NCBI RefSeq assembly: GCF_000510645.1
Contig: NZ_KI783301.1
Location: 893,873 to 957,872, forward strand
Source of the DNA: Thermicanus aegyptius DSM 12793
Lineage (GTDB): Bacteria; Bacillota; Bacilli; Thermicanales; Thermicanaceae
Direction: 5' to 3'
Length of the DNA: 64,000 nt
The notes under the pieces were generated by a model. The model did no database searches and was not told the DNA's origin. It saw only the letters and a list, made by a program, of their open reading frames with translations. Below, in pieces: positions 1 to 64,000 of the stretch (within the stretch, counting starts at the first letter, position 1; each line of letters starts with the position of its first letter). Position numbers and translations under genes: made by a program.

Positions 1-197
1 ATGGGATGGGGGCGAGTACCATTGCGATAACCCTGACGATCTTCAGACCGTTCGTAGGGCTCTGCATTCAACTGCTCAGTGGCCTGGGCTTGAAGAACCT
101 GATTCAGCACCTGTTCTAGTAAGACAGCCACCCCCTTATCTCCAGAAAATAGATCTTTCAAAATTTCATCGTTCAAGGTAATATTATATTGTGCCAT
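1..197 (-). CDS. IS256-family transposase, N-terminal part (cut by window edge)
   Basis: Read on the minus strand, the first 65 codons begin MAQYNITLNDEILKDLF and include EQVLNQVLQAQATEQL and ERSEDRQGYRNG. This is the typical N-terminus of IS256/Mutator-family DDE transposases, which move the element by cut or copy-and-paste through a circular intermediate. The start is the ATG at 197-195, preceded by GGGAGGTATGGAG. The catalytic DDE residues lie beyond the window, so whether the gene is intact cannot be judged. The protein family is clear from the sequence; activity is unknown. Confidence 0.88.
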   Translation of the reverse strand, partial: MAQYNITLNDEILKDLFSGDKGVAVLLEQVLNQVLQAQATEQLNAEPYERSEDRQGYRNGTRPHP

Positions 198-303
198 CTC
201 CATACCTCCCTGTAGATTTTGTTCACAAACTCATTCTACCAGAGAAGGGCGGGGGTGGCACCTGTGTATTATGTCACCCAGCTGAACGATTGATTTTACA
301 CCA
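1..303 (-). mobile_element. IS256-type insertion sequence, one end
   Basis: The transposase start lies about 106 bp inside a stretch that, on the minus strand, begins GGTGTAAAATCAATCG near 303. IS256-family termini often carry a TGTAAAATC-like sequence, so 303 is a plausible outer end. The opposite end is outside the window, so neither the inverted repeat nor a target duplication could be checked. Confidence 0.5.
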
Positions 304-631
304 ATTATACGGACTCAACTCCGGCAACCATAATGCTTCTTCTAAATTATGCAGTGTAATAGCAAATAAAAATAAAATAACCAAATTTTCCAATAGAAAA
401 CCTCCTCTATACGATCTGTTTTACTTTACTATTTCTGTGGTACAATCTTAATTCCTTCTACAACAAATCCGAGTATAAAAGATATTTTTCTGAGACAGGC
501 AAAGCCGTTTACGAAATGAACCGCTCCATTTCTAGCGCGAAATTTAAAATGGCTAGGGTTTCAAACTTTATTCAATTTGCGGTTCATGAAGACCAAACAT
601 GATGGGAGGTCAAACCACGATGGTCAATTAT

Positions 632-656
632 ATAGAGGTGAACAACCTCTATTTGT
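632..656 (+). terminator. Hairpin, possible weak terminator
   Basis: ATAGAGGT (632-639) pairs with ACCTCTAT (645-652) around a 5-nt loop and is followed by a mixed T stretch (TTGTCTTT). It lies in the 310-790 region, where no gene is recognisable. Confidence 0.35.
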
Positions 657-731
657 CTTTGTAAAGAAACGATTCGCGATGTGATTTTACTTGAACACAC
701 TGAACAAAATCTTGTGGATTATTGTGGTATT

Positions 732-757
732 GACCCTTGTTCGAGGGTCTTTTTTCA
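732..757 (+). terminator. Intrinsic terminator upstream of the organophosphate operon
   Basis: GACCCT (732-737) pairs with AGGGTC (744-749) and is followed directly by a run of T. It would stop transcription arriving from the left before the ABC operon. The transcript it ends is not identifiable; the 310-730 stretch shows no convincing gene. Confidence 0.7.
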
Positions 758-789
758 TTTCGCAGATTCATCGATTTCTTTATCAATCC

Positions 790-819
790 TTTACACTCCC
801 TTTATATCCGCTTTACAAT
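790..819 (+). promoter_or_regulatory. Probable sigma-A promoter of the organophosphate ABC operon
   Basis: TTTACA (790-795) and TACAAT (814-819) are 18 nt apart, just after the terminator at 732-757 and about 90 nt before the first gene start at 909. Confidence 0.45.
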
Positions 820-908
820 GGGCCGTTATACTATCCTTGAAGTCAACATAAACGCACATGAATTTCATCAAAAACCACAATTTAAACCGAACCAGGAGGG
901 AAATGGGT

Positions 909-2009
909 ATGAAAACGCTGAGGGGATTACTGCTGTTGACGTTCGTTTTCGCATTCATCGTAAGCGGATGTGGAGGGCAGACGTCGGGGAACAACACGAC
1001 GAGGGATGTGAGCAAGAATAACACCCTTACTCTGCAGGAGATTGAAGCGAAGGCGAAGGAGGAAGGTCAGATTGTAAGCGTGGGGATGCCCGATACGTGG
1101 GCCAATTGGAAGGAGACATGGGAAGAGATTACACAGAAGTATGGGTTAAAACATACCGACACCGATATGTCGAGCGCCGAGGAATTGGCGAAGTTTGAAG
1201 CCGAGAAAAACAACCCCACCGCGGACATCGGGGATGTGGGGATCTCCTTCGGACCGCTTGCCGTGGAGAAGGGACTCGTGCAGCCATACAAAACCTCATA
1301 TTGGGATGAGATTCCAAGTTGGGCGAAGGATAGTGAAGGATACTGGATGGTGGGGTACACCGGCTCTATTGCGATCATTACGGATAAAGATCAAGTTCAA
1401 AATCCACCGAAGTCGTGGGACGATATTCTGAAAGGGAATTATAAGGTAGCGGTGGGAGATGTAACGAAAGCGACACAGGCGCAGATGGCCGTTTTGGCGG
1501 CGGCACTTGCTCATGGCGGCGATGAGAAAAATATTGAGCCCGGGCTGCAATTCTTTGCTGAGTTGGCGAAACAGGGACGCCTTTTGAGTACGGAAGTATC
1601 CGTGGCGAACTTCGAAAAAGGGGAGATTCCGGTTGGCTTTCTGTGGGACTTCAATGCGTTGGGCTATCGTGATCAAATCGATCCCAAACGGTTTGAGGTG
1701 AACATCCCCGAGGAAGGAACCGTCATGAGCGGATATGCCTCCGTGATTAATAAATATGCTCCCCATCCCCATGCGGCGATGTTAACGCGTGAATACATCT
1801 TTAGCGATGAAGGACAGATCAATCTGGCCAAGGGGTATGCCCGGCCCATTCGGGACAAGGTGAAACTGCCTGAAGAGGTTGCCAAGAAGCTGATCCCCAG
1901 TGAACAATACAAGAATGCAAAACCGGTCTTAGATTATAAAGCCTGGGAGGAGACGGCCAAAAAACTCCCGCAACTTTGGCAAGAGAAGGTATTGATTTAT
2001 GTCAAATAA
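909..2009 (+). CDS. ABC transporter substrate-binding lipoprotein (family 1, Fe3+/phosphonate-type)
   Basis: This is the extracellular ligand-binding component, 366 aa. The N-terminus has a lipoprotein signal peptide with a VSGC lipobox, so Cys21 would be lipidated after cleavage. The rest is a periplasmic-binding-protein type II fold related to the family 1 proteins that serve Fe3+, thiamine, spermidine and aminoethylphosphonate importers. ATG 909 is preferred because AGGAGGG at 894-900 is 8 nt upstream; an in-frame ATG at 903 and an upstream extension to 858 fit less well. It is the first gene of a seven-gene operon that also encodes a phosphodiesterase and a PHP phosphatase, so the ligand is likely a phosphorus compound. 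That last point is inference; the ligand cannot be read from sequence. Confidence 0.88.
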   Translation: MKTLRGLLLLTFVFAFIVSGCGGQTSGNNTTRDVSKNNTLTLQEIEAKAKEEGQIVSVGMPDTWANWKETWEEITQKYGLKHTDTDMSSAEELAKFEAEKNNPTADIGDVGISFGPLAVEKGLVQPYKTSYWDEIPSWAKDSEGYWMVGYTGSIAIITDKDQVQNPPKSWDDILKGNYKVAVGDVTKATQAQMAVLAAALAHGGDEKNIEPGLQFFAELAKQGRLLSTEVSVANFEKGEIPVGFLWDFNALGYRDQIDPKRFEVNIPEEGTVMSGYASVINKYAPHPHAAMLTREYIFSDEGQINLAKGYARPIRDKVKLPEEVAKKLIPSEQYKNAKPVLDYKAWEETAKKLPQLWQEKVLIYVK

Positions 2010-2838
2010 TCGCCTGATCATGCTGGTGATTGACGGGTTACGTGAGGATGCCTGCTTGGCCCATATGGGGTATTTGGCTCACCTGGTGGAACAGGGGATC
2101 GCCTCCCGCTATCGGGTGAGATCGGAGCTGCCCAGCCTTTCTCGGCCGCTTTACGAAGTGCTCTTTACCGGTACACCGGTCAGCGTGAATGGAATTACTT
2201 CAAACCAAACGGTTCGCCTCTCCAACATGGCCAGTCTCTTTCATCTGGCACGGGAGAATGGACGGGTGACGGCGGCTGCGGCTTATTATTGGGTGAGTGA
2301 GTTATATAATGGAGCTCCGTTTGATTATATACAGGATCGGGAACAAGAGGATGTGGAAAAACCGATTCAATTTGGCCGTTTTTACTTCGATGATCGATAT
2401 CCGGATTCCCATTTGCTGATCGACGCGGAGCACATACGGCAAAAGCATCATCCTGATTTTCTCTTGATCCACCCGATGGGCGTAGACGATACAGGGCACC
2501 GATATGGAGGTAATTCCAAAGAGTATCATGCGAAAGTGAGCGAAATGGACGTGATTCTGTCCCAATTTATCCCAAAATGGATGGAACTGGGGTATCAGAT
2601 CTTAGTTACATCGGATCACGGGATGAATGATGAAGGGATGCATGGAGGCACGGGGGAAACGGAGCGTATGGTGCCTTTGTTGATCATCAGTCCGAAGGTG
2701 GCCCCGGGTGTCTACACGAAGAGGATCTCCCAGCTGCAGATTGCTCCCCTCGTCTGCCGTCTGCTGGAAATTCCCCCATCGCCGGCGATGAAATACGGAG
2801 AGATTTCGGAATTTCCGGGTCTGGACGCTCTAAAATGA
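1999..2838 (+). CDS. Alkaline phosphatase superfamily phosphodiesterase (NPP-like)
   Basis: A 279-aa cytoplasmic protein without signal peptide. The metal ligands of nucleotide pyrophosphatase/phosphodiesterases are all visible: Asp12 in VIDG, candidate nucleophile Ser48 in PSLSRP, Asp163 and His167 in DDTGH, Asp206-His207 in SDHGM, and His215 in MHGG. The nucleophile is Ser where many NPPs have Thr. It overlaps the binding-protein gene by 11 bp, so the two are translated together. Being cytoplasmic and inside a transporter operon, it probably cleaves the imported compound, for example a phosphodiester; phosphonoacetate hydrolases share this fold and are an alternative. The family is sure, the substrate is not. 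Confidence 0.85.
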   Translation: MSNNRLIMLVIDGLREDACLAHMGYLAHLVEQGIASRYRVRSELPSLSRPLYEVLFTGTPVSVNGITSNQTVRLSNMASLFHLARENGRVTAAAAYYWVSELYNGAPFDYIQDREQEDVEKPIQFGRFYFDDRYPDSHLLIDAEHIRQKHHPDFLLIHPMGVDDTGHRYGGNSKEYHAKVSEMDVILSQFIPKWMELGYQILVTSDHGMNDEGMHGGTGETERMVPLLIISPKVAPGVYTKRISQLQIAPLVCRLLEIPPSPAMKYGEISEFPGLDALK

Positions 2839-2852
2839 GAGTTCTTCTCTAT

Positions 2853-2886
2853 GTTGTCCTCTCGGTGTTGAGGGGACAACCCTTTT
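2853..2886 (+). other. Intra-operon hairpin
   Basis: GTTGTCC (2853-2859) pairs with GGACAAC (2874-2880), extended by CTC/GAG, and is followed by CCTTTTA. It sits between the phosphodiesterase and permease genes and could partly terminate transcription or protect the upstream mRNA, which would give more binding protein than permease. Confidence 0.55.
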
Positions 2887-2911
2887 ACCAGATATAAGGG
2901 GAGTGTGTTTG

Positions 2912-3763
2912 ATGCTTAGAAAAAAGAAAGATTGGCGGCTTTCTCTCCTTTTACTCCCTTTCCTTCTGCTCGTCACCGGGTTTCTTCTTCTCCCCCTTAT
3001 GCGGATGATCTGGGATAGCTTCCAGATGGATGGAGGCGGAGGATTTACCTTTGAGCAATATGGGATTTCCTTAACCAATCCCTTTTATACCGTTGCCATT
3101 CGCAATAGTCTCCTCATCTCCCTCCTTTCCGGTCTGATCGGGCTCGTGGTAGGGTGGGTGGCCGCCTATTCGCTCACGCGTATACCGGGTCGTATGCGCG
3201 ATGCTTTTCTGATGTTTTCCAATATGACCTCCAATTTTGCCGGCGTTCCCTTAGCCTTTGCCTATATGATTTTATTGGGGAACAACGGTCTGTTCACCTT
3301 ACTCATGAAGGAGTGGGGCCTTCCGATCTTCGGTTCCTTTGATCTCTATTCATGGGGAGGATTGGTGTTGGTTTATGTCTATTTTCAGGTTCCGTTGGCG
3401 ATTCTCTTGCTCTATCCTTCCATATATGGAATTCGGGAGGAGTGGAAGGAAGCCTCTTCCCTTTTAGGGGCTTCCAAAGTGCAATTCTGGATCCGAATCG
3501 GTTTTCCCATTCTGCTTCCGGGAATCGTGGGGACCTTCAGCATTTTGTTCGCCAATGCCATGGGCGCCTATGCGACCGCCTATGCACTGGTGGGCGGCAA
3601 TTACAACCTGCTCGCCATTCGCATCGGGGCGCTTGTCTCGGGAGATATCTTCGCACGTCCGGAATTGGCCAGTGCCTTAGCCGTCTTGCTTGGGGCGATG
3701 ATGCTCCTTGCCATGTGGATTAATGAGCGGATGATGCGGTTCGTAAGGAGAGATCTGCAATGA
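2912..3763 (+). CDS. ABC transporter permease 1 (BPD_transp_1 family)
   Basis: A 283-aa integral membrane protein with about six hydrophobic segments. It has the EAA-type cytoplasmic loop of binding-protein-dependent permeases (EASSLLGASKVQFWIRIGFP), which contacts the ATPase. It forms a heterodimeric channel with the next gene, whose start overlaps its stop by 4 bp. ATG 2912 was chosen over the in-frame GTG 2903 because the AGGGGAG Shine-Dalgarno ends at 2902. The closest general families are Fe3+, spermidine/putrescine and aminoethylphosphonate permeases. Confidence 0.9.
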   Translation: MLRKKKDWRLSLLLLPFLLLVTGFLLLPLMRMIWDSFQMDGGGGFTFEQYGISLTNPFYTVAIRNSLLISLLSGLIGLVVGWVAAYSLTRIPGRMRDAFLMFSNMTSNFAGVPLAFAYMILLGNNGLFTLLMKEWGLPIFGSFDLYSWGGLVLVYVYFQVPLAILLLYPSIYGIREEWKEASSLLGASKVQFWIRIGFPILLPGIVGTFSILFANAMGAYATAYALVGGNYNLLAIRIGALVSGDIFARPELASALAVLLGAMMLLAMWINERMMRFVRRDLQ

Positions 3764-4563
3764 AGAAGTTCCATGTTCTGATCGTCTTCCTTCTCTTCCT
3801 CTACCTGGTCATCCCTCTTCTCGCGACGTTACTCTATTCCCTCGCCACCGATTGGCACAATACCATCCTGCCGGCAGGATATACATGGGATTGGTATCGG
3901 GAGCTTTTTACCGATCCACGTTTTACGGAGGCATTGGTACGCACGTTGATCGTAACATCGATCTCCCTCCTCTTGGCACTGAGCGTGATGTTGCCCACGA
4001 TTTTTATTGTGGTGGTCTATCTTCCGCACTATGAGCCGCTTTTAAAGGGGATCGTGATGATGCCGTACGCGATTCCGGGGGTGGTGATGGCGGTGGGATT
4101 GCTGCGGTTCTATTCTTCCGGACCCCTTGTCTTGAACGGAACGATCTGGGTGCTGGTCGGGGCCTATTTCGTCCTTTTGCTGCCCTATCTTTATCAGGGG
4201 ATCCGCAACAGCCTTGCGACCATCGAGGTAACCACCTTGATGGAGGCGGCGGAGATTTTAGGCGCAGGGCGCTTTCAGACTTTTCGCGCCGTAATTTTTC
4301 CCAATCTGATCCCAGGCGTACTCGTCTCCACCCTGCTTTCGATTTCCATTCTCTTTGGGGAATTTGTCCTGGCCAATCTCCTGGTAGGGGGCCATTACGA
4401 GACGATTCAAATCTATTTGCTGCGGCGAATGGGGGAGAGCGGTCATCTGGCCAGTGCCATCGTCATCACCTATTTCCTTTTACTGTTGCTCCTCTCTTGG
4501 GGGATGGTGAAATTCGGGATGGGCAATTTTGCACAACATGCTTTGGAAGGAGAGAAGCGATGA
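3760..4563 (+). CDS. ABC transporter permease 2 (BPD_transp_1 family)
   Basis: A 267-aa membrane protein with about six transmembrane segments and the EAA loop around EAAEILGAGRFQTFRAVIFP. It is the partner of permease 1. Its ATG overlaps the stop of permease 1 (ATGA) and its own stop overlaps the ATPase start, which indicates tight translational coupling and a fixed subunit ratio. Confidence 0.9.
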   Translation: MKKFHVLIVFLLFLYLVIPLLATLLYSLATDWHNTILPAGYTWDWYRELFTDPRFTEALVRTLIVTSISLLLALSVMLPTIFIVVVYLPHYEPLLKGIVMMPYAIPGVVMAVGLLRFYSSGPLVLNGTIWVLVGAYFVLLLPYLYQGIRNSLATIEVTTLMEAAEILGAGRFQTFRAVIFPNLIPGVLVSTLLSISILFGEFVLANLLVGGHYETIQIYLLRRMGESGHLASAIVITYFLLLLLLSWGMVKFGMGNFAQHALEGEKR

Positions 4564-5576
4564 TGAATGCGTTAAAGATAGACGGGGTGCGGAAGCATTA
4601 CGGGAACACCCCGGTCCTGGAGGATGTCTCTTTCGAAGTAGGGCATGGGGAGCTGGTCTCCTTATTGGGACCGAGCGGATGCGGGAAAAGTACCTTGCTG
4701 CGGGCGATCGCCGGTTTAATCCCATTGGATCAGGGGGAGATTTGGATTGGGGAGAGGGAAGTGAGCCGGCTTGCTCCCAAAGACCGGGAGGTGGGAATGG
4801 TTTTTCAATCCTATGCCCTCTTTCCCAATTTAACGGTGTTTGAAAATATTGCCTTTGGGTTGAGGGTAAAGCGGATCAAGGAGGCGGAGATCAAAAAAAG
4901 GGTCGCCGACTTAATCTCCCTTGTGCATCTGGAAGGGAAGGAAGGATTTTATCCCCGCCAGCTTTCCGGGGGACAACAGCAGCGGGTGGCTTTGGCCCGG
5001 TCCTTGGCCGTCCAGCCCAAAGTTCTCTTGCTGGATGAACCCTTCAGCGCATTGGATGCAAAGATTCGCAAGAATTTACAGGAGGAATTGCGCGCATTGC
5101 AACAGGCACTTCACATCACGACGATTCTGGTCACCCACGATCAAGAGGAGGCGTTAAGCATCTCCGACCGGCTCTTCGTGATGGAGCAGGGCAGAATTCT
5201 GCAGGCGGGGACTCCGGAAGAGATCTACGCCGCTCCCGCCCATCCTTTTGTGGCCCACTTCATCGGACAGTATAATATTCTTAGCCGTCTTGAAGCCATG
5301 CGGCTCATGGGCAGAGAAGTGGAAGGAACCCGATTTGTGATCCGCCCCGAGGTGATTCGCATTCAGGCTGAGGGAAAGGAGACGGATGGGAGCGGTCGTT
5401 TGATTGCTGGAATCGTGCGGCGAAGCACCATGATGGGGAATATTTTGCGCTATTCCATCGAGGCCGAAGGGGTTCTCCTCCTGGTTGACCAACTCCATCG
5501 CCGGGCCAATGCGTTCAAGGTCGGAAGCCAAGTTTTTCTTTCCATCCCACAGGAAGAGTTTATCGTATTGCAATGA
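4560..5576 (+). CDS. ABC transporter ATP-binding protein (PotA/FbpC type)
   Basis: A 338-aa ATPase that powers import through the two permeases. Walker A is GPSGCGKST, the Q-loop is VFQSYALFPN, the signature is LSGGQQQR, Walker B is VLLLDEPFSALD and the switch histidine is in VTHDQEEA. The roughly 110-residue C-terminal part resembles the TOBE regulatory domain of spermidine, Fe3+ and aminoethylphosphonate importers. ATG 4560 overlaps the permease stop and has AAGGAG in front; ATG 4563 is equally possible. A longer frame starting at 4497 would run through the permease gene and was rejected. Confidence 0.9.
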   Translation: MMNALKIDGVRKHYGNTPVLEDVSFEVGHGELVSLLGPSGCGKSTLLRAIAGLIPLDQGEIWIGEREVSRLAPKDREVGMVFQSYALFPNLTVFENIAFGLRVKRIKEAEIKKRVADLISLVHLEGKEGFYPRQLSGGQQQRVALARSLAVQPKVLLLDEPFSALDAKIRKNLQEELRALQQALHITTILVTHDQEEALSISDRLFVMEQGRILQAGTPEEIYAAPAHPFVAHFIGQYNILSRLEAMRLMGREVEGTRFVIRPEVIRIQAEGKETDGSGRLIAGIVRRSTMMGNILRYSIEAEGVLLLVDQLHRRANAFKVGSQVFLSIPQEEFIVLQ

Positions 5577-5585
5577 GGTGAGTGT

Positions 5586-6389
5586 GTGTCTATCGAAGCG
5601 ATTGAACGTAGAGAAGAGATCCTTCGCATCTTGCAGGAAAAAGGAAAGGTGCGGGGAATTGAACTGAGCATACGTTTTGCCGTCTCCCCGGAAACGATCC
5701 GCCGCGATTTAGAGATGATGGAACAGGAAGGAATTGTGAAGCGGGTCTACGGAGGGGCGGTCTTGATCGGTAAGACGAAGGAAGAAGCCCCCTATCTGGA
5801 AAGGCAACGTCAATTCCAGGCCGAGAAGCGCGCCATCGGGAAATTCGCCGCCCAAATGATCGGCGATGGGGAGTCGATCCTCATCGACGTGGGCACGACG
5901 ACGTTAGAATTGGCGAAAGCGATTCGGGGGGGAGAAGGGGTCACCGTCCTCACCAATTCCTTGTCGGTCGTCAACACTTTAGATCTCTCCCTGCAGCGGG
6001 GGCAATTTCAAGGGGAAGTGATGGTGTTGGGAGGAACTCTGAACCCCGCCCAACAATCGATCCGAGGCTCCCTCACGGAACGGATGATTGAAAACTTTTA
6101 CGTCGATAAGGCGTTTATTTCGGTGGGGGGGATTACGCTTCACGAGGGATTGAGCGATTATGATCTGCAGGAATCTTTGGTGACGAAGGCGATGATGAAA
6201 GCGGCGAAGCAGGTCATCGTGTTGGCAGACCATTCGAAGTTAGGGATCAAAAGTTTTTATCGACTGGGGAGGTTGGAAGAAGCCGACATCATTCTCTGCG
6301 ATCAAGAACCTCCGGAGAGTTGGCGGAAGCAGATTAAGCAACTGGGGATAGAATGGATCAAGGTAGAGGTGGAGGATGAGCAGAGGTGA
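5586..6389 (+). CDS. DeoR/GlpR-family transcriptional repressor
   Basis: A 267-aa regulator. Residues 5-60 form a winged helix-turn-helix (RREEILRILQ, then VSPETIRRDLEMME). The C-terminal sensor domain has the family motifs DVGTTTLELAK and LADHSKLG, used to sense phosphorylated sugars or polyols. It starts at GTG 5586 behind TGAGGTG, 9 bp after the ATPase stop. Lying inside the operon, it most likely represses this operon and responds to a phosphorylated breakdown product. That fits the phosphodiesterase and phosphatase neighbours but is inference. Confidence 0.87.
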   Translation: MSIEAIERREEILRILQEKGKVRGIELSIRFAVSPETIRRDLEMMEQEGIVKRVYGGAVLIGKTKEEAPYLERQRQFQAEKRAIGKFAAQMIGDGESILIDVGTTTLELAKAIRGGEGVTVLTNSLSVVNTLDLSLQRGQFQGEVMVLGGTLNPAQQSIRGSLTERMIENFYVDKAFISVGGITLHEGLSDYDLQESLVTKAMMKAAKQVIVLADHSKLGIKSFYRLGRLEEADIILCDQEPPESWRKQIKQLGIEWIKVEVEDEQR

Positions 6390-7408
6390 AGGTAGATTAT
6401 CATGTGCATCTGGAGGAGGGCCCCTATTCTCTTACGTGGTGGCGGCGCACGGCCAAGGCTCTCCATTTTTTCCCCATAGAGGCGGGAGGGATGGGCCGAA
6501 CGGAGAGAATTCCCCGGGATCCAATGTGGATTCGGAGGATCCATGAAGCGATGGGGAGCCGAATCCTGGAGGGTGCCTATTCTCCGCGTTGGATGGACCT
6601 TTATCTTTACCGCGCCAAAGAATTGGAACTGAAGGAGGTGGGAATTGTCGACCATCTCTATCGTTTCCGCGAGATGCGCGGATATTTCGAACGATATATT
6701 GATTTGAGCGGGAGCCGATTGGGCCGGATGCAGCGCGATTGGTTGGACGCGGTCTGCGTAGAATCTCTCGACCGCTTTGTGGCGCGTATCGAAGAAGAGC
6801 GGGAGAGATGGAAGAAGGCCGGCATATCGTTGAAACTGGGGTTAGAAGCCGATTATTTCCCCGGCGGTGAAGAGGAATTATCCTGTGTTTTATCGAAATA
6901 CCCTTGGGATTATGTGATTGGTTCGATTCATTTCCTGGATGGTTGGGGATTTGATAATCCCGAGACGAAACATTTTTTTCAGGATATGGATCTGGAACGG
7001 TTGTATGACCGTTTTTTCTCGATGGTGATGCAGGCGATCCGCAGCGGGCTTTTTGACATCATCGGTCACCTTGATAATATAAAGGTGTTTGGTTACAGGC
7101 CTGATGAGCAATTTCTCTCCCCCTACTATCGGCAGATCGCCGACCTTTTGGCGGAGAGAGATGGGGCGACGGAGATCAACACCGGTCTTTCTTACCGCTA
7201 TCCGGTAAAGGAGGCCTGTCCTGCGCCACATTTTCTCCAAATTCTAGCAGAAAAGGGGGTCGCCATCACCACCTCTTCGGATGCCCATTTTCCCGATGAT
7301 CTGGGAACCGGTTTAACGGAAGCGCGGATCGAGCTTCGAAACGTAGGATTTCATTCCATCATTGGGTTTGAAAAAAGGAAGAGAATCGTCTATCCGTTCG
7401 AGGAATGA
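6386..7408 (+). CDS. PHP-domain phosphoesterase (histidinol-phosphatase-like)
   Basis: A 340-aa metal-dependent phosphoesterase of the PHP superfamily. It shows the ordered metal ligands: YHVHLEE at the N-terminus, GIVDHLY, EADYFPG, GSIHFLDGW, GHLDNIK and SSDAHFPDD. PHP enzymes hydrolyse phosphate monoesters with a trinuclear metal site. It starts at GTG 6386, overlapping the DeoR stop by 4 bp, with GGAGG at 6371-6375. It is the last gene of the operon, so it probably removes phosphate from the product of the upstream phosphodiesterase. Histidine biosynthesis is unlikely because no his genes are near except the trp-linked hisC. Confidence 0.82.
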   Translation: MKVDYHVHLEEGPYSLTWWRRTAKALHFFPIEAGGMGRTERIPRDPMWIRRIHEAMGSRILEGAYSPRWMDLYLYRAKELELKEVGIVDHLYRFREMRGYFERYIDLSGSRLGRMQRDWLDAVCVESLDRFVARIEEERERWKKAGISLKLGLEADYFPGGEEELSCVLSKYPWDYVIGSIHFLDGWGFDNPETKHFFQDMDLERLYDRFFSMVMQAIRSGLFDIIGHLDNIKVFGYRPDEQFLSPYYRQIADLLAERDGATEINTGLSYRYPVKEACPAPHFLQILAEKGVAITTSSDAHFPDDLGTGLTEARIELRNVGFHSIIGFEKRKRIVYPFEE

Positions 7409-7459
7409 AGAAACCAGGATGGGCTGCCGCACTGGCGGAACCATATTTTTTTAAGCTTT

Positions 7460-7488
7460 TTGAAGGATACTATCAATAACATGATAAA
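7460..7488 (+). promoter_or_regulatory. Possible promoter of the SDR gene
   Basis: TTGAAG (7460-7465) and GATAAA (7483-7488) are 17 nt apart in an A/T-rich gap after the PHP gene, about 52 nt before the SDR start. Confidence 0.35.
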
Positions 7489-7539
7489 ATGAAAAAGAAA
7501 TGTTTTTAAACGTACTACTTGAAAAAGGAGGCTTTACGA

Positions 7540-8298
7540 ATGAAGTTAAAAGGGAAAGTTTCGGTGGTAACGGGTGCGGGGTCGGGGATTGGAAGAGCGA
7601 TTGCGACGCTTTTCGCCGAGGAAGGAGCGAAGGTCGTCCTTGTTGACGTAAATCAAGCTACATTGGAAGAAGTGACCAAGTCCATTACGTCAAACGGTGG
7701 AGAAGCGACGGGTGTATTCGGGAATGTGATGAAGGAAGAAGATGTGCAAAAGATGATCGATACGGCGGTAAATGTTTATGGGTCATTGGATATTCTCGTA
7801 AATAACGCCGGAGTTCTGGATGGAATGGTTCCTGCGGCGGAAGTAACGGACGAATTGTGGGAAAGGGTGCTCGGGGTAAATGTTACGGGGCCTATGCGGG
7901 CCATACGCAAATCTTTGCCGATCATGATGAAACAAGGGAAGGGGGTTATTATAAATGTGGCTTCCATCGGAGGACTTTTCGGGTCAAGGGCGGGAGCTGC
8001 GTATACGGCATCCAAACATGCGTTGATCGGGCTCACCAAAAATGTGGGTTTTCAATATGCCCATTCCGGGATTCGGTGTAATGCGATTGCCCCCGGCGGG
8101 GTAGAGACCAACATTGCTCCGGAAGGTACGTATATGAACCCCTTTGGAACCGAAAGGGCGATGGCTGGAATCAATATAAATCCGCGAATGGGAAAACCGA
8201 TCGAAATCGCCAACATCGCCCTTTTCCTTGCTTCCGATGATTCCAGTTTCATCAATGGGGCCGTGATAACGGCCGATGCAGGTTGGACCGCTTATTAA
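7540..8298 (+). CDS. Short-chain dehydrogenase/reductase (SDR)
   Basis: A 252-aa classical SDR that oxidises an alcohol or reduces a ketone with NAD(P). The nucleotide-binding motif TGAGSGIG is at residues 12-19, NNAG follows near residue 88, and the catalytic Tyr and Lys are in YTASK. The acidic residue after the second strand (VDVN) favours NAD(H). Start ATG 7540 has AAAGGAGG 8 nt upstream; an in-frame ATG further up has none. It looks monocistronic and converges with the next gene, overlapping its end by 3-4 bp. The substrate cannot be inferred; general annotation would be glucose-dehydrogenase-like or FabG-like. Confidence 0.87.
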   Translation: MKLKGKVSVVTGAGSGIGRAIATLFAEEGAKVVLVDVNQATLEEVTKSITSNGGEATGVFGNVMKEEDVQKMIDTAVNVYGSLDILVNNAGVLDGMVPAAEVTDELWERVLGVNVTGPMRAIRKSLPIMMKQGKGVIINVASIGGLFGSRAGAAYTASKHALIGLTKNVGFQYAHSGIRCNAIAPGGVETNIAPEGTYMNPFGTERAMAGININPRMGKPIEIANIALFLASDDSSFINGAVITADAGWTAY

Positions 8299-9083
8299 TC
8301 TTGCTTTGCGATTGTTATCCACGTTCTTCCATCTCGTCTCTCCGCTTCAACAGGTCGCCGGAAGAATTGGGTGAGCACTTCCGCAGTGAGAAGTTCACCC
8401 GTGTTCCCTGCCCGAAAGACTTCTCCGGAACGGAGGAGGAGGGTTTTGCTGAAAAGGGGGAGAATCTCTTCGGTTTGATGGGTGACGTAGAGTAGGGTGG
8501 GTCCGTTCGGATCTTCCGCGAAGGTTTGGATGGTCCGAAGCAGTTCTTCCCTGGCGAAAAGGTCGAGTCCATTCGTCGGCTCATCCAGGATGAGTAGTTT
8601 GGGGGAAGCCATCAGGGCACGTGCGATGAGGAGGCGCTGCTGCTCTCCCTGAGAGCATGTCCCATACGCCCTGTTTTTCAGGGAACCGCAGCCCAACTTT
8701 TCCATCAGGGAGTAGGCCGTTTCCATCGCTTCAGGAGTAGGCGTTTCGTAGAGGCCGATGGAAGCGAATTTTCCGCTTACGACCACATGTTGGGCCAGTT
8801 CCCATCCATCGATCCGGGCGAGGAGGGAGGAGCTTACCCATCCGATGGATTGCCGGAGATCATGAAGATCCGTTTGGCCAAATTTTTTCCCAAGAACCGT
8901 TATTTCTCCTTTGGTGGGCCAGATATATCCGTTGATCAAGTTGAGGAGGGAGGTTTTTCCGGACCCGTTTAAACCCAGAATCGCCCAATGCTCTCCCTTT
9001 TTCACCTGCCATGTGATCTCCTTTAAGATACTCCTTTTTTCCCTAATCCAGGAAACCCCATTCATGTCGATGATCCGTTCCAC
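8295..9083 (-). CDS. ylmA: ABC transporter ATPase, YlmA-like
   Basis: A 262-aa stand-alone ATPase. Walker A is GLNGSGKTS, the signature is a variant (CSQGEQQR), Walker B is LLILDEPTNGLD and the H-loop is VTHQTEE. The overall sequence and length match the B. subtilis YlmA type, a soluble ATPase without a dedicated permease in its operon. The start is GTG 9083 with AGAGGAAG 8 nt upstream. No partner is nearby, so a regulatory or ribosome-associated role is as possible as transport. Symbol given by resemblance only. Confidence 0.78.
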   Translation of the reverse strand: MERIIDMNGVSWIREKRSILKEITWQVKKGEHWAILGLNGSGKTSLLNLINGYIWPTKGEITVLGKKFGQTDLHDLRQSIGWVSSSLLARIDGWELAQHVVVSGKFASIGLYETPTPEAMETAYSLMEKLGCGSLKNRAYGTCSQGEQQRLLIARALMASPKLLILDEPTNGLDLFAREELLRTIQTFAEDPNGPTLLYVTHQTEEILPLFSKTLLLRSGEVFRAGNTGELLTAEVLTQFFRRPVEAERRDGRTWITIAKQD

Positions 9084-9335
9084 GCGTTAACTTCCTCTCT
9101 AAATTTATTTTTCCATCATAGGATCACTTTTCCCATTTTACTATATTTGCGGGACAGTTGCAGCCTGCATCGACCTAAAAAGTTCCGATGGATTGGAGAT
9201 TTATGTAGATCCCATGAGTCTTCCATAGAGATGTCGGGACGAAACTTTTATCGGACAAGCGGCGTATCTGCTTATGGTAGAAAGAAGAGCTATGAAAGTG
9301 ATATGAATCATTTATTATCGATTTGAGGGATACAT
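9084..9335. other. Intergenic region between divergent genes
   Basis: It must hold the leftward promoter for the YlmA-like gene. No convincing -35/-10 pair, riboswitch or small gene was found. Confidence 0.4.
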
Positions 9336-9923
9336 ATGGGAGATTTGCCGCTGGAAGTGGAAAATCTAAACGCGGGCTATGAAGGGAAGGCGAAAGTGCG
9401 TCGTCTTGATTTTCAATTGAAGGAAGGAGAGATCGTCGGCCTCATCGGGTTAAACGGAGCAGGGAAGAGCACCACCATGAAGACCATCCTCGGTTTGCTG
9501 CCGAAAATGGGTGGGAGCATCCGATTTTGGGGAATGACGATGGAGGAGGAACCGTTACAGGTAAAGAGAAGGATCGCCTACATTCCGGAGATGCCCCTTC
9601 TTTATGACGAGTTGACCTTATGGGAACATCTTCAATGGGTGGCGATGGCCTATGGACTGGATCAGGCCGCCTTTGAGGCTCGGGTCGGCCCCCTCCTCAC
9701 GCAGTTCCGTATGGAGGGGGTAAAACACCACTTTCCATCTTCTTTTTCGAAGGGAATGAGGCAGAAGGTGATGGTGCTTTTCGCCTTTCTCATGCTGCCC
9801 ATCATTTTGGTTAGCGGCATCGCTTTTTTTCAAAGTTTGCCCCTCTATGTCCTTCCCCTCGTCTGGCTGGGAGGCTATCTTTTCACCGACCGGCTCCTTA
9901 TATGGAAGCTGAGGTGGATGTGA
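9336..9923 (+). pseudogene. Chimeric remnant: EcsA-like ATPase N-half fused to a permease C-tail
   Basis: Residues 1 to about 150 match the first part of EcsA-type ATPases: Walker A GLNGAGKST, then YIPEMPLLYDELTLWEH and the signature FSKGMRQK. The frame then changes abruptly into two hydrophobic segments (near 9780-9900) ending WKLRWM, like the end of a membrane subunit. Walker B, the D-loop and the H-loop are missing, so it cannot hydrolyse ATP normally. In Bacilli ecsA is followed by ecsB, a membrane protein. The simplest reading is an in-frame deletion joining the 5' part of ecsA to the 3' end of ecsB. No clear Shine-Dalgarno is seen before ATG 9336. Confidence 0.75.
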
Positions 9924-10141
9924 AACACGAGAGTCAAAACGGATTTTAATCTCGAACAACCGGGGCGGTCCGAAAGGTTGGAATGTTTGTTAGAGCATAG
10001 ATTGATAGGGAAATCACACGGTAGAGATCAAATCGAAATTACACCGGTTGATGCATTATTCACATTTTCATTAAAAGGATTTTTTTCGGTGGATGTATAA
10101 TGAAAGAGTAATGAAAATAATTTGAAATGGAGATGTGTTTC

Positions 10142-10864
10142 ATGAAACCGGTGATCGGCATTACCAGCAGCTATGCGAAAATCAGCGAATTTAGCGAAGG
10201 TGTATACATCCATCATGATTATCACCGTGCCATCGAAGCCAGCGGAGGGATTCCCCTGATCCTACCTGTCGTTCACCCCGATCTATTCTTGGAGACAATC
10301 GATCTATGCGATGGGGTGATCTTTTCCGGAGGAGAGGATGTGGCTCCGCAATTCTATGGGGAAGAGCCCCATCAGAAGCTGGAGATGGTATCCTTTGAAC
10401 GGGATCGGATGGAGATCGCAGGCATTCAAAAGGTGATTTCCCAGGATAAACCCCTACTCGCCATCTGCAGAGGGATCCAGGTGCTCAATGTGGCGTTGGG
10501 CGGGACCCTGTTTCAGGATCTCCCCAGCCAATATCCCGGAGCCCTTCAACATCGGCAGAAGATCCCTCGCCCCCTCGCCACCCATAGCGTGAAGGTGAAT
10601 GGGGATTCCAGGCTAGCCCACATCATCGGTCAAAGAGAAATTCGGGTGAACAGCCTCCATCATCAAGCGGTAAACCAAGTCGCCCCCTCCTTAACGGTGG
10701 TGGGACGATCTCCGGACGGAGTGGTGGAAGCGGTCGAAGATCCATCCAAAGGATTTCTGATCGGAGTGCAGTGGCACCCTGAATCGATGTTTCCGTGGGA
10801 CCCGAACGCAAAAGCATTGTTCCAGGAATTTGTTCGTCGAAGTGCCGAGAGAAAGAATTTGTGA
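10142..10864 (+). CDS. Class I glutamine amidotransferase, gamma-glutamyl-GABA hydrolase-like (peptidase C26)
   Basis: A 240-aa cytoplasmic hydrolase. The nucleophile Cys lies in AICRGIQVLN and the His/Glu pair in QWHPESMF, completing the Cys-His-Glu triad. Motifs near the start (GITSSYA) and DLPSQYPGALQH place it with the PuuD / peptidase C26 group, which cleaves gamma-glutamyl amides such as gamma-glutamyl-GABA. ATG 10142 has GGAGA 8 nt upstream; an in-frame ATG at 10127 lacks a ribosome site. A perfect TATAAT at 10096-10101 may be its -10 box, though no good -35 is seen. It is monocistronic, so the substrate is open. Confidence 0.83.
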   Translation: MKPVIGITSSYAKISEFSEGVYIHHDYHRAIEASGGIPLILPVVHPDLFLETIDLCDGVIFSGGEDVAPQFYGEEPHQKLEMVSFERDRMEIAGIQKVISQDKPLLAICRGIQVLNVALGGTLFQDLPSQYPGALQHRQKIPRPLATHSVKVNGDSRLAHIIGQREIRVNSLHHQAVNQVAPSLTVVGRSPDGVVEAVEDPSKGFLIGVQWHPESMFPWDPNAKALFQEFVRRSAERKNL

Positions 10865-11123
10865 TTGACTTTGATGCTGCGGGTCTTTTCATCCGCCCGA
10901 AGGAACGGACAAAGGATTTACGCGCCAACCGAAGGCTTAGATGTACATAGGGTCCAGGGGAAGGATTCGTCACCCTGCTCGGAGAAGGGCGGGGTGATGT
11001 TTTTGGAAGGACGGTTGGAGGAAATGGGAGGAGAATGTCGAATAGGTTCCTAAGAATCGTTCCCCGTAGTTTCTATATCTCATGATAGAATGAATGATAG
11101 AATGAAAAATGAGGGATTGATCC
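10865..11123. repeat. Intergenic region with a 12-bp tandem duplication before jetD
   Basis: No supported gene is present. Just before jetD, ATGATAGAATGA is repeated twice without a gap (11082-11093 and 11094-11105). Each copy contains TAGAAT, a possible -10 element, but no matching -35 was found. The repeat may be an operator or promoter duplication for the defence operon. Confidence 0.5.
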
Positions 11124-12209
11124 ATGATCGGAACCATTCGCGCTTATTTACAAACGGTACAATCTAAAACGACCCGGCGGAAAAAGATCGCCGTTGATGA
11201 ATTGGAACGATCCATCATGGATGCATACGGATCGGTCGACCATTACCTGCAGGCCGGCGGTTACCAATCATTCTATCAGGGGGTAAAACAATTGGAGCAG
11301 GAAGGCTTGATCGCCCCCTTACGTTCCGCCCCTTTGAACGGCCGTACACCCCCCTTGTCCGCGTCCTACTGGCTCATGCCGCAGGGCGTCACGGCCCGAT
11401 GGAGTGAGGTACAGATGTTGCGGGTTGCCGATCGGTTGAATATGGAAAAATACCGGCAGCAACCATCCCTGCAGACCGATGAGGAATGGGGCCGCATTGA
11501 GCGAGTTTATCGCTTTCTCCTCCGCGCTTATGAACGGGAATGGGTTACGCGGGAAGAACGCTCCCTGGAATTGTTCGGGAATGAGAAATGGCTGGCGGGG
11601 AGTGAAGGAAATGCTTTTTTAAGTCGAATCGGGATCTCCTTGGAGGATTTGAAAGCGAGAGTTTATGGGGAGCCCTTTGTCTTCTGGCCCCGTCCCGGGG
11701 TCGACGTGGCGAAGGCGAGGGATGTGCTGATTGTGGAGAACCTCTCTTTTTTCCACACCGTAAAGAGGGTGCTGGAGTCAGGGAGGGAGATCGGAGGGAT
11801 AGAGCCTGATCTCCTCGTTTACGGGGAAGGAAAAAAGATCGAGTCCAGCTTTCCTTTTTTGTTCGACCTCATGTCGGGGACAGATCTTCGATCGGTGAGG
11901 GTGAACTATGTGGGAGACATCGACGCGGAAGGGTGGGGAATCTATGTACGCCTCGTCCGTCGTTATCCCGAGATGAATGTGCGCCTCGCCTTTCCCCTCT
12001 ATTCCGTCATGTGTGCGGTGTCGCGCCGCTTCGTTGAATTGCCGTCGTATCGGGATCAAAGCGAAAACGAAGAAGTGCTGCAGGATATCATTCGCTCCTT
12101 TACCGCGAACGGATTAGACTCGGAAGCGCGTCTTATTGCTGATTTATGGCGGCAGAGGAGACGTATCCCCCAAGAAGTCCTCACGTTTGAAACTTTCCTA
12201 CAGCGTTAA
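11124..12209 (+). CDS. jetD: Wadjet-type nuclease subunit JetD (Toprim fold)
   Basis: A 361-aa protein. The C-terminal half carries a Toprim-like metal site: Glu205 in VLIVEN, and Asp265, Asp267 and Glu269 in VGDIDAEG. This resembles topoisomerase VI subunit A and the JetD family (DUF2220-like). The tail has RRIPQE, similar to the conserved C-terminal motif of JetD proteins. The N-terminal ~100 residues look like a winged-helix arm. In known Wadjet systems JetD is the endonuclease that cuts circular plasmid DNA once the SMC motor has extruded it. Here it is the first gene, 21 bp before jetA. It starts at ATG 11124 with GAGGG upstream. The role is family knowledge; activity of this copy is inferred. 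Confidence 0.8.
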   Translation: MIGTIRAYLQTVQSKTTRRKKIAVDELERSIMDAYGSVDHYLQAGGYQSFYQGVKQLEQEGLIAPLRSAPLNGRTPPLSASYWLMPQGVTARWSEVQMLRVADRLNMEKYRQQPSLQTDEEWGRIERVYRFLLRAYEREWVTREERSLELFGNEKWLAGSEGNAFLSRIGISLEDLKARVYGEPFVFWPRPGVDVAKARDVLIVENLSFFHTVKRVLESGREIGGIEPDLLVYGEGKKIESSFPFLFDLMSGTDLRSVRVNYVGDIDAEGWGIYVRLVRRYPEMNVRLAFPLYSVMCAVSRRFVELPSYRDQSENEEVLQDIIRSFTANGLDSEARLIADLWRQRRRIPQEVLTFETFLQR

Positions 12210-12230
12210 TATATAGAGAGGTGCAGTTCG

Positions 12231-13730
12231 TTGAAAGAACGTTGGCAGGGTTTTAGCGAGCGTGTGAAGCGCTTAAATCCATTGTGGCAGCTGGGCGGCG
12301 GGATGAATCTGGGGGAATTGAACCCATATGCCCGGATGCTGGGACTTGCTTTATTGCTGGAAGTTTTTTTTAGGGAATTGGACAACAATCCGGCACGAAC
12401 GCGCCAAGACTTACTCCAGATCACCCAGGATTTGCTCCAAGAAATGCACTTGCAGGTATCGGATGTGCAGATCATCCGGCGTTTTGTGGACGGCATCTTG
12501 TGGAGCGGGACTCCGCAAATGCAAGAATCCTTCGTCGCCTATTTCTTTGATGAAAAAGAGGAACGGATGGCGGAACAGAGTTTCCGCTATTTACAGGAAG
12601 ACCGCCTGAACTCCCAGTGGGAGAGAGGGGGAAATACGGTTTATCAGCTGACGGATGAGTCGCTGGAGCTCATCTTCATGAGCCGTGAGGTTTTGCAGGA
12701 GCTGGAAATTGGCATCGACCAGCTCTATGTGCAGCAGCAGATCAAACGGGGCAATTATCGGAAAGCCCTTCGGGGGTTGGATGATCTCTTGGCCAAGGTC
12801 AACCGTTTGATCCAGCAGGAACAGGGCTATCAGGCGGATATGAAGCGGAATCCCAAAATCATTTTTCAACAGGGAGGACGATGGCGGTCGAAACGGGAAG
12901 AAGAGATCCACGCCCAGTTCGCCGAGGAGAAAAAGCGGTTCGATGAACTGCAAAGGGCTTTGCATCGGATGCAGGAGACCGATTCCGGTGAATGGTACGC
13001 TTTACAGGACAAGCTGGAGAGGACACGGGTTCAACATGACAAACTGGCGCAGGTCGTATTGGATAATATAGCACTGGAGGTTGAACTGCGCGTCCGCTAT
13101 CCGCAATTGTTCTGGAATCGTCCCTCCTATTCTTTCCGACGTAATGTATGGGAAGAGGGGATCTTGAAGGAAGGATTGGCCCATCCCGATCAGCTTTCTC
13201 TGTTTCTTGAGCCCCTCTTCTCGCCGGAGCCTCCCTTTCTTTTTCCGCTGGACTGGGGATGGGCCGAGCAGACGGAAAGCGTTTGGGAGGAGGAAGAGCG
13301 GGTAGAGGAGACGTCGGCGGAAATCGAAGCGTATGTGCCGCATAGGATCGATTTTGAACAGATTGCCGACGTTTGGCAGTCCATCTTTTTGAAATTGCTG
13401 GAAGAGGGACATTTCTCCCTCTCCGAGCTTGCCCACATCGGCCCGGAAGAACAACAAAAGTGGTTGCTCCAGAAGGAGACCTCCGATCTGTGGCTGATGT
13501 TCTTCGCCAGTCCCCTCGTCGTTCCGCCTTTGACGCCTGAAATGGCGGTGACGGATGATAGGCTGAAGTTGATCCAGGTTTTGCAGAACCGGGACCCACG
13601 CTTTCTCGCACTTACCGGCAAGCGCATTCGTGTGCAGATCGAACCGGGAAAACCGATGATTCGGTGGGAAAAAATGGCCATCACACCCTTTTACATGATC
13701 GTGGAAGAGGAGGGAAACCCCATTGATTGA
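12231..13730 (+). CDS. jetA: Kleisin-like subunit JetA / MukF-like
   Basis: A 499-aa protein. The N-terminal ~150 residues look like helical winged-helix domains (LTDESLELIFMSREVL). A long charged helical middle (about 165-275) and a C-terminal winged-helix-like part follow. This layout is that of bacterial kleisins such as MukF and JetA, which bridge the SMC heads. It begins at TTG 12231 behind AGAGAGGTG and overlaps jetB by 8 bp. No catalytic motif is seen. The assignment rests on position between jetD and jetB-jetC, size and domain layout rather than on a motif of its own. Confidence 0.7.
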   Translation: MKERWQGFSERVKRLNPLWQLGGGMNLGELNPYARMLGLALLLEVFFRELDNNPARTRQDLLQITQDLLQEMHLQVSDVQIIRRFVDGILWSGTPQMQESFVAYFFDEKEERMAEQSFRYLQEDRLNSQWERGGNTVYQLTDESLELIFMSREVLQELEIGIDQLYVQQQIKRGNYRKALRGLDDLLAKVNRLIQQEQGYQADMKRNPKIIFQQGGRWRSKREEEIHAQFAEEKKRFDELQRALHRMQETDSGEWYALQDKLERTRVQHDKLAQVVLDNIALEVELRVRYPQLFWNRPSYSFRRNVWEEGILKEGLAHPDQLSLFLEPLFSPEPPFLFPLDWGWAEQTESVWEEEERVEETSAEIEAYVPHRIDFEQIADVWQSIFLKLLEEGHFSLSELAHIGPEEQQKWLLQKETSDLWLMFFASPLVVPPLTPEMAVTDDRLKLIQVLQNRDPRFLALTGKRIRVQIEPGKPMIRWEKMAITPFYMIVEEEGNPID

Positions 13731-14466
13731 AAACGAACAGGTGCAACAAGCCGCGGCCCTTTTCTTCTCGCTGCTTAAACGAAAGGTGATCCCGTTAGAC
13801 GATCCCATCGTCCAATCGTATTTTCGTGAAGAGGGGGTTCGGGATGCGCTGCGCATTCTCGCCAACGAGTCGGGAACGGAGCTCTTGCAGACCCAGGATC
13901 GATTACATCTGGTGGCAAGGCCGCAGGGTTCCGTCTTTGCCACCTCGTTTACGCATATGAAGAATCGGTATGGGGAGTTGGAGACGAAGAAGTATTTCTA
14001 CCTGCAAAATGTGATCATGCTCGTTTTTTTGGCGGAAATCGATGTGGAGAACGGTCATCGCCTTCGCTGGGAGAATCAGGGGATCTCCTATTACCAATTG
14101 GAACGGCAGGTGGATTTGACGCTGAAACGCTGGCGGGAGAAAGAAGAGGAGTCGGAGGGTTGGTTTAGCCGCGATTGGGGGGTAGCCGTATCGGAAATGG
14201 CCGATCTCTGGGCTGCCCTCTCTACCCAGGATGAGACGGGCGAAAACCCTGCTTCCCTCACCCGCCGAACCCGCCTGGGGAATATCGCGTTGGCGATGCG
14301 GGTATTACGGGATGAGAACCTGGTCTATATCGCCGAGGATATCTTAAGGGTTACGCCTCGTCCCGAATTATACGAACGTTTGGAAGGAATTTATCACCGT
14401 CAGGACCGTTATCTGGAATTGCGGAATCTGATTCGTCGAAGCCTATCGGAGGAGGGGTTATTGTAG
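13723..14466 (+). CDS. jetB: Kleisin-associated subunit JetB / MukE-like
   Basis: A 247-aa, mostly helical protein with winged-helix character. It looks like the small Bacillota proteins annotated DUF6063, which occur next to large SMC-like ATPases. In MukBEF and Wadjet complexes the equivalent subunit (MukE/JetB) binds the kleisin as a dimer. The start is TTG 13723 with GAGGAGGGA upstream, overlapping the jetA stop. The jetC ATG follows its stop codon directly, so jetA, jetB and jetC are translationally coupled. Assignment is by context and size; no catalytic residues are visible. Confidence 0.68.
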   Translation: MIENEQVQQAAALFFSLLKRKVIPLDDPIVQSYFREEGVRDALRILANESGTELLQTQDRLHLVARPQGSVFATSFTHMKNRYGELETKKYFYLQNVIMLVFLAEIDVENGHRLRWENQGISYYQLERQVDLTLKRWREKEEESEGWFSRDWGVAVSEMADLWAALSTQDETGENPASLTRRTRLGNIALAMRVLRDENLVYIAEDILRVTPRPELYERLEGIYHRQDRYLELRNLIRRSLSEEGLL

Positions 14467-17400
14467 ATGCCGAGGATGGAACGCATTCGTATCACCGGGG
14501 TACGGTATGAAAATATGCGCAAACGGCACGAGGATACCCTTTTGGATCTGTGCAATGAGGACGGACCGCAACATACCCTGATCACCCTTGTGAACGGCGG
14601 AGGAAAAGGCCTGCTGTTGCAAATGATCTTTCAACTTCTTTTGCCCAAGACCACATGGGGAAAAAATGGGGAGAACCGCGTTGAAGCCTTGTTTTATAAC
14701 GAACGGAAGGCGTTTCGTCCATACACCTTTCATGTGGGCATCGAGTGGCGCCTCGATACGGAGCCACGATCCTGGTTGATGACGGGGATCGCCGTCACCG
14801 CCAAGGAAAAACAAAGAGTGGATGAGTCGGAGGAGAATCCCTCCGACATCCATTACATACTTTATACCCAGACTTATGGAAAACCCCACGATTGGGATCT
14901 GGCAAAGATGCCCCTTTACGATACGGAAAGACGGGAAGGGGTACAGATGGAGGAATTAAAAGCATTCCTTGATCGGCAGAAATCACTCTTTCAAACTTTT
15001 TCTCCCTCCCGTTTACGAGACTACTACGATTACCTCGCCTCTTTCGGAATTGAAAAGGGCGATTGGCAGGTGATGCGGAAAATTAACAAGGAGGAGGGCG
15101 GAGTGGAGGCTTTCTTCAGCGATGGCCAAGATAACGACGGTCTCTTTCGCCATAAAATTATCCCTACCATAAGCCAATACCTGCAGACGGAGGAATCGGA
15201 AGGGCTTGTCCCCCTTTTTCGTTCTTCGGTGAAGATCGCCCAGGATCTGCCGAAGTTAATGGCTCGGGAGGCTTCCTACCGAGAAATGCAAGAGGTGTTA
15301 AACCCCCTGAAGGATTCTTTGGAGAACGGCCTCTTGGAAAAAAAGAGGGTTGAAGAGCATCAGGAGAAAGGGGAGGTTTTGCTCGGCGCAATACATGGTT
15401 GGCAGGAAACGTTAGGCGCAGAGCTTGAAAAATGGGGAGAGGAGAAAGAGCGTGAAGAGGAACGACTGAGGGATTGGCTCTGGCAGGAAGCGAACGTAAG
15501 CTATGCGAAACAACATCGGAAAGTGAAGCAGATGAAAGATCGGCTCGAGCAAATCACGAAGCAGAAGATTTCAAAGGCCGAGAGGGTAGCCACGTTGGAA
15601 CGGGAGGTGAAACTCGCTCACCTCCACTACTTGTTGCGCCAATGGTCGGATCTGGGGAATCAAGAGAGGGAAACCCGAGAGGAGATCGAACAATTGCAAA
15701 AGTCCATGGAAGCTTCCCCCACCGCCCAGGAGCTGGAGCGCCTACGAAAACATCTTGCGGAGGAGTGGGATCGGGCTGCCTCCCTTTGGGCGGATCATAT
15801 CGCCCAGGTGGATCAGGCCAAAAGGGAGTTTCAGGATCTGCAGTTCGCCACGAAGGAGGAGATCAAACAAACCGACCGGCGTCTGGTGGAGAAAAAAGGG
15901 AGAGCAGGGACCTTATCTGAAAAAATGAAAGAGTTTAACGGCCAGGCCATCCGGATGGCCAATCGCTATGGCGCCAAAGTAAATACAGATCCGGAGGCGG
16001 TGCTCCGAGAACACCAGAGGGAGTATGAACAACGGAAAGAGAATCTGGCCGAATTAAAACGGCAGCTGGAGGAATATCAACGGGAGAAAGAGAGAGTTAT
16101 CGCAGAACAAAGCGCCCTCACTCAGGAAAAAGAACAGCATGAAAGAAAGCGGCTTGAGCTGGAAGAAGCGTACCATGCGCGCCGGAAAGGGGAAGAGTCG
16201 CTCTACATTAAACTCCGTTCGTTCTTTCCGGAGTGGTCCGTGGAGGATCGCGGCGGGATGGGTTGGTTGCAAGAGGCGGCACGGAGGATCCAGGAAAAAA
16301 TCACGAAAGTGGAGAGAGCACACAAAGAGGAGGAGCAAGCCTATTGGATGCACCAATTGGACCGTTCGCTCCAAACGGAGGAGTACTGGATTCCCAATCG
16401 GGATCTCGCTCAGCTTTATCGGCATTTGGAGGCGGCCAATATCCAGGCGGTGTATGGAACCGAATTTTTGAAAGATTTGTCGGCCGAAGAATCCCTCTCC
16501 TATATCCGTCGTTATCCCCTCTTACCCTATGGGCTTGTAATCTGGAAGGCGGACGAAAAGCGGCTCAAAACACTTTTCTCCTCTCCTAAAGCACGGGAGT
16601 GGTTTCTCCGCTCTCCGGTCCCCATCTATTCCCGGGAGATTGAACCTGCGTCCCACTCTCCGGTGGAGGGAGAAGGGGATGGCTGGTTCTCCGATCGGAC
16701 CGCCCTCTATCTCCATGATTTCGGCATGGAATTGGCGCTCGGCGATGAACGCTGGGTTCAATGGCGAGAGAGGTTGGAGGAAGAGGAAGCGCGCTTTAAG
16801 TCCGCCCTCGCCATGTATGAAGAACAGGTGAAAAGCTTACGGGAGATATGGGATGACATTCGGATGTTGCTCCGGGAAACACCGTCGGCGGTCTGGCAGG
16901 AGAGGATGGAGGAAGAAAAGGAATGGCTCACGGGCCTGGAGGATCGTTTGCAGCAGCTGGAATCCAGGGAGACGGAGCGTAAGGAGGCCGTCCGGAGAGT
17001 ATCGGAAAAAAGCCTGGAAACGGAAGAATTGATGCGAAGGCAAGAAGAGGCCATCGGGGAACTGAAGCGGTGGATCGACCGGGTTCTTCAATACAAAGGG
17101 GATATGAGGGAACGGGACGAAGTTCTGCAAGAGATCCATCGTCTGGAAACGGAAAAGAGGAGTTTGGAGGAGCGCTACACCCGGCTTGAGAACGGGTTAA
17201 ACGATTTGAAAGATAATGAGAGGAATTGGAGGGGGAAAAGGGAAAAGGAATTCGAGGAAGTAAAAAAGGTGCTGGCGGATGCCGCTTTTCCCGCCGGAAG
17301 TAAGGGAGAATACGAGGAACGGGTACGAATCATCAATGAATGGGTCGAGGTTGAAATCTCCTGGGAGACGGATACTCGGCGCTTGCTTCAATTCGCCCGC

Positions 17401-19008
17401 GAGGCGCTCCGCTTAAAACAGAGCGTCGAGGAAAAAGAAGGGAGGTTGCTCCTCCTTCAGGAAAGGTTGACCCAATTGAACCAGCGACGCAAAGAGAAAG
17501 AGACGGAAATGGAGGATGTGACGCCCGATTGGCCGCAAATCACGCCGATTGAGGGAGCGGAAGAGGTGTTAAAACGGAGATGGCAAATGGCGGAGAAAGA
17601 ATACGGGGAAGAACAGAAACAGCTTCAGAAGCTGGAAAGGGATTTTGAGCGCGCCGATTCCGCCTGCTCCACCGAACAGGAGCATTTGCTTCAAGTGGCA
17701 CAAGAGGTGTTGCACCGGTACGGCAAGGAAGCAGCTCCTTGGGAAGAGATTTCATTGGAGTTGAAAGAACAAGAGATCGTGGAAGGAAAGGCAAAAAGCA
17801 CCATCCATCTCCACGAGGTGGAACAGATTCTCGACGATTTGAGACAAAAGATCGGCCGCCTGGATAACAATCAGAAGCGGATGGGAGATCAGGGAATTCG
17901 CCTGAAATTAACCTTAGAGATCCCGCAGGCCCTGATGGAATCGGTGAAACGGGAGCCGGGCAGGGCGGTGGAGGAGTGGATCGAAGCCCATAAACGGTTC
18001 AAAGAGCAATTGGATCTTCTGAAGGGAGCCATGGAAAGGGAGCGTTCCCGCCTCCTGCAGAAACTGGAAGGGTTGTCGTGGGATGCCACGTTGAAGGAGA
18101 ATCTGAAACAGGCGATCCACGAATTAGACCTAAATGACTGGAAGCAGTCCCGCGATGTTTTAGAGAGCATGATCCTACATGCGGCGGAAGAGATGAACCG
18201 GCTGCAAGAGGATAGGAAACGGGCCGAGGAGGCACGGGATACCTGGGTGGAAAGGGCGTCATACCGGGTGATCCAGATCATTCGGGCGCTCAAAAAGATG
18301 GAAAGCAGCATGGTGATCCTCAATCAAAACAAGCACCGGTTTCCCCTCGTGCAGATGAACCTGAAGAGAGGGACCTTTCCCGAACAACCGGAAGAGATTA
18401 AACCGGAATTGAATGATTTCTTCTTGCGAACCATGGAGAGGCTGATCAAAACGTATGGAGAGATCGAAAACGTGCCCGATGCGGAGTGGGAAACGGCCGT
18501 CAATGACGGTGAAGTGGTCCATGTGGCCTTCCACCGCCGCTTCCCGACTTTGATGGTATACAAGCCGCAAACGACGAACAGTTTTCTTTATGAGACTCCC
18601 AAAGGGCATCATTATACGGAGTGGCAGACGCTCAACAAGGGATCATACACCGAGGCGAAGGGCAGCGGCGGGCAGTTGCTTGCGGCGCGGACGATCGTGA
18701 TGATGATGTTAATCACCTATCGCAGGCAGCAACAGGCTAAACAATGGACGGTCCTGATTTCAGACAATCCGTTTGGCCAGGCCGTATCGGAACACATCCT
18801 CGATCCCATTTTCGCCATAGCGGAAAATCTCCATTTCCAATGGATCGTCGTATCACCGCCGGAATTGATTAAGCTGGATGTAAGCCGCCGCTTCCCGGTT
18901 TACTGGGAATTAAAACTTCACCCGTTCGCGCATGGAGAACAGATTGTGGAAGAGTTGCACCACGGCGGAAGGCAGTATACCGATGAATTATCCCTCTTTG
19001 ATTTTTAA
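14467..19008 (+). CDS. jetC: Large SMC-like ATPase JetC / MukB-like
   Basis: A 1513-aa SMC-type motor. The N-terminal head has a P-loop at residues 42-48 (VNGGGKG). Long charged coiled-coil arms run from about 250 to 630 and 760 to 1340. A globular hinge-like segment lies near 640-760 (YPLLPYGLVIW). The C-terminal head has signature GSGGQ at about 1398 and Walker B VLISDNPFG, with Asp1433. The residue after the P-loop lysine is Gly48 instead of Ser/Thr, and the residue after the Walker B Asp is Asn1434 instead of the usual catalytic Glu. It is longer than the roughly 1100-residue JetC of many Wadjet operons. It should load on DNA with JetA and JetB and extrude loops for JetD. Confidence 0.82.
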   Translation: MPRMERIRITGVRYENMRKRHEDTLLDLCNEDGPQHTLITLVNGGGKGLLLQMIFQLLLPKTTWGKNGENRVEALFYNERKAFRPYTFHVGIEWRLDTEPRSWLMTGIAVTAKEKQRVDESEENPSDIHYILYTQTYGKPHDWDLAKMPLYDTERREGVQMEELKAFLDRQKSLFQTFSPSRLRDYYDYLASFGIEKGDWQVMRKINKEEGGVEAFFSDGQDNDGLFRHKIIPTISQYLQTEESEGLVPLFRSSVKIAQDLPKLMAREASYREMQEVLNPLKDSLENGLLEKKRVEEHQEKGEVLLGAIHGWQETLGAELEKWGEEKEREEERLRDWLWQEANVSYAKQHRKVKQMKDRLEQITKQKISKAERVATLEREVKLAHLHYLLRQWSDLGNQERETREEIEQLQKSMEASPTAQELERLRKHLAEEWDRAASLWADHIAQVDQAKREFQDLQFATKEEIKQTDRRLVEKKGRAGTLSEKMKEFNGQAIRMANRYGAKVNTDPEAVLREHQREYEQRKENLAELKRQLEEYQREKERVIAEQSALTQEKEQHERKRLELEEAYHARRKGEESLYIKLRSFFPEWSVEDRGGMGWLQEAARRIQEKITKVERAHKEEEQAYWMHQLDRSLQTEEYWIPNRDLAQLYRHLEAANIQAVYGTEFLKDLSAEESLSYIRRYPLLPYGLVIWKADEKRLKTLFSSPKAREWFLRSPVPIYSREIEPASHSPVEGEGDGWFSDRTALYLHDFGMELALGDERWVQWRERLEEEEARFKSALAMYEEQVKSLREIWDDIRMLLRETPSAVWQERMEEEKEWLTGLEDRLQQLESRETERKEAVRRVSEKSLETEELMRRQEEAIGELKRWIDRVLQYKGDMRERDEVLQEIHRLETEKRSLEERYTRLENGLNDLKDNERNWRGKREKEFEEVKKVLADAAFPAGSKGEYEERVRIINEWVEVEISWETDTRRLLQFAREALRLKQSVEEKEGRLLLLQERLTQLNQRRKEKETEMEDVTPDWPQITPIEGAEEVLKRRWQMAEKEYGEEQKQLQKLERDFERADSACSTEQEHLLQVAQEVLHRYGKEAAPWEEISLELKEQEIVEGKAKSTIHLHEVEQILDDLRQKIGRLDNNQKRMGDQGIRLKLTLEIPQALMESVKREPGRAVEEWIEAHKRFKEQLDLLKGAMERERSRLLQKLEGLSWDATLKENLKQAIHELDLNDWKQSRDVLESMILHAAEEMNRLQEDRKRAEEARDTWVERASYRVIQIIRALKKMESSMVILNQNKHRFPLVQMNLKRGTFPEQPEEIKPELNDFFLRTMERLIKTYGEIENVPDAEWETAVNDGEVVHVAFHRRFPTLMVYKPQTTNSFLYETPKGHHYTEWQTLNKGSYTEAKGSGGQLLAARTIVMMMLITYRRQQQAKQWTVLISDNPFGQAVSEHILDPIFAIAENLHFQWIVVSPPELIKLDVSRRFPVYWELKLHPFAHGEQIVEELHHGGRQYTDELSLFDF

Positions 19009-19198
19009 ACCCTCATCGTTCCCCGTAACCGAAGATGATAAGACTTGCGTTTTTTATTCCCTGTGTTCGGCGGAAGCCGACGTGAAGCGAATTTTCGGCA
19101 TAACCCGGTTTTAGGTCATGAGCTGGAACGTTGCGGGGACATCTCCACTGAAATGGTGCCGCAGGACAGAAGTTTCATCCCAGGTTATAAAAAAGTGA
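19009..19198. other. Intergenic region upstream of the trp promoter
   Basis: No supported gene or structured RNA was seen. A T-box was considered because the region precedes an amino acid operon, but the T-box core sequence is absent. Confidence 0.4.
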
Positions 19199-19227
19199 TT
19201 GACATCTTTTGTGAACCTCTATACACT
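19199..19227 (+). promoter_or_regulatory. trp operon promoter
   Basis: A perfect TTGACA (19199-19204) and TACACT (19222-19227) are separated by 17 nt. Transcription would start near 19234, giving a leader of about 295 nt before trpE that contains the TRAP site and terminator. Confidence 0.75.
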
Positions 19228-19371
19228 AGGGATAAGAGAAGTCTTGTTTTCCAGTGGAGTGGATCCGGGAGAAAACTTTCCTCCTGGCTGCGGGAGATAA
19301 GAGATCCCATGAGGAGCCCGGAAAGAGTTTGGTGTGAAGATCTTTTCTCGAGGATCTTAGGAAGATCCCCA

Positions 19372-19419
19372 AAGGTTAGCAAAGCAGAGCAGAGAAGAGC
19401 ATAGCGGAGATGAGGAGAG
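19372..19419 (+). promoter_or_regulatory. TRAP (MtrB) binding site in the trp leader RNA
   Basis: Ten NAG triplets occur at exact 5-nt periodicity with 2-nt spacers: AAG, TAG, AAG, GAG, GAG, GAG, TAG, GAG, GAG, GAG, starting at 19372. The 11-subunit TRAP protein of Bacillus binds just such G/UAG repeats when charged with tryptophan. ATCCCC at 19365-19370, just upstream, is complementary to GGGGAT at 19447-19452 in the terminator. TRAP binding could therefore block an antiterminator and let the terminator form. The gene for TRAP is not in the window. Confidence 0.85.
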
Positions 19420-19443
19420 CGAATGGAATACCCTAGAACGAAC

Positions 19444-19472
19444 GCCGGGGATTCGCTATCCCCGGCTTTTCT
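19444..19472 (+). terminator. trp leader attenuator terminator
   Basis: GCCGGGGAT (19444-19452) pairs perfectly with ATCCCCGGC (19458-19466) around TCGCT, followed by TTTTCTT. It lies between the TRAP site and trpE, so it is the attenuator. Confidence 0.88.
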
Positions 19473-19528
19473 TATCTCTCTATGCCCTCTTCTCGCCGAT
19501 TCCAAATGACCTGAGAGGAGTGGAAACC

Positions 19529-21019
19529 ATGTCGTTCCCCCATTCAGCCCCAAGTCTCCCCAATCCCCTGTATATTAAACCCCTACGTTACACCTTTCTG
19601 GCCGATTCTCTCACTCCGATCCGCCTCTATCACGCCTACCGGGGGGAGGGTACTCTTCTCTTGGAAAGCGTGGAAGGGGGAGAGAAGTGGGCCCGCTATT
19701 CCTTTATCGCCCTTCATCCCTTTGCCTTCTACCGCTATCGGGAGGGCAAAGGGGAGTTACAGGTTCTTAAGGAACAATACATCCTGGAGACGGAGGATCC
19801 CCTCTTCTTGTTGCGCCGATTTTATGAACAGGTTCATTTCCTGGCGACGCCGGGTCTTCCCCGTTTCCCTGGCGGCGGCATCGGCTATTTTGGTTTTGAA
19901 CTTCTGCATCATTATGAAAAAGTGCCCCGCAAAGGGAAAGGGGATCTGATCCGCCTCCTCTTCCCCCAGGACTTGATCGTCTTCGATCACAAGACCCAAT
20001 CGATTACCCTGATCCATCATCTTCTCTCCCCTACCCAGGAATTTTCCCGGGTAGAGGAGGAAAAGGGAGAGGCATATCTCAGGCAGATGGCCGACGAGAT
20101 TTTGGACAGCAGGGATCGGGTTCCCACCTTGGGGGAATTTCCCTTGCAAGGGCGCCAAATCTCATATCGATCCAACACCTCCCGGGAGGAGTACCTGGAG
20201 ATGGTGGAAACGGCACGTCGGTACATCCGGGCCGGAGATATTTTCCAGGTGGTGCTTTCTCATCGGCTGACGGTGGAGACGGAGGCGGATCCCCTTTCCG
20301 TCTACCGCCTTTTACGGATTTTAAATCCATCATCCTATCTCTACCTCCTCGATTTTGGCGACGAGGTTTATGTGGGCAGCTCCCCCGAGCTTCTGTTACG
20401 GGTGGAGGAGGGAAGGATGGAGACGAGACCCATCGCCGGAACGAGGCCGAGGGGAAAGGATCCTCTGGAAGATCGGCGGCTGGAGGAAGAACTTCTCGCC
20501 GACGAGAAGGAGAATGCGGAACATGTGATGCTGGTCGATCTGGGGAGAAACGACCTGGGGCGGGTGGCGGAGGCCGGCTCCGTCCATGTTCCCCAATTTC
20601 GCATCATCGAGCGTTATTCCCACGTGATGCACATCGTTTCCCAGGTAAGCGGCCGATTGAAAAGGGGACTTACCCCCTTGGATGCACTCCTCTCCGTCTT
20701 TCCTGCCGGGACCGTGTCCGGGGCGCCAAAGATTCGTGCCCTGGAGATCATCGGTGAATTGGAGCGGGAGGGGCGGGGGACTTACGCCGGAGCGATCGGG
20801 TACCTGGGCTGGACCGGAAATCTCGACACCTGCATCGCCATCCGTACCATCCGTTTCCAGGGGAAAACGGCGGAGATTCAGGCCGGTGCAGGGATTGTCT
20901 ACGATTCCGTACCCGAGAGGGAATATGAGGAAAGCATGAATAAGGCGAAGGCGTTGTTGGAAGCCATCGCGATGGCGGAAGAGATGAAGCGGAGAAGAGA
21001 TGTTTATCCGGTGAAATAA
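19529..21019 (+). CDS. trpE: Anthranilate synthase component I
   Basis: A 496-aa chorismate-utilising enzyme that makes anthranilate with a glutamine amidotransferase partner, the first committed step to tryptophan. The N-terminal region has the ESVEGGEKWARYSFI motif involved in tryptophan feedback. The C-terminal catalytic part carries TRPIAGTRPRG, DLGRNDLGRV, FPAGTVSGAPK and GAGIVYDS. The amidotransferase subunit (TrpG/PabA) is not in this operon and must be encoded elsewhere, as in B. subtilis. ATG 19529 is preferred over the in-frame GTG 19520 because GAGAGGAG ends at 19520. Expression should be set by the upstream TRAP attenuator. Confidence 0.96.
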   Translation: MSFPHSAPSLPNPLYIKPLRYTFLADSLTPIRLYHAYRGEGTLLLESVEGGEKWARYSFIALHPFAFYRYREGKGELQVLKEQYILETEDPLFLLRRFYEQVHFLATPGLPRFPGGGIGYFGFELLHHYEKVPRKGKGDLIRLLFPQDLIVFDHKTQSITLIHHLLSPTQEFSRVEEEKGEAYLRQMADEILDSRDRVPTLGEFPLQGRQISYRSNTSREEYLEMVETARRYIRAGDIFQVVLSHRLTVETEADPLSVYRLLRILNPSSYLYLLDFGDEVYVGSSPELLLRVEEGRMETRPIAGTRPRGKDPLEDRRLEEELLADEKENAEHVMLVDLGRNDLGRVAEAGSVHVPQFRIIERYSHVMHIVSQVSGRLKRGLTPLDALLSVFPAGTVSGAPKIRALEIIGELEREGRGTYAGAIGYLGWTGNLDTCIAIRTIRFQGKTAEIQAGAGIVYDSVPEREYEESMNKAKALLEAIAMAEEMKRRRDVYPVK

Positions 21020-21048
21020 CCGGAACATGAAGAGAGGAGTAGAGGAAG

Positions 21049-22068
21049 ATGCTGACCCAAGTGTTAAAGAAAGTGGTAGAAGGAGAAAACTTGACCCGAC
21101 AGGAAGCGAAGGAGGCCATGGATCAGATTATGGGAGGTGAAGCCACTCCTGCCCAGATCGGCAGCCTCCTTACGGCATTGAAGATGAAAGGGGAGACGGT
21201 GGAGGAGATCCTGGGATTTGCCCAATCGATGCGGGAGCATGCGGTGAAGATCGAAGCGGACGAGAAGGCGATCGATACGGCGGGGACGGGGGGGGACGGG
21301 GCCAAAACCTTTAACGTCTCGACGGCGGCTGCCATCGTGGCCGCTGCGGGAGGGGCTAAGGTGGTAAAGCATGGGAACCGCGCCCTTTCCAGCCGCTCCG
21401 GGAGTGCCGATGTTTTGGAGGAGCTGGGCATTCCTATCGGACTTGGTCCGGAAGAGGCGAAAGAAATGCTGGAGGAGACCAATCTTTGTTTTCTCTTTGC
21501 TCCGGTCTATCACCAGGCGATGAAACATGCGGCAGGCCCCCGGAAGGAGATCGGGTTCCGCACCCTGATGAATCTCCTCGGTCCTCTCACCAATCCCGCG
21601 GGGGTGAAGCGGCAGATCATCGGCGTCTTTGACCCCTCCTATGCCCGGCGGTTGGCGAGAGTTCTACGCGAACTGGGGAGTGAGCATGTTCTCATTCTCT
21701 CCTCCCATGACGGGTTGGATGAGATCTCTGTCTCCGCCCTAACCCGTGTGGTGGAATTAAAGGGAGGGGAATTGTACGAATTTGAAATCTCTCCGGAGGA
21801 GCTGGGGCTTACCCTTTATCCGGCCGGCAGTTATTCCACCGGGAGCGCTAAGGAGAATGCGGAGACCATGATCGAGATTTTCCGGGGAAAGGAGAACGCC
21901 GACGGTGAGATCGTCTTGGCCAACGCCGGCGCCGCCCTCTATGTGGCGGGCCTTGCTTCTTCCATACGGGAGGGTGTGGAACGCTCCCGGGAGATCATTC
22001 AAAGCGGTCTTGCCATGGAACAGCTCAGGCGTTTGCAAAATGCGGGAAAAAAGAGGCTTTTTGCTTAG
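21049..22068 (+). CDS. trpD: Anthranilate phosphoribosyltransferase
   Basis: A 339-aa enzyme that transfers phosphoribose from PRPP to anthranilate. Family motifs are clear: DTAGTGGDGAKTFNVSTAAA near residue 82, KHGNRALSSRSGSADVLE, and NPAGVKRQIIGV. The start, ATG 21049, follows AGAGGAG. It is second in the trp operon, 29 bp after trpE. Confidence 0.97.
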   Translation: MLTQVLKKVVEGENLTRQEAKEAMDQIMGGEATPAQIGSLLTALKMKGETVEEILGFAQSMREHAVKIEADEKAIDTAGTGGDGAKTFNVSTAAAIVAAAGGAKVVKHGNRALSSRSGSADVLEELGIPIGLGPEEAKEMLEETNLCFLFAPVYHQAMKHAAGPRKEIGFRTLMNLLGPLTNPAGVKRQIIGVFDPSYARRLARVLRELGSEHVLILSSHDGLDEISVSALTRVVELKGGELYEFEISPEELGLTLYPAGSYSTGSAKENAETMIEIFRGKENADGEIVLANAGAALYVAGLASSIREGVERSREIIQSGLAMEQLRRLQNAGKKRLFA

Positions 22069-22168
22069 GTGAGAGCCGTTCTCCCATGAAGATCGGTCCG
22101 TGGAGCTTATAAATCGGCGAGAGAGAGGAAAGCGGTGCAGAAACAGAGGAGATGGAGGGGGGAAGGTT

Positions 22169-22966
22169 TTGCTGGATCAAATCTTGGCGGTAAAGAGAAA
22201 AGAGGCGGAAGCGTTACGGGAGAAATCCCGCATGTGGAAGAAAGAGATTGAAATTCGACGAGGGGCAGTCACACCTGCCCAAGTTAAGGAGCTTCGCTCC
22301 CTAAAGGAGGCCATCCTTCATTCAACTAATCGAATCGGTCTCATCGCCGAGGTGAAGAAGGCGAGTCCCTCGAAAGGGCTGATCCGTCCGGACTTCGATG
22401 TGGAGGAGATCGCCTCCGAATACCGGGAGGCCGGGGTGGATGCTCTTTCCGTCCTGACCGACATTTCCTTCTTTCAGGGGGATCCTGCCTACCTCCCCCT
22501 GGCCCGGGAGGTATCGGGCAAGCCTGTCCTGCGAAAAGATTTCCTCATCGATGAAGCGCAGCTGTTTGAGTCGGTGATGCTCGGCGCCGATGCGATCCTG
22601 CTCATCGTGGCTGCCCTTTCCCCGGAGAAGCTTTCCGCATTAAGGCACCTTGCCCGGGAATTGGGGCTGGAAGTCTTGATTGAGGTCCACGATGAGAGGG
22701 AACTGGAATTGGCTCTTCCCTTAGAACCTGATCTTTTAGGCGTAAATAACCGGAATCTGAAGAGCTTCGTCACCAACCTGGAGACCACCAGGAGGCTAGC
22801 CCCCCTTGTCCCGGAAGAGGTCGTGTTGATTAGCGAAAGCGGCATCTCTACTCCGGAAGATGTAGAGGAATTAAAGGAGATGGGAGTGGACGGCATTCTG
22901 GTCGGGGAACATTTCATGCGGCAAAAGAGGATCGGGGAGGCGGTTCGAAACTTGGTGGGCGCGTAG
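22169..22966 (+). CDS. trpC: Indole-3-glycerol phosphate synthase
   Basis: A TIM-barrel enzyme that closes the indole ring from CdRP. Motifs include LIAEVKKASPSKGLIRPDF, LRKDFLIDEAQ, GVNNRNLKSF and SESGISTPEDV. An open frame runs from 22100, but TTG 22169 (reading MLDQILAVKRKEAEAL) sits behind GGAGGGGGG and matches the usual N-terminus of TrpC, giving 265 aa. The extra upstream residues are of low complexity and unlike the family. Confidence 0.92.
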   Translation: MLDQILAVKRKEAEALREKSRMWKKEIEIRRGAVTPAQVKELRSLKEAILHSTNRIGLIAEVKKASPSKGLIRPDFDVEEIASEYREAGVDALSVLTDISFFQGDPAYLPLAREVSGKPVLRKDFLIDEAQLFESVMLGADAILLIVAALSPEKLSALRHLARELGLEVLIEVHDERELELALPLEPDLLGVNNRNLKSFVTNLETTRRLAPLVPEEVVLISESGISTPEDVEELKEMGVDGILVGEHFMRQKRIGEAVRNLVGA

Positions 22967-23112
22967 CTCAAAGGAAGCATGAAAAGAAGTTTTCAACGAA
23001 GGATCCATCTTTAAATAAGGAAGGATTGAAAGAGCATTTTCAAGCGACGGGAGCAAGCGTTTTTGTACGTTTTCGGCAGCGGCATCGGTTTGAGTAGTGG
23101 AAAGGGGGCATC
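22967..23112 (+). other. trpC-trpF gap with two mini reading frames
   Basis: The 146-bp gap is unusual for a tightly packed trp operon. It holds an 11-codon frame (22979-23014) behind AAAGGAAG and a 23-codon frame starting TTG 23026 (to 23097) behind AAGGAAGGA. They may be chance, a degraded gene, or spacers that keep ribosomes moving to trpF. Nothing else was seen. Confidence 0.3.
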
Positions 23113-23745
23113 ATGGTGACCACCCTTAAAATTTGCGGTATGACCGATCCGATGCTCCTCAGGGAGGCAGCCCAACTCTCCATCGACTATTTCGGATTCG
23201 TCTTTGCACCGGGAAGCCGGAGAAAGGTTACCCCGGAGCAGTTTGCCCGTTTCGATCTAAGCCATGTGAGAGGAAGTGTGGCGGTCTTCGTCCGTCCTAC
23301 CCTTGAGGAGATCGCCGCGGCGCATGCGGCCAACCGGATCGACCTGATCCAGCTTCACGGCGGAGAGGAGAGGGGCTTCATCGAGGCGGTGAAGGAGCGC
23401 TTCTCCCTCCCTGTCATCCGAGGAGTGCCGGGCAATCGGGAAGGGCTCCAATCCTTAAAAGGAGAAGTTCCCTTCTATGACATCCTCCTCGTCGATACGG
23501 CGGGGAAAAAGGGATTTGGAGGGCAGGGGATCCCTTTTGACTGGAGTCTCATCCCCTTCTTTCGGGAGCTTCTCCGCCCCTACGGGATTCCCCTCTGGGT
23601 GGCGGGCGGTATCACCCCGGAGAATGTGGATCGCCTCCTGGAGGCGTATGAACCGGATGGGATCGACGTTTCCAGCGGTGTTGAGATAGATGGAAAGAAA
23701 AACCTTTCGTTAATCCAAAAATTGGTGAAGAGGGTGAAAGGATGA
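23113..23745 (+). CDS. trpF: Phosphoribosylanthranilate isomerase
   Basis: A 210-aa TIM-barrel isomerase converting PRA to CdRP. The N-terminal KICGMTDP contains the catalytic Cys; the C-terminal parts [11 protein letters not shown] and GIDVSSGVE bind the phosphate. ATG 23113 follows AAAGGGGGCATC. Its stop overlaps the trpB start by 4 bp. Confidence 0.95.
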
Positions 23746-24977
23746 TTGGAAGTTTCCCGGATACAAAAGGAAGATTCGGTTCCTTTGGAGGAAAATTCGT
23801 CCCCGAGACGTTAATGTATGCGTTGGAGGAGCTGGAGGAAGCCTATGCCCGCTTCTCCCAGGAGGAGGATTTCCGGCAGGAACTAAAGGATCTTCTCGCC
23901 GATTATGATGGGAGACCCACTCCCCTCTATTATGCGGAACGTTTAACCCGCCATTTGGGAGGGGCTCCCATTTACCTAAAGCGGGAAGATCTGAACCATA
24001 CCGGCGCCCACAAGATTAATAATGCATTGGGCCAAGGACTTCTCGCCAAACGGATGGGAAAAAAGAAATTGGTTGCCGAGACGGGAGCAGGCCAGCACGG
24101 TGTGGCCGCTGCTACGGTGGCCGCCCTCCTGGGCCTCGAGTGTAAAGTATTCATGGGCGTAGAAGACATGAAGCGACAGCGTTTAAACGTCTTTCGCATG
24201 CGCCTCCTGGGAGCGGAGGTCGTCCCTGCCGATAGCGGAACCCGCACCTTAAAAGATGCCACCAATGAGGCGATCCGTTATTGGGTCGCCCATGTAGAGG
24301 ATACCTTCTACATGATCGGATCCGTGGTTGGACCTCATCCCTATCCTCGGATGGTGAGAGATTTCCAGCGGGTCATCGGGGATGAGGCGAAGGCGCAAAT
24401 GGTAAAGCAGACCGGTGGGCTCCCCCATACGATTGTTGCGGCGGTCGGGGGCGGCAGCAACGCCATGGGAATCTTTTACCCCTTCCTCGATGACCCGGTC
24501 CGCCTGATCGGGGTGGAGGCGGCAGGGAAGGGGATTGAAACCGGACAACATGCCGCTACCCTTTCCCAAGGGAAAAAAGGGGTGATCCATGGCTCCTACA
24601 CCTACCTGCTCCAGGACGAGGAAGGGCAGATCCTCCCGGCCCACTCCATCTCCGCAGGTTTGGATTATCCGGGAGTGGGTCCGGAACATGCTTATCTGAT
24701 GGAGAGCGGGAGGGCTCAATACGTATCGGTCACCGATGAGGAAGCCCTGGAAGCCGTGCAACTCCTCACCCGTTTGGAAGGGATTTTGCCCGCCCTGGAG
24801 AGCGCCCATGCCGTCGCTCATGCCATGAAGATTGTCCGGGAGACGGAAGGCCCGATCCTCATCAACCTCTCCGGTCGGGGGGATAAAGATATGGAGACCC
24901 TTATCAACCATTTTTCCTTAGGAGATATAGAGGACGAACAGAAAGAAACAAAGCAAAAGGGAGGGACAAAGGTATGA
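23742..24977 (+). CDS. trpB: Tryptophan synthase beta chain
   Basis: A 411-aa PLP enzyme that joins indole and serine. The PLP lysine is in [17 protein letters not shown], the PLP phosphate loop is GGGSNAMG, and [13 protein letters not shown] is typical of TrpB1. It overlaps trpF and trpA by 4 bp each, consistent with making a 1:1 alpha-beta complex. The tail is short and lysine-rich. Confidence 0.97.
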
Positions 24978-25765
24978 CGGCAAGGTTGATGGCAGCTTTT
25001 CAGAAAAGAAAAGAGAAGGGAGACCGTCCCCTCTTCATCCCCTTTCTGATGGCAGGAGATCCCTCTGAAAAGGAGACCCTCATCTACATGAAGGAACTGG
25101 CTCAGGAAGGAGCCGATGTGATCGAGTTAGGCATTCCCTACTCGGACCCCTTGGCCGATGGTCCGGTCATCCAGATGGCCGCTGCCAAGGCATTGGCCGC
25201 CGGAATGAAGATGGAGAAGGTCTTCGATTTGATCCGGACAGCTCGAGAGGAACGCGTTAATCTCCCCATCGTCCTCCTCACCTATATCAATCCGGTCCTT
25301 CAGTATGGAGTGGAACGATTCTTTACCCATCTGGCAAGTGCAGGGGGGGATGGGGTGATCCTCCCGGACCTCCCCTATGAGGAAAGCGAACAGGTGCTGA
25401 ACGTAAGCCGCAATCTGGGCATTCCCCTGATCCCTCTGGTCGCCCCCACGTCGAAGGAGCGTCTGGCCAAAATTCTCTCGAAGCGGGAGGGTTTTATCTA
25501 CGCCGTCTCCTCTCTCGGGGTTACGGGAGCGCGGGATCATTTTTCCGATAATCTCCTTCCCTTTCTCCAGGAGATTCGATCCCACTCCAACCTTCCGGTC
25601 TGCGTTGGGTTTGGCCTGAGCAAGAGGGAGCAGGTGGAAGAACTATCCCCTTATTGTGATGGGGTGATTGTGGGTTCCGCCCTCATCCGACATCTCCATG
25701 AGGGGAAAGGAATTAAAGAGTTTTGTGAGGCGTTCCTTCCTTCCGGAAGGGTATCTTCCCGTTAA
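24974..25765 (+). CDS. trpA: Tryptophan synthase alpha chain
   Basis: A 263-aa TIM-barrel subunit that cleaves indole-3-glycerol phosphate. The catalytic Glu and Asp lie in [29 protein letters not shown] and [13 protein letters not shown] bind the phosphate. It ends the trp block; an intrinsic terminator follows at 25844. Confidence 0.97.
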
Positions 25766-25843
25766 AGGAAGAAAGGGTTTGTTTTTCTTGCGAGAAATGG
25801 TGTAGGATTTCCTTTTGGATTACAACCGCGACCGAACCTTTAG

Positions 25844-25871
25844 AAGCCTTCCGAAACGAAGGCTTTTTCCT
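25844..25871 (+). terminator. Terminator after trpA
   Basis: AAGCCTTC (25844-25851) pairs with GAAGGCTT (25858-25865), followed by TTTCCTTT. It separates trpEDCFBA from hisC-tyrA-aroA. Confidence 0.82.
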
Positions 25872-25890
25872 TTAAAAAAGAGGAACGGGG

Positions 25891-25919
25891 CTTACAGATT
25901 TTTTAAAAAGTGCTACAAT
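25891..25919 (+). promoter_or_regulatory. Promoter of hisC-tyrA-aroA
   Basis: CTTACA (25891-25896), 17 nt, then an extended -10 TGCTACAAT with TACAAT at 25914-25919. Placed right after the trp terminator, it lets hisC, tyrA and aroA be made independently of tryptophan attenuation. Confidence 0.62.
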
Positions 25920-25986
25920 AAAAAAACGAGAATCTTCACAAGGAATGGATCAGAAAAAATGAAAAAAGAAAGAAGCCGGGGGAACG

Positions 25987-27066
25987 ATGAGTAGAGAAAA
26001 AGAGAGTTTGCGCAATGTACCGATTTATAAACCGGGGAAACCTGTTGAAGAAGTGATGCGTGAATATGGACTTACCTCCGTCATTAAGCTGGCCTCCAAT
26101 GAAAATCCCTGGGGCACCTCTCCCAAGGTGAAAGAGGCGATCCGAAACGTCCTGGATCAGATCCATTTTTATCCCGACGGCAGGGCCTACCGCCTGAGGG
26201 TTCAGCTCTCCCGCCATCTGAAGGTAAAGGAGGAAGAACTCCTTTTCGGAACGGGGCTCGATGAAGTGATTCAGATGATCGCCATCACATTCCTCGAGAG
26301 GGGAAAGAATGCGGTGATGGGAACGCCCTCTTTTGCCATGTATCAGATCAGCACCATGATCGCAGGGGGGGAGGTGCGGCAGGTGCCGAACCGGGAGGGG
26401 AGGCTTGATCCGGAGGGAATGCTGGGACAGATCGATGAGAATACGGCGGTGGTCTGGATGTGCAATCCGAACAATCCTACCGGAACCTATGTGGGGGAGA
26501 AGGAGATGACCGCTTTCTTGGCCCAGGTCCCTCCCCATGTGTTGGTCGTCATGGATGAAGCGTATTACGAATATGTCGCAGCTCCCGATTATCCCGATAC
26601 CTTAGCCCTCCTGCCTAAATATCCCAACCTCATTTTGCTTCGCACCTTCTCCAAGGCATATGGGCTCGCGGGTCTTAGGGTCGGCTACGCCGTGGCCCAG
26701 GAGCCCCTCATCCGGGCGATGGAACATGTGCGGAAGCCCTTTAATCTCTCCCTGCTCGCCCAGGAAGCCGCCATCGCCGCTCTGGAAGATCAGGAGTTTG
26801 TGAAGGAGGCGGTAGCGAATACCCGGAGGGAACTTCCCTACGTTTACGGGGAACTGGATCGACTGGGACTTCATTACTATCCTACCGAGACCAATTTCAT
26901 CTATGTGGAATTCCCCTTCTCCGGTGAGGAACTTTATGAGAAGCTCCTCCCCGCCGGGGTGATCGTGCGCCCCATGGGAGGGAATGCGGTGCGGATCACC
27001 ATCGGCACCCATGAACAGAATCAAATCCTCTTCCGGGAGATAGAAAGGATCTTGCAGAACCGATGA
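25987..27066 (+). CDS. hisC: Histidinol-phosphate aminotransferase
   Basis: A 359-aa class II PLP aminotransferase. Motifs: KLASNENPWGTSPKV near the start, NPNNPTGTY, and the PLP lysine in RTFSKAYGLAGLRVGY. In Bacilli the HisC encoded in this supraoperon also transaminates aromatic 2-oxo acids, linking histidine, tyrosine and phenylalanine synthesis. It overlaps tyrA by 4 bp. ATG 25987 is about 60 nt after the promoter. Confidence 0.95.
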   Translation: MSREKESLRNVPIYKPGKPVEEVMREYGLTSVIKLASNENPWGTSPKVKEAIRNVLDQIHFYPDGRAYRLRVQLSRHLKVKEEELLFGTGLDEVIQMIAITFLERGKNAVMGTPSFAMYQISTMIAGGEVRQVPNREGRLDPEGMLGQIDENTAVVWMCNPNNPTGTYVGEKEMTAFLAQVPPHVLVVMDEAYYEYVAAPDYPDTLALLPKYPNLILLRTFSKAYGLAGLRVGYAVAQEPLIRAMEHVRKPFNLSLLAQEAAIAALEDQEFVKEAVANTRRELPYVYGELDRLGLHYYPTETNFIYVEFPFSGEELYEKLLPAGVIVRPMGGNAVRITIGTHEQNQILFREIERILQNR

Positions 27067-28163
27067 AGAAAATTAGCGTGATCGGATTAGGATTGATCGG
27101 AGGATCCCTTGCCGTCTGCCTGAAGAAAAATCCGGAGGCGGAGGTATGGGGTTACGATCGAGAGGAACGGCGTCTAACGAAGGGATTGGAGCTTGGCATC
27201 ATCGATCGGGCGGCCGCTTCCCTAGAGGAGGCCGTGGAAGGGGCCGACTTGGTTGTCCTGGCCACTCCCATCGCCACCATACAGGAACTGCTCAAAACCC
27301 TAAGCGGTTATTCCTTAAAACCAGGCATGATCATCACCGATGTGGGCAGCACGAAATCTTCCATCGTCTCCCTGGCGTCGGAAGTATTAAGCCGTCATGA
27401 GGTCACCTTTATTGGCGGCCATCCCATGGCCGGTTCCCATAAGTCGGGGGTGGAGGCGGCCAATCCCCTCCTTTTTGAGAACGCGTTCTACGTCCTAAGT
27501 CCTACGGAAAAGACGCCGGAGGAGAAGGTGAAGGAGTTGGAAGAACTTCTTGCCCCCACCCGGGCCCAGTTTATCTATTTGGACCCTAAGCTCCATGACC
27601 AGGTGGTGGGGATGATCAGCCACTTTCCCCATCTGGTGGCGGGACTATTGGTGAATCAAGTGGAGCGGCTCCATGGGGAAAACCCGTGGTATCATCGACT
27701 TGCGGCGGGCGGTTTTAAGGACATTACCCGGATCGCCTCTTCCAATCCCGATCTCTGGCGAGATGTCACCCTGGATAACCGGGAGAATCTCCTGCGCATC
27801 ATCGACTCCTGGAACCGGGATATGGAGGTGCTGAAAGAATCCCTCATTCAGGAGGATGGGGAGAGGATTAGAGCCTTCTTTGAACGGGCCGCCCTTTTTC
27901 GGAACGGCCTGCCGGAGCGGAATGCAGGAGCCCTCCGCCCCTTAAACGATCTCTACTTGGATATTCCTGATCGTCCCGGCGAGATCGGGAAGATTACCAC
28001 CCTGATCGGGGAGATGGGGATTAACCTAATTAATATTGAAATCCTGGAGCTTCGGGAGGATATCATGGGGGTGCTCCGTCTCTCCTTCCGAAATGGTGCG
28101 GATCGGGATCGGGTAAGGGATCGCCTGGCGAAGCTGGGCTATACCCTCTATCAAAGAGAGTAG
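27063..28163 (+). CDS. tyrA: Prephenate dehydrogenase with ACT domain
   Basis: A 366-aa NAD-dependent enzyme of tyrosine synthesis. The Rossmann motif is GLGLIGGSLAV at residues 7-17; TDVGSTKSSIV and GGHPMAGSHKSG are catalytic-domain motifs. Residues from about 300 (YLDIPDRPGEIGKI) form a C-terminal ACT domain, a likely site of feedback inhibition by tyrosine. Coupled to hisC by a 4-bp overlap. Confidence 0.95.
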   Translation: MKKISVIGLGLIGGSLAVCLKKNPEAEVWGYDREERRLTKGLELGIIDRAAASLEEAVEGADLVVLATPIATIQELLKTLSGYSLKPGMIITDVGSTKSSIVSLASEVLSRHEVTFIGGHPMAGSHKSGVEAANPLLFENAFYVLSPTEKTPEEKVKELEELLAPTRAQFIYLDPKLHDQVVGMISHFPHLVAGLLVNQVERLHGENPWYHRLAAGGFKDITRIASSNPDLWRDVTLDNRENLLRIIDSWNRDMEVLKESLIQEDGERIRAFFERAALFRNGLPERNAGALRPLNDLYLDIPDRPGEIGKITTLIGEMGINLINIEILELREDIMGVLRLSFRNGADRDRVRDRLAKLGYTLYQRE

Positions 28164-28215
28164 TTTTTCCCTTGTGAAAGGCGTCCTTACTTTACATACG
28201 AAAATAAGGGAAAAA
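28164..28215 (+). other. Inverted repeat at the tyrA stop
   Basis: TTTTTCCCTT (28164-28173) is exactly complementary to AAGGGAAAAA (28206-28215) across a 32-nt loop, right after the tyrA stop. Role unknown; the remaining 120 nt before aroA show no clear promoter. Confidence 0.4.
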
Positions 28216-28336
28216 ATTTCTTCTTAAACGACTCTTCATGGTACTCATCACAGAAATTAATCAAAAAAACATAGAAAATTTTCGTAACGATCGACCGAAA
28301 TGGATCGACGAAGATCAATAGAAAGGGGGCTCCGGC

Positions 28337-29710
28337 GTGGGCCAGAAGAGAGTCATTGATTCGAAAAAGCATCTACAGGGGAGCCTTCGCGTTCCGGGGG
28401 ATAAATCCATCTCCCACCGGGCCGTCATGCTGGGAAGCATAGCGGAAGGGGAGAGCCGCATTCGGGGTTTCCTGCGAGGGGGAGATACCCTCTCCACCCT
28501 CTCCGTTTTCCGTCAATTGGGAGTAGAGGCGGAGGACCGAGGAGAGGAGATCATCCTGCATGGAAGGGGCATATCAGGATTAAAAGAACCCACCCATGTG
28601 TTGAACGTAGGCAACTCCGGAACTACGATCCGACTCACCATGGGCATCCTGGCAGGACAGCCCTTTTATTCGGTGCTCGATGGAGATGATTCCATCGCAA
28701 GGCGTCCCATGCGAAGGGTGGTGGATCCGCTGCGCCGAATGGGAGCGGAAATCTATGGCCGCCTGGGCGGGGAGCGAACCCCCATCGCCATCCAGGGTCG
28801 GCCCCTCCACTCCCTTCATTATACCCTGCCTATGGCAAGCGCCCAGGTGAAATCTGCCTTGATCCTGGCCGCATTAACCGCCGAAGGGGAGAGTGAGATC
28901 GTCGAAAAAGTCCCTACCCGGGATCACACGGAGCGGATGCTCCGCTTCTTCGGCGGAGAGATTCGGACGGAACCTCTTTCCCCCGCCAATGCGTCTTCCG
29001 ATGAGGGACAGCTTCATCCATTCTCCACGGATTCTGGTTTCGAAGAAGGGGGAAGGAGGATCTATGTTCCCGGGGGCATCTCCCTGAAGGGAAGGGAGAT
29101 TACCGTGCCGGGGGATATCTCCTCGGCCGCCTTCTTTCTAGTCCTGGGCACCATCCATCCCGACGCGGAGCTTCTCGTGGAGGGCGTCGGGGTGAACCCC
29201 ACTCGTACAGGCATTCTGGACGTTTTGCAAACGATGGGGGCGAAGATCGAGATGAAAAACCGACGGGTGGAAGGGGGAGAACCGGTGGCCGATCTTCTCG
29301 TCCGGAGCGCCTCCCTGAAAGGAACCTCCATCGGCGGGGCGATGATTCCCCGGCTCATCGATGAGATTCCCGTCCTGGCCGTGGCAGCAACCCAGGCGGA
29401 GGGTACTACCGTGATTCGCGATGCGGAGGAACTGAAGGTGAAAGAATCGGACCGCATTACCGCCATGGTGACGGAGCTAAAGAAGCTGGGGGCCAAGATC
29501 GAGGCCACTTCCGACGGCATGGTGATTGAAGGGCCCACCCCCCTCTGCGGAGGAGAAGTGGAGGTATATCACGACCACCGCATCGCCATGTCCCTGGCGG
29601 TGGCGGGGAGCATTGCCCAGGGAAAAGAGCCGGTGGTGATCCGGGATCCGGAGATCGCCGTCATCTCCTACCCGCATTTTTTTGATCAACTGGCGGGGTT
29701 AGGGGAATAG
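28337..29710 (+). CDS. aroA: 3-phosphoshikimate 1-carboxyvinyltransferase (EPSP synthase)
   Basis: A 457-aa enzyme of the shikimate pathway, called aroE in B. subtilis. Motifs: GDKSISHRAVMLG near the start, GNSGTTIR, RDHTERMLRFFGG and KESDRI. It is about 25-30 residues longer than the usual ~430. The extra stretch lies near residues 215-245 (about 28980-29070), rich in Ser, Gly and acidic residues, between the DHTERML strand and VPGDISSA. Start is GTG 28337 with GAAAGGGGG upstream. A terminator follows. Confidence 0.95.
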   Translation: MGQKRVIDSKKHLQGSLRVPGDKSISHRAVMLGSIAEGESRIRGFLRGGDTLSTLSVFRQLGVEAEDRGEEIILHGRGISGLKEPTHVLNVGNSGTTIRLTMGILAGQPFYSVLDGDDSIARRPMRRVVDPLRRMGAEIYGRLGGERTPIAIQGRPLHSLHYTLPMASAQVKSALILAALTAEGESEIVEKVPTRDHTERMLRFFGGEIRTEPLSPANASSDEGQLHPFSTDSGFEEGGRRIYVPGGISLKGREITVPGDISSAAFFLVLGTIHPDAELLVEGVGVNPTRTGILDVLQTMGAKIEMKNRRVEGGEPVADLLVRSASLKGTSIGGAMIPRLIDEIPVLAVAATQAEGTTVIRDAEELKVKESDRITAMVTELKKLGAKIEATSDGMVIEGPTPLCGGEVEVYHDHRIAMSLAVAGSIAQGKEPVVIRDPEIAVISYPHFFDQLAGLGE

Positions 29711-29730
29711 AATGGTTTCAGGAATGGGGT

Positions 29731-29767
29731 CCCCCTGTCATGTGGAACAGGGGGTCCTATTTCATCC
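29731..29767 (+). terminator. Terminator after aroA
   Basis: CCCCCTGT (29731-29738) pairs with ACAGGGGG (29747-29754); the downstream TCCTATTTCATCCTTTTT is T-rich rather than a pure T run. Confidence 0.6.
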
Positions 29768-29867
29768 TTTTTAGCCGATAACAATGAGAGATTGCTTTTT
29801 TATTAAGGAGAGACGATCTAGTATATGATTCATCATTCGATATTCTAAAGAGTAGTGAGGGATTTAT

Positions 29868-31118
29868 ATGCAAGTAGCGATGGAAAGGGAACAATTTGAG
29901 AGGAGGACCGTTTTTTCCATCCTCTTCTCCATCAGCCTCGTTCATATGCTAAACGATACCTCCCAATCGGTCATTCCGGCCATCTTTCCCATTCTGAAAG
30001 AGTCGATGCATCTCAGTTACATGCAGTTGGGAATGGTTACGTTTGCCTTAAATATTACTTCCTCTCTCCTGCAGCCGGTGGTGGGTCTCTATGCCGACAA
30101 CCGGCCTTCCCCTTATCTGCCCTCTCTCGGCATGGTTTCAACCCTGCTGGGTATGCTGGGTTTAGCCTTTGCACCCAATTTTTGGTTTGTCCTCCCCTCG
30201 GTCATCCTGATCGGTTTCGGCTCGGCTGCGTTCCACCCCGAAGGATCCCGGATCGCCAATCTGGCGGCGGGGAACCGGAGGGGCCTGGCCCAATCCATCT
30301 ACCAAGTGGGAGGAAACTTCGGACAATCTTTGGCGCCGGTCCTTACCGCCCTCGTCTTTGTTCCCCTGGGCCAGTTCGGGGCCATCTGGTTTACCACGGT
30401 GGCCGCTCTGGCTGCCATCGTACTCCTCTACGTCGCCTCCTGGTACCGGGAACAACTGCGGCAGGTGAGGCTCATCGTGCGGAAACCTTTCTCGGGAGCG
30501 GAGGAAACAGAGGAAAAAGAGGGAAAGAAGGAGCATCGCCGGCAGAAAAAAACGGCGGGCTTTGCCCTGGGACTTCTCGTCTTGCTCGTCTTTATCCGTT
30601 CCTGGTATTCTACCGCCATCTCCAATTTTTACGCCTTTTATCTGATCGAAGAATTTAAGATTCGCATCGATGCGGCCCAAGTTTACATTTTCCTCTTCCT
30701 GTTCGCAGGCGTGGCGGGAACGTTCTTTGGTGGACCTCTGGCAGACCGCTTTGGGAAGCGGAACCTCCTCCTTTTCTCCATGGTGGGCTCCTTTCCCTTT
30801 GCACTCCTCCTGCCCTATGTCAATGCCTTTTGGGCTTATCCTGTTCTCGCTCTTCTAGGCTTTATTCTCTTAAGCAGCTTCTCCGTCTCCGTCGTCTATG
30901 CACAGGATCTCTTCCCGGGGAAGGTGGGCACCATCTCCGGCCTCATCGTGGGCCTCGCCTTTGGAATGGGGGCCATCGGCGCCGTTGCCCTGGGCAGCCT
31001 CGCCGACCTGATCGGGGTGAAGAATATGATTTTCCTCGCCGGTTTTCTTCCCGTGCTGGGGCTTTTCACCTTCTTTCTCCCCTCCGATGAGAAGCTGGCG
31101 AAGGAATCATCATTTTAA
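29868..31118 (+). CDS. fsr: MFS exporter, fosmidomycin-resistance (Fsr) type
   Basis: A 416-aa major facilitator protein with about 12 transmembrane segments and a charged central loop (residues ~200-225). The N-terminal part (LVHMLNDTSQSVIPAIFP), FHPEGSRIANLAAG and QSIYQVGGNFGQSLAP closely match Fsr, which exports fosmidomycin in E. coli. The normal substrate is unknown. It starts at ATG 29868; GTGAGGG precedes it. The next small gene begins 17 bp downstream and may be co-transcribed. Confidence 0.85.
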   Translation: MQVAMEREQFERRTVFSILFSISLVHMLNDTSQSVIPAIFPILKESMHLSYMQLGMVTFALNITSSLLQPVVGLYADNRPSPYLPSLGMVSTLLGMLGLAFAPNFWFVLPSVILIGFGSAAFHPEGSRIANLAAGNRRGLAQSIYQVGGNFGQSLAPVLTALVFVPLGQFGAIWFTTVAALAAIVLLYVASWYREQLRQVRLIVRKPFSGAEETEEKEGKKEHRRQKKTAGFALGLLVLLVFIRSWYSTAISNFYAFYLIEEFKIRIDAAQVYIFLFLFAGVAGTFFGGPLADRFGKRNLLLFSMVGSFPFALLLPYVNAFWAYPVLALLGFILLSSFSVSVVYAQDLFPGKVGTISGLIVGLAFGMGAIGAVALGSLADLIGVKNMIFLAGFLPVLGLFTFFLPSDEKLAKESSF

Positions 31119-31134
31119 GAAGGAGGAAGCTTGA

Positions 31135-31344
31135 TTGAAGGGGATGATTCTTTTCATCTTTCTCACCATGGTAGGCATGTTGCTGTTGTTCAAACCTGTC
31201 TGGTTTTGGGAAATCACAGAACGGTGGAAATCGCGTGATGCGTCGGAACCGTCGGATTTGTATCTTTGGAACACTCGCATTGGGGGTCTAATTTGTACGA
31301 TCATCGGAATTGCAGGATTGATTGTGTATTTTTGGAATGGATAA
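31135..31344 (+). CDS. Small membrane protein (DUF6199-like)
   Basis: A 69-aa protein with two hydrophobic segments, one at the N-terminus and one at the C-terminus, flanking FKPVWFWEITERWKS and EPSDLYLW. These motifs match a widespread family of small Bacilli membrane proteins of unknown function. The start is TTG 31135 with AAGGAGGAAGC 8 nt upstream; ATG 31144 is an alternative. Confidence 0.7.
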   Translation: MKGMILFIFLTMVGMLLLFKPVWFWEITERWKSRDASEPSDLYLWNTRIGGLICTIIGIAGLIVYFWNG

Positions 31345-31374
31345 AGATTCCGAGGAAACAGGAAGTAATGGGAG

Positions 31375-31566
31375 ATGAGCCCTTCTGAAAAGTACTGTCC
31401 AAAATGCGGCGGGCATTCTTTTGTGGAGGCAACGGATTTTATCCATCTTCGCCCCTTGGACAAAAAACTTGGTTTCGGCACTGAGAAAATCTATACGGTC
31501 TGCCTGGATTGTGGAGAGGTGGTATCCATAAGAGTAAAGGATCCGAAGAAGTTGAAAAAGGACTAA
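31375..31566 (+). CDS. Zinc-ribbon mini-protein, copy 1
   Basis: A 63-aa protein with two CxxC pairs (CPKCGG near the N-terminus and CLDCGE near residue 45), which would bind one zinc ion. Function unknown. It is nearly identical to the 62-aa protein at 33660, in both protein and DNA, so one arose by recent duplication. ATG 31375 has AGGAAG upstream. It follows the small membrane gene by 30 bp. Confidence 0.72.
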   Translation: MSPSEKYCPKCGGHSFVEATDFIHLRPLDKKLGFGTEKIYTVCLDCGEVVSIRVKDPKKLKKD

Positions 31567-31578
31567 TACGCCGCTTCT

Positions 31579-32169
31579 GTGTTCATCTACTTTTATCCGA
31601 CACACGATCATGGAACCCATCTCCTGCAGGAAGAGTGGCATGGAGAGAAATTCCTGGCGTACACCTACCGGGTGATCCGCATTTGGGAACTTAGCCCCCA
31701 AGAGATCGTGAACAACGGATGGGTGGGGTTATACCCCCTTCTCCCCCTGATGAGAAGAAATACGCCACGGAAAATACGCAAAGAAGCTCTTCAGTATGGC
31801 GTGGATGCGATCATGAAGGTTACCGATATTGCGCTTCGGCGAGATTTGCTGGCCGTTATGGGGTTTTTGGCCGGCGAAATTTACCCCAAAGAGTGGATCC
31901 ATTCGATGATAAGGAGGGAAATGATCATGGAATCTCCCATTTACCGGGATTGGATGAGGGAAGAACGGGAAAAAGCGATGCAGGAAGGCATGATAGAAAG
32001 TATAAAAGAAGGCATAAAAGAAGGTATGAAGGAAGGCATAAAAGAAGGCATGAAGGAAGGCATTAAACGGACTGCGAGGAATATGTTGGAGAAAGGTTTC
32101 GACGAGGACACAATCATGGAAGTGACGGGACTTACCAAAGAGGAGCTCCTCCTTTTGAAAAAACAATAG
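31579..32169 (+). pseudogene. Rpn-type nuclease / putative transposase, N-terminally truncated
   Basis: The 196-aa frame matches the middle and end of the Rpn (recombination-promoting nuclease, PD-(D/E)XK) family: YRVIRIWELSPQEIV, GLYPLLPLMR, then MREEREKAMQEG followed by repeats of KEG[IM] and a C-terminal EVTGLTKEELLLLK. The N-terminal ~100 residues with the catalytic core are missing; an in-frame stop lies at 31564 and the zinc-ribbon gene occupies the space. GTG 31579 lacks a good ribosome site. It is most likely a remnant. Confidence 0.7.
31998..32068 (+). repeat. 12-bp coding tandem repeats (KEGI/KEGM)
   Basis: About six imperfect copies of a 12-bp unit (AAAGAAGGCATA or AAGGAAGGTATG types) encode alternating KEGI and KEGM. 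Such runs are common near the C-terminus of Rpn-family proteins and can change copy number by slippage. Confidence 0.8.
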
Positions 32170-32303
32170 GCGGTTCATTTGATGATCTAAGCCTGAACCC
32201 ACAGGCCCCTTTTCCTTTCCTGAGAATGCCCCGGATGCGGCGTACGGAAGGGATCTTGAAAAGCAATCGCATGGACATTTTTATCCTCCGCCGGAGACGA
32301 GAG

Positions 32304-32338
32304 AAGGCCGATCGCAACGAATCGGCCTTTTTCTTTCT
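32304..32338 (+). terminator. Terminator between convergent genes
   Basis: AAGGCCGAT (32304-32312) pairs with ATCGGCCTT (32321-32329) and is followed by TTTTCTTTCTC. It ends the fsr / zinc-ribbon transcript. Confidence 0.82.
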
Positions 32339-32386
32339 CTCCATTTTAAAAATTTTAAAAGGTACTCCCGTTATGGGGAATCCTCT

Positions 32387-33058
32387 TTAAATGGGGAATA
32401 GCGCTACGGTATCTTTTGCTGCCAGATTTTCAATCATTTCATACCAAACCTGTGGCTTGTTTGATAGTGCGGAATAATAACGTGTCAAAAAATCCACGAT
32501 CAGATCCGCCGGCAGTTCATTCACGTTCTCATCCGTGGGAAGAAAACAGAGATCGAGACCGGAGACAGCTTCTCCGTCATTTTTCCAGGATGGATGGACA
32601 TAGGGGAAGTCAAGCCGCTTATAACCAAGATGAGACAACACCTCACGGCGAACATATGGATCCATGGGCTTAATCCCCCCAAATTCATGATGCTCTACCC
32701 GATAAGGATCATAGATTTCGGCAAACATCCCATATAACTGCTTTCCATTTGCTGCAGCTAAGGAGTTCAAATCCTCCAACCTCTTTTGGGCTAAAAACCG
32801 GCCGATGCCTAGTCCTGCTTGACCGATGATGGTGAAGTCCGTCATCGCGACATTAAAATCTTCGTAATAGCGGTACTCCGTCGCGCCCACCACATTCCCT
32901 TCGTGTACGGCAACGAAGACGCGAATTCCCGGATCTTCAAGTGGTTCTTTCCAAAGCTCGAATTCCAATACCTCTTCAGGAGGGAACACGTTTTGCATCA
33001 ATTGGTGCATTTGTTTGAACAAGGGATCTTGAATCGTCGTTATTCTGCGGTACTCCAT
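32387..33058 (-). CDS. GNAT-family N-acetyltransferase-like protein
   Basis: A 223-aa protein. The region IRVFVAVHEGNVVGATEYRYY and then TIIGQAGLGIGRFLAQKRLEDL resembles the GNAT fold, with the acetyl-CoA loop near QAGLGIG. Substrate unknown. The frame is open up to 33169, but ATG 33058 (MEYRRITTIQD) has AAGGAG about 10 nt upstream and was chosen. It is transcribed leftwards and converges on the fsr cluster. Confidence 0.72.
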   Translation of the reverse strand: MEYRRITTIQDPLFKQMHQLMQNVFPPEEVLEFELWKEPLEDPGIRVFVAVHEGNVVGATEYRYYEDFNVAMTDFTIIGQAGLGIGRFLAQKRLEDLNSLAAANGKQLYGMFAEIYDPYRVEHHEFGGIKPMDPYVRREVLSHLGYKRLDFPYVHPSWKNDGEAVSGLDLCFLPTDENVNELPADLIVDFLTRYYSALSNKPQVWYEMIENLAAKDTVALFPI

Positions 33059-33550
33059 ATGGATCACTCTCCTTAGCCGGGCATTCTCCCTCCGCCCAAC
33101 AACCGCTCCGGCCTTCCGTGGTCCTTCCATCGGGATAGAACAAATGATCGAAGTTGGATAACCGGCCACCTTTGCGAAAGAGATGGGCCTCTGCGATCAT
33201 GTGCCTCTTCATCTGCATCGCCAAAGATGGAAGGAAATTCCGATACTGCCGTGAAATCGGGTTAATCTCGGTTGGTTTAGGCATTTGGGGGAACACGTTA
33301 TAATACGTGACACAGTTATTATGAAGGATAGACTCTATATTCGCAAGTAGATACTTTTTTGTAACTTAGTATCCTCAAACATTCTATCCTTACCCCCTTC
33401 CTTAACTCCTCCCGGTGTAGAGCCCTTTGAACGGATTGCGATCAAAGTAGAAGAGGGCTTCCAAGCATCTCTTATTTCGCCATCACGGAAGATGCCAACC
33501 ATAAGCCGAATGAGAATCTGATCGGTTTCGGGCGAATGACCGATCGGAAG
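33059..33550. other. Intergenic region, 33059-33550
   Basis: Contains an imperfect inverted repeat CACGT-TATAAT-ACGTG (33294-33309) that could act as promoter or operator on either strand. A leftward frame at 33296-32976 overlaps the GNAT gene and has no ribosome site; it was not accepted. Nothing else recognisable. Confidence 0.35.
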
Positions 33551-33580
33551 TAGACCGGATTGCGAAATTTGTGATACAAT
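33551..33580 (+). promoter_or_regulatory. Probable promoter of zinc-ribbon copy 2
   Basis: TAGACC (33551-33556), 18 nt, then TACAAT (33575-33580) with an upstream TG forming TGATACAAT (extended -10). Confidence 0.45.
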
Positions 33581-33659
33581 AATTGGAAAAATAACATGGA
33601 AAACCAGGAGGATAATGGATAAAGGTAAAGAGGAAATAGAAATAGGAGGTGAATAGGGG

Positions 33660-33848
33660 ATGGGCGCTTCTGAAAAGAACTGTCCAAAATGCGGCGGGAA
33701 TTCGTTAGTGCAGGCAACGGATTTTATCCATCTTCGCCCCTTGGAGAAAAAACTTGGTTTCGGCACCGAGAAAATCTACACCGTCTGTCTGGATTGCGGA
33801 GAAGTGGTATCCATACGAGTAAAGGATCCGAAGAAGTTGAAAAATTAG
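33660..33848 (+). CDS. Zinc-ribbon mini-protein, copy 2
   Basis: A 62-aa protein with CPKCGG and CLDCGE knuckles. It differs from copy 1 (31375) at only about ten positions, mainly near the N-terminus. It has its own strong ribosome site (AGGAGGTGAA) and promoter, so it is probably expressed. No function is known; small zinc ribbons of this kind often bind nucleic acid or protein partners. Confidence 0.75.
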   Translation: MGASEKNCPKCGGNSLVQATDFIHLRPLEKKLGFGTEKIYTVCLDCGEVVSIRVKDPKKLKN

Positions 33849-33923
33849 CTGGATGAATGTAAATCGATGCTTCAGGACACTCTTTATCTTTCATGATTGT
33901 TTCGAAACAGAGAGTCTTTTCAT

Positions 33924-33952
33924 GCGACAAAATAGGATCGATGCATTACAAT
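33924..33952 (+). promoter_or_regulatory. Probable promoter of the multicopper oxidase gene
   Basis: GCGACA (33924-33929), 17 nt, then TACAAT (33947-33952), about 50 nt before the start codon. Confidence 0.5.
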
Positions 33953-34001
33953 TAGGAAGAACCTGTTACTGGCACCCGGACAAGAATCATTGGAGGTTAT
34001 G

Positions 34002-35438
34002 ATGAAAAACAAGGTGAATGTTAAGAGGCTTGTTTTGGGAATTATACTCATTCTCGCTGCGATCTTTTTTGTCCAAGCTCCCTTTGCGAGCTGGCTTAAT
34101 CGCGCCTTTTTTTCTTCCAACAGCGAAAAAGCATTGCCGGTACCGCCCCTCCTGGAGGATCTAGACCCTTCTCCGAAAAAGGGGGAGTTTCAGCTCACGG
34201 CGAGACGCTCGGTCAAGGATTTTGGAAATGGGATGAAAGCCGAAACTTATGGGTATAACGGCGATTATCTGGGTCCGGTGATCCGGTTGAGGCGGGGAGA
34301 AAACGTATCGATCCATTTGAAGAATTTGTTGGACGATATCACAACCGTCCATTGGCATGGTGTCGAACTTCCCGGAAAAATGGACGGAGGACCGCACAAT
34401 GGAATTCAGCCGAACGAAGAATGGACCGCTCAATTTACCGTAAATCAACCGGCTGCGACGTTGTGGTTCCATCCTCATCCCATGTATAATACCGGGGAAC
34501 AAGTATATAAAGGCTTGGCAGGATTAATTTACATCGAGGATGAAGTTTCCGACCGACTAAACATCCCAAAGGATTATGGCGTGAACGACTTTCCTTTGGT
34601 GGTTCAAGATCGTCGATTCGAAAACGGAGGGATGCCATATAACCTAAGTATGATGGATATCATGCAAGGATTTCAGGGGGATACGATTTTGGTCAACGGA
34701 GCGATAAATCCTTATCTGGAGGTTCCAAAGGGCAAGGTAAGATTTAGGATTCTAAACGGGTCCAATGCCCGTATTTATCATTTTCGATTTACCGGCGACA
34801 CCCCCTTTTGGCAAATCGCCTCTGACGGGGGCTTTTTGGAGAAACCGGTAAAGTTAAACCAGGCCGTCTTAAGTCCTGCGGAGAGAGCGGAAATCATTGT
34901 CGACTTTTCCGGTTTCAAAACCGGTGAGCGGATGGAGTTGCTGGACGGTAATGTAAGCGTAATGAAATTTGTGGTTACGGATAAGGCCGCGAAGGATGTA
35001 GAGATTCCGGAACGACTCACGACGATTCCAAAACCGGACCCATCCACCGCACAGAGAACAAGAAAATTTGTTTTCCAGGGGATGGGAAGCATGGTGAACA
35101 TTAATGGAAAACAGATGGATCCCGCCAGGATTGATGAAGAAGTGCCGTTAAACGCAACGGAGATTTGGGAAATATCCAATGCGGGAATGGGGATGATGGG
35201 TGGAATGATGGGGGTGGCACATCCGTTTCATGCCCACGGCGTGCAATTTCAGGTTCTGGAGCGGAATGGTGAAATGCCTCCGGAAAATGAGCGCGGCTGG
35301 AAAGATACGATACTCGTCCAACCGGGAGAGACGGTAAAAGCGATTGCAACCTTTCAATATGAAGGAATCTTTATGTATCATTGTCATATTTTAGAGCATG
35401 AGGATGCCGGGATGATGGGTCAATTCATAGTGAAGTGA
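34002..35438 (+). CDS. Multicopper oxidase (CueO/CotA-like)
   Basis: A 478-aa exported or membrane-anchored oxidase with an N-terminal hydrophobic segment (LVLGIILILAAIFFV). All copper motifs are present in order: HWHG, WFHPHP, HPFHAHGVQF and HCHILEHEDAGMM. The last supplies the type 1 and trinuclear ligands. A Met/Gly-rich loop (GMGMMGGMMG) just before the third motif resembles copper-handling loops in copper-tolerance oxidases. It likely oxidises Cu(I) or phenolic compounds at the cell surface. ATG 34002 is favoured over ATG 33999 by spacing from TGGAGG. It has its own promoter and terminator. Confidence 0.88.
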   Translation: MKNKVNVKRLVLGIILILAAIFFVQAPFASWLNRAFFSSNSEKALPVPPLLEDLDPSPKKGEFQLTARRSVKDFGNGMKAETYGYNGDYLGPVIRLRRGENVSIHLKNLLDDITTVHWHGVELPGKMDGGPHNGIQPNEEWTAQFTVNQPAATLWFHPHPMYNTGEQVYKGLAGLIYIEDEVSDRLNIPKDYGVNDFPLVVQDRRFENGGMPYNLSMMDIMQGFQGDTILVNGAINPYLEVPKGKVRFRILNGSNARIYHFRFTGDTPFWQIASDGGFLEKPVKLNQAVLSPAERAEIIVDFSGFKTGERMELLDGNVSVMKFVVTDKAAKDVEIPERLTTIPKPDPSTAQRTRKFVFQGMGSMVNINGKQMDPARIDEEVPLNATEIWEISNAGMGMMGGMMGVAHPFHAHGVQFQVLERNGEMPPENERGWKDTILVQPGETVKAIATFQYEGIFMYHCHILEHEDAGMMGQFIVK

Positions 35439-35460
35439 TCCTGTGCAAAAAACCATCATA

Positions 35461-35502
35461 AAGCTCCCGATTCCATTTCGATCGTGGATTGGGAGCTTTT
35501 TC
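35461..35502 (+). terminator. Terminator after the multicopper oxidase gene
   Basis: AAGCTCCC (35461-35468) pairs with GGGAGCTT (35491-35498), with further partial pairing inside the loop, followed by TTTTCT. Confidence 0.8.
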
Positions 35503-35615
35503 TGCGTCGGACGAATTTTGCTGCGATGATGAAAAAATCATCAAAAGAGCGTTTCGGTATATTTCCATAAAAGAGGCAAATCCTATCTGGATAGAAACGA
35601 GGAAGGGGGACGAAC

Positions 35616-36218
35616 GTGTCCTTTCTATCCATTGATCTGCAACATGATGGTTACATCGTTTTGTTTTTTGCGTTGATGCTGGAGCTGCTCGCCCTTCCCC
35701 TGCCTGGAGAATTGCTGATGAGTTATGCGGGCGTTCTAGTCTTTGAAGGGAAATTGAATTGGATCCTGAGCATCCTTCTGGCATGGCTCGGAACGACCGT
35801 TGGGATCACCTTATCCTATTTCATTGGGTATAAACTGGGCAGGCCGTTTTTTGAAAAACATGGGTGGCGCATTCATATGGGGCCTGAACGGTTGGAAAAA
35901 ACCTCGGAATGGTTTCGCCGTTATGGTATTCCGTTTTTAATGATCGCCTATTTTATTCCCGGAATTCGGCATATGACAGGATATTTCTCCGGAATTACCC
36001 GCATTCCTTTTCACAGGTATATGGCGTACGCCTATACCGGAGCTTTTCTATGGGTAAACACGTTTATCGCTTTGGGGAAAATGTTTGGACCCAAATGGGA
36101 GCAGTATCATCATACGATCAAGAAATATTTTCTTTTCTTCGGGATTCTGATAGCAGCAATTTTTGCGGTGGCTTATTTTTTCAAGAAATTAAGGTCCCAA
36201 ATTCTGAAATCCCCATGA
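35616..36218 (+). CDS. DedA-family membrane protein
   Basis: A 200-aa membrane protein of the DedA/VTT superfamily, some of which flip undecaprenyl phosphate or phosphatidylethanolamine. Recognisable: PLPGELLMSYAGVL, the Gly-rich GTTVGITLSYFIGYKLGRPFFEKHG, and RFYIPGIRH-like FIPGIRHMTGYFSGI containing the family arginine. Start GTG 35616 has AAGGGGGAC upstream. It stands alone between the oxidase and the riboswitch. Confidence 0.87.
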   Translation: MSFLSIDLQHDGYIVLFFALMLELLALPLPGELLMSYAGVLVFEGKLNWILSILLAWLGTTVGITLSYFIGYKLGRPFFEKHGWRIHMGPERLEKTSEWFRRYGIPFLMIAYFIPGIRHMTGYFSGITRIPFHRYMAYAYTGAFLWVNTFIALGKMFGPKWEQYHHTIKKYFLFFGILIAAIFAVAYFFKKLRSQILKSP

Positions 36219-36262
36219 TGAGCCTCAAAATATCAAAACATTAGGAAGAAATTCGACATATA

Positions 36263-36292
36263 TTGACATCGTACTCCCCAATTGATTATATT
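36263..36292 (+). promoter_or_regulatory. Promoter of the riboswitch-controlled HD-GYP gene
   Basis: A perfect TTGACA (36263-36268) followed after 17-18 nt by TTATAT/TATATT (36286-36292). Transcription would begin near 36299, just before the aptamer. Confidence 0.68.
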
Positions 36293-36334
36293 ATGAGTGA
36301 CTCTGTACCTAGGTCTCAAGACTTATAAAAAACG

Positions 36335-36424
36335 CTTACGAAAAAGGCAAACCTATTGAAAAATAGGGACGCAAAGCCACGGGCCTACAGCTACTAAGCC
36401 ATGGCAGCCGGTTTCCGAAGAAGC
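36335..36424 (+). ncRNA. Cyclic di-GMP-I (GEMM-I) riboswitch
   Basis: The conserved core is visible: GGCAAACC (36346), a CTATT-GAAA-AATAG stem capped by the GAAA tetraloop, GGGACGCAAAGCCACGGGCC (36366-36384), and CCATGGCAGCCGG (36399-36411). These form the three-way junction that binds c-di-GMP. A terminator hairpin follows at 36445, and the first gene encodes a c-di-GMP phosphodiesterase-type protein, so the switch probably gives feedback control. Confidence 0.93.
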
Positions 36425-36444
36425 ATAGACTGAAAATAATGCAG

Positions 36445-36481
36445 CCTATCCTGGCTTTTTCGGGATAGGATTTTGTTTTTT
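36445..36481 (+). terminator. Riboswitch expression-platform terminator
   Basis: CCTATCCTG (36445-36453) pairs with CGGGATAGG (36461-36469), including one G-T pair, followed by ATTTTGTTTTTT. It lies between the aptamer and the HD-GYP start. Confidence 0.85.
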
Positions 36482-36509
36482 GATTTACGAAGGAAAGAAG
36501 GAATGTTGT

Positions 36510-37484
36510 GTGAGACTGATCCCTATTAACCAGTATGACGAGCGATCGATGGTATTGGCTCAACCTATCTTTGATTCAAAGCGGCGGCTTTTGCTTGGCG
36601 CCAATCATTCGATTCATCCGAAATATTTGGAACGGATGGTTCAAATGGGTATTTCTACGTTGGTCGTGGAAGATGCAATATCCAAAGGGATCACCCTTGA
36701 AGAGATGCTTGACATGCCGGCTTGGATGGATGTGATGGAATCGGTTCATCTGGCTTACGAAGCGGCAGCCTCCATGAAGCCGCTCCCGATTCCGATGATC
36801 TTGAAGAGTGTGGCCGAGTTGCTTGCCGAAGTGCAGCGAAGGCCCGTTTTGTTGCCTATGCCCACTTCCACGCTGGCGGAGGAGCTTCGACCTTATGCCC
36901 ATGGAGTGAATGTGGCGCTATTGTCTCTGCAAATTGCCAAAGCGCTTGGCTACAACCAACTGAAAATGAAGGATCTTGCGGTGGGGTGTTTGCTGCATGA
37001 TATCGGCAAAGTGGTCACGTCGGAGGAAAAAGAGCATCCGGAAGCAGGTTTTTCCATCCTCCGTAAGGAGAGGGAGCTTAGTCTCCTGTCGGGTCATATC
37101 GCTTATCAACATCATGAACGCCTTGATGGAACCGGTTATCCACGGGGGCTGTCCCAAAAGCAGATTCATGAATACGCTCTGATTTGTGGCCTTAGCGACT
37201 ATTATGAAAATCTGATTTCAAACTTGAATATTCCTCCTCATGAGGCGCTTGAAATGATCATGGCACAAAATGAAGTGGCTTTCCCCATGGCGATTGTAAA
37301 TGCTTTTGTTCAGAACATCCCCTCCTATCCCCCGGGGACCAAAGTGCGGTTGTATACCGGAGAAGAGGCGATTGTGATCAAAATCAGTTCTCATATGCAA
37401 AGGCCGGTCATCCGGATATTGTCTACCCAGAAAGAGATTTCACTCGCCGAAAACCCATCGATCGTCATCGCCAACGTTTGTTGA
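36510..37484 (+). CDS. HD-GYP domain protein (c-di-GMP phosphodiesterase)
   Basis: A 324-aa soluble protein. An N-terminal ~120-residue region resembling DUF3391-like N-domains precedes an HD-GYP domain with LLHDIGKV and HHERLDGTGYPRGL, which hold the metal ligands and the GYP motif. HD-GYP enzymes hydrolyse c-di-GMP to GMP. A ~70-residue C-terminal part (KVRLYTGEEAIVIKI) is common in Bacilli members. GTG 36510 is preferred, with AAGAAGGAA about 8 nt upstream; a frame from 36480 would start inside the terminator. Transcription should depend on the c-di-GMP riboswitch just upstream. Confidence 0.88.
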   Translation: MRLIPINQYDERSMVLAQPIFDSKRRLLLGANHSIHPKYLERMVQMGISTLVVEDAISKGITLEEMLDMPAWMDVMESVHLAYEAAASMKPLPIPMILKSVAELLAEVQRRPVLLPMPTSTLAEELRPYAHGVNVALLSLQIAKALGYNQLKMKDLAVGCLLHDIGKVVTSEEKEHPEAGFSILRKERELSLLSGHIAYQHHERLDGTGYPRGLSQKQIHEYALICGLSDYYENLISNLNIPPHEALEMIMAQNEVAFPMAIVNAFVQNIPSYPPGTKVRLYTGEEAIVIKISSHMQRPVIRILSTQKEISLAENPSIVIANVC

Positions 37485-37586
37485 TATTGTCTAGTTCATT
37501 CCATGGGGGTACGGTGTTCTGGCGGTTGAATTGCATGTCGGCGCTAAGACAGGTTTGGGAGTTGGACCTTGAGCTGCGGCGGTAAC

Positions 37587-37615
37587 TTGTAACGAACCAA
37601 CTTTGGCTTTAAAAT
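37587..37615 (+). promoter_or_regulatory. Possible chrA promoter
   Basis: TTGTAA (37587-37592), 17 nt, then TAAAAT (37610-37615). The rest of the 37485-37683 gap shows nothing recognisable. Confidence 0.4.
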
Positions 37616-37683
37616 AGGATTTGAGATGGAGAAAGGATGGCGCCGTAAAAAAACGCGATGTGAATCAAAAAAGAGGAAAAACG

Positions 37684-38859
37684 ATGAGTCGGTTGAAACC
37701 TTTGCTGGAAGTACTGGCTGTTTCCACTAAACTTGGGTTAACTTCGTTCGGCGGGCCGATTGCTCACCTTGGTTATTTTTACGATGAATATATTCGCCGA
37801 AGAAAGTGGATGGATGAACGCAGTTATACCGATTTAGTTGCACTATGTCAATTCTTGCCTGGTCCCGCCAGCAGCCAAGTTGGAATTGGAATTGGCGTGA
37901 TGCGTGCAGGATTATGGGGTGGGGTGGCAGCCTGGATTGGTTTTACCCTTCCCTCAGCGATTGCTTTGGTCCTTTTCGCATTTTTACTTCGAGCGTTCGA
38001 TATTGGCAATTCCGGATGGATTCATGGATTAAAGTTGGTTGCGGTGGCCATCGTTGCACATGCTCTATTAGGAATGGGACAAAAGCTGACACCTGACCGA
38101 AACAGGGTAACCATCGCGATCATGGCTACCACGATTACCTTATTGTGGCAAGCCGCGGTGAGTCAGATTGTGATTCTTGTGATGGCCGGACTGATCGGCT
38201 TATTTCTTTATAAGGAGAACAAAATTCCCGAACTGCCTGAGATTCGAGTTCCGATTCCACGTTATGTCGCAGTGAGTAGTCTTATTTTGTTTTTTGGATT
38301 ATTATTCGGCTTACCTTTGATTCGGAGCTTAAGTTCTTTTCATTGGGTAGCCGTGTTCGACAGTTTTTATAGAGCGGGTTCTTTGGTCTTTGGTGGCGGT
38401 CATGTTGTCCTTCCGTTACTTGAGAGAGAAGTGGTGCCCACAGGTTGGTTAAGTGAAGAGGCATTTCTTGCCGGTTATGGAGCCACCCAAGCCGTTCCCG
38501 GCCCCTTATTTACATTCGCAGCTTATTTAGGAGCGATCATGGGGGGATGGTTAGGTGCAACGGTAGCTACGATCGGTATTTTTTTGCCGGCTTTCTTGCT
38601 TGTGATCGGCATCATGCCTTTTTGGGATTCACTTCGGAGAAAACCGAATATCCAAGGGGCACTGATCGGTGTTAACGCAGCGGTTGTAGGCATCTTATTG
38701 GCCGCTCTTTATGACCCCATGATGACCAGTTCCATTCAAAAACCTGTTGATTTTGCACTAGTTTCTATCCTGTTTATTTTGCTTGTTTTTTGGAAGACTC
38801 CTCCGTGGATTGTTGTAATAACGGGAGCGTTGGGAGGAACTCTAATCCACTTTTTGTGA
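37684..38859 (+). CDS. chrA: Chromate transporter ChrA
   Basis: A 391-aa membrane protein of the CHR family, made of two homologous halves. Hallmarks: TSFGGPIAHLGYF and the FLPGPASSQVG motif in the first half; VFGGGHVVLPLLE and ATQAVPGPLFTFAAYLG in the second. It exports chromate or acts as a sulfate-related anion transporter. ATG 37684 follows AGAGGA; the longer frame from 37621 has no family match. Its DNA is visibly richer in A/T than the neighbouring housekeeping genes (many TTA, ATT), which suggests transfer. Confidence 0.93.
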   Translation: MSRLKPLLEVLAVSTKLGLTSFGGPIAHLGYFYDEYIRRRKWMDERSYTDLVALCQFLPGPASSQVGIGIGVMRAGLWGGVAAWIGFTLPSAIALVLFAFLLRAFDIGNSGWIHGLKLVAVAIVAHALLGMGQKLTPDRNRVTIAIMATTITLLWQAAVSQIVILVMAGLIGLFLYKENKIPELPEIRVPIPRYVAVSSLILFFGLLFGLPLIRSLSSFHWVAVFDSFYRAGSLVFGGGHVVLPLLEREVVPTGWLSEEAFLAGYGATQAVPGPLFTFAAYLGAIMGGWLGATVATIGIFLPAFLLVIGIMPFWDSLRRKPNIQGALIGVNAAVVGILLAALYDPMMTSSIQKPVDFALVSILFILLVFWKTPPWIVVITGALGGTLIHFL

Positions 38860-38977
38860 TGGAGGAGCAACAGTTCTGGGTTGAAGAAAAATGGCATTTA
38901 TGTGAATGCGCTTACATCGATGAAGAGAAAAAATACGTTTAGTGACGTGGAAAAGTACAAATGTTTAGAAAAATGGC

Positions 38978-39005
38978 TTGACAAACTAAAATGACGGTGT
39001 ATAAT
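38978..39005 (+). promoter_or_regulatory. Strong promoter with consensus boxes
   Basis: Perfect TTGACA (38978-38983) and perfect TATAAT (39000-39005), 16 nt apart. Transcription would start near 39012. Confidence 0.78.
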
Positions 39006-39011
39006 ATGGTT

Positions 39012-39108
39012 AGTATGGTTTCTCTCCACTCCTATCTTATATATATCTAACGTGTGCCTTGACACGGCCGTTCCGGTTCCGAATGGGACAGAACGGTTCT
39101 TTTTTTTT
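39012..39108 (+). ncRNA. Candidate small RNA or attenuated leader
   Basis: The ~97 nt between the consensus promoter and a strong terminator have no reading frame with a ribosome site. GTTAG near the 5' end can pair with CTAAC (about 39047-39051), and CGTGT can pair with ACACG around a 6-nt loop just before the terminator. It could be a free small RNA or a leader that attenuates the membrane-protein gene at 39147. No known riboswitch class was recognised. Confidence 0.4.
39068..39107 (+). terminator. Terminator upstream of the 39147 gene
   Basis: CCGTTC (39068-39073) pairs with GAACGG (39091-39096), with inner TTCC/GGGA pairing, and is followed by TTC and nine T. Confidence 0.82.
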
Positions 39109-39146
39109 CTTCCCTTCATAAGATGGTTACAGGAGGGGAGGTTCTT

Positions 39147-39623
39147 ATGTGGCGATTTTTAACCATTCTCACGCTAACGTATACGCTCCTCATCAATGGA
39201 AAGGATCATTTCCTTCCTGCCTTTCTGCATCTTTTCCTTCCCGTATCCGATTTTCGGGCTACACTCTATGAGATCCTGATTCTCATCATCGGTGTGGTCA
39301 GTGCCTTCCTCACGTATATGTTGGGTTCTTTTTCCCGCAGTTATTATCGCTGTGAAAAGGTTCCTTTCCTTCTATTCTTGGTCCTTCTCCTTGTGATCTA
39401 CCTCTTCTTTCGCTTCGTATACTCTTTCACCCCCTTTACCTTTTTCGTATTGGAATGGGTGGACCTGTTGGCGGAACCCTATCGTCTCCTCACCTTCTCC
39501 TATTTGTATAGTGAATGGGTAGGGCTATTTCTCTTCTTTCTCTTTCTCTGGATGGGGTATGAAGGGAAGCGGGCAGAGGAACGGCGATGGCGACAATTGG
39601 GAAAGGCGTTCCCTTCTCTATGA
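39147..39623 (+). CDS. Hypothetical membrane protein
   Basis: A 158-aa protein with four or five hydrophobic segments, rich in Phe and Leu, and a basic C-terminal tail (EGKRAEERRWRQLG). No family recognised. ATG 39147 has a very strong ribosome site (AGGAGGGGAGG). It lies behind the small-RNA/terminator region and ahead of an amidohydrolase-like gene, 85 bp apart. Confidence 0.6.
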   Translation: MWRFLTILTLTYTLLINGKDHFLPAFLHLFLPVSDFRATLYEILILIIGVVSAFLTYMLGSFSRSYYRCEKVPFLLFLVLLLVIYLFFRFVYSFTPFTFFVLEWVDLLAEPYRLLTFSYLYSEWVGLFLFFLFLWMGYEGKRAEERRWRQLGKAFPSL

Positions 39624-39708
39624 GCCCATTCGGGTTAGTATTCCGGTTTGTGAGGAGGATGCATGCGCCGTTCAGAAAAAAAGCACGAAAGAAGGGGGAA
39701 AAGGGAAA

Positions 39709-40683
39709 TTGAATCGCTGGATCATTCCGAAAGCAATCTATTTGGATCAGGAGGGGAAGGAACGGTCTGCAGAATTTTGGGTGGAAGAGGGGAGGATTCA
39801 GAGGATTTACCGTCACGATGGGGTGGGGGACGGGAGAGGTAAGAGCACGCGACTTATGAGAGAAGCGGGTGGACGAGGGGAGGAGAAAGACGGCTTCGAA
39901 GAGTTGATTCTCCCTGGCAGGATTTATGAACGCCCTCTTCAGCGCTTTCGCTATCATCCACGCCGTTATCGCAGTTTTATGAGAAAGCTCTTAGAGAACG
40001 GATATACATCATTTATTGATACGATTTTCTATGAGGGAAGGGGAGATTTATTCCACGAGATTCTCTTCTCGGAAGCTCTGCACCGAGATTCTCCCCTTGA
40101 TTTTGCCCTTCGTCTCCAACTGCCTGCTCGTTTCCTGACTCCTCGAATTCTTACGGAGGCGGCGAAAGAAGGCATTAAGGAAATTATGCTGGTTATTTTT
40201 GAAGGGGATCGTTTTCTTCATCTTCCCTGGAAGAGCCTTCAGGAACATCAACAACACTATGATCTTCATTTCTATCTCCTTCAAAAGAGTGAATCTTCCC
40301 CTTTTTTTGTGAGAAAAAAGATTGAAGAAGCCCTCAACTATTGGTATTATTTAAGTGATCGAGTTAAGTTAACATTTGAACTGCGCGAATTCCCAACGGA
40401 TAACTTTCCGGATATGGCCCCCTTTTTTCCATCAGAGAAAGAGGTAGGAATGTCCCGCCGCCTTGCGAAAAAGGCCGGCCTTTTTCCCAAAAAAGGATCT
40501 TTTTACATAGGTGCAGATGCAGACCTCATCTCGCTTTCATACGATGCTTATAGAAAGGGAATCGTTCAGTTGCGCTGGGTCTCCCTGCGGGGGAAAAGAT
40601 TTTTTTTGCCGGTTACTTCTCCTCCGTTTGGGCAAGGAAGGAGGTTACGGGGAACTCGCTCCTTTGTCATCTATGAATCGTAG
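39709..40683 (+). CDS. Amidohydrolase-like protein lacking metal ligands
   Basis: A 324-aa protein. The N-terminus (IIPKAIYLDQEGKERSAEFW, VEEGRIQRIY) and the C-terminal KKGSFYIGADADLISLS match the beta-sandwich ends of dihydroorotase/imidazolonepropionase-type amidohydrolases. Where active enzymes have PGxIDxHxH, this has LILPGRIYERPLQRF, so the first metal-binding histidines are gone; later His/Asp ligands are not evident either. It is probably not a metal-dependent hydrolase. TTG 39709 with AAGGGGGA upstream was chosen because the family N-terminus begins there; the frame is open from 39559. Confidence 0.6.
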   Translation: MNRWIIPKAIYLDQEGKERSAEFWVEEGRIQRIYRHDGVGDGRGKSTRLMREAGGRGEEKDGFEELILPGRIYERPLQRFRYHPRRYRSFMRKLLENGYTSFIDTIFYEGRGDLFHEILFSEALHRDSPLDFALRLQLPARFLTPRILTEAAKEGIKEIMLVIFEGDRFLHLPWKSLQEHQQHYDLHFYLLQKSESSPFFVRKKIEEALNYWYYLSDRVKLTFELREFPTDNFPDMAPFFPSEKEVGMSRRLAKKAGLFPKKGSFYIGADADLISLSYDAYRKGIVQLRWVSLRGKRFFLPVTSPPFGQGRRLRGTRSFVIYES

Positions 40684-40708
40684 TGGATAAAAAAATTTCG
40701 CGTTTCGC

Positions 40709-40731
40709 AACATTCCCTCTTACTTTACGTA
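40709..40731 (+). promoter_or_regulatory. ECF-type promoter before the sigma gene
   Basis: AAC (40709-40711), 16 nt, then CGTA (40728-40731). This is the AAC-N16-CGTA layout of Bacillus ECF promoters such as those read by SigW, so the sigma factor may activate its own gene. Confidence 0.62.
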
Positions 40732-40778
40732 TAAGAAGATGAGAGGGCCGAAAATAGATCACATGGTGGTGAAGGCCC

Positions 40779-41363
40779 GTGGAGAAAAGCGATTCACAAC
40801 TGATTCGCGAAGTGAAAGAAGGAAATATTGAGAGTTATTCTGAGCTGATCCTTCGTTATGAAAAGAGAATTTTCCTCTTTATCTCCAGAATATTAAAACC
40901 GTACCGTTATGACGAGATGACCGATGATCTGGTTCAGGAAACCTTTTATAAGGCCTATAAGAATTTACATACCTTCCGGGACGAAGATGCGGCTTTTTCC
41001 ACTTGGCTTTATACGATTGCCAAGAATACGGTCTTAAGCGAACTTCGTAGAAGCCGGAACAGCGAAATCTATATCGATGAGAAGTATGCCTTATCTCTGG
41101 TTTCCCACGACCCCCTCCCCGATCAAGAGATTCTCCGCCAGGAAAGGGCGGGAGTGGTTCGGGAGGCGATTCAGAAGCTCCCTGATACGCAAAGATCGGC
41201 TTTGCTTTTACGGGAGTATGAAGAGATGGAGTATAAGGAGATCGCTCAACTGTTAGGGCTTACCGTCAGTTCGGTAAAATCTCTTCTCTTTCGCGCGCGG
41301 ACCAGTTTACGCCAACAATTGGAATCCTATATACTGGAAACCTACTCAGAAGGCAGGAATTAA
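40779..41363 (+). CDS. ECF RNA polymerase sigma factor
   Basis: A 194-aa group 4 sigma factor. Region 2 includes YSELILRYEKRIFLFISRIL, DDLVQETFYKAYKNL and AFSTWLYTIAKNTVLSELRR; region 4 includes LPDTQRSALLLREYEEMEYKEIA and VSSVKSLLFRARTSLRQQL. Start GTG 40779 has only a weak ribosome site (GGTGGTGAAGG). The gene right after it, 3 bp away, encodes a membrane protein that is a natural anti-sigma candidate. Confidence 0.9.
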   Translation: MEKSDSQLIREVKEGNIESYSELILRYEKRIFLFISRILKPYRYDEMTDDLVQETFYKAYKNLHTFRDEDAAFSTWLYTIAKNTVLSELRRSRNSEIYIDEKYALSLVSHDPLPDQEILRQERAGVVREAIQKLPDTQRSALLLREYEEMEYKEIAQLLGLTVSSVKSLLFRARTSLRQQLESYILETYSEGRN

Positions 41364-41365
41364 GG

Positions 41366-41866
41366 ATGACGAGAGAAGAAGTGAAGGAATCAGAGATGAG
41401 AGGGAGGAGCTCTTCGATCCTCGCAGAGAAGGTGATGTTTAGAATCCGTCAGGAGGAGGCGTGGGCTTTTCCGCTTTCGATGAACCCTCATCCTCTTTTG
41501 GTGGAGAAACGGAGATGGGTTGCGTTCCTTTTTAGCGCACTCCTATTTTTCCTCGCGTTCTCCATTTGGCTAGGATATCCCCCCAGCGAGCGCAATTCCC
41601 AAAAGACATGGGCTTTATCCATCGATGTGGTGGTGGGAAGCGGCTCGCTCCAATACGCCGAATCATCCGATCATGAGTTTAAGTCTCTCCCTCTTGAAAA
41701 GATGGTTGCCGGAATTGGAGATGCCTTTCTCTTGCAGAGAGGGAATTCTTCCAGTACGATAAGCCCGTTATGGATTGGACTGATTCTCTTAATACTGCAA
41801 CTTTATTTCCTATTAACCTGGGTCAGTTTGAGGATGAGCCGTTCCAAGAACGGGAAACGGAGCTAA
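41366..41866 (+). CDS. Membrane protein, probable anti-sigma factor
   Basis: A 166-aa protein with an N-terminal cytoplasmic part of ~50 residues, a first membrane segment (VAFLFSALLFFLAFSIWLG), an external loop of ~65 residues and a second membrane segment near the C-terminus. It has no recognisable zinc anti-sigma HxxxCxxC motif. Its position 3 bp after an ECF sigma gene, followed by a terminator, is the main evidence for an anti-sigma role. That is inference. Confidence 0.6.
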   Translation: MTREEVKESEMRGRSSSILAEKVMFRIRQEEAWAFPLSMNPHPLLVEKRRWVAFLFSALLFFLAFSIWLGYPPSERNSQKTWALSIDVVVGSGSLQYAESSDHEFKSLPLEKMVAGIGDAFLLQRGNSSSTISPLWIGLILLILQLYFLLTWVSLRMSRSKNGKRS

Positions 41867-41881
41867 TCATAAAAAAGCTTT

Positions 41882-41925
41882 AAGCATCCCCCATGCGATC
41901 AACGTAAAGGGGGATGCTTTTTTTC
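41882..41925 (+). terminator. Terminator after the sigma operon
   Basis: AAGCATCCCCC (41882-41892) pairs perfectly with GGGGGATGCTT (41909-41919), followed by TTTTTC. Confidence 0.92.
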
Positions 41926-41996
41926 ATATGCCGAGGGGTATAAGGGGATTGGAAGATGGCAATGAATGAGGATACCAAGGGATAGGGGGGGTGGAA

Positions 41997-43112
41997 ATGC
42001 GGTTACCGGATATCTTGGTCTATGCCGACATTCATCACTTAAGCCGAATCGCCCAAGAGTACGACCTACAGGTAAACCTCCATTCAAAGAATGATTTGCT
42101 GCAATCCCTGTTACAGCAGATTTTTAACCCTCATGAAATGAAGGAGCGTTTGGAACGTCTTACCCCGGCGGAAAGAAGTTTTCTCCTCTTGCTCTTAGCC
42201 GAGGAACGGAAAGGGTATACCCTGGAAGAATTAACCCATAGGGCAAAATTGGTGGTGCAGTCTGATTCGGAAGGCAGAAAAGTTTTGATGAAGGGCGGAA
42301 TAGGGGAAGAGTCCATCGTGGAGAAGATCCTTCGCTACGGATGGGTCTATAACCGGAAGGAGAGGAATGTCTCCATCTATCGGATACCGGAAGATCTGAA
42401 GGAAATGCTCGTTGCATCCATCATCCCCCGATTCCAAGAAACGAGTGGACAAATGGGCTTCTCTGTTAAGAAGGTGAGAACCGAGAGGTTCGAGGTACCG
42501 AATGGCCAACAAATCCCCATGTCGATCCATGATCTATTCCGTTTTTTACGTTTCGTGAAAGAGGAATGGGTTCAGCTTACATTGGACGGTGTGATCCATA
42601 AGCGGCTGCAAGGGATTCTTTTCAGGCAATTATCTACCGGGGAATCCCCTCTGACCGAAAGGGGATGGCGATTCGGATATGGGAGGCGGTTTCGGGATTA
42701 TCCGGATCTCTTTTCCCTTCTCTATGATTACGCTTTCGCACGGGGATGGATTGAGGAGAAGCCTGGAGTACTCCTCTTATCTGAATCGGGAAATAGGCTC
42801 CTTGCCGGAGAGGAGCAGGTAACGCCAAAAGATCTTTTTGCCTTTTGGGTTTCACTCTACCGGAGACCGATCCCCAATCTTCCTTCTCTTCTTTCTCTGA
42901 TTAAGCTCTTGACAAAAGAGGGGTTTTGGGAAGAAGAACTTTATCGTCAATTGGAACCCTTCATCTCTCCTTTTTATTATGATAATAAAGAAAAGATCTT
43001 CCAAAAAAGAGTTCTTGCTCCCTTGTTGTGGATGGAGGGTTTGGAGGTCATAAGGAGGGAAGGTATCCAAATGTTACGGCTTTCTTCCTTGTGGGGAAGG
43101 TGGTATGGATGA
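41997..43112 (+). CDS. Hypothetical protein, helical, winged-helix-like
   Basis: A 371-aa soluble protein rich in Leu, Glu and Arg. The segment LTPAERSFLLLLLAEERKGYTLEELTHRAKL looks like a winged helix, and the general pattern recalls the helicase-associated (XPB N-terminal-like) domain of Bacilli proteins, without any helicase motif. Not firmly recognised. ATG 41997 is chosen behind AGGGGGGGTGG; GTG 41991 is the alternative. It overlaps the ypiB-like gene by 8 bp and so is probably translated with it. Confidence 0.55.
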   Translation: MRLPDILVYADIHHLSRIAQEYDLQVNLHSKNDLLQSLLQQIFNPHEMKERLERLTPAERSFLLLLLAEERKGYTLEELTHRAKLVVQSDSEGRKVLMKGGIGEESIVEKILRYGWVYNRKERNVSIYRIPEDLKEMLVASIIPRFQETSGQMGFSVKKVRTERFEVPNGQQIPMSIHDLFRFLRFVKEEWVQLTLDGVIHKRLQGILFRQLSTGESPLTERGWRFGYGRRFRDYPDLFSLLYDYAFARGWIEEKPGVLLLSESGNRLLAGEEQVTPKDLFAFWVSLYRRPIPNLPSLLSLIKLLTKEGFWEEELYRQLEPFISPFYYDNKEKIFQKRVLAPLLWMEGLEVIRREGIQMLRLSSLWGRWYG

Positions 43113-43371
43113 GAATTTTTTCAATTCCTCGAATATGTATAATAAAAAGGAGAGAAATTCTCCTGTGATGGAGGTGTCCCCTTTGGAGAAACAAAATGTG
43201 GTGCCGAATCAACTCTATTCTCTCATGGCAGAATTGGTTTTGGATCATGCGGTGAGGGAATATGAGATCCGCCGCCTCTACGAAGAGATCGATCTCTCCT
43301 TGGCCAGGAGAGACAAGAAGCGCTTTATGAAACTTACCGAAGAGCTAAAGATGATACTTGAAGATAAATAG
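43105..43371 (+). CDS. ypiB: IDEAL-domain protein, YpiB-like
   Basis: An 88-aa protein. The C-terminal 45 residues (LVLDHAVREYEIRRLYEEIDLSLARRD, KKRFMKLTEELK) match the IDEAL domain found at the end of YpiB. B. subtilis YpiB is about 180 aa with an extra N-terminal UPF0302 domain, missing here. Position between aroA and ypiF/qcrA supports the name. ATG 43105 overlaps the previous gene; ATG 43168 is an alternative start. Confidence 0.62.
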   Translation: MDENFFNSSNMYNKKERNSPVMEVSPLEKQNVVPNQLYSLMAELVLDHAVREYEIRRLYEEIDLSLARRDKKRFMKLTEELKMILEDK

Positions 43372-43396
43372 GATATAATAAGGAAGGAATGAGAGA

Positions 43397-43424
43397 CTTG
43401 GTGCATACCAAGTTTTCTTTTTGA
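43397..43424 (+). terminator. Terminator after ypiB
   Basis: ACTTGG (43397-43402) pairs with CCAAGT (43409-43414), followed by TTTCTTTTTG. Confidence 0.75.
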
Positions 43425-43471
43425 TAGGAGAGTAAATGGTTGGTTTATGGATGGATGAGGAGGGAATGAAG

Positions 43472-43870
43472 ATGCGGTGGGCATCAAAGGATCTCGCCCG
43501 ATATGAGGAGATAAAGGAGTACCTGGATACGGCGATTCTTGGCGTTTTTCGCATTCGTTTCGATGAAAATCGGATTGGGGAGGTGGAGGAATTTGAAAAG
43601 ATGAATGGTTGGCTTTCCGAGGCAGAACAGCAGCTAAAAGGGCGTCTATTTCTCTTTCCTCCCTACCCGTTATACGGCGCAGGAATTCATCTGAGCGACT
43701 TTTCTTCGCTCAGGACAAATTTTTCTACCGTGATCCTCCTTCCGTTTCAGGAGGATTTAGAAACGCCTTTGCAGGAGATGGCTGCCGGGATAAACGAAGT
43801 TGTGGTTTTGAAGAAACCAAATTCCTTTCAAGAACTTTATGAGCAAATCATGGCGAAATGGCATGAATAA
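43472..43870 (+). CDS. ypiF: YpiF family protein (DUF2487)
   Basis: A 132-aa protein starting MRWASKDLARYEEIKEYLDTA, close to the N-terminus of B. subtilis YpiF, and located right before qcrA as there. Function unknown. ATG 43472 is 7 nt after GAGGAGGG; the open frame extends to 43436 without a ribosome site. Confidence 0.75.
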   Translation: MRWASKDLARYEEIKEYLDTAILGVFRIRFDENRIGEVEEFEKMNGWLSEAEQQLKGRLFLFPPYPLYGAGIHLSDFSSLRTNFSTVILLPFQEDLETPLQEMAAGINEVVVLKKPNSFQELYEQIMAKWHE

Positions 43871-43943
43871 GTATTCTAAATGAACTTTTTGTGAACTTTT
43901 AGGGTTTATGTATCCATTTTCATTATGAAGAAATGGAACAACC

Positions 43944-43973
43944 TTGACAGAATTTTAACATTTAAGCTATCAT
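43944..43973 (+). promoter_or_regulatory. qcrABC promoter
   Basis: TTGACA (43944-43949), 18 nt, then TATCAT (43968-43973), about 73 nt before qcrA. Confidence 0.62.
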
Positions 43974-44046
43974 GAATTTGTTCTTATTAAAGATACGATT
44001 TCCCGTTAAAGAAGGTTTAGTAAGGAGTAAAAAGGAGGATAAGGGG

Positions 44047-44583
44047 ATGTCTGAAAGGGATTTGGAACAAGAAAGAGAGCCGGACCGCAGGGCAGGAGAG
44101 GTATCCCGTCGGCAGTTTCTCACTTACACCCTGATGGGGGTGGGAGGGTTTTTGGCTGCGACCATCCTCACGCCGATGATACGTGCGGCGATAGACCCTG
44201 CGCTAAAAGCGGGGACAGAATCGAGCATGGTTCCGGTGGCGGATATCAATGAGATAACCACCGAACCGAAGAGCTTCTCTTTTAAGGTGAAGATGGATGA
44301 TGCTTGGGTGAAAGGACAAGATACCACCCTGATGGCTTGGGTCTATAAAGACGGAGATAAAATCATGGCCATGTCTCCTATCTGTAAACATTTGGGGTGT
44401 ACGGTGAACTGGAATACTAATCCCAAATTTCCGGAACATTTCTTTTGTCCTTGCCATGGCGGTCTCTACACCAAGGATGGGATTAATGTGCCGGGAACTC
44501 CTCCGAAAGCCCCATTAGATCTTTATGATTATCAAGTAAAAGATGGAAAACTTTATCTCGGCAAGCTTATTCAGCGCACTTAA
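44047..44583 (+). CDS. qcrA: Menaquinol-cytochrome c reductase, Rieske iron-sulfur subunit
   Basis: A 178-aa Rieske protein. SRRQFLTYTLMGVGG is a twin-arginine (Tat) signal-anchor, so the folded protein is exported and stays membrane-bound. The 2Fe-2S ligands are in CKHLGCTVNW and CPCHGGLY. It takes electrons from menaquinol in the bc complex. ATG 44047 has AAAGGAGG upstream; the frame is open from 43972. First gene of qcrABC. Confidence 0.95.
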   Translation: MSERDLEQEREPDRRAGEVSRRQFLTYTLMGVGGFLAATILTPMIRAAIDPALKAGTESSMVPVADINEITTEPKSFSFKVKMDDAWVKGQDTTLMAWVYKDGDKIMAMSPICKHLGCTVNWNTNPKFPEHFFCPCHGGLYTKDGINVPGTPPKAPLDLYDYQVKDGKLYLGKLIQRT

Positions 44584-44600
44584 ATCTAGGAGGAAGGTCC

Positions 44601-45272
44601 ATGATACGGAAAGTTTATGACTGGATCGACGAACGCCTTGATCTCACTCCCTTGTGGAGGGACGTGGCCGATCATGAGGTTCCTGAGCATGTGAATCCGG
44701 CCCACCACTTTTCTGCCTTTGTATACTGTTTCGGGGGGCTTACCTTTTTTATTGTAGTGATTCAGATCCTCTCCGGCATGTTTTTATCCATGTATTACGC
44801 ACCCGATATTGTAAATGCCTACCGCAGCGTCGCCTATTTGCAGAATGAAGTAGCCTTCGGCTACATCGTCCGGGGGATGCACCACTGGGGAGCTTCGGTG
44901 GTCATCGTCATGCTCTTTTTACATACGCTCCGCGTCTTCTTCACCGGTGCGTACAAGAAACCCCGGGAAATGAACTGGGTGGTAGGGGTTCTCATCTTCG
45001 GCGTCATGATCGGATTGGGATTTACGGGCTATCTGCTCCCCTGGGATAATAAGGCCTATTTTGCCACCAAGGTAGGGGTGGAAATCGCCGCAAACGTCCC
45101 GCTGATCGGGGGATTTATCAAGAGTTTTCTGACAGGAGGAGAGATCGTTGGGGCGGAGACGCTCACCCGCTTCTTTGCCATCCACGTCTTTTTCCTGCCC
45201 GGCCTTTTGCTCGCCCTTCTCGCCGTCCACTTTATCATCATTCGCAAACAGGGAATTTCCGGTCCACTATAA
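44601..45272 (+). CDS. qcrB: Menaquinol-cytochrome c reductase, cytochrome b6 subunit
   Basis: A 223-aa cytochrome b6 with four membrane helices. The haem histidine pairs lie in GMHHWGASVVIVMLFLHTLR and FFAIHVFFLPG, LLAVHF. Cys43 (in FVYCFGG) corresponds to the cysteine that binds an extra haem c covalently in B. subtilis QcrB. ATG 44601 follows GGAGGAAGG. Confidence 0.95.
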   Translation: MIRKVYDWIDERLDLTPLWRDVADHEVPEHVNPAHHFSAFVYCFGGLTFFIVVIQILSGMFLSMYYAPDIVNAYRSVAYLQNEVAFGYIVRGMHHWGASVVIVMLFLHTLRVFFTGAYKKPREMNWVVGVLIFGVMIGLGFTGYLLPWDNKAYFATKVGVEIAANVPLIGGFIKSFLTGGEIVGAETLTRFFAIHVFFLPGLLLALLAVHFIIIRKQGISGPL

Positions 45273-45311
45273 ACCCTATTTTAAAGGAAGATATAATGAG
45301 GTGGAAATGGT

Positions 45312-46118
45312 ATGGCACATGATGCAAAGAAAAATGAACACCAATATGTAGGCGATTCTCGCATTATTGCGGAGAAAAAAGCAAACCGTCCCCGTCCGTA
45401 TTCGGAGTACCCGGGCAAGACGGAGCCTTTCTTCCCGAACTTTCTGTTAAAAGAATGGATGGCTGCGGTAGTGGTATTGATCGCCTTCATGGTGCTGGTG
45501 GTTTCCCACCCCGCCCCGTTGGAGCCGTCACCTGCCAACCCTAATGATGGAACTTATGTCCCTTTACCCGATTGGTATTTTCTCTTTCTCTACCAGCTGC
45601 TCAAGTACTTTCCTGGGAATCTTGAGATTGTAGGCACGGTGGTCATTCCCGGCTTGGCAGGGCTTCTTTTTCTCCTCGTCCCCTGGTTGGATCGGAAACC
45701 GGAGCGCCGTCCGTGGAAGCGGCCCATCCCTACCTTCCTGATGCTCTTTGTGGTGGCGGGCATGGTTTTCTTAACCTATCAGGCCGTGGTGCAGCATGAG
45801 GAGCAGGTGAAAGCTTCAGGATTAAATACCCAAGCTCAAACATCGCAGCAGGGTGGTCAAGGAGCAACAGGCGGAACCACAGAAAAGGCGAAGTTTGACC
45901 CGGCGGCTCAATTCGCCCAATCCTGCGCCAGTTGCCACGGAGCCGATCTTGCAGGGAATCCCTCCATCGGTGCGCCGAAGTTGACGGGGCTTACCTTAAC
46001 CCCTGAGGAGATTGCGAACATCGCGGCGAACGGAAAGGGCAATATGCCTCCCGGGATGTTTACAGGCCCCGAAGAAGATCGTTTGGCTTTGGCGAAATGG
46101 ATTTTGGAACATAAGTGA
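45312..46118 (+). CDS. qcrC: Menaquinol-cytochrome c reductase, subunit IV/cytochrome c fusion
   Basis: A 268-aa fusion: an N-terminal subunit IV-like membrane part (PLPDWYFLFLYQLLKYFPG) with several helices, a Gln/Gly-rich linker near 175-195, and a C-terminal class I cytochrome c domain with CASCH and the axial Met in NMPPGMF. ATG 45312 follows GAGGTGG. The haem domain has a near-identical second copy in the next gene. Confidence 0.95.
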   Translation: MAHDAKKNEHQYVGDSRIIAEKKANRPRPYSEYPGKTEPFFPNFLLKEWMAAVVVLIAFMVLVVSHPAPLEPSPANPNDGTYVPLPDWYFLFLYQLLKYFPGNLEIVGTVVIPGLAGLLFLLVPWLDRKPERRPWKRPIPTFLMLFVVAGMVFLTYQAVVQHEEQVKASGLNTQAQTSQQGGQGATGGTTEKAKFDPAAQFAQSCASCHGADLAGNPSIGAPKLTGLTLTPEEIANIAANGKGNMPPGMFTGPEEDRLALAKWILEHK

Positions 46119-46511
46119 TGAGAAATTCGTGATAAAGGGTGTGAATCGTCGGCAATGACTAGAAGACCGTTTTATCTGTTAATGGTGGGAGGGCTTCTTC
46201 TCTTTCTTCTGTTGATTTTTTTCATTCCACGGCCTGCTCCTGCACCAAAGGATCAGGCAGGGGGGGAGAATCCTACGACTCCTTCCTTTGATCCTGCGGC
46301 TCAATTCGCCCAATCCTGCGCCAGTTGCCACGGAGCGGATTTGGCCGGTAATCCGGCGGTTGGCGCACCGAAGCTGACGGGGCTTACCTTAACCCCTGAG
46401 GAGATTGCGAACATCGCGGCGAACGGAAAGGGCAACATGCCTCCCGGGATGTTTACAGGCCCTGAAGAGGATCGTTTGGCTTTGGCGAAATGGATTTTGG
46501 AGCATAAATAA
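45897..46511 (+). repeat. Direct repeat of the cytochrome c domain (2 x 222 bp)
   Basis: 45897-46118 (end of qcrC) and 46290-46511 (end of the next gene) align without gaps at an offset of 393 bp and differ at only about 20 positions, mostly silent or clustered after the CASCH region. This is a recent tandem duplication of the haem domain. Confidence 0.92.
46155..46511 (+). CDS. Membrane-anchored cytochrome c, duplicate of the QcrC haem domain
   Basis: A 118-aa protein: one N-terminal membrane anchor (YLLMVGGLLLFLLLIFFI), a short Pro-rich linker, and a cytochrome c domain with CASCHGADLAGNP and GNMPPGMF, almost identical to that of QcrC. It may shuttle electrons from QcrC to a terminal oxidase. 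The ribosome site before ATG 46155 is weak (AAAGGGTG). It lies 36 bp after qcrC and ends at a terminator, so it is probably the fourth gene of the operon. Confidence 0.9.
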   Translation: MTRRPFYLLMVGGLLLFLLLIFFIPRPAPAPKDQAGGENPTTPSFDPAAQFAQSCASCHGADLAGNPAVGAPKLTGLTLTPEEIANIAANGKGNMPPGMFTGPEEDRLALAKWILEHK

Positions 46512-46554
46512 CATAGAAATAAGGGAGATCAGAGCATAAAGATCGCGGAAAGGC

Positions 46555-46586
46555 GGAAAAACCGGCAGGAATGCCGGTTTTTTTAG
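46555..46586 (+). terminator. Terminator after the qcr operon
   Basis: AACCGGCA pairs with TGCCGGTT across a short GGAA loop (46559-46580), followed by a T run. Confidence 0.9.
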
Positions 46587-46684
46587 TAAAAACGAGATGG
46601 AAATGAGATTTTCCCGATGGGGAAAATCGATTATAATGAACGGGAAGTCTGAAACTTTCTTCAAGAAAAAGGAGAATGGAAATA

Positions 46685-47275
46685 ATGGAGAAATTCATTC
46701 ATCAATTTCTCGGGCAACGATGGGTTTTGCAATCCCTTTTTTGGATTAATTTTTTCGGTACGTTATACGGGTATTATTGGTACAGATATCAATTGGCCGC
46801 CACTCCACCACCGTTTCTTCCTTTCGTTCCCGACAGCCCGACAGCCAGCCTCTTTTTTACGATCTTCCTTTTACTTCTCCTAATGGGAAAAAAGAGCAGT
46901 TTTATCGCCGCTTTCGCGCTGATCACCCAGATCAAATATGGGATCTGGGCGGTGGTGGCCATTCTCTGGGGAGGAGCGTTGGGAAGTCCGCTCATTCCGG
47001 AACAATATATGCTGATCATCTCCCATTCCGGGATGGCGTTGGAAGCGATCCTCTATTATTCTTTCTACCGGATCAAGTGGGTTCATCTGGCCGTCGTCTC
47101 TCTATGGACGCTTCTTAACGATTGGGTCGATTACACCCAGGAGATGCACCCATGGGTGACCATGGAGTTGGAAGTGCATCATGTGGAGCTGGGATGGTTT
47201 ACCTTTTCTTTAAGCCTCTTTTCCATTGCGGTCGCCGCTTTCTTGGTTCGGCGTCAACGAAAATTTTCACGCTGA
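46685..47275 (+). CDS. ypjA: YpjA family membrane protein (DUF1405)
   Basis: A 196-aa protein with five or six membrane segments. The start region (WVLQSLFWINFFGTLYGYYWYR) and the place after qcrC match B. subtilis YpjA. Function unknown. ATG 46685 is 10 nt after GGAGA; ATG 46676 is too close to it. Confidence 0.82.
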   Translation: MEKFIHQFLGQRWVLQSLFWINFFGTLYGYYWYRYQLAATPPPFLPFVPDSPTASLFFTIFLLLLLMGKKSSFIAAFALITQIKYGIWAVVAILWGGALGSPLIPEQYMLIISHSGMALEAILYYSFYRIKWVHLAVVSLWTLLNDWVDYTQEMHPWVTMELEVHHVELGWFTFSLSLFSIAVAAFLVRRQRKFSR

Positions 47276-47330
47276 TACATACCCTTGTCCTCCTCCGCAT
47301 AGAGATAGAGTGGATCACAGGGGAGGGTTT

Positions 47331-48035
47331 ATGGTGCGAACTTTCATATTGATCATCTCCATTCTCTCTCTCTTTTTCCTCCTCATCATCTGGGGAGAGG
47401 GGATGAAGGAGAGCACGGAACGGATGGATATTTCCCGGTTGGCTGACCAATTTATCCTTCACGCAAAGAAAGGGGAACGAGCTCCTTTGGCGGAAACCCT
47501 CTCGGCCATGCGTCAACGTTTTCTTTCTTATCCCTCCTATCTTTATCCGAACGGCTGGATCCCCCAGGATTTGACCATCCTGCTCGAATCGGTAGAAAGA
47601 AAGGTTTGGTTAAACCAGATGGGGACGGATCGTTTTGCGGAAGAGTCGCTGATCCTTTATTACTTGATGGATGCGGTCGCTCACCCATACCAGCCCCTTT
47701 GGCTGGAGGTTATAAAAAGTTGGGAGGAAAAAAAGGGGGTTTCTTTAAAGGAATATGCCTTGATCCGGCCGGCCATGCGCGCCGTTCTAAGCCCTGCGAC
47801 GATCGCCCGCTTTGACCGCTATTTCTCACTTCCGAACGAAGAGAGAAGAGGGGAGTTCCTTCGTTTGCTTGCCGGGGCGAGCGAGGAGGCACAGACGAGG
47901 GAAGTGAGGAATACGAAAGACCTTCTCCTCACCCTCTACCTCTTTCTCCTCATCATTCTCTTCTATATCGCCTTACGGATGAAGGTTAAGGATGGAAATG
48001 TTCCTGAAGGGGGTTCTTATTGGCATCTAGGGTAA
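47331..48035 (+). CDS. ypjB: Sporulation-associated protein YpjB
   Basis: A 234-aa protein with an N-terminal membrane segment or signal (FILIISILSLFFLLIIW), a helical external domain and a C-terminal membrane segment (LLLTLYLFLLIILFYIAL), as in YpjB. The B. subtilis homologue is linked to sporulation. Start ATG 47331 has GGGGAGGG upstream. The last 50 bp overlap the end of the convergent ypjC gene. Confidence 0.75.
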   Translation: MVRTFILIISILSLFFLLIIWGEGMKESTERMDISRLADQFILHAKKGERAPLAETLSAMRQRFLSYPSYLYPNGWIPQDLTILLESVERKVWLNQMGTDRFAEESLILYYLMDAVAHPYQPLWLEVIKSWEEKKGVSLKEYALIRPAMRAVLSPATIARFDRYFSLPNEERRGEFLRLLAGASEEAQTREVRNTKDLLLTLYLFLLIILFYIALRMKVKDGNVPEGGSYWHLG

Positions 48036-48876
48036 AGCCTTCCCCGAGGACATCGTAGGCGTCGCTTACCACGACGAAGGCGTGGGGATCGATTTGATGA
48101 ATTAGGGTTTTTAAACGGATCAGTTCGTTTCGGCCCACCACACAGAGGAGGACTTCCCGATCGGTTCCCGTATACCCTCCTTTTCCCTCGAGAAGGGTTA
48201 CACCCCTTTCCAATTCTTTGATGATCGTCGCTGAGATCTCCTTCGCCTTTTCGGAGATGATGATGGCTTCTTTCGCGGCGTAAAATCCTTCCTGGACGAA
48301 ATCAATCACTCGGGAAGCGATGTAGACGGCGACCAAAGTATACATGGCCCTTTCCCGGTCCAGATAGGTAAGGAGGGAAAGGCCGATGACCATTGCATCG
48401 AAGAGAAACATGGTTCTTCCCATGCTGATTCCCCGGAATTTATGAACGAGGCGTGCGATGATATCTACCCCTCCCGTCGTCCCCCCATAACGAAAGATGA
48501 TCCCCAATCCTACTCCGGCGAAGACGCCGGCGTAAAGGGAGGCCAGGAAGAGGTCGCTCGTTGGCTCTTGGAATCGCTTGAATAACTCCAGGAAAAAAGA
48601 GACCGCTGTTGTGGAGTAGATGGTATACATCATGGAGAGGTGCCCTAAATATCTCCAGCCAATGATGAAAAGAGGTATATTGGAGAGGAAGGTAAACCAT
48701 CCGGGAGGGAAGTGGAAAAGGGCATAGAAAAGGAGGGCAATACCGGTAAATCCTCCTTCCGCTAAACCGTTGGCGATATTAAAGTAATTGATTCCGAAGG
48801 AAAAAATGGCTGCACCGATGGTCATGAAGAGCAGGTTTTGAAATCGTAATTCGACATGAAATCGTTTTATTTTCAC
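47986..48876 (-). CDS. ypjC: YitT family membrane protein (YpjC)
   Basis: A 296-aa protein with five membrane segments (DUF161 region, GLAEGGFTGIALL and RYGGTTGGVDIIARL) and a C-terminal cytoplasmic DUF2179 domain (VGRNELIRLKTLIHQIDPHAFVVVSDAYDVLGEGF). Role unknown. It starts at GTG 48876 behind GGAGG and runs opposite to its neighbours, overlapping ypjB tail to tail by 50 bp. Confidence 0.87.
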   Translation of the reverse strand: MKIKRFHVELRFQNLLFMTIGAAIFSFGINYFNIANGLAEGGFTGIALLFYALFHFPPGWFTFLSNIPLFIIGWRYLGHLSMMYTIYSTTAVSFFLELFKRFQEPTSDLFLASLYAGVFAGVGLGIIFRYGGTTGGVDIIARLVHKFRGISMGRTMFLFDAMVIGLSLLTYLDRERAMYTLVAVYIASRVIDFVQEGFYAAKEAIIISEKAKEISATIIKELERGVTLLEGKGGYTGTDREVLLCVVGRNELIRLKTLIHQIDPHAFVVVSDAYDVLGEGFTLDANKNPLQEHFHP

Positions 48877-49035
48877 GGCAGGACCTCCAATGTCTTAAAG
48901 GGGATGGCATCTTCATTATACCAGAAGGGGCCGTTTTTTCGTTTGTCAAATTCCTCTCTTTTGGTTAACATGAAAGGTGAACCGTTGCGTAGATGTAGAA
49001 ATTGATCATAAGGCGGAAGGGAAAGGAAGTCGGCC

Positions 49036-49407
49036 ATGAAAGAGTCGTTGACGTTGGCAGAAGCGCAGAACCGGGTAGATCGATACATATCCCAATTTAA
49101 GGAGGGGTATTTCTCTCCCCTTGCCATGATCGCCCGGATCGCCGAAGAAGTGGGGGAGCTGGCCCGGGAGGTAAATCACCGGTATGGGGAGAAGCCAAAG
49201 AAAGCGAGTGAGGCGGAGAGCAACATGATGGAAGAATTGGGGGACCTCTTCTTCGTCCTGATTAGTTTCGCCAATTCTCTCCAAATTTCTTTGGACGAGG
49301 CTTTCGATATGGTGATGAAAAAGTATGAAACCCGGGATGCTCATCGATGGACACGAAAAGAATCTCAAACGAATGAAAGAGACGAAGAAAGGGGCGTCGA
49401 AAAATGA
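49036..49407 (+). CDS. ypjD: MazG-family nucleotide pyrophosphohydrolase YpjD
   Basis: A 123-aa helical protein with the MazG metal site: EEVGELAREV and EELGDLFFVLISF. Such enzymes remove non-canonical or excess NTPs. The C-terminal tail is charged. Overlaps dapB by 4 bp, as the pair does in Bacillus. Confidence 0.88.
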   Translation: MKESLTLAEAQNRVDRYISQFKEGYFSPLAMIARIAEEVGELAREVNHRYGEKPKKASEAESNMMEELGDLFFVLISFANSLQISLDEAFDMVMKKYETRDAHRWTRKESQTNERDEERGVEK

Positions 49408-50174
49408 ATGAGATAACCATCGCTGTTGCAGGAGCATTTGGCCGCATGGGACAAGAAGTGGTACGGATGGTGAAGGAAGAGCCGTCTTTCCGCTTGGTGG
49501 CTTTGATTGATCCAAAAGGGAAGGAGGGGGGAGAGGCCCCCGTCTATACCGGTGTGGTCGATGCCCTTATTGAGAAAAGGCCGGATGTGCTGATCGATTT
49601 CACAACCCCTTCTTCCGTTTTCGAGAACGCCAGGGCGGCATTGGAGATGGGGGTAAGACCGGTGGTGGGTACAACCGGGCTTAAACCGGATGAGATCAAT
49701 ACACTTGCCCGTTTGGCCGGCGAGGGGAAAGTGGGTGCGGTGATCGCCCCTAACTTTGCCCTGGGCGCCGTCCTTATGATGCGCTTTGCCCAAATGGCTG
49801 CCAAATATATGCCCAATGTGGAGATCTTGGAGTTTCATCATGACCAGAAACTGGATGCCCCCTCAGGGACCGCTTTAAAGACGGCTGAAATGATTCAGGA
49901 GGTGAGGGAGGAGCGGAAACAAGGGAACCCACAGGAGGAGGAGAGGTTACAAGGAGCAAGGGGGGGGTATATCGATGGCTTCCGCATCCACAGCATCCGC
50001 CTTCCCGGTTATGTTGCCCATCAGGAAGTAATTTTCGGCAAAGAGGGGGAGATCCTCACGATCCGGCATGATTCCCTTTCCCGTACCTCTTTCATGGAGG
50101 GAGTGAAGATCGCGGTGAAGAAGGTAATTCAGTTAGAGGAACTTGTTTATGGGCTAGACCGACTTCTGGATTAA
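49404..50174 (+). CDS. dapB: 4-hydroxy-tetrahydrodipicolinate reductase
   Basis: A 256-aa enzyme of lysine, peptidoglycan and dipicolinate synthesis. The nucleotide-binding motif is VAGAFGRMGQEV; the catalytic motif is EFHHDQKLDAPSGTALKTAE. Start overlaps ypjD (ATGA). Confidence 0.96.
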   Translation: MNEITIAVAGAFGRMGQEVVRMVKEEPSFRLVALIDPKGKEGGEAPVYTGVVDALIEKRPDVLIDFTTPSSVFENARAALEMGVRPVVGTTGLKPDEINTLARLAGEGKVGAVIAPNFALGAVLMMRFAQMAAKYMPNVEILEFHHDQKLDAPSGTALKTAEMIQEVREERKQGNPQEEERLQGARGGYIDGFRIHSIRLPGYVAHQEVIFGKEGEILTIRHDSLSRTSFMEGVKIAVKKVIQLEELVYGLDRLLD

Positions 50175-50228
50175 GACGGCAAATGTAAGCTTAATGTATA
50201 AATGAGACGGGAAGGAAGGAGAACACCC

Positions 50229-50642
50229 TTGAATATTGCCCTCATTGCCCATGATAAGAAAAAAGAAGAGATGGTGCAGTTCTGCATTGCCTATGAGCCG
50301 ATATTAAAAGATCATCGCCTCTATGCCACCGGTACGACGGGAAAACGGATCATGGAGAATACGAAACTGTCCGTTCACCGCTTTATGTCAGGACCTTACG
50401 GAGGGGATCAACAGATCGGGGCGATGGTGGCCACCAACGAGATGGATCTTGTCATCTTCCTTCGGGACCCCCTCACCGCCCAGCCCCACGAGCCCGATAT
50501 CGCAGCTTTGATGCGCCTTTGTGACGTGTATGGGATTCCCTTGGCCACCAACATCGGAACGGCTGAAGTGGTTCTACGCGCTATGGCTCAGGGAGAGATG
50601 GATTGGCGGGAGATTACGAGGAAAAAGCCTCCCAGACTCTAG
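50229..50642 (+). CDS. mgsA: Methylglyoxal synthase
   Basis: A 137-aa enzyme converting dihydroxyacetone phosphate to methylglyoxal, a bypass that relieves phosphate shortage. Motifs: [36 protein letters not shown] with the catalytic Asp, and [17 protein letters not shown] 50229 is preferred: AAGGAG is 8 nt upstream and the length equals that of the B. subtilis enzyme. Confidence 0.95.
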
Positions 50643-50706
50643 TTGATGAAAGAGATAGAAAGTCGAAACGGTATCGTCGAGTTCTTTGTACAGAAGGGGA
50701 GAAATC

Positions 50707-51819
50707 ATGAAAATCGGCATCTCGTGTTACCCTTCCGTGGGCGGATCAGGAGTTGTCGCCACGGAATTGGGGATAAAACTGGCGGAGCGCGGCCATCAAG
50801 TTCATTTTATCAGCCATGGCATCCCCTTTCGCCTGGGGAAGTATTTTCGTCGTTTTTCCTATCATGAAGTGCAGGTCAATAACTATTCCGTCTTTCAATA
50901 TCCCCCCTATGAACTGCAATTGGCGAGCAAGATGGCCCAGGTAGTGGAACGGGAGGGATTGGAGATTCTCCATGTTCATTATGCCATCCCTCATGCCGCC
51001 TCCGCTTATTTGGCCAAACAGATGGTGGGAGGAAAGGTGAAGGTGGTGACCACCCTCCACGGAACCGATATAACGGTTCTCGGCTATGATGAGAATCTCG
51101 CCAACCTGATCCGATTTGCTATCAACGAGAGCGACGCGGTAACGGCCGTTTCCGACGCTCTCATCCGGGAGACGAGGGAGCTTCTCGGGATCACGAGGGA
51201 GATTAAACGGATCTATAATTTTGTGGATACGGAGATTTTTCATCCCCTCGATGTTTCCACCTTTAAGAACGAACTGGCTCCGGAAGGAGAGAAGATCCTA
51301 TTACATATGTCCAATTTCAGGGCGGTAAAAAGGGTGGAGGATGTGGTCCATATCTTTCACAGAGTTCGCCAAGAGATCCCTGCCAAATTGGTTCTCATCG
51401 GTGAGGGGCCGGAGATGCCCCATGTACGCCGCCTGGCCAGGGAATACGGAATCGAAGGGGAGATTTATTACCTGGGAAATCGGGAAGATGTGGCGGAGTT
51501 GGTCACCCTCGCCGACATTCTTCTCCTCCCTTCCAAAAAGGAGAGTTTTGGACTGGTCGCCCTTGAGGCGATGGCTTGCGGTGTACCGGTTGTAGGAAGT
51601 TTGGCGGGAGGGATCCCGGAGGTGGTTCTTCACGGGCAGACAGGATTTCTTGCCCCTGTCGGAGATGTGGAGAAGATGTCGGAATATGTAGTAACCCTTC
51701 TTAAAAATCCCTCCTTATGGAGAGAGTTTTCAGAGCGAGGAATCGCCCGGGTGAAGGAGAACTTTACCGCCGGGGAAATTGTAACGCAGTACGAAGAGGT
51801 TTACCGAAATCTCTTATGA
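50707..51819 (+). CDS. bshA: N-acetyl-alpha-D-glucosaminyl L-malate synthase
   Basis: A 370-aa GT4 glycosyltransferase that makes GlcNAc-malate, the first step to bacillithiol. Motifs: ISCYPSVGGSGVVATELG, HVHYAIPHA, TLHGTDITVLG, SNFRAVKRVEDV and PSKKESFGLVALEAMACG. ATG 50707 has AAGGGGAG upstream. The deacetylase gene bshB1 (ypjG), which sits between mgsA and bshA in B. subtilis, is absent here. Confidence 0.93.
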   Translation: MKIGISCYPSVGGSGVVATELGIKLAERGHQVHFISHGIPFRLGKYFRRFSYHEVQVNNYSVFQYPPYELQLASKMAQVVEREGLEILHVHYAIPHAASAYLAKQMVGGKVKVVTTLHGTDITVLGYDENLANLIRFAINESDAVTAVSDALIRETRELLGITREIKRIYNFVDTEIFHPLDVSTFKNELAPEGEKILLHMSNFRAVKRVEDVVHIFHRVRQEIPAKLVLIGEGPEMPHVRRLAREYGIEGEIYYLGNREDVAELVTLADILLLPSKKESFGLVALEAMACGVPVVGSLAGGIPEVVLHGQTGFLAPVGDVEKMSEYVVTLLKNPSLWREFSERGIARVKENFTAGEIVTQYEEVYRNLL

Positions 51820-51883
51820 TGGTGTATAAAGGCGGGAAGAGCAGGGACCGATTTCCGAAAGAGGAGGGGGTGTAAGGGATCAA

Positions 51884-53065
51884 ATGGAGAAGATCTGGGC
51901 AGCCGGGAGATCCCTCCTCGGGGAATATTTGCAGATGGGGTATGAGGCCTATTTCGTGGGGGGAGCGGTAAGGAACCACCTTCTCCACCTCCCTGTGGAG
52001 GAAATCGATATTGCTACCAACGCTTTGCCTCAGGTAAGCCTGAATCATTTCCCCAAAGTTTATCCCAGCGGCCTTTCGTTTGGGACGGTAACGGTGATGT
52101 GGGAGGGATACCCCTTTGAGGTCACCACATTCCGGAAGGAAATTTATGGTGTCCGGGGAAGAAACCCCATTTCCGTCATCTTCGCCGACCGCCTGGAAGA
52201 AGACCTGGAGAGGAGAGACTTTACCATCAATGCCATGGCTATGGATCAAAGGGGCAGGGTAATTGATCCGTGGGGAGGTAGGAAAGATCTGGAAGACCGG
52301 AAGATCCGGGCAGTGGGAGATCCTTCTCTCCGTTTTAAGGAGGATGGCCTTCGCCTCCTGAGGGCGATTCGCTTCGCTGCGAACCTCTCTTTCCACATCG
52401 ATCCTGAGACCTGGGAAGCGCTGAGACTCGAGAGAGCCCGAATGCGGGAAGTCTCCTTGGAGCGGATCGTCCAGGAGATGGGGAAAATGCTCCGTTCCTC
52501 CCATCCGGAGGTGGGAGTGGAGCTCATCTCTGAAGCAGAACTTCTCTTCACCGTAACGGAGAGGAAAATCCTTTCTTTCTTTGGGGGGATAGAGGATGAA
52601 CTGTTGCGTTGGGCCATCCTTTTTTCAGCCGTTAAACCGGCCAATGAGATTCCCTTTCACTACACCTCTCTCCCTTTGCGGAGGGAGATCCGGGATGAGG
52701 TTCACTTCCTATTGGAAAAATACCAGGAGAAGAAAAGGCGGAGCATTGAAGAGATCTTGCATATGGGATTCCGGGAGCCGTTTTCCCGCCTTCGCCGCCT
52801 ATATCTTTTCCAATGCGTAAAGAATGGCGAGGTTCCCCATGAGAAGCTCTTCGAAAGGGCATTTTCCCGCCTTCCCCTGCCTGACCGTCGTGATCTTCCC
52901 ATAAAGGGGGTTGATTTAATCACCACCTTAGGCCGGCCTCCTGGAACCTGGGTGGGGGAAGCATTGGCCTGGCTTTGGGAGGGGATCAATTTCCACGACT
53001 TCCCTTTGGACCGGGAATTTCTCTTAGAGAAGGTTAAGGAACATGTGGACGCTACCCCTCAATGA
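51884..53065 (+). CDS. cca: CCA tRNA nucleotidyltransferase
   Basis: A 393-aa class II enzyme (papS in B. subtilis) that adds the 3' CCA end to tRNA. The catalytic head has FVGGAVRNHLL, EEIDIATNALP and RRDFTINAMAMD; the neck has RLLRAIRFAANL. ATG 51884 was kept; the nearest ribosome site is AAGGGA a few nt upstream. Confidence 0.94.
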   Translation: MEKIWAAGRSLLGEYLQMGYEAYFVGGAVRNHLLHLPVEEIDIATNALPQVSLNHFPKVYPSGLSFGTVTVMWEGYPFEVTTFRKEIYGVRGRNPISVIFADRLEEDLERRDFTINAMAMDQRGRVIDPWGGRKDLEDRKIRAVGDPSLRFKEDGLRLLRAIRFAANLSFHIDPETWEALRLERARMREVSLERIVQEMGKMLRSSHPEVGVELISEAELLFTVTERKILSFFGGIEDELLRWAILFSAVKPANEIPFHYTSLPLRREIRDEVHFLLEKYQEKKRRSIEEILHMGFREPFSRLRRLYLFQCVKNGEVPHEKLFERAFSRLPLPDRRDLPIKGVDLITTLGRPPGTWVGEALAWLWEGINFHDFPLDREFLLEKVKEHVDATPQ

Positions 53066-53190
53066 ATGGAGGAAACCGGTGAGGTGAGGAGAAGTTGGAC
53101 AGGCTTTCCTTAAGATAAAGGCACAGTATGTATGGCGTGCTTAACCCAAGGGGATGATTTAGAATGGGTATCGAAGAAGGAGGGCGGTAG

Positions 53191-54156
53191 ATGAGGGAAA
53201 AAATTCTGGAGAGTCTGCGGAGTGGTGCGTTCCAATCCGGGGAATCGTTGGCAAAGTCTTTGGGCTGTTCACGAATGGCCATATGGAAACATATTGAAGA
53301 GCTAAAGCGGGAAGGCTATCGGATTGAGGCTGTCCATCGAAAAGGATATCGACTCCTTCAAGAACCGGATTCCCTCCTTCCGGAAACTTGGCAAGAGAAA
53401 TTAACCACCCATGGATTGGGAAGAACGGTCTACTATTATTTTGAGGTCGATACGACCCAATCCATCGCCCATGAGAAAGCGAGGGAAGGTGCCCCGCATG
53501 GAACTCTGGTCTTAACGGAACATCAACGAAAAGGGAGGGGAAGATTGGGGAGAGCATGGACCTCCCTTCCCGGCGTAGGTTTGTGGATGAGTCTCGTCCT
53601 CCGCCCTCCTATTCCCGTGGAACATGCACCCCATCTTACCCTCCTTTCTGCCGTTGCGGTGGCAGAAACCTTGCAAACGTTAGGATATGCGGCCATGATT
53701 AAATGGCCCAACGACATTTACCTGCATGGGAGAAAGGTTTGCGGCATCTTAACGGAATTAAACGCCGATATGGACCAAATTGGTTACGCGGTGGTAGGAA
53801 TCGGGATTAACGTTCACCATAGGGAGGAAGACTTTCCGGAAGAGATTCGGCAAAAGGCGACCTCCCTCTATCTGGATGACCCTGCACGACCGCCTGTACG
53901 CTCCCATCTTTTGCTTCTCCTCCTTCAGCGTTATGAACTTCTCTACGAGCAATATCTAAAGGAAGGGTTTTCTTCTGTGAAGGAAAAGTGGCTCCAATAT
54001 GCCATTCCGATGGGATGGATGAAGGTTTCAACCCTAAAGGAATCGTTTCAAGGAAAGATGATTGGCTTAACGAATGAAGGAGCCCTTTTGGTGGAAGATG
54101 AAGGTGGCAGGCTCCATACCCTTTATTCTGCAGAATTGGAAATGACGGAACGTTAA
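53191..54156 (+). CDS. birA: Biotin-protein ligase / biotin repressor
   Basis: A 321-aa bifunctional protein. The N-terminal ~65 residues are a winged helix (GESLAKSLGCSRMAIWKHIEEL) that represses biotin genes. The catalytic part has GRGRLGRAW, KWPNDI and GIGINVHH. ATG 53191 follows GAAGGAGGGCGG. Its place after cca matches B. subtilis. Confidence 0.95.
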   Translation: MREKILESLRSGAFQSGESLAKSLGCSRMAIWKHIEELKREGYRIEAVHRKGYRLLQEPDSLLPETWQEKLTTHGLGRTVYYYFEVDTTQSIAHEKAREGAPHGTLVLTEHQRKGRGRLGRAWTSLPGVGLWMSLVLRPPIPVEHAPHLTLLSAVAVAETLQTLGYAAMIKWPNDIYLHGRKVCGILTELNADMDQIGYAVVGIGINVHHREEDFPEEIRQKATSLYLDDPARPPVRSHLLLLLLQRYELLYEQYLKEGFSSVKEKWLQYAIPMGWMKVSTLKESFQGKMIGLTNEGALLVEDEGGRLHTLYSAELEMTER

Positions 54157-54217
54157 TCCATGCATAGCCTCCTCGAAGATGAGAAAAAATGTAAACGAGA
54201 AAAAGGGGAGGATTTAG

Positions 54218-55708
54218 ATGCTGGTAAAGAACCTTTTCCAAGTCTTAAACGAAGCGGTGGACGATATCGCAGTCCACCTTCCCCCATCTCCGCAGGAGGA
54301 GAAGGAATGGGCGGAAAAAGTGAAGGCGTTACGAAAGATGAGCGATGAGATTTTGGAAGGATGGATCCAATTTGAAGAACATTTTGATGAGAAGATCCGT
54401 CCTTTTTTCATGGAATGGTTGGGCCCTTCTCCCTTTGAGGGGATGGAGAACTCTCAGAAGAAGGGAGAGACCATGGAACATGATGGGGAAGCATCCATCC
54501 TGGGAAAGAAGTTAGAAAGTGAGAAGCTATCTTCAGACCATAAAGAAGATTTTAAACGGGCCCGGGGTTACTTCGAATTGGGAATGTACCCGGAAAGCTA
54601 CCGAATCCTTGAATCCCTCGTAAAGGAAGAACCGAATCATCCTCTCCTCAGGCTTTATTTCGCTTATTCCGCCTTATACTCGGGAGAGAAAGGAGAGGCA
54701 AAGCGCCAATTCTCACTCTTAGAGCAAACGGCAACGGATGAGAAGATTCGTGTGCTTTGCTTTAATGCATTGGGTATTCTCGCATATAATGAAGGGGATT
54801 TCCAAGGGGCGGAAAAGCGCTTTACGCAGGCGTTATCCCTCCAAGAAGATTTTCAGGCAGCTAGGTATAATCTGGGGGTCACTTTCTTTTCCCAGGAAAG
54901 ATATGTCGAAGCGATTTCCCAATGGGAAGATTATATCTCTCGGCGAGGCACGTTAGATATGGAACTTGCCATCCATTTAACCAGCGCCTTTCTCCGCTTG
55001 GGCCGGTTCAGAAAGGCCTTGCAGGTCTGGGAGGTGGGAGGTTTTCAGGATAAAAAAGGCTTGCTTCTTCTCTTGGGGCAGTTCTTTGAACGCCTTGAGC
55101 ATTTCACCGAGTCGGCGGCTTGTTACCGGGAGATTTTAAAAACAAACCCGGAAGAGGTCGAGGCCTTGCACGGTCTAGGATGGACCTTATGGCTTTCTAC
55201 CGGGGAGGTAAATGAGGCGGTTCCAATCTTGAAGAAGGCTTTATCGCTTACCGGAGATCATTTAAACATCGGTTTTTCCCTGGCCTGGATCTATCTCCAT
55301 CATGGGGAGTGGGAGGAGGCGGAAAAGGTGGTGGAAACGCTCCTGCGTCGTGATCCGGATGCCGCACTACCCCTTGCCTTATCCACTTTGCTCTCCTCCC
55401 TGAAGGGAAGCTGGCAGGAGGCGGAAGCCTATGCCAATCGCCTCCGGCAAACGGCGGGAGACCGAAACCGGGCTTTGGGTGAATTCGTTTATGGCCGGAT
55501 TTTATTATCCCAGCATCATCTCGAAGAGGCGATTGCCGCTTTCCAACGTTCGATTCGAAAAAATCCTTATTTGAGAGAAAGCTTCGTTCTTCAGGGGTTA
55601 AGCTTCTACTTAAACGGGCAGTTTGACAAAGCAGAAGAGGTTTGGCGGAGAATTCTGAAAAACAATGCAAAATCCACACCCCTTTACCAACTCCCTTCTA
55701 AAGGATAG
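54218..55708 (+). CDS. TPR-repeat protein
   Basis: A 496-aa soluble protein. After an acidic N-terminal ~110 residues come about ten tetratricopeptide-like repeats, for example YFELGMYPESYRILESLVKE, ALGILAYNEGDFQGAEKRF and LGVTFFSQERYVEAISQWE. They form a superhelix for protein contacts. No catalytic domain. B. subtilis has a TPR gene (ypiA) next to aroE but this one lies between birA and rex, so orthology is uncertain. Confidence 0.8.
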   Translation: MLVKNLFQVLNEAVDDIAVHLPPSPQEEKEWAEKVKALRKMSDEILEGWIQFEEHFDEKIRPFFMEWLGPSPFEGMENSQKKGETMEHDGEASILGKKLESEKLSSDHKEDFKRARGYFELGMYPESYRILESLVKEEPNHPLLRLYFAYSALYSGEKGEAKRQFSLLEQTATDEKIRVLCFNALGILAYNEGDFQGAEKRFTQALSLQEDFQAARYNLGVTFFSQERYVEAISQWEDYISRRGTLDMELAIHLTSAFLRLGRFRKALQVWEVGGFQDKKGLLLLLGQFFERLEHFTESAACYREILKTNPEEVEALHGLGWTLWLSTGEVNEAVPILKKALSLTGDHLNIGFSLAWIYLHHGEWEEAEKVVETLLRRDPDAALPLALSTLLSSLKGSWQEAEAYANRLRQTAGDRNRALGEFVYGRILLSQHHLEEAIAAFQRSIRKNPYLRESFVLQGLSFYLNGQFDKAEEVWRRILKNNAKSTPLYQLPSKG

Positions 55709-55763
55709 AATAAAAGTAGTGTAAAATGGCGAAGATACTGTACCCCCTATAGAACCCACATTT

Positions 55764-55795
55764 TCCGATGAAGATAAACCCTTTTATCATCGGTG
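55764..55795 (+). other. Hairpin between the TPR gene and rex
   Basis: CCGAT plus GATAAA pair with TTTATC plus ATCGG with a small bulge. No T run follows, so it is not a normal terminator. No clear rex promoter could be assigned in 55709-55896, although TACAAT occurs at 55823-55828. Confidence 0.4.
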
Positions 55796-55896
55796 GGGAA
55801 TCTCTCGAGGAAAGAATGCGGTTACAATGGGGGAAAATCCTTTCAAGGGAGGACGTTGAAAGAACGTATTCATGAAATGAGAAGGGAGAGAGGAGA

Positions 55897-56550
55897 ATGA
55901 GTAAAATCGTGGACCAAAAGATCTCCGATGCGGTGGTTAAACGCTTACCCCTATATCTGCGTTACCTCACCTATTTGCAAAAAATGGGGATTAAAACGGT
56001 CTCCTCTCACCAATTGGCGAAGGAGTTGGGTTTAAATCCAGCTCAAATCCGAAAGGACCTGGCCTATTTTGGAGAGTTTGGCCGCAAAGGGATTGGGTAT
56101 GATATTTCTTATCTCATCAAGAAAATCCGTCAAATCCTCCATTTGGATCAGATTATCCACGTGGCGTTGGTCGGAGCAGGAAATTTGGGGCATGCGCTGA
56201 GCAATTATAATGCCTTTAAACAAGACAATATGAAGATTATTGCCATTTTTGACCATTCCCCGGATAAGGTGGGGAAGAAGATTAATGATATCTGTGTCCG
56301 AGATATTTCGGAGCTGCCGAAGGTTGTAGAGGAGCTGGACATTAAAGTAGGCATCATTACGGTGCCTGATTATGCGGCCCAAGAGGTGGCCGATAAAATG
56401 GTGGAGGCGGGCATCGAGGCGATTCTCAATTTCGCTCCTGTAATCATCCATACGCCCAGTTATGTCCGGGTTCATCATACGGATCTCACCACGGAACTGC
56501 ATAGCCTTGCTTTTTATCTTCGCCAAGATGAGTTGGTGGGAAAGTCCTAA
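55897..56550 (+). CDS. rex: Redox-sensing transcriptional repressor Rex
   Basis: A 217-aa NADH-sensing repressor. The N-terminal winged helix has SSHQLAKELGLNPAQIRKDLAYFGEFGRKG; the Rossmann domain has VALVGAGNLGHAL. Rex represses respiration and fermentation genes when NADH is low. It would suit the qcr and ackA genes in this window, but no full Rex operator was found here. Start ATG 55897 has AGAGAGGAGA upstream. Confidence 0.96.
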   Translation: MSKIVDQKISDAVVKRLPLYLRYLTYLQKMGIKTVSSHQLAKELGLNPAQIRKDLAYFGEFGRKGIGYDISYLIKKIRQILHLDQIIHVALVGAGNLGHALSNYNAFKQDNMKIIAIFDHSPDKVGKKINDICVRDISELPKVVEELDIKVGIITVPDYAAQEVADKMVEAGIEAILNFAPVIIHTPSYVRVHHTDLTTELHSLAFYLRQDELVGKS

Positions 56551-56619
56551 CCTTCGGTCATAAGATACGGCATTCCGAAAGATCGGATACATTGCGAAGT
56601 TAATATTTCCTTTAAGGAG

Positions 56620-56651
56620 AGGCATTTCCAGGTATGGAAATGCCTTTTTTG
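56620..56651 (+). terminator. Terminator after rex
   Basis: AGGCATTTCCA (56620-56630) pairs perfectly with TGGAAATGCCT (56635-56645), followed by TTTTTG. Confidence 0.92.
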
Positions 56652-56680
56652 TCGGAAGGTAAGAGTGAGGAGGTTTTCAC

Positions 56681-57502
56681 ATGCATACGATGTGGAAAGG
56701 TGCCATCAGTTTCGGATTGGTCCATATACCTGTAAAGATGCATGCGGCTACCGAGGATAAGTCGCCCAAGTTTCGTTATCTCCATAAGCTCTGTAATACC
56801 CCGATCCAATATGTGAAGCGCTGTCCTTTCTGTGGGGTCGATGTAGAATGGGAGGAGATTATCCGGGGGTATGAATATGAAGAGGGAAGATTTATGATTT
56901 TGGATGAAGAGGAGTTGGAGGAATTAAAGGGAGAACGTTCCCGTACCATCGAAATTACCGATTTTGTGGATCTAAAGGAGATCGATCCGATTTACTTTCA
57001 TCACTCTTATTACCTGTCCCCGCAAGAGGGGGGTGGTAAAGCGTATAAGCTTCTGCATCAGGCGATGGAGGTAAGTGGAAGGATCGCTGTGGCGAAAGTG
57101 AGCCTTCGCTCGAAGGAGAATTTGGCCGCGCTGCGCGCCTACGGAAAGGTTCTCGTTTTGGAAACCCTCTTTTTTCCCGATGAGATTCGGGATGTAAATC
57201 AGGTTCCGGTGGAGACGGAGGCGGTGAAGGTGGAGGAACGGGAGATCTCCATGGCCACCCAGTTGATTGATCAATTAACCGCTCCATTTGAGCCGGAAAA
57301 ATATAAAGACCCTTTCCGGCAGGCCCTGGAGGAACATATAAAAGAGAAAGTGCCGGTAGAGGGGCCGGAGAGGCCGGATCAGACAGCCAACATCATTGAT
57401 CTAATGGAGGCGCTCAAAAAAAGCCTGGAGGTTACCTCCCCTTCGAAGGGAAGGGGAAAAAGCAAGGGAAGAAGAAAAAAGGTAAGCGGAGGCGAAACAT
57501 GA
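56681..57502 (+). CDS. ku: Non-homologous end-joining protein Ku
   Basis: A 273-aa bacterial Ku (ykoV type), which forms a ring on DNA ends and recruits LigD. It begins MHTMWKGAISFGLVHIPVK, the family hallmark, and ends in a basic tail (KGRGKSKGRRKK) that adds DNA binding. The stop overlaps the ligase start by 4 bp. In spore formers this system repairs breaks in dormant spores. Confidence 0.95.
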   Translation: MHTMWKGAISFGLVHIPVKMHAATEDKSPKFRYLHKLCNTPIQYVKRCPFCGVDVEWEEIIRGYEYEEGRFMILDEEELEELKGERSRTIEITDFVDLKEIDPIYFHHSYYLSPQEGGGKAYKLLHQAMEVSGRIAVAKVSLRSKENLAALRAYGKVLVLETLFFPDEIRDVNQVPVETEAVKVEEREISMATQLIDQLTAPFEPEKYKDPFRQALEEHIKEKVPVEGPERPDQTANIIDLMEALKKSLEVTSPSKGRGKSKGRRKKVSGGET

Positions 57503-58422
57503 GACTAGAGCCCATCGTTCCTTTCGAACCGGTGCTTGTAAAGGAGATTCCGGTGGGGAGGGAGTATATCGCTCAAATCAAATGGGATGGGGTTCGGATC
57601 CTTACCTATTTTGACGGGAAAGGGGTCCGACTCTTTAACCGGAAGAAAAACGAGCGAACGGCCCATTATCCGGAGCTTACCGCGGTAGATGCGTATTCTG
57701 AGGCCGATTCCTTTGTTCTGGATGGAGAAGTGATCGCCTTGTCCAAGGAAGGGAAGCCTTCTTTCCATCAGGTGATGAAGCGGGATGGATTAAGATCTCC
57801 CGTTAAGATCGAGAGAAGAAAAAACGAGATCCCCATCTTCTATATGGTCTTTGATCTCCTCTATCTCAACGGAAAATGGCTTTTTAGCACCCCTTTTTTC
57901 CGAAGGGAGGAGCTTCTTCATCGGACGATCCGAGGGAACAGAACGGTTCATCTGGTGGAATCGTTTCCCTCCCCTGCCCGATTGAAACAAGTGGTGGAAG
58001 AACAAGGCTTGGAAGGGATTGTAGTAAAGGAAAAGAGAAGCCTCTATCTTCCCGGAGGAAAAGATCGACGTTGGCAAAAATGGAAGAAAATACAATTTAT
58101 TACCGCAATCATTGGGGGGATGGTTGAAAAAGGGGGGGAGCTTCGTTCTCTTCTCCTTGGCTTGCCCGAGGAAGGAGGGCTTTCTTACATCGGCCATGTG
58201 GGAACCGGTTCGTTGAACGAAAAGGAGAGGAGAAAGATGTTGGAACTTCTCCGCCCCCTTTTAACCGATGAAAATCCCTTTGGAAAGAGGGGAGAGGTGC
58301 CCAAGTCTTATAGTTGGCTTATACCCATCATCAACGTGAAGGTTCGTTTTTTGGAATGGACGGAAAAAGGAACGTTGCGCCAACCTGTTCTCGAAGAGAT
58401 CTTAGGGGAGGGGGAAGGATGA
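57499..58422 (+). CDS. ligD: ATP-dependent DNA ligase, LigD ligase-domain protein
   Basis: A 307-aa ligase. Motif I is IKWDGVR with nucleotidyl lysine Lys28; DGEVIAL and EGIVVKEKRSLY are motifs III and V. The OB-fold follows. It corresponds to the N-terminal half of B. subtilis LigD (YkoU). Here the polymerase half is a separate gene beginning 4 bp before this stop, in a different frame. Confidence 0.92.
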   Translation: MRLEPIVPFEPVLVKEIPVGREYIAQIKWDGVRILTYFDGKGVRLFNRKKNERTAHYPELTAVDAYSEADSFVLDGEVIALSKEGKPSFHQVMKRDGLRSPVKIERRKNEIPIFYMVFDLLYLNGKWLFSTPFFRREELLHRTIRGNRTVHLVESFPSPARLKQVVEEQGLEGIVVKEKRSLYLPGGKDRRWQKWKKIQFITAIIGGMVEKGGELRSLLLGLPEEGGLSYIGHVGTGSLNEKERRKMLELLRPLLTDENPFGKRGEVPKSYSWLIPIINVKVRFLEWTEKGTLRQPVLEEILGEGEG

Positions 58423-59330
58423 ACGAAAAATTCCTCATCGACGGAAGAATTCTTTCATTAAGTCACCTGGATAAGCCGTTTTGGCCAAGGATGGGAGTGA
58501 CAAAGAAGGATTTGATGCACTATTACCTGGAGATCTCCCCTTTCCTCCTCCCCCATCTTAAAGACCGACTCATTACCGTCATCCGCTTTCCCGACGGGGT
58601 GGAAGGGAAATTCTTCTATCAGAAGAATAAGCCCCGGTATGCCCCCGAGTGGATTCCCACCTTTTCCTTTCAGGGAACGGATTATATGCTGGTACAGGAG
58701 AGGGCAACCCTCATCTATTTGGCAAACCAAGGAGCCTTGGAGATCCATGTCTCTTTTCACAAGGTGCCGGGGGAAGAACCCACGTCTTTGGTTTTCGACT
58801 TGGATCCCAGCGTAGAGGGATTTGAGATGGTGAGGGAAGCCGCCTTGCTTATTAAAGAAGAATTAGATCTCCTCCGCCTTCCCTCTCTTGTGAAGACATC
58901 CGGGGCGACAGGATTACAGATCTACATTCCCTTAAAAAAAGGGCATACCTTCCCTGAGACGCGGCGGTTTTCCTCCTTCTTCGCCCGCTATATGACGGAG
59001 AAAAACCCCTCCCTCTTTACGATTGAGCGAAAGGTGGACCTCCGCGAGGGAAAGATCTATTTCGATTATCTTCAGCATTGGCGAGGAAAAAGTCTCATCG
59101 CCCCCTACAGTACCCGGGCCAGGAGCCTTCCATATGTGTCCACTCCCCTTCGCTGGGAAGAGGTACCCCGTGTTCAACCCGAAGATTTCACCCTTTTCCA
59201 AGTTCTTGAAAGGGTGCAGAAGGTGGGGGATCTCTTTTCTCCTTTACTCCAGGGGAGGGGAAGTGATCTCGCCCCCTTTCTGAAGGAGATCGCCCGGGTC
59301 AAAAAAAAGCCCAGGTTGACCGTCCCCTAA
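58419..59330 (+). CDS. LigD polymerase-domain protein (NHEJ primase-polymerase)
   Basis: A 303-aa AEP-type polymerase that fills gaps at broken ends. Motifs: LSHLDKPFWPRMGVTKKDL, EIHVSFHKVPGEEP, LVFDLDPS with the catalytic DxD, and LVKTSGATGLQIYIPL. It matches the C-terminal half of B. subtilis LigD. Start ATG 58419 overlaps the ligase stop (ATGA), with GGGGGAAGG upstream. Ku, ligase and polymerase thus form one coupled operon. Confidence 0.92.
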   Translation: MNEKFLIDGRILSLSHLDKPFWPRMGVTKKDLMHYYLEISPFLLPHLKDRLITVIRFPDGVEGKFFYQKNKPRYAPEWIPTFSFQGTDYMLVQERATLIYLANQGALEIHVSFHKVPGEEPTSLVFDLDPSVEGFEMVREAALLIKEELDLLRLPSLVKTSGATGLQIYIPLKKGHTFPETRRFSSFFARYMTEKNPSLFTIERKVDLREGKIYFDYLQHWRGKSLIAPYSTRARSLPYVSTPLRWEEVPRVQPEDFTLFQVLERVQKVGDLFSPLLQGRGSDLAPFLKEIARVKKKPRLTVP

Positions 59331-59355
59331 AGATTTGTTTTAATGGAGGAAAAGC

Positions 59356-60681
59356 TTGCGGGAAAGGAATGTGAAGCAAGATATGCGTACCGTTTTATAT
59401 AATGCCCGAATCATCCCCGGTCCAGGTTTCGATGGGGCGATTCAACATGGCTATGTGATCGTGGAGGGGGAGAACATCGTCCGGATCGGGGAGGGGGATC
59501 CGGATGGGGAATCGGAGGAGACAAGAATCAATTTGCGGGGGAGGATCGTTCTTCCGGGTTTCATCAATACCCATAATCATACTCCGATGATTTTATTGCG
59601 AGGGATAGGAGATGATCTCCCGCTTCAGGAATGGCTGGAGAAGAAGATGTGGCCGCTGGAAGCGAAATACACCTCGGAGATCGCCTATTGGGGTTCGCTC
59701 CTCGCCCAAGTGGAAATGATCAAATCAGGAACCACCACCTTCGCCGATATGTACGACAACATGGATCGAGTGGCGGAAGGAGTGGTGGAAAGCGGATTAC
59801 GGGCGGTTTTAAGTCGTGGGATCATCGGTTTATGCTCCCGGGAAGAACAAAAAAGAAAATTGGCTGAAGGGGTTCGCTTTGCCGATGAGTGGAACCAAAC
59901 GGCAAATGGCCGGATTCGTACCATGATCTCCCCCCATTCGGCCTATACCTGTCCGGAAGGATTTTTAAGGGAAATCGTCGAGAAGGCAAGAGAGATGAAC
60001 CTGCCCATTCATACTCATCTTTCGGAAACAAAAAAAGAGGTGGAAGATCTTAAAAAACAGACCGGTAAGGGGACGGTTTATTATTTAGACGAACTGGGAC
60101 TCTTTGACGGTCCATCACTGGTTGCCCACGCGGTCCATTTGGAGGATGGAGAAATTTCCCTCCTTGCAGAAAAAAATGTAAAAATATCCCATAATCTAAT
60201 CAGTAATTTAAAATTGGGAAGCGGCATTATGCCTCTGAAAAAAATGAAAAATCACCGGCTCACCATATCTCTAGGAACGGACAGTGCCGCCAGCAACAAT
60301 AGCTTAGACCTTTTTGAGGAGATGAGGGGTGTTGCCCTCCTGCACAAGGGGGTGGAAGAGGATCCCACGCTGGTCACTGCGGAGGAGGCTTTCGGAATGG
60401 CCACGATGGAAGGGGCGAAAGCCCTCTTTTGGGAGGAGGAGATCGGCAGTTTGGCCCCGGGGAAAAAGGCGGATCTTATCGTTGTAAACATCAACCAGTC
60501 CCATTTTACCCCGAGCCGCCATTTCTTATCCCATCTGGTCTACGCGGCAAGAGGAGGAGATGTACTCCACATGATGGTGAATGGGCGTTGGCTCATGTGG
60601 AACCGTGAGATCCTGACCATGGATGAGGAGAGAATCCTTTATGAGGCGGAAAGAGCGTTTGACAAGCTCCTGGCTATGTAA
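59356..60681 (+). CDS. mtaD: 5-methylthioadenosine/S-adenosylhomocysteine deaminase-type amidohydrolase
   Basis: A 441-aa metal-dependent deaminase. Metal ligands: NTHNHTPM near residue 72, THLSET, AHAVHL and GTDSAASNN; the C-terminal GKKADLIVVN is typical of the superfamily. MtaD deaminates MTA or SAH in nucleoside salvage; guanine-type deaminases are close relatives. TTG 59356 has GGAGG 6 nt upstream; ATG 59386 (MRTVLYNARI) is an alternative. Confidence 0.88.
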   Translation: MRERNVKQDMRTVLYNARIIPGPGFDGAIQHGYVIVEGENIVRIGEGDPDGESEETRINLRGRIVLPGFINTHNHTPMILLRGIGDDLPLQEWLEKKMWPLEAKYTSEIAYWGSLLAQVEMIKSGTTTFADMYDNMDRVAEGVVESGLRAVLSRGIIGLCSREEQKRKLAEGVRFADEWNQTANGRIRTMISPHSAYTCPEGFLREIVEKAREMNLPIHTHLSETKKEVEDLKKQTGKGTVYYLDELGLFDGPSLVAHAVHLEDGEISLLAEKNVKISHNLISNLKLGSGIMPLKKMKNHRLTISLGTDSAASNNSLDLFEEMRGVALLHKGVEEDPTLVTAEEAFGMATMEGAKALFWEEEIGSLAPGKKADLIVVNINQSHFTPSRHFLSHLVYAARGGDVLHMMVNGRWLMWNREILTMDEERILYEAERAFDKLLAM

Positions 60682-61034
60682 AATGCCTGCCGGATCACGG
60701 CAGGGTGAGCAAGTTTAGAGGTTGTAGGCCGGAGATTTAAAGGGGTTAAATTCGTTCTTGGTGAAACCAATGGCTGAGATGAACCTCTTGTAAGGAGAGG
60801 GGAGGCTCCACAGGCCGATAGGGGGAAGAGAGCATCACCCAGTCGGGATGCCGATTGTGCAGAAACTGTTGCAGCTTATCCTCGTAGTTGTGATCATGGG
60901 GGCTGGCGAGAGGAGACCTCACTTGTTTCGGTTTCAGATCCCCGCACCTCCTCTTTTGTGGGAGTACCGTTATTATTTCCGCTGTGGGTTGCCCTATGAG
61001 TAACAGTGATACCCATGGGAAAGGAGTGAAAGTC
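60682..61034. other. Intergenic region between mtaD and ypmB
   Basis: A hairpin CCTGCCG-GATCA-CGGCAGG lies at 60686-60704 without a T run. On the minus strand a 58-codon frame (60922-60746, GTG start) reads like protein but lacks a ribosome site; it was not accepted. No promoter was assigned. Confidence 0.4.
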
Positions 61035-61514
61035 TTGCGAATATGGATTGGAATGGTCGGGTTTCTCCTACTTCTTCTCCTCTTGTTCACCGTAACACAA
61101 TGGATCCAATCGGTGGTCTACACCGGGGAAACCGTTCCCGAATCCCTCCTTCAGGCAGGGCTAGCCGCCTCCCCCCTGGTAAAGATCACAGGAACGGATC
61201 ATTATTATGGGACGGAGCCCCTCGTCCTTCTCTATGGGATCGACCGGGGAGGAAAAGAGATGGTCGTATTTATGGACGAGAAAGGGAAGATGCTTCATTA
61301 TGACTGGCTGGAGAAGAGCTTCTCCCGGGATAAGATCGATCAGTGGATAAAGGAACGATATCCCGAAAGCAGAAAGATCCATATTGTTCCCGGCTTAGAA
61401 AACGGCATCTATTTATGGGAGGCACTTTATCAAACCAAGGAAGGAAAGTATTTATATGTATATTTTCGCTTTAGAGAGGGTACCTTCCTTCGGTCCATCG
61501 CTTTAGCTCCTTAA
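61035..61514 (+). CDS. ypmB: YpmB-like membrane-anchored protein (DUF5590)
   Basis: A 159-aa protein with an N-terminal membrane anchor (MVGFLLLLLLLFTVTQWI) and an external PepSY-like domain. Position two genes before aspB agrees with B. subtilis, where ypmB directly precedes aspB. TTG 61035 is 8 nt after AAGGAG; the frame is open from 60984. Confidence 0.78.
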   Translation: MRIWIGMVGFLLLLLLLFTVTQWIQSVVYTGETVPESLLQAGLAASPLVKITGTDHYYGTEPLVLLYGIDRGGKEMVVFMDEKGKMLHYDWLEKSFSRDKIDQWIKERYPESRKIHIVPGLENGIYLWEALYQTKEGKYLYVYFRFREGTFLRSIALAP

Positions 61515-61609
61515 TCCGGTAGAGTAAAAAGGTGCAGACGAAATTGATCTTTTGTAGTATGATAAAAAGGATTGGAATTGAAACGTGAGAGAGAAAAGGG
61601 GGGATACCC

Positions 61610-62500
61610 TTGGTTATTCAAAAAGTAGGAGTGGTCGGAGCAGGAACCATGGGGAGCGGGATTGCAGAGACGCTTGCCGAACATGAATTTGATGTGATTT
61701 TGATCGATAAGACCACGAAAGCAATCAATCGGGCGATGCAGTGGATTGAAAAATCCCAAGAGAAAAAATTAGAAAAGTGGGCGATTACGGAAGCGGAGAA
61801 GAAGATGATTCTAGCCCACATCCATACCACCTTGGATCTTAGTCTTTTGGCTGAGGTCGATATGGTCATCGAGTCGGTGGATGAGGATTTGGAACTAAAG
61901 AAGGAGATCTTTAAGAAGTTGGATCTTCTCTGTGGACCGGAGGTTATCCTCGCCAGTAACACTTCTACCCTAAGCCTGACCGAACTTGCTGCGGGCACTT
62001 TACGGCCGGAACGGATCATCGGCCTTCACTTTCTACATCCAGTGGCGAAGATTAACCTGGTGGAGATCATCCGGGGACTTCGGACCTCCGATGAGACCGT
62101 GGCGAGAGCCAAAGAGTTTGTGGATCGCATTCAAAAAGTGGGAATTCAGGTGTATGAATCCCCAGGGTATGTGACCACCCGCCTCATCCTTACCTTGATC
62201 AATGAAGCCGTCAATACCCTGATGGAGGGAGTCGCCAGTGCAGAAGAGATTGACGTGGCGATGAAAATTGGCTATGACTTCTCCAGGGGTCCTTTGGAGA
62301 TGGCAGACCGTTTTGGGCTAGATTCGGTTCTCGCCGCCATGGAACGGCTCTTTCGGGAGTTTGGCGATCCCAAATTCCGTCCATCGCCGCTTCTGAGAAA
62401 GTTGGTTCGAGCCGGTCAGTTGGGCGTTAAAACGGGAGAAGGCTTCTTCCGTTATACCGAAACCGGAGAACGGATCTCGAAACCCCTTGAGGAAGGATGA
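61610..62500 (+). CDS. 3-hydroxyacyl-CoA (3-hydroxybutyryl-CoA) dehydrogenase
   Basis: A 296-aa NAD-dependent dehydrogenase. The Rossmann motif is GVVGAGTMGSGIAETLA; the catalytic His lies in GLHFLHPVAKINLVEII, and the C-terminal domain has DRFGLDSVLAAM and KLVRAGQLGVKTGEGFF. It interconverts acetoacetyl-CoA and 3-hydroxybutyryl-CoA or longer chains. TTG 61610 has AAAAGGGGGGA upstream. It abuts ackA and is likely co-transcribed, linking acyl-CoA and acetate metabolism. Confidence 0.92.
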   Translation: MVIQKVGVVGAGTMGSGIAETLAEHEFDVILIDKTTKAINRAMQWIEKSQEKKLEKWAITEAEKKMILAHIHTTLDLSLLAEVDMVIESVDEDLELKKEIFKKLDLLCGPEVILASNTSTLSLTELAAGTLRPERIIGLHFLHPVAKINLVEIIRGLRTSDETVARAKEFVDRIQKVGIQVYESPGYVTTRLILTLINEAVNTLMEGVASAEEIDVAMKIGYDFSRGPLEMADRFGLDSVLAAMERLFREFGDPKFRPSPLLRKLVRAGQLGVKTGEGFFRYTETGERISKPLEEG

Positions 62501-62505
62501 TGAGG

Positions 62506-63759
62506 ATGAAAGTGTTGGTCATCAATTCCGGCAGCTCTTCGTTAAAGTATCAGCTTTTTGACATGGAGAAGGAAATGGTTCTGGCAAAAGGCTTGGTGGA
62601 ACGGATAGGCATGGAGACGGCTATTTTCTCCCATCAGCCATATTTCGGGGAAAAGGTGACGAAGGTAGGCCAGATCTTGGAACATAAAGAGGCGATCCGG
62701 AAAGTGCTGGCATACCTTACCGACGAGAAGGTGGGCGTGATCAGCAATGTGGAGGAAATCTCCGCGGTTGGACACCGGGTAGTACATGGGGGTGAAGCGT
62801 TCTCCGACGCCGCTTATCTTGATCCTGAAGTGATCCGCATCATCGAAAAAAACATCGAATTGGCTCCCCTCCATAATCCGGCCCACCTAAAGGGAATCTA
62901 TGCGTTTCGTGAGTTGCTGGGCGGGGATTTTCCAATGGTTGCTGTATTTGATACCGCTTTCCATCAGACGATGCCGGAAGAAAGCTTCATGTATGCTTTA
63001 CCGATGGTTCTTTATAAGCGGCATAAGATTCGAAGGTACGGGTTTCATGGAACCTCCCATAAATTTGTAAGCCAGCGTCTTTCCGAGATCCTAGGCGAGT
63101 CCCTCGAGGGAAAGAAAGTGGTCTCCTGCCATATTGGAAATGGCGCCAGCATAACCGCTATCAAGGATGGCAAATCCTATGATACCAGCATGGGGATGAC
63201 TCCCTTGGAGGGATTGGTGATGGGAACTCGAAGCGGAGATATCGACCCGGCGGTGGTTCCCTTCGTTATGGCCAAAGAAGATTTAACCATCGGTGAGGTA
63301 AACTCCATGTTGAACAAACATAGCGGTCTATTAGGAATCTCCGGTTTAAGCTCCGATATGCGGGAGATTACCGCCGCCATGTTTGAAGGGCATCCAGGAG
63401 CTACCCTTGCTTTTAATCTATATATTCAACGGATTAAAAAATATATCGGGGCCTATGCCGCCGAGATGAACGGCATCGATGCCATCATATTTACAGGTGG
63501 CGTGGGAGAAAATTCGGAACTGGTAAGGAAAAGAGTGCTGGACGGTTTAACCTTTTTAGGGGTAGAATTAGATGATGCCTTAAACGAAGCGTCCAGTCCG
63601 AAAGAGCGGCGGATTACCACCGAGCGGTCCAAGGTGGCGGCTTATGTTATTCCCACCAATGAGGAATTGATGATCGCCCGGGAAACCCTCCGCGTAGTGA
63701 CGGAACGAAGGAAAGGAGAAAGAAAGAGTGACGAACATGCAAGTCAAGTTAGCCGATAG
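62506..63759 (+). CDS. ackA: Acetate kinase
   Basis: A 417-aa kinase converting acetyl phosphate and ADP to acetate and ATP. Motifs: [38 protein letters not shown] and [14 protein letters not shown] 62506 (MKVLVINSG) is chosen because GAGGAAGG is 9 nt upstream; ATG 62497 would overlap the previous stop. It overlaps the aspB start by 32 bp if GTG 63728 is used. The usual partner pta is not beside it. Confidence 0.95.
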
Positions 63760-64000
63760 GGTCTTAACCCTTTCTCCCTCTCCCACTTTAGCGATTACTG
63801 CCAAAGCAAAGCAGCTGAAAGCAGAAGGGCATGATGTCATCAGCCTGGGAGCCGGGGAACCTGATTTTAACACCCCTGCCCATATTATCGAGGCGGCTTA
63901 TGAGGCGATGAAGGAGGGCAAAACAAAGTATACCCCCTCCGGAGGCATTCCGGAGTTAAAAAAGGCGATTCAAAAAAAATTGGCAAAGGATCAAGGGTTG
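63728..64000 (+). CDS. aspB: Aspartate aminotransferase, N-terminal part (window edge)
   Basis: The first ~91 codons read [35 protein letters not shown] and [17 protein letters not shown], matching B. subtilis AspB, a class I PLP aminotransferase making aspartate. GTG 63728 is 9 nt after AAAGGAG; ATG 63737 is an alternative. The PLP lysine lies beyond the window. Confidence 0.9.

What the first reader, a model, noticed from the sequence alone, without database searches (positions are those of the whole stretch)
11124..19008. Four-gene SMC plasmid-defence operon of divergent Wadjet type, order jetD-jetA-jetB-jetC
Seen: a Toprim/TopoVI-A-like protein (VGDIDAEG), a kleisin-like 499-aa protein, a small 247-aa winged-helix-like protein and a 1513-aa SMC-like ATPase, coupled by an 8-bp overlap (jetA/jetB) and direct abutment (jetB/jetC). 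Known: Wadjet (JetABCD), MksBEFG and EptABCD cut or silence plasmids. Inferred: this is the same class. The nuclease gene comes first and JetC is far longer than in common type I operons. JetA and JetB look unlike the named DUF families, so this may be a separate subtype.
Basis: partly seen in the sequence, partly recalled or inferred. Interest (0 to 1): 0.85.

Follow-up and report, generated by a model that had tools for sequence, protein, structure and literature searches.

The report
Type III Wadjet with odd ATPase
This is a complete four-gene bacterial anti-plasmid machine of an already catalogued kind (Wadjet type III), but its motor protein belongs to a distinct branch in which two amino acids normally needed to burn ATP are always replaced, so how it works is an open and testable question.

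Summary
In detail: window 11124-19008 encodes jetD-jetA-jetB-jetC as described (8-bp A/B overlap, B/C abutting). All four proteins match PADLOC Wadjet type III models (419, 652, 324 and 764 bits). JetA models as a MukF-like kleisin, JetB as a JetB/MukE-like KITE, and JetD keeps its Toprim active site. The separate-subtype claim is half right. All type III JetC aligned lack the Walker B catalytic glutamate (D-N in 52/52; D-H in one further plasmid copy). This branch also lacks the Walker A Ser/Thr (GKG, not GKT/S). Type I Wadjet needs a working JetC ATPase (PMC10586767), so here either hydrolysis is done differently or sensing is not hydrolysis-driven. Most sampled members of one genus in the branch keep jetABC under purifying selection without jetD. 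Verdict: known system, new mechanistic variant.

The parts
11124..12209 (+). jetD, 361 aa: Toprim/TopoVI-A-like nuclease (JetD3); E205, D265, D267, Q350-E351 conserved
   Evidence: PADLOC PDLC00591 419 bits; Pfam JetD_C 33.7 bits; invariant residues across type II/III alignment
12231..13730 (+). jetA, 499 aa: kleisin (JetA3), TTG start
   Evidence: PADLOC PDLC00565 652 bits; AF2 model pLDDT 79.5, best matches MukF Z 10-11.5, also Wadjet-II JetA 9qe0_E
13723..14466 (+). jetB, 247 aa: KITE tandem winged helix (JetB3), TTG start, 8-bp overlap with jetA
   Evidence: PADLOC PDLC00573 324 bits; AF2 model pLDDT 89, best matches JetB 8as8_C and 8dk1_E (Z 9.5), Nse1 and MukE
14467..19008 (+). jetC, 1513 aa: SMC ATPase (JetC3)
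   Evidence: PADLOC PDLC00584 764 bits; head motifs
14605..14610 (+). JetC Walker A K47-G48 codons (GGGKG; Ser/Thr of the P-loop replaced by Gly)
18763..18768 (+). JetC Walker B D1433-N1434 codons (catalytic Glu replaced by Asn)
10968..10999 (+). intrinsic terminator-like hairpin ahead of jetD; homology to the Ca. Carbobacillus altaicus copy begins at 10972

Best explanation
A chromosomal Wadjet type III operon. JetA (kleisin), JetB (KITE) and JetC (SMC) should form a ring complex that engages small circular DNA, and JetD (Toprim nuclease) should cut it, so transformation by small plasmids is blocked. Shown here: gene content, order, fold classes of JetA and JetB, an intact JetD active site, and membership of a deep type III branch. 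Inferred by homology to type I: complex assembly, DNA loading and plasmid cleavage. In this branch the nucleotide step is probably unconventional. JetC keeps the P-loop lysine, Walker B aspartate and SGGQ signature, so ATP-dependent head closure is likely. It lacks the usual Mg2+-ligand Ser/Thr and the catalytic Glu, so hydrolysis is slow, uses other residues, or is not needed for each sensing event.
For: All four proteins score best, by hundreds of bits over other types, against type III models. Structure matches give a kleisin and a KITE, with JetB nearest the solved Wadjet JetBs. JetD catalytic residues are invariant with type II and other type III JetDs. Order and sizes fit type III. The JetA-only tree puts all 18 GKG loci on one side of a branch, SH-aLRT 100, 0 of 500 shuffles as clustered. 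G48 is 18/18 in the branch against T/S 34/34 outside; D-N is 52/52. Further members agree. Profile alignment places K47-G48 on type II GKS and D1433-N1434 on type II D-E. All four Gly codons are used for G48, so the residue itself is selected. The operon's homology with the Ca. Carbobacillus altaicus copy starts just upstream of jetD, in a different neighbourhood, as expected of a mobile defence cassette.
Against: No plasmid-restriction test for this branch was found, and none was done here. A review notes that work is nearly all on type I, where DNA cleavage needs ATP and a functioning JetC ATPase (PMC10586767). jetD is missing from 15 of 17 JetC-positive genomes of one genus in this branch, so JetABC of this branch may have another role. 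The JetC head was not modelled, since its two lobes lie too far apart for the 1200-aa limit, so the active-site reading rests on sequence and profile alignment. The Walker B profile alignment of the window branch against type II alone is weak (probability 6%); it is firm against other type III (99.9%), which align to type II at 72%.
Confidence: 0.82

Rival explanations
1. JetABC of this branch is mainly a chromosome-organising SMC complex (MksBEF-like), with JetD an optional attachment; the window keeps JetD but plasmid defence is secondary.
For: In genus g6, 17 sampled genomes carry the branch's JetC and only 2 carry JetD3. JetC there is intact with median dN/dS 0.12. Two of these loci share a thrS-GNAT-jetABC neighbourhood. 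A second jetD-less group exists in the other half of type III (L052-L055, L059).
Against: The window and all nine full-length branch loci from outside g6 that were read in full (L048, L049, L050, L118-L122, L139) have jetD next to jetABC. The window's jetD heads the operon with its active site intact, and its copy in the related MAG is equally conserved.
Confidence: 0.12
2. The system is dead or dying: loss of ATPase residues reflects decay.
For: Two usually essential positions are substituted.
Against: The substitutions are fixed in about 42 replicons across at least two classes, use all four Gly codons, and sit in mostly intact ~1500-aa ORFs; purifying selection is measured in genus g6. All four window genes are intact.
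Confidence: 0.03
3. The operon is an anti-phage rather than anti-plasmid SMC system.
For: Other SMC-like defence systems (Lamassu, whose LmuB carries a Walker B E-to-Q change; PMC10586767) also have anti-phage activity.
Against: Composition is JetABCD, not Lamassu. Phage collections hold no relative, which says nothing of targets.
Confidence: 0.03

Closest known systems
Wadjet type III (JetABCD-III; PADLOC JetA3/B3/C3/D3)
   Same: All four families, D-A-B-C order, ~1500-aa JetC, D-N-P-F-G Walker B, JetD Toprim residues
   Different: Window branch has GKG Walker A instead of GKT/S, GSGGQ signature with a 7-residue insertion instead of WSGGE, and no His at the end of the H-loop strand (VSPP)
Wadjet type II (N. 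vireti JetABC, PDB 9qe0)
   Same: Kleisin, KITE, SMC and JetD; the JetA model also matches 9qe0_E
   Different: JetC ~1390 aa with canonical GKS and DE; jetD after jetC in L135-L138; only marginal sequence similarity (PDLC00551 11 bits)
Wadjet type I / MksBEFG / EptABCD
   Same: Same subunit plan; JetB model is closest to type I JetB 8as8_C and 8dk1_E
   Different: No match to JetA1/JetB1/JetC1 models; type I needs a functioning JetC ATPase (PMC10586767)
Lamassu LmuB
   Same: Natural loss of the Walker B Glu (E to Q) in an SMC/Rad50-like defence ATPase (PMC10586767)
   Different: Different system; E to N here, plus loss of the Walker A Ser/Thr, with kleisin and KITE partners

Membership tests
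Wadjet type III | Four genes matching JetA3, JetB3, JetC3 and JetD3 models | tested here: met
   652, 324, 764, 419 bits
Wadjet type III | Adjacent co-directional genes in the order usual for the type | tested here: met
   D-A-B-C in the window and in 37 of 40 sampled loci with an adjacent jetD
Wadjet (all types) | JetA kleisin and JetB KITE fold | tested here: met
   MukF and JetB/MukE are the best matches; Wadjet JetA chains also appear
Wadjet (all types) | JetD Toprim catalytic residues | tested here: met
   E205, D265, D267, Q350-E351 invariant with type II and III JetD
Wadjet types I and II (mechanism) | SMC ATPase with canonical Walker A (GKS/T) and Walker B (DE) | tested here: not met
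   GKG and D-N. All other type III examined also lack the Glu, so this does not exclude type III membership, but it sets the ATPase apart from type I/II
Wadjet (all types) | Blocks plasmid transformation by cleaving small circular DNA | not testable with these tools
   Needs an experiment
Wadjet type I or II | Match to type I or type II models for JetA, JetB and JetC | tested here: not met
   no JetA/JetB/JetC type I hits; only weak JetD1/JetD2 (27 and 17 bits) and JetC2 (11 bits)

The most novel reading that the evidence does not exclude
Type III Wadjet as a whole, and this branch doubly so, does not sense plasmids by the canonical cycle of ATP-hydrolysing loop extrusion. JetC would act as an ATP-binding gate, or use a non-canonical hydrolysis site, with JetABC in some lineages freed from its nuclease for another job.
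Probability: 0.35. Interest if true: 0.8.

Novelty: new variant of a known kind. Interest (0 to 1): 0.5.

Why it matters
The accepted model of Wadjet is that ATP-driven loop extrusion measures DNA size and triggers JetD, and it rests on type I (and now type II). A natural branch whose SMC lacks both the Walker A Ser/Thr and the Walker B Glu, conserved in about 42 replicons, gives a direct test of whether hydrolysis is really needed to recognise plasmids. If it is, the branch must reveal another catalytic arrangement in an SMC head. The jetD-less members give a natural comparison for how a defence SMC turns into, or from, a chromosome-organising one.

Tried and rejected
Separate subtype on grounds of gene order and JetC length: rejected. 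H-loop His loss as a third lesion: set aside, since type II JetC has no clear His there either. Sequence search of JetC and JetD against PDB found no relative. The type I marker PF11855 is nearly absent in the class sample, so type I JetC was not aligned directly. An empty-site comparison was not possible because no close relative of the host is held. The literature search for a description of the type III Walker B change found none in the held library, which lacks Doron 2018 and the type II structure paper, so absence is not proven. Mis-binning of the Ca. Carbobacillus altaicus contigs (MAG listed at 5% contamination) cannot be excluded; 93-94% DNA identity of the operon against 45% protein identity of TrpE fits either recent transfer or mis-binning, but the different upstream genes favour transfer of a cassette.

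Full report
Observation. The four ORFs are present at the stated coordinates with the stated couplings: jetD 11124-12209, jetA 12231-13730, jetB 13723-14466 (8-bp overlap), jetC 14467-19008 (abutting). An intrinsic terminator-like hairpin lies at 10968-10999, before jetD, and the trp operon begins at 19520 behind its own leader. GC content of the operon is like that of its surroundings.

Identity. Each protein matches Wadjet type III models of PADLOC far above all other types: JetD3 PDLC00591 419 bits, JetA3 PDLC00565 652, JetB3 PDLC00573 324, JetC3 PDLC00584 764. Pfam gives JetD_C for JetD and DUF6063 for JetB, both above cut-off, and nothing useful for JetA or JetC. NCBIfam gives nothing useful. 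An AlphaFold model of JetA (pLDDT 79.5) finds MukF chains first by Foldseek (E 1.5e-3) and by VIA-align 2 (Z 11.5), and also Wadjet-II JetA 9qe0_E; several of these alignments span more than one domain with large rmsd, so the domain match rather than the overall arrangement is what is shown. The JetB model (pLDDT 89) finds E. coli and P. aeruginosa JetB first by VIA-align 2 (Z 9.5, 4.2-4.7 A over about 170 residues), then Nse1 and MukE. JetD keeps E205, D265, D267 and Q350-E351, which are invariant in 27 aligned type II and III JetDs.

Order and length are ordinary. In 40 type III loci with an adjacent jetD fetched from the window's class and phylum, 37 read D-A-B-C and three (L120-L122) read A-B-C-D; JetC is about 1450-1520 aa throughout.

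What is unusual. Aligning JetC showed that the Walker B motif of every type III JetC in the alignment is D-N-P-F instead of D-E (52 of 52), while four type II JetCs have GKS and DEAFAG. In the window and 17 other loci the Walker A residue after the lysine is Gly (as in NGGGKG), where the other 34 have Thr or Ser. The same 18 share an SGGQ signature preceded by a 7-residue insertion, where nearly all others have WSGGE. A tree built from JetA alone, which holds none of these residues, puts exactly these 18 on one side of a branch with SH-aLRT 100. Every further member found has GKG: in all about 42 replicons, including genomes of a second class and a 1.08-Mb Priestia megaterium plasmid (NZ_CP045273), whose Walker B reads D-H-L-F-G. 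Profile-profile alignment places K47-G48 on type II GKS (probability 95%) and, through the other type III JetCs, D1433-N1434 on type II D-E. G48 is written with all four Gly codons and N1434 with both Asn codons, so the residues themselves are under selection.

Mechanism. For type I Wadjet, cleavage needs ATP and a functioning JetC ATPase, and the proposed reading of plasmid size is total loop extrusion (PMC10586767). The same review notes that Lamassu LmuB generally carries E to Q at this position and may hydrolyse ATP slowly or not at all, and that most work so far was on type I. By the same argument type III JetC, with Asn, and this branch, which also lacks the Mg2+-ligand Ser/Thr, should be poor hydrolases unless other residues take over. 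K47, D1433 and SGGQ remain, so nucleotide-driven head closure is still likely. I therefore commit to a plasmid-cleaving JetABCD complex with an unconventional nucleotide step (0.82 for the system and its target class, 0.35 for a truly non-canonical sensing cycle). The ATPase reading is inference from sequence; the gene content, folds and conservation are tool results.

jetD-less relatives. In one genus (g6), 17 sampled genomes carry the branch's JetC but only two (G296, G385) carry JetD3; weak JetD hits in G187 and G003 belong to separate type II systems. Their JetC is intact with median dN/dS 0.12. A second group without an adjacent jetD lies in the other half of type III (L052-L055, L059). 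JetABC of type III can thus be kept without its own nuclease, as in MksBEF.

Mobility. The nearest copy, in the MAG of Ca. Carbobacillus altaicus (same order), is 93-94% identical in DNA from window 10972 to the contig ends, but its upstream genes differ and TrpE is only 45% identical. This fits transfer of the operon as a block, or less likely mis-binning. The host genome also holds a fragment of a type I JetD near transposase genes.

Limits. No function was tested. The JetC head could not be modelled as one piece. The literature library lacks the founding and type II structure papers, so the type III Walker B change may have been noted elsewhere.

Noticed in passing
Genus g6 genomes, e.g. 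L039-L042, L044-L046: jetABC of this branch kept intact without jetD in 15 of 17 JetC-positive genomes; in two loci (L039, L045) the neighbourhood is thrS-GNAT-jetABC. Looks like an MksBEF-style conversion within type III.
   Followed up: partly
L052-L055, L059 (family f36): A second group of type III jetABC without an adjacent jetD, in the GKT/S half of type III.
   Followed up: partly
Host genome G000:C1:1108371-1108667 (L131:4372-4668): Fragment of a type I JetD (Toprim part only, PDLC00533 74 bits) next to transposase ORFs: relic of an earlier type I Wadjet.
   Followed up: partly
window 19377-19466: Leader of trpE with a run of (G/T)AG triplets spaced by 2-3 bases followed by a GC-rich terminator: looks like a TRAP-controlled trp attenuator; promoter-like TTGACA-17-TACACT at 19199-19227.
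   Followed up: no
window 9336-9923: ABC ATPase ORF that breaks off after the signature motif and runs in frame into a hydrophobic membrane-protein-like tail: apparent deletion fusion of an ATPase gene with its permease gene.
   Followed up: partly
window 11071-11105: Short palindrome TTCTAT-n8-ATAGAA and a repeated ATGATAGAATGA just upstream of jetD; possible operator.
   Followed up: no
window 31579-32257 and L184:2771-3771: A gene (PADLOC 'putative invertase' by a weak match; 88% DNA identity between the two copies) lies 19 kb from the operon in the window but directly upstream of jetD in the Carbobacillus MAG.
   Followed up: partly
window 36336-36419: c-di-GMP-I riboswitch (82 bits) directly upstream of an HD-domain protein gene (36480).
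   Followed up: no
L139 (NZ_CP045273.1, 1.08-Mb circular plasmid): A complete D-A-B-C operon of this branch is carried on a megaplasmid, with Walker B D-H instead of D-N.
   Followed up: partly
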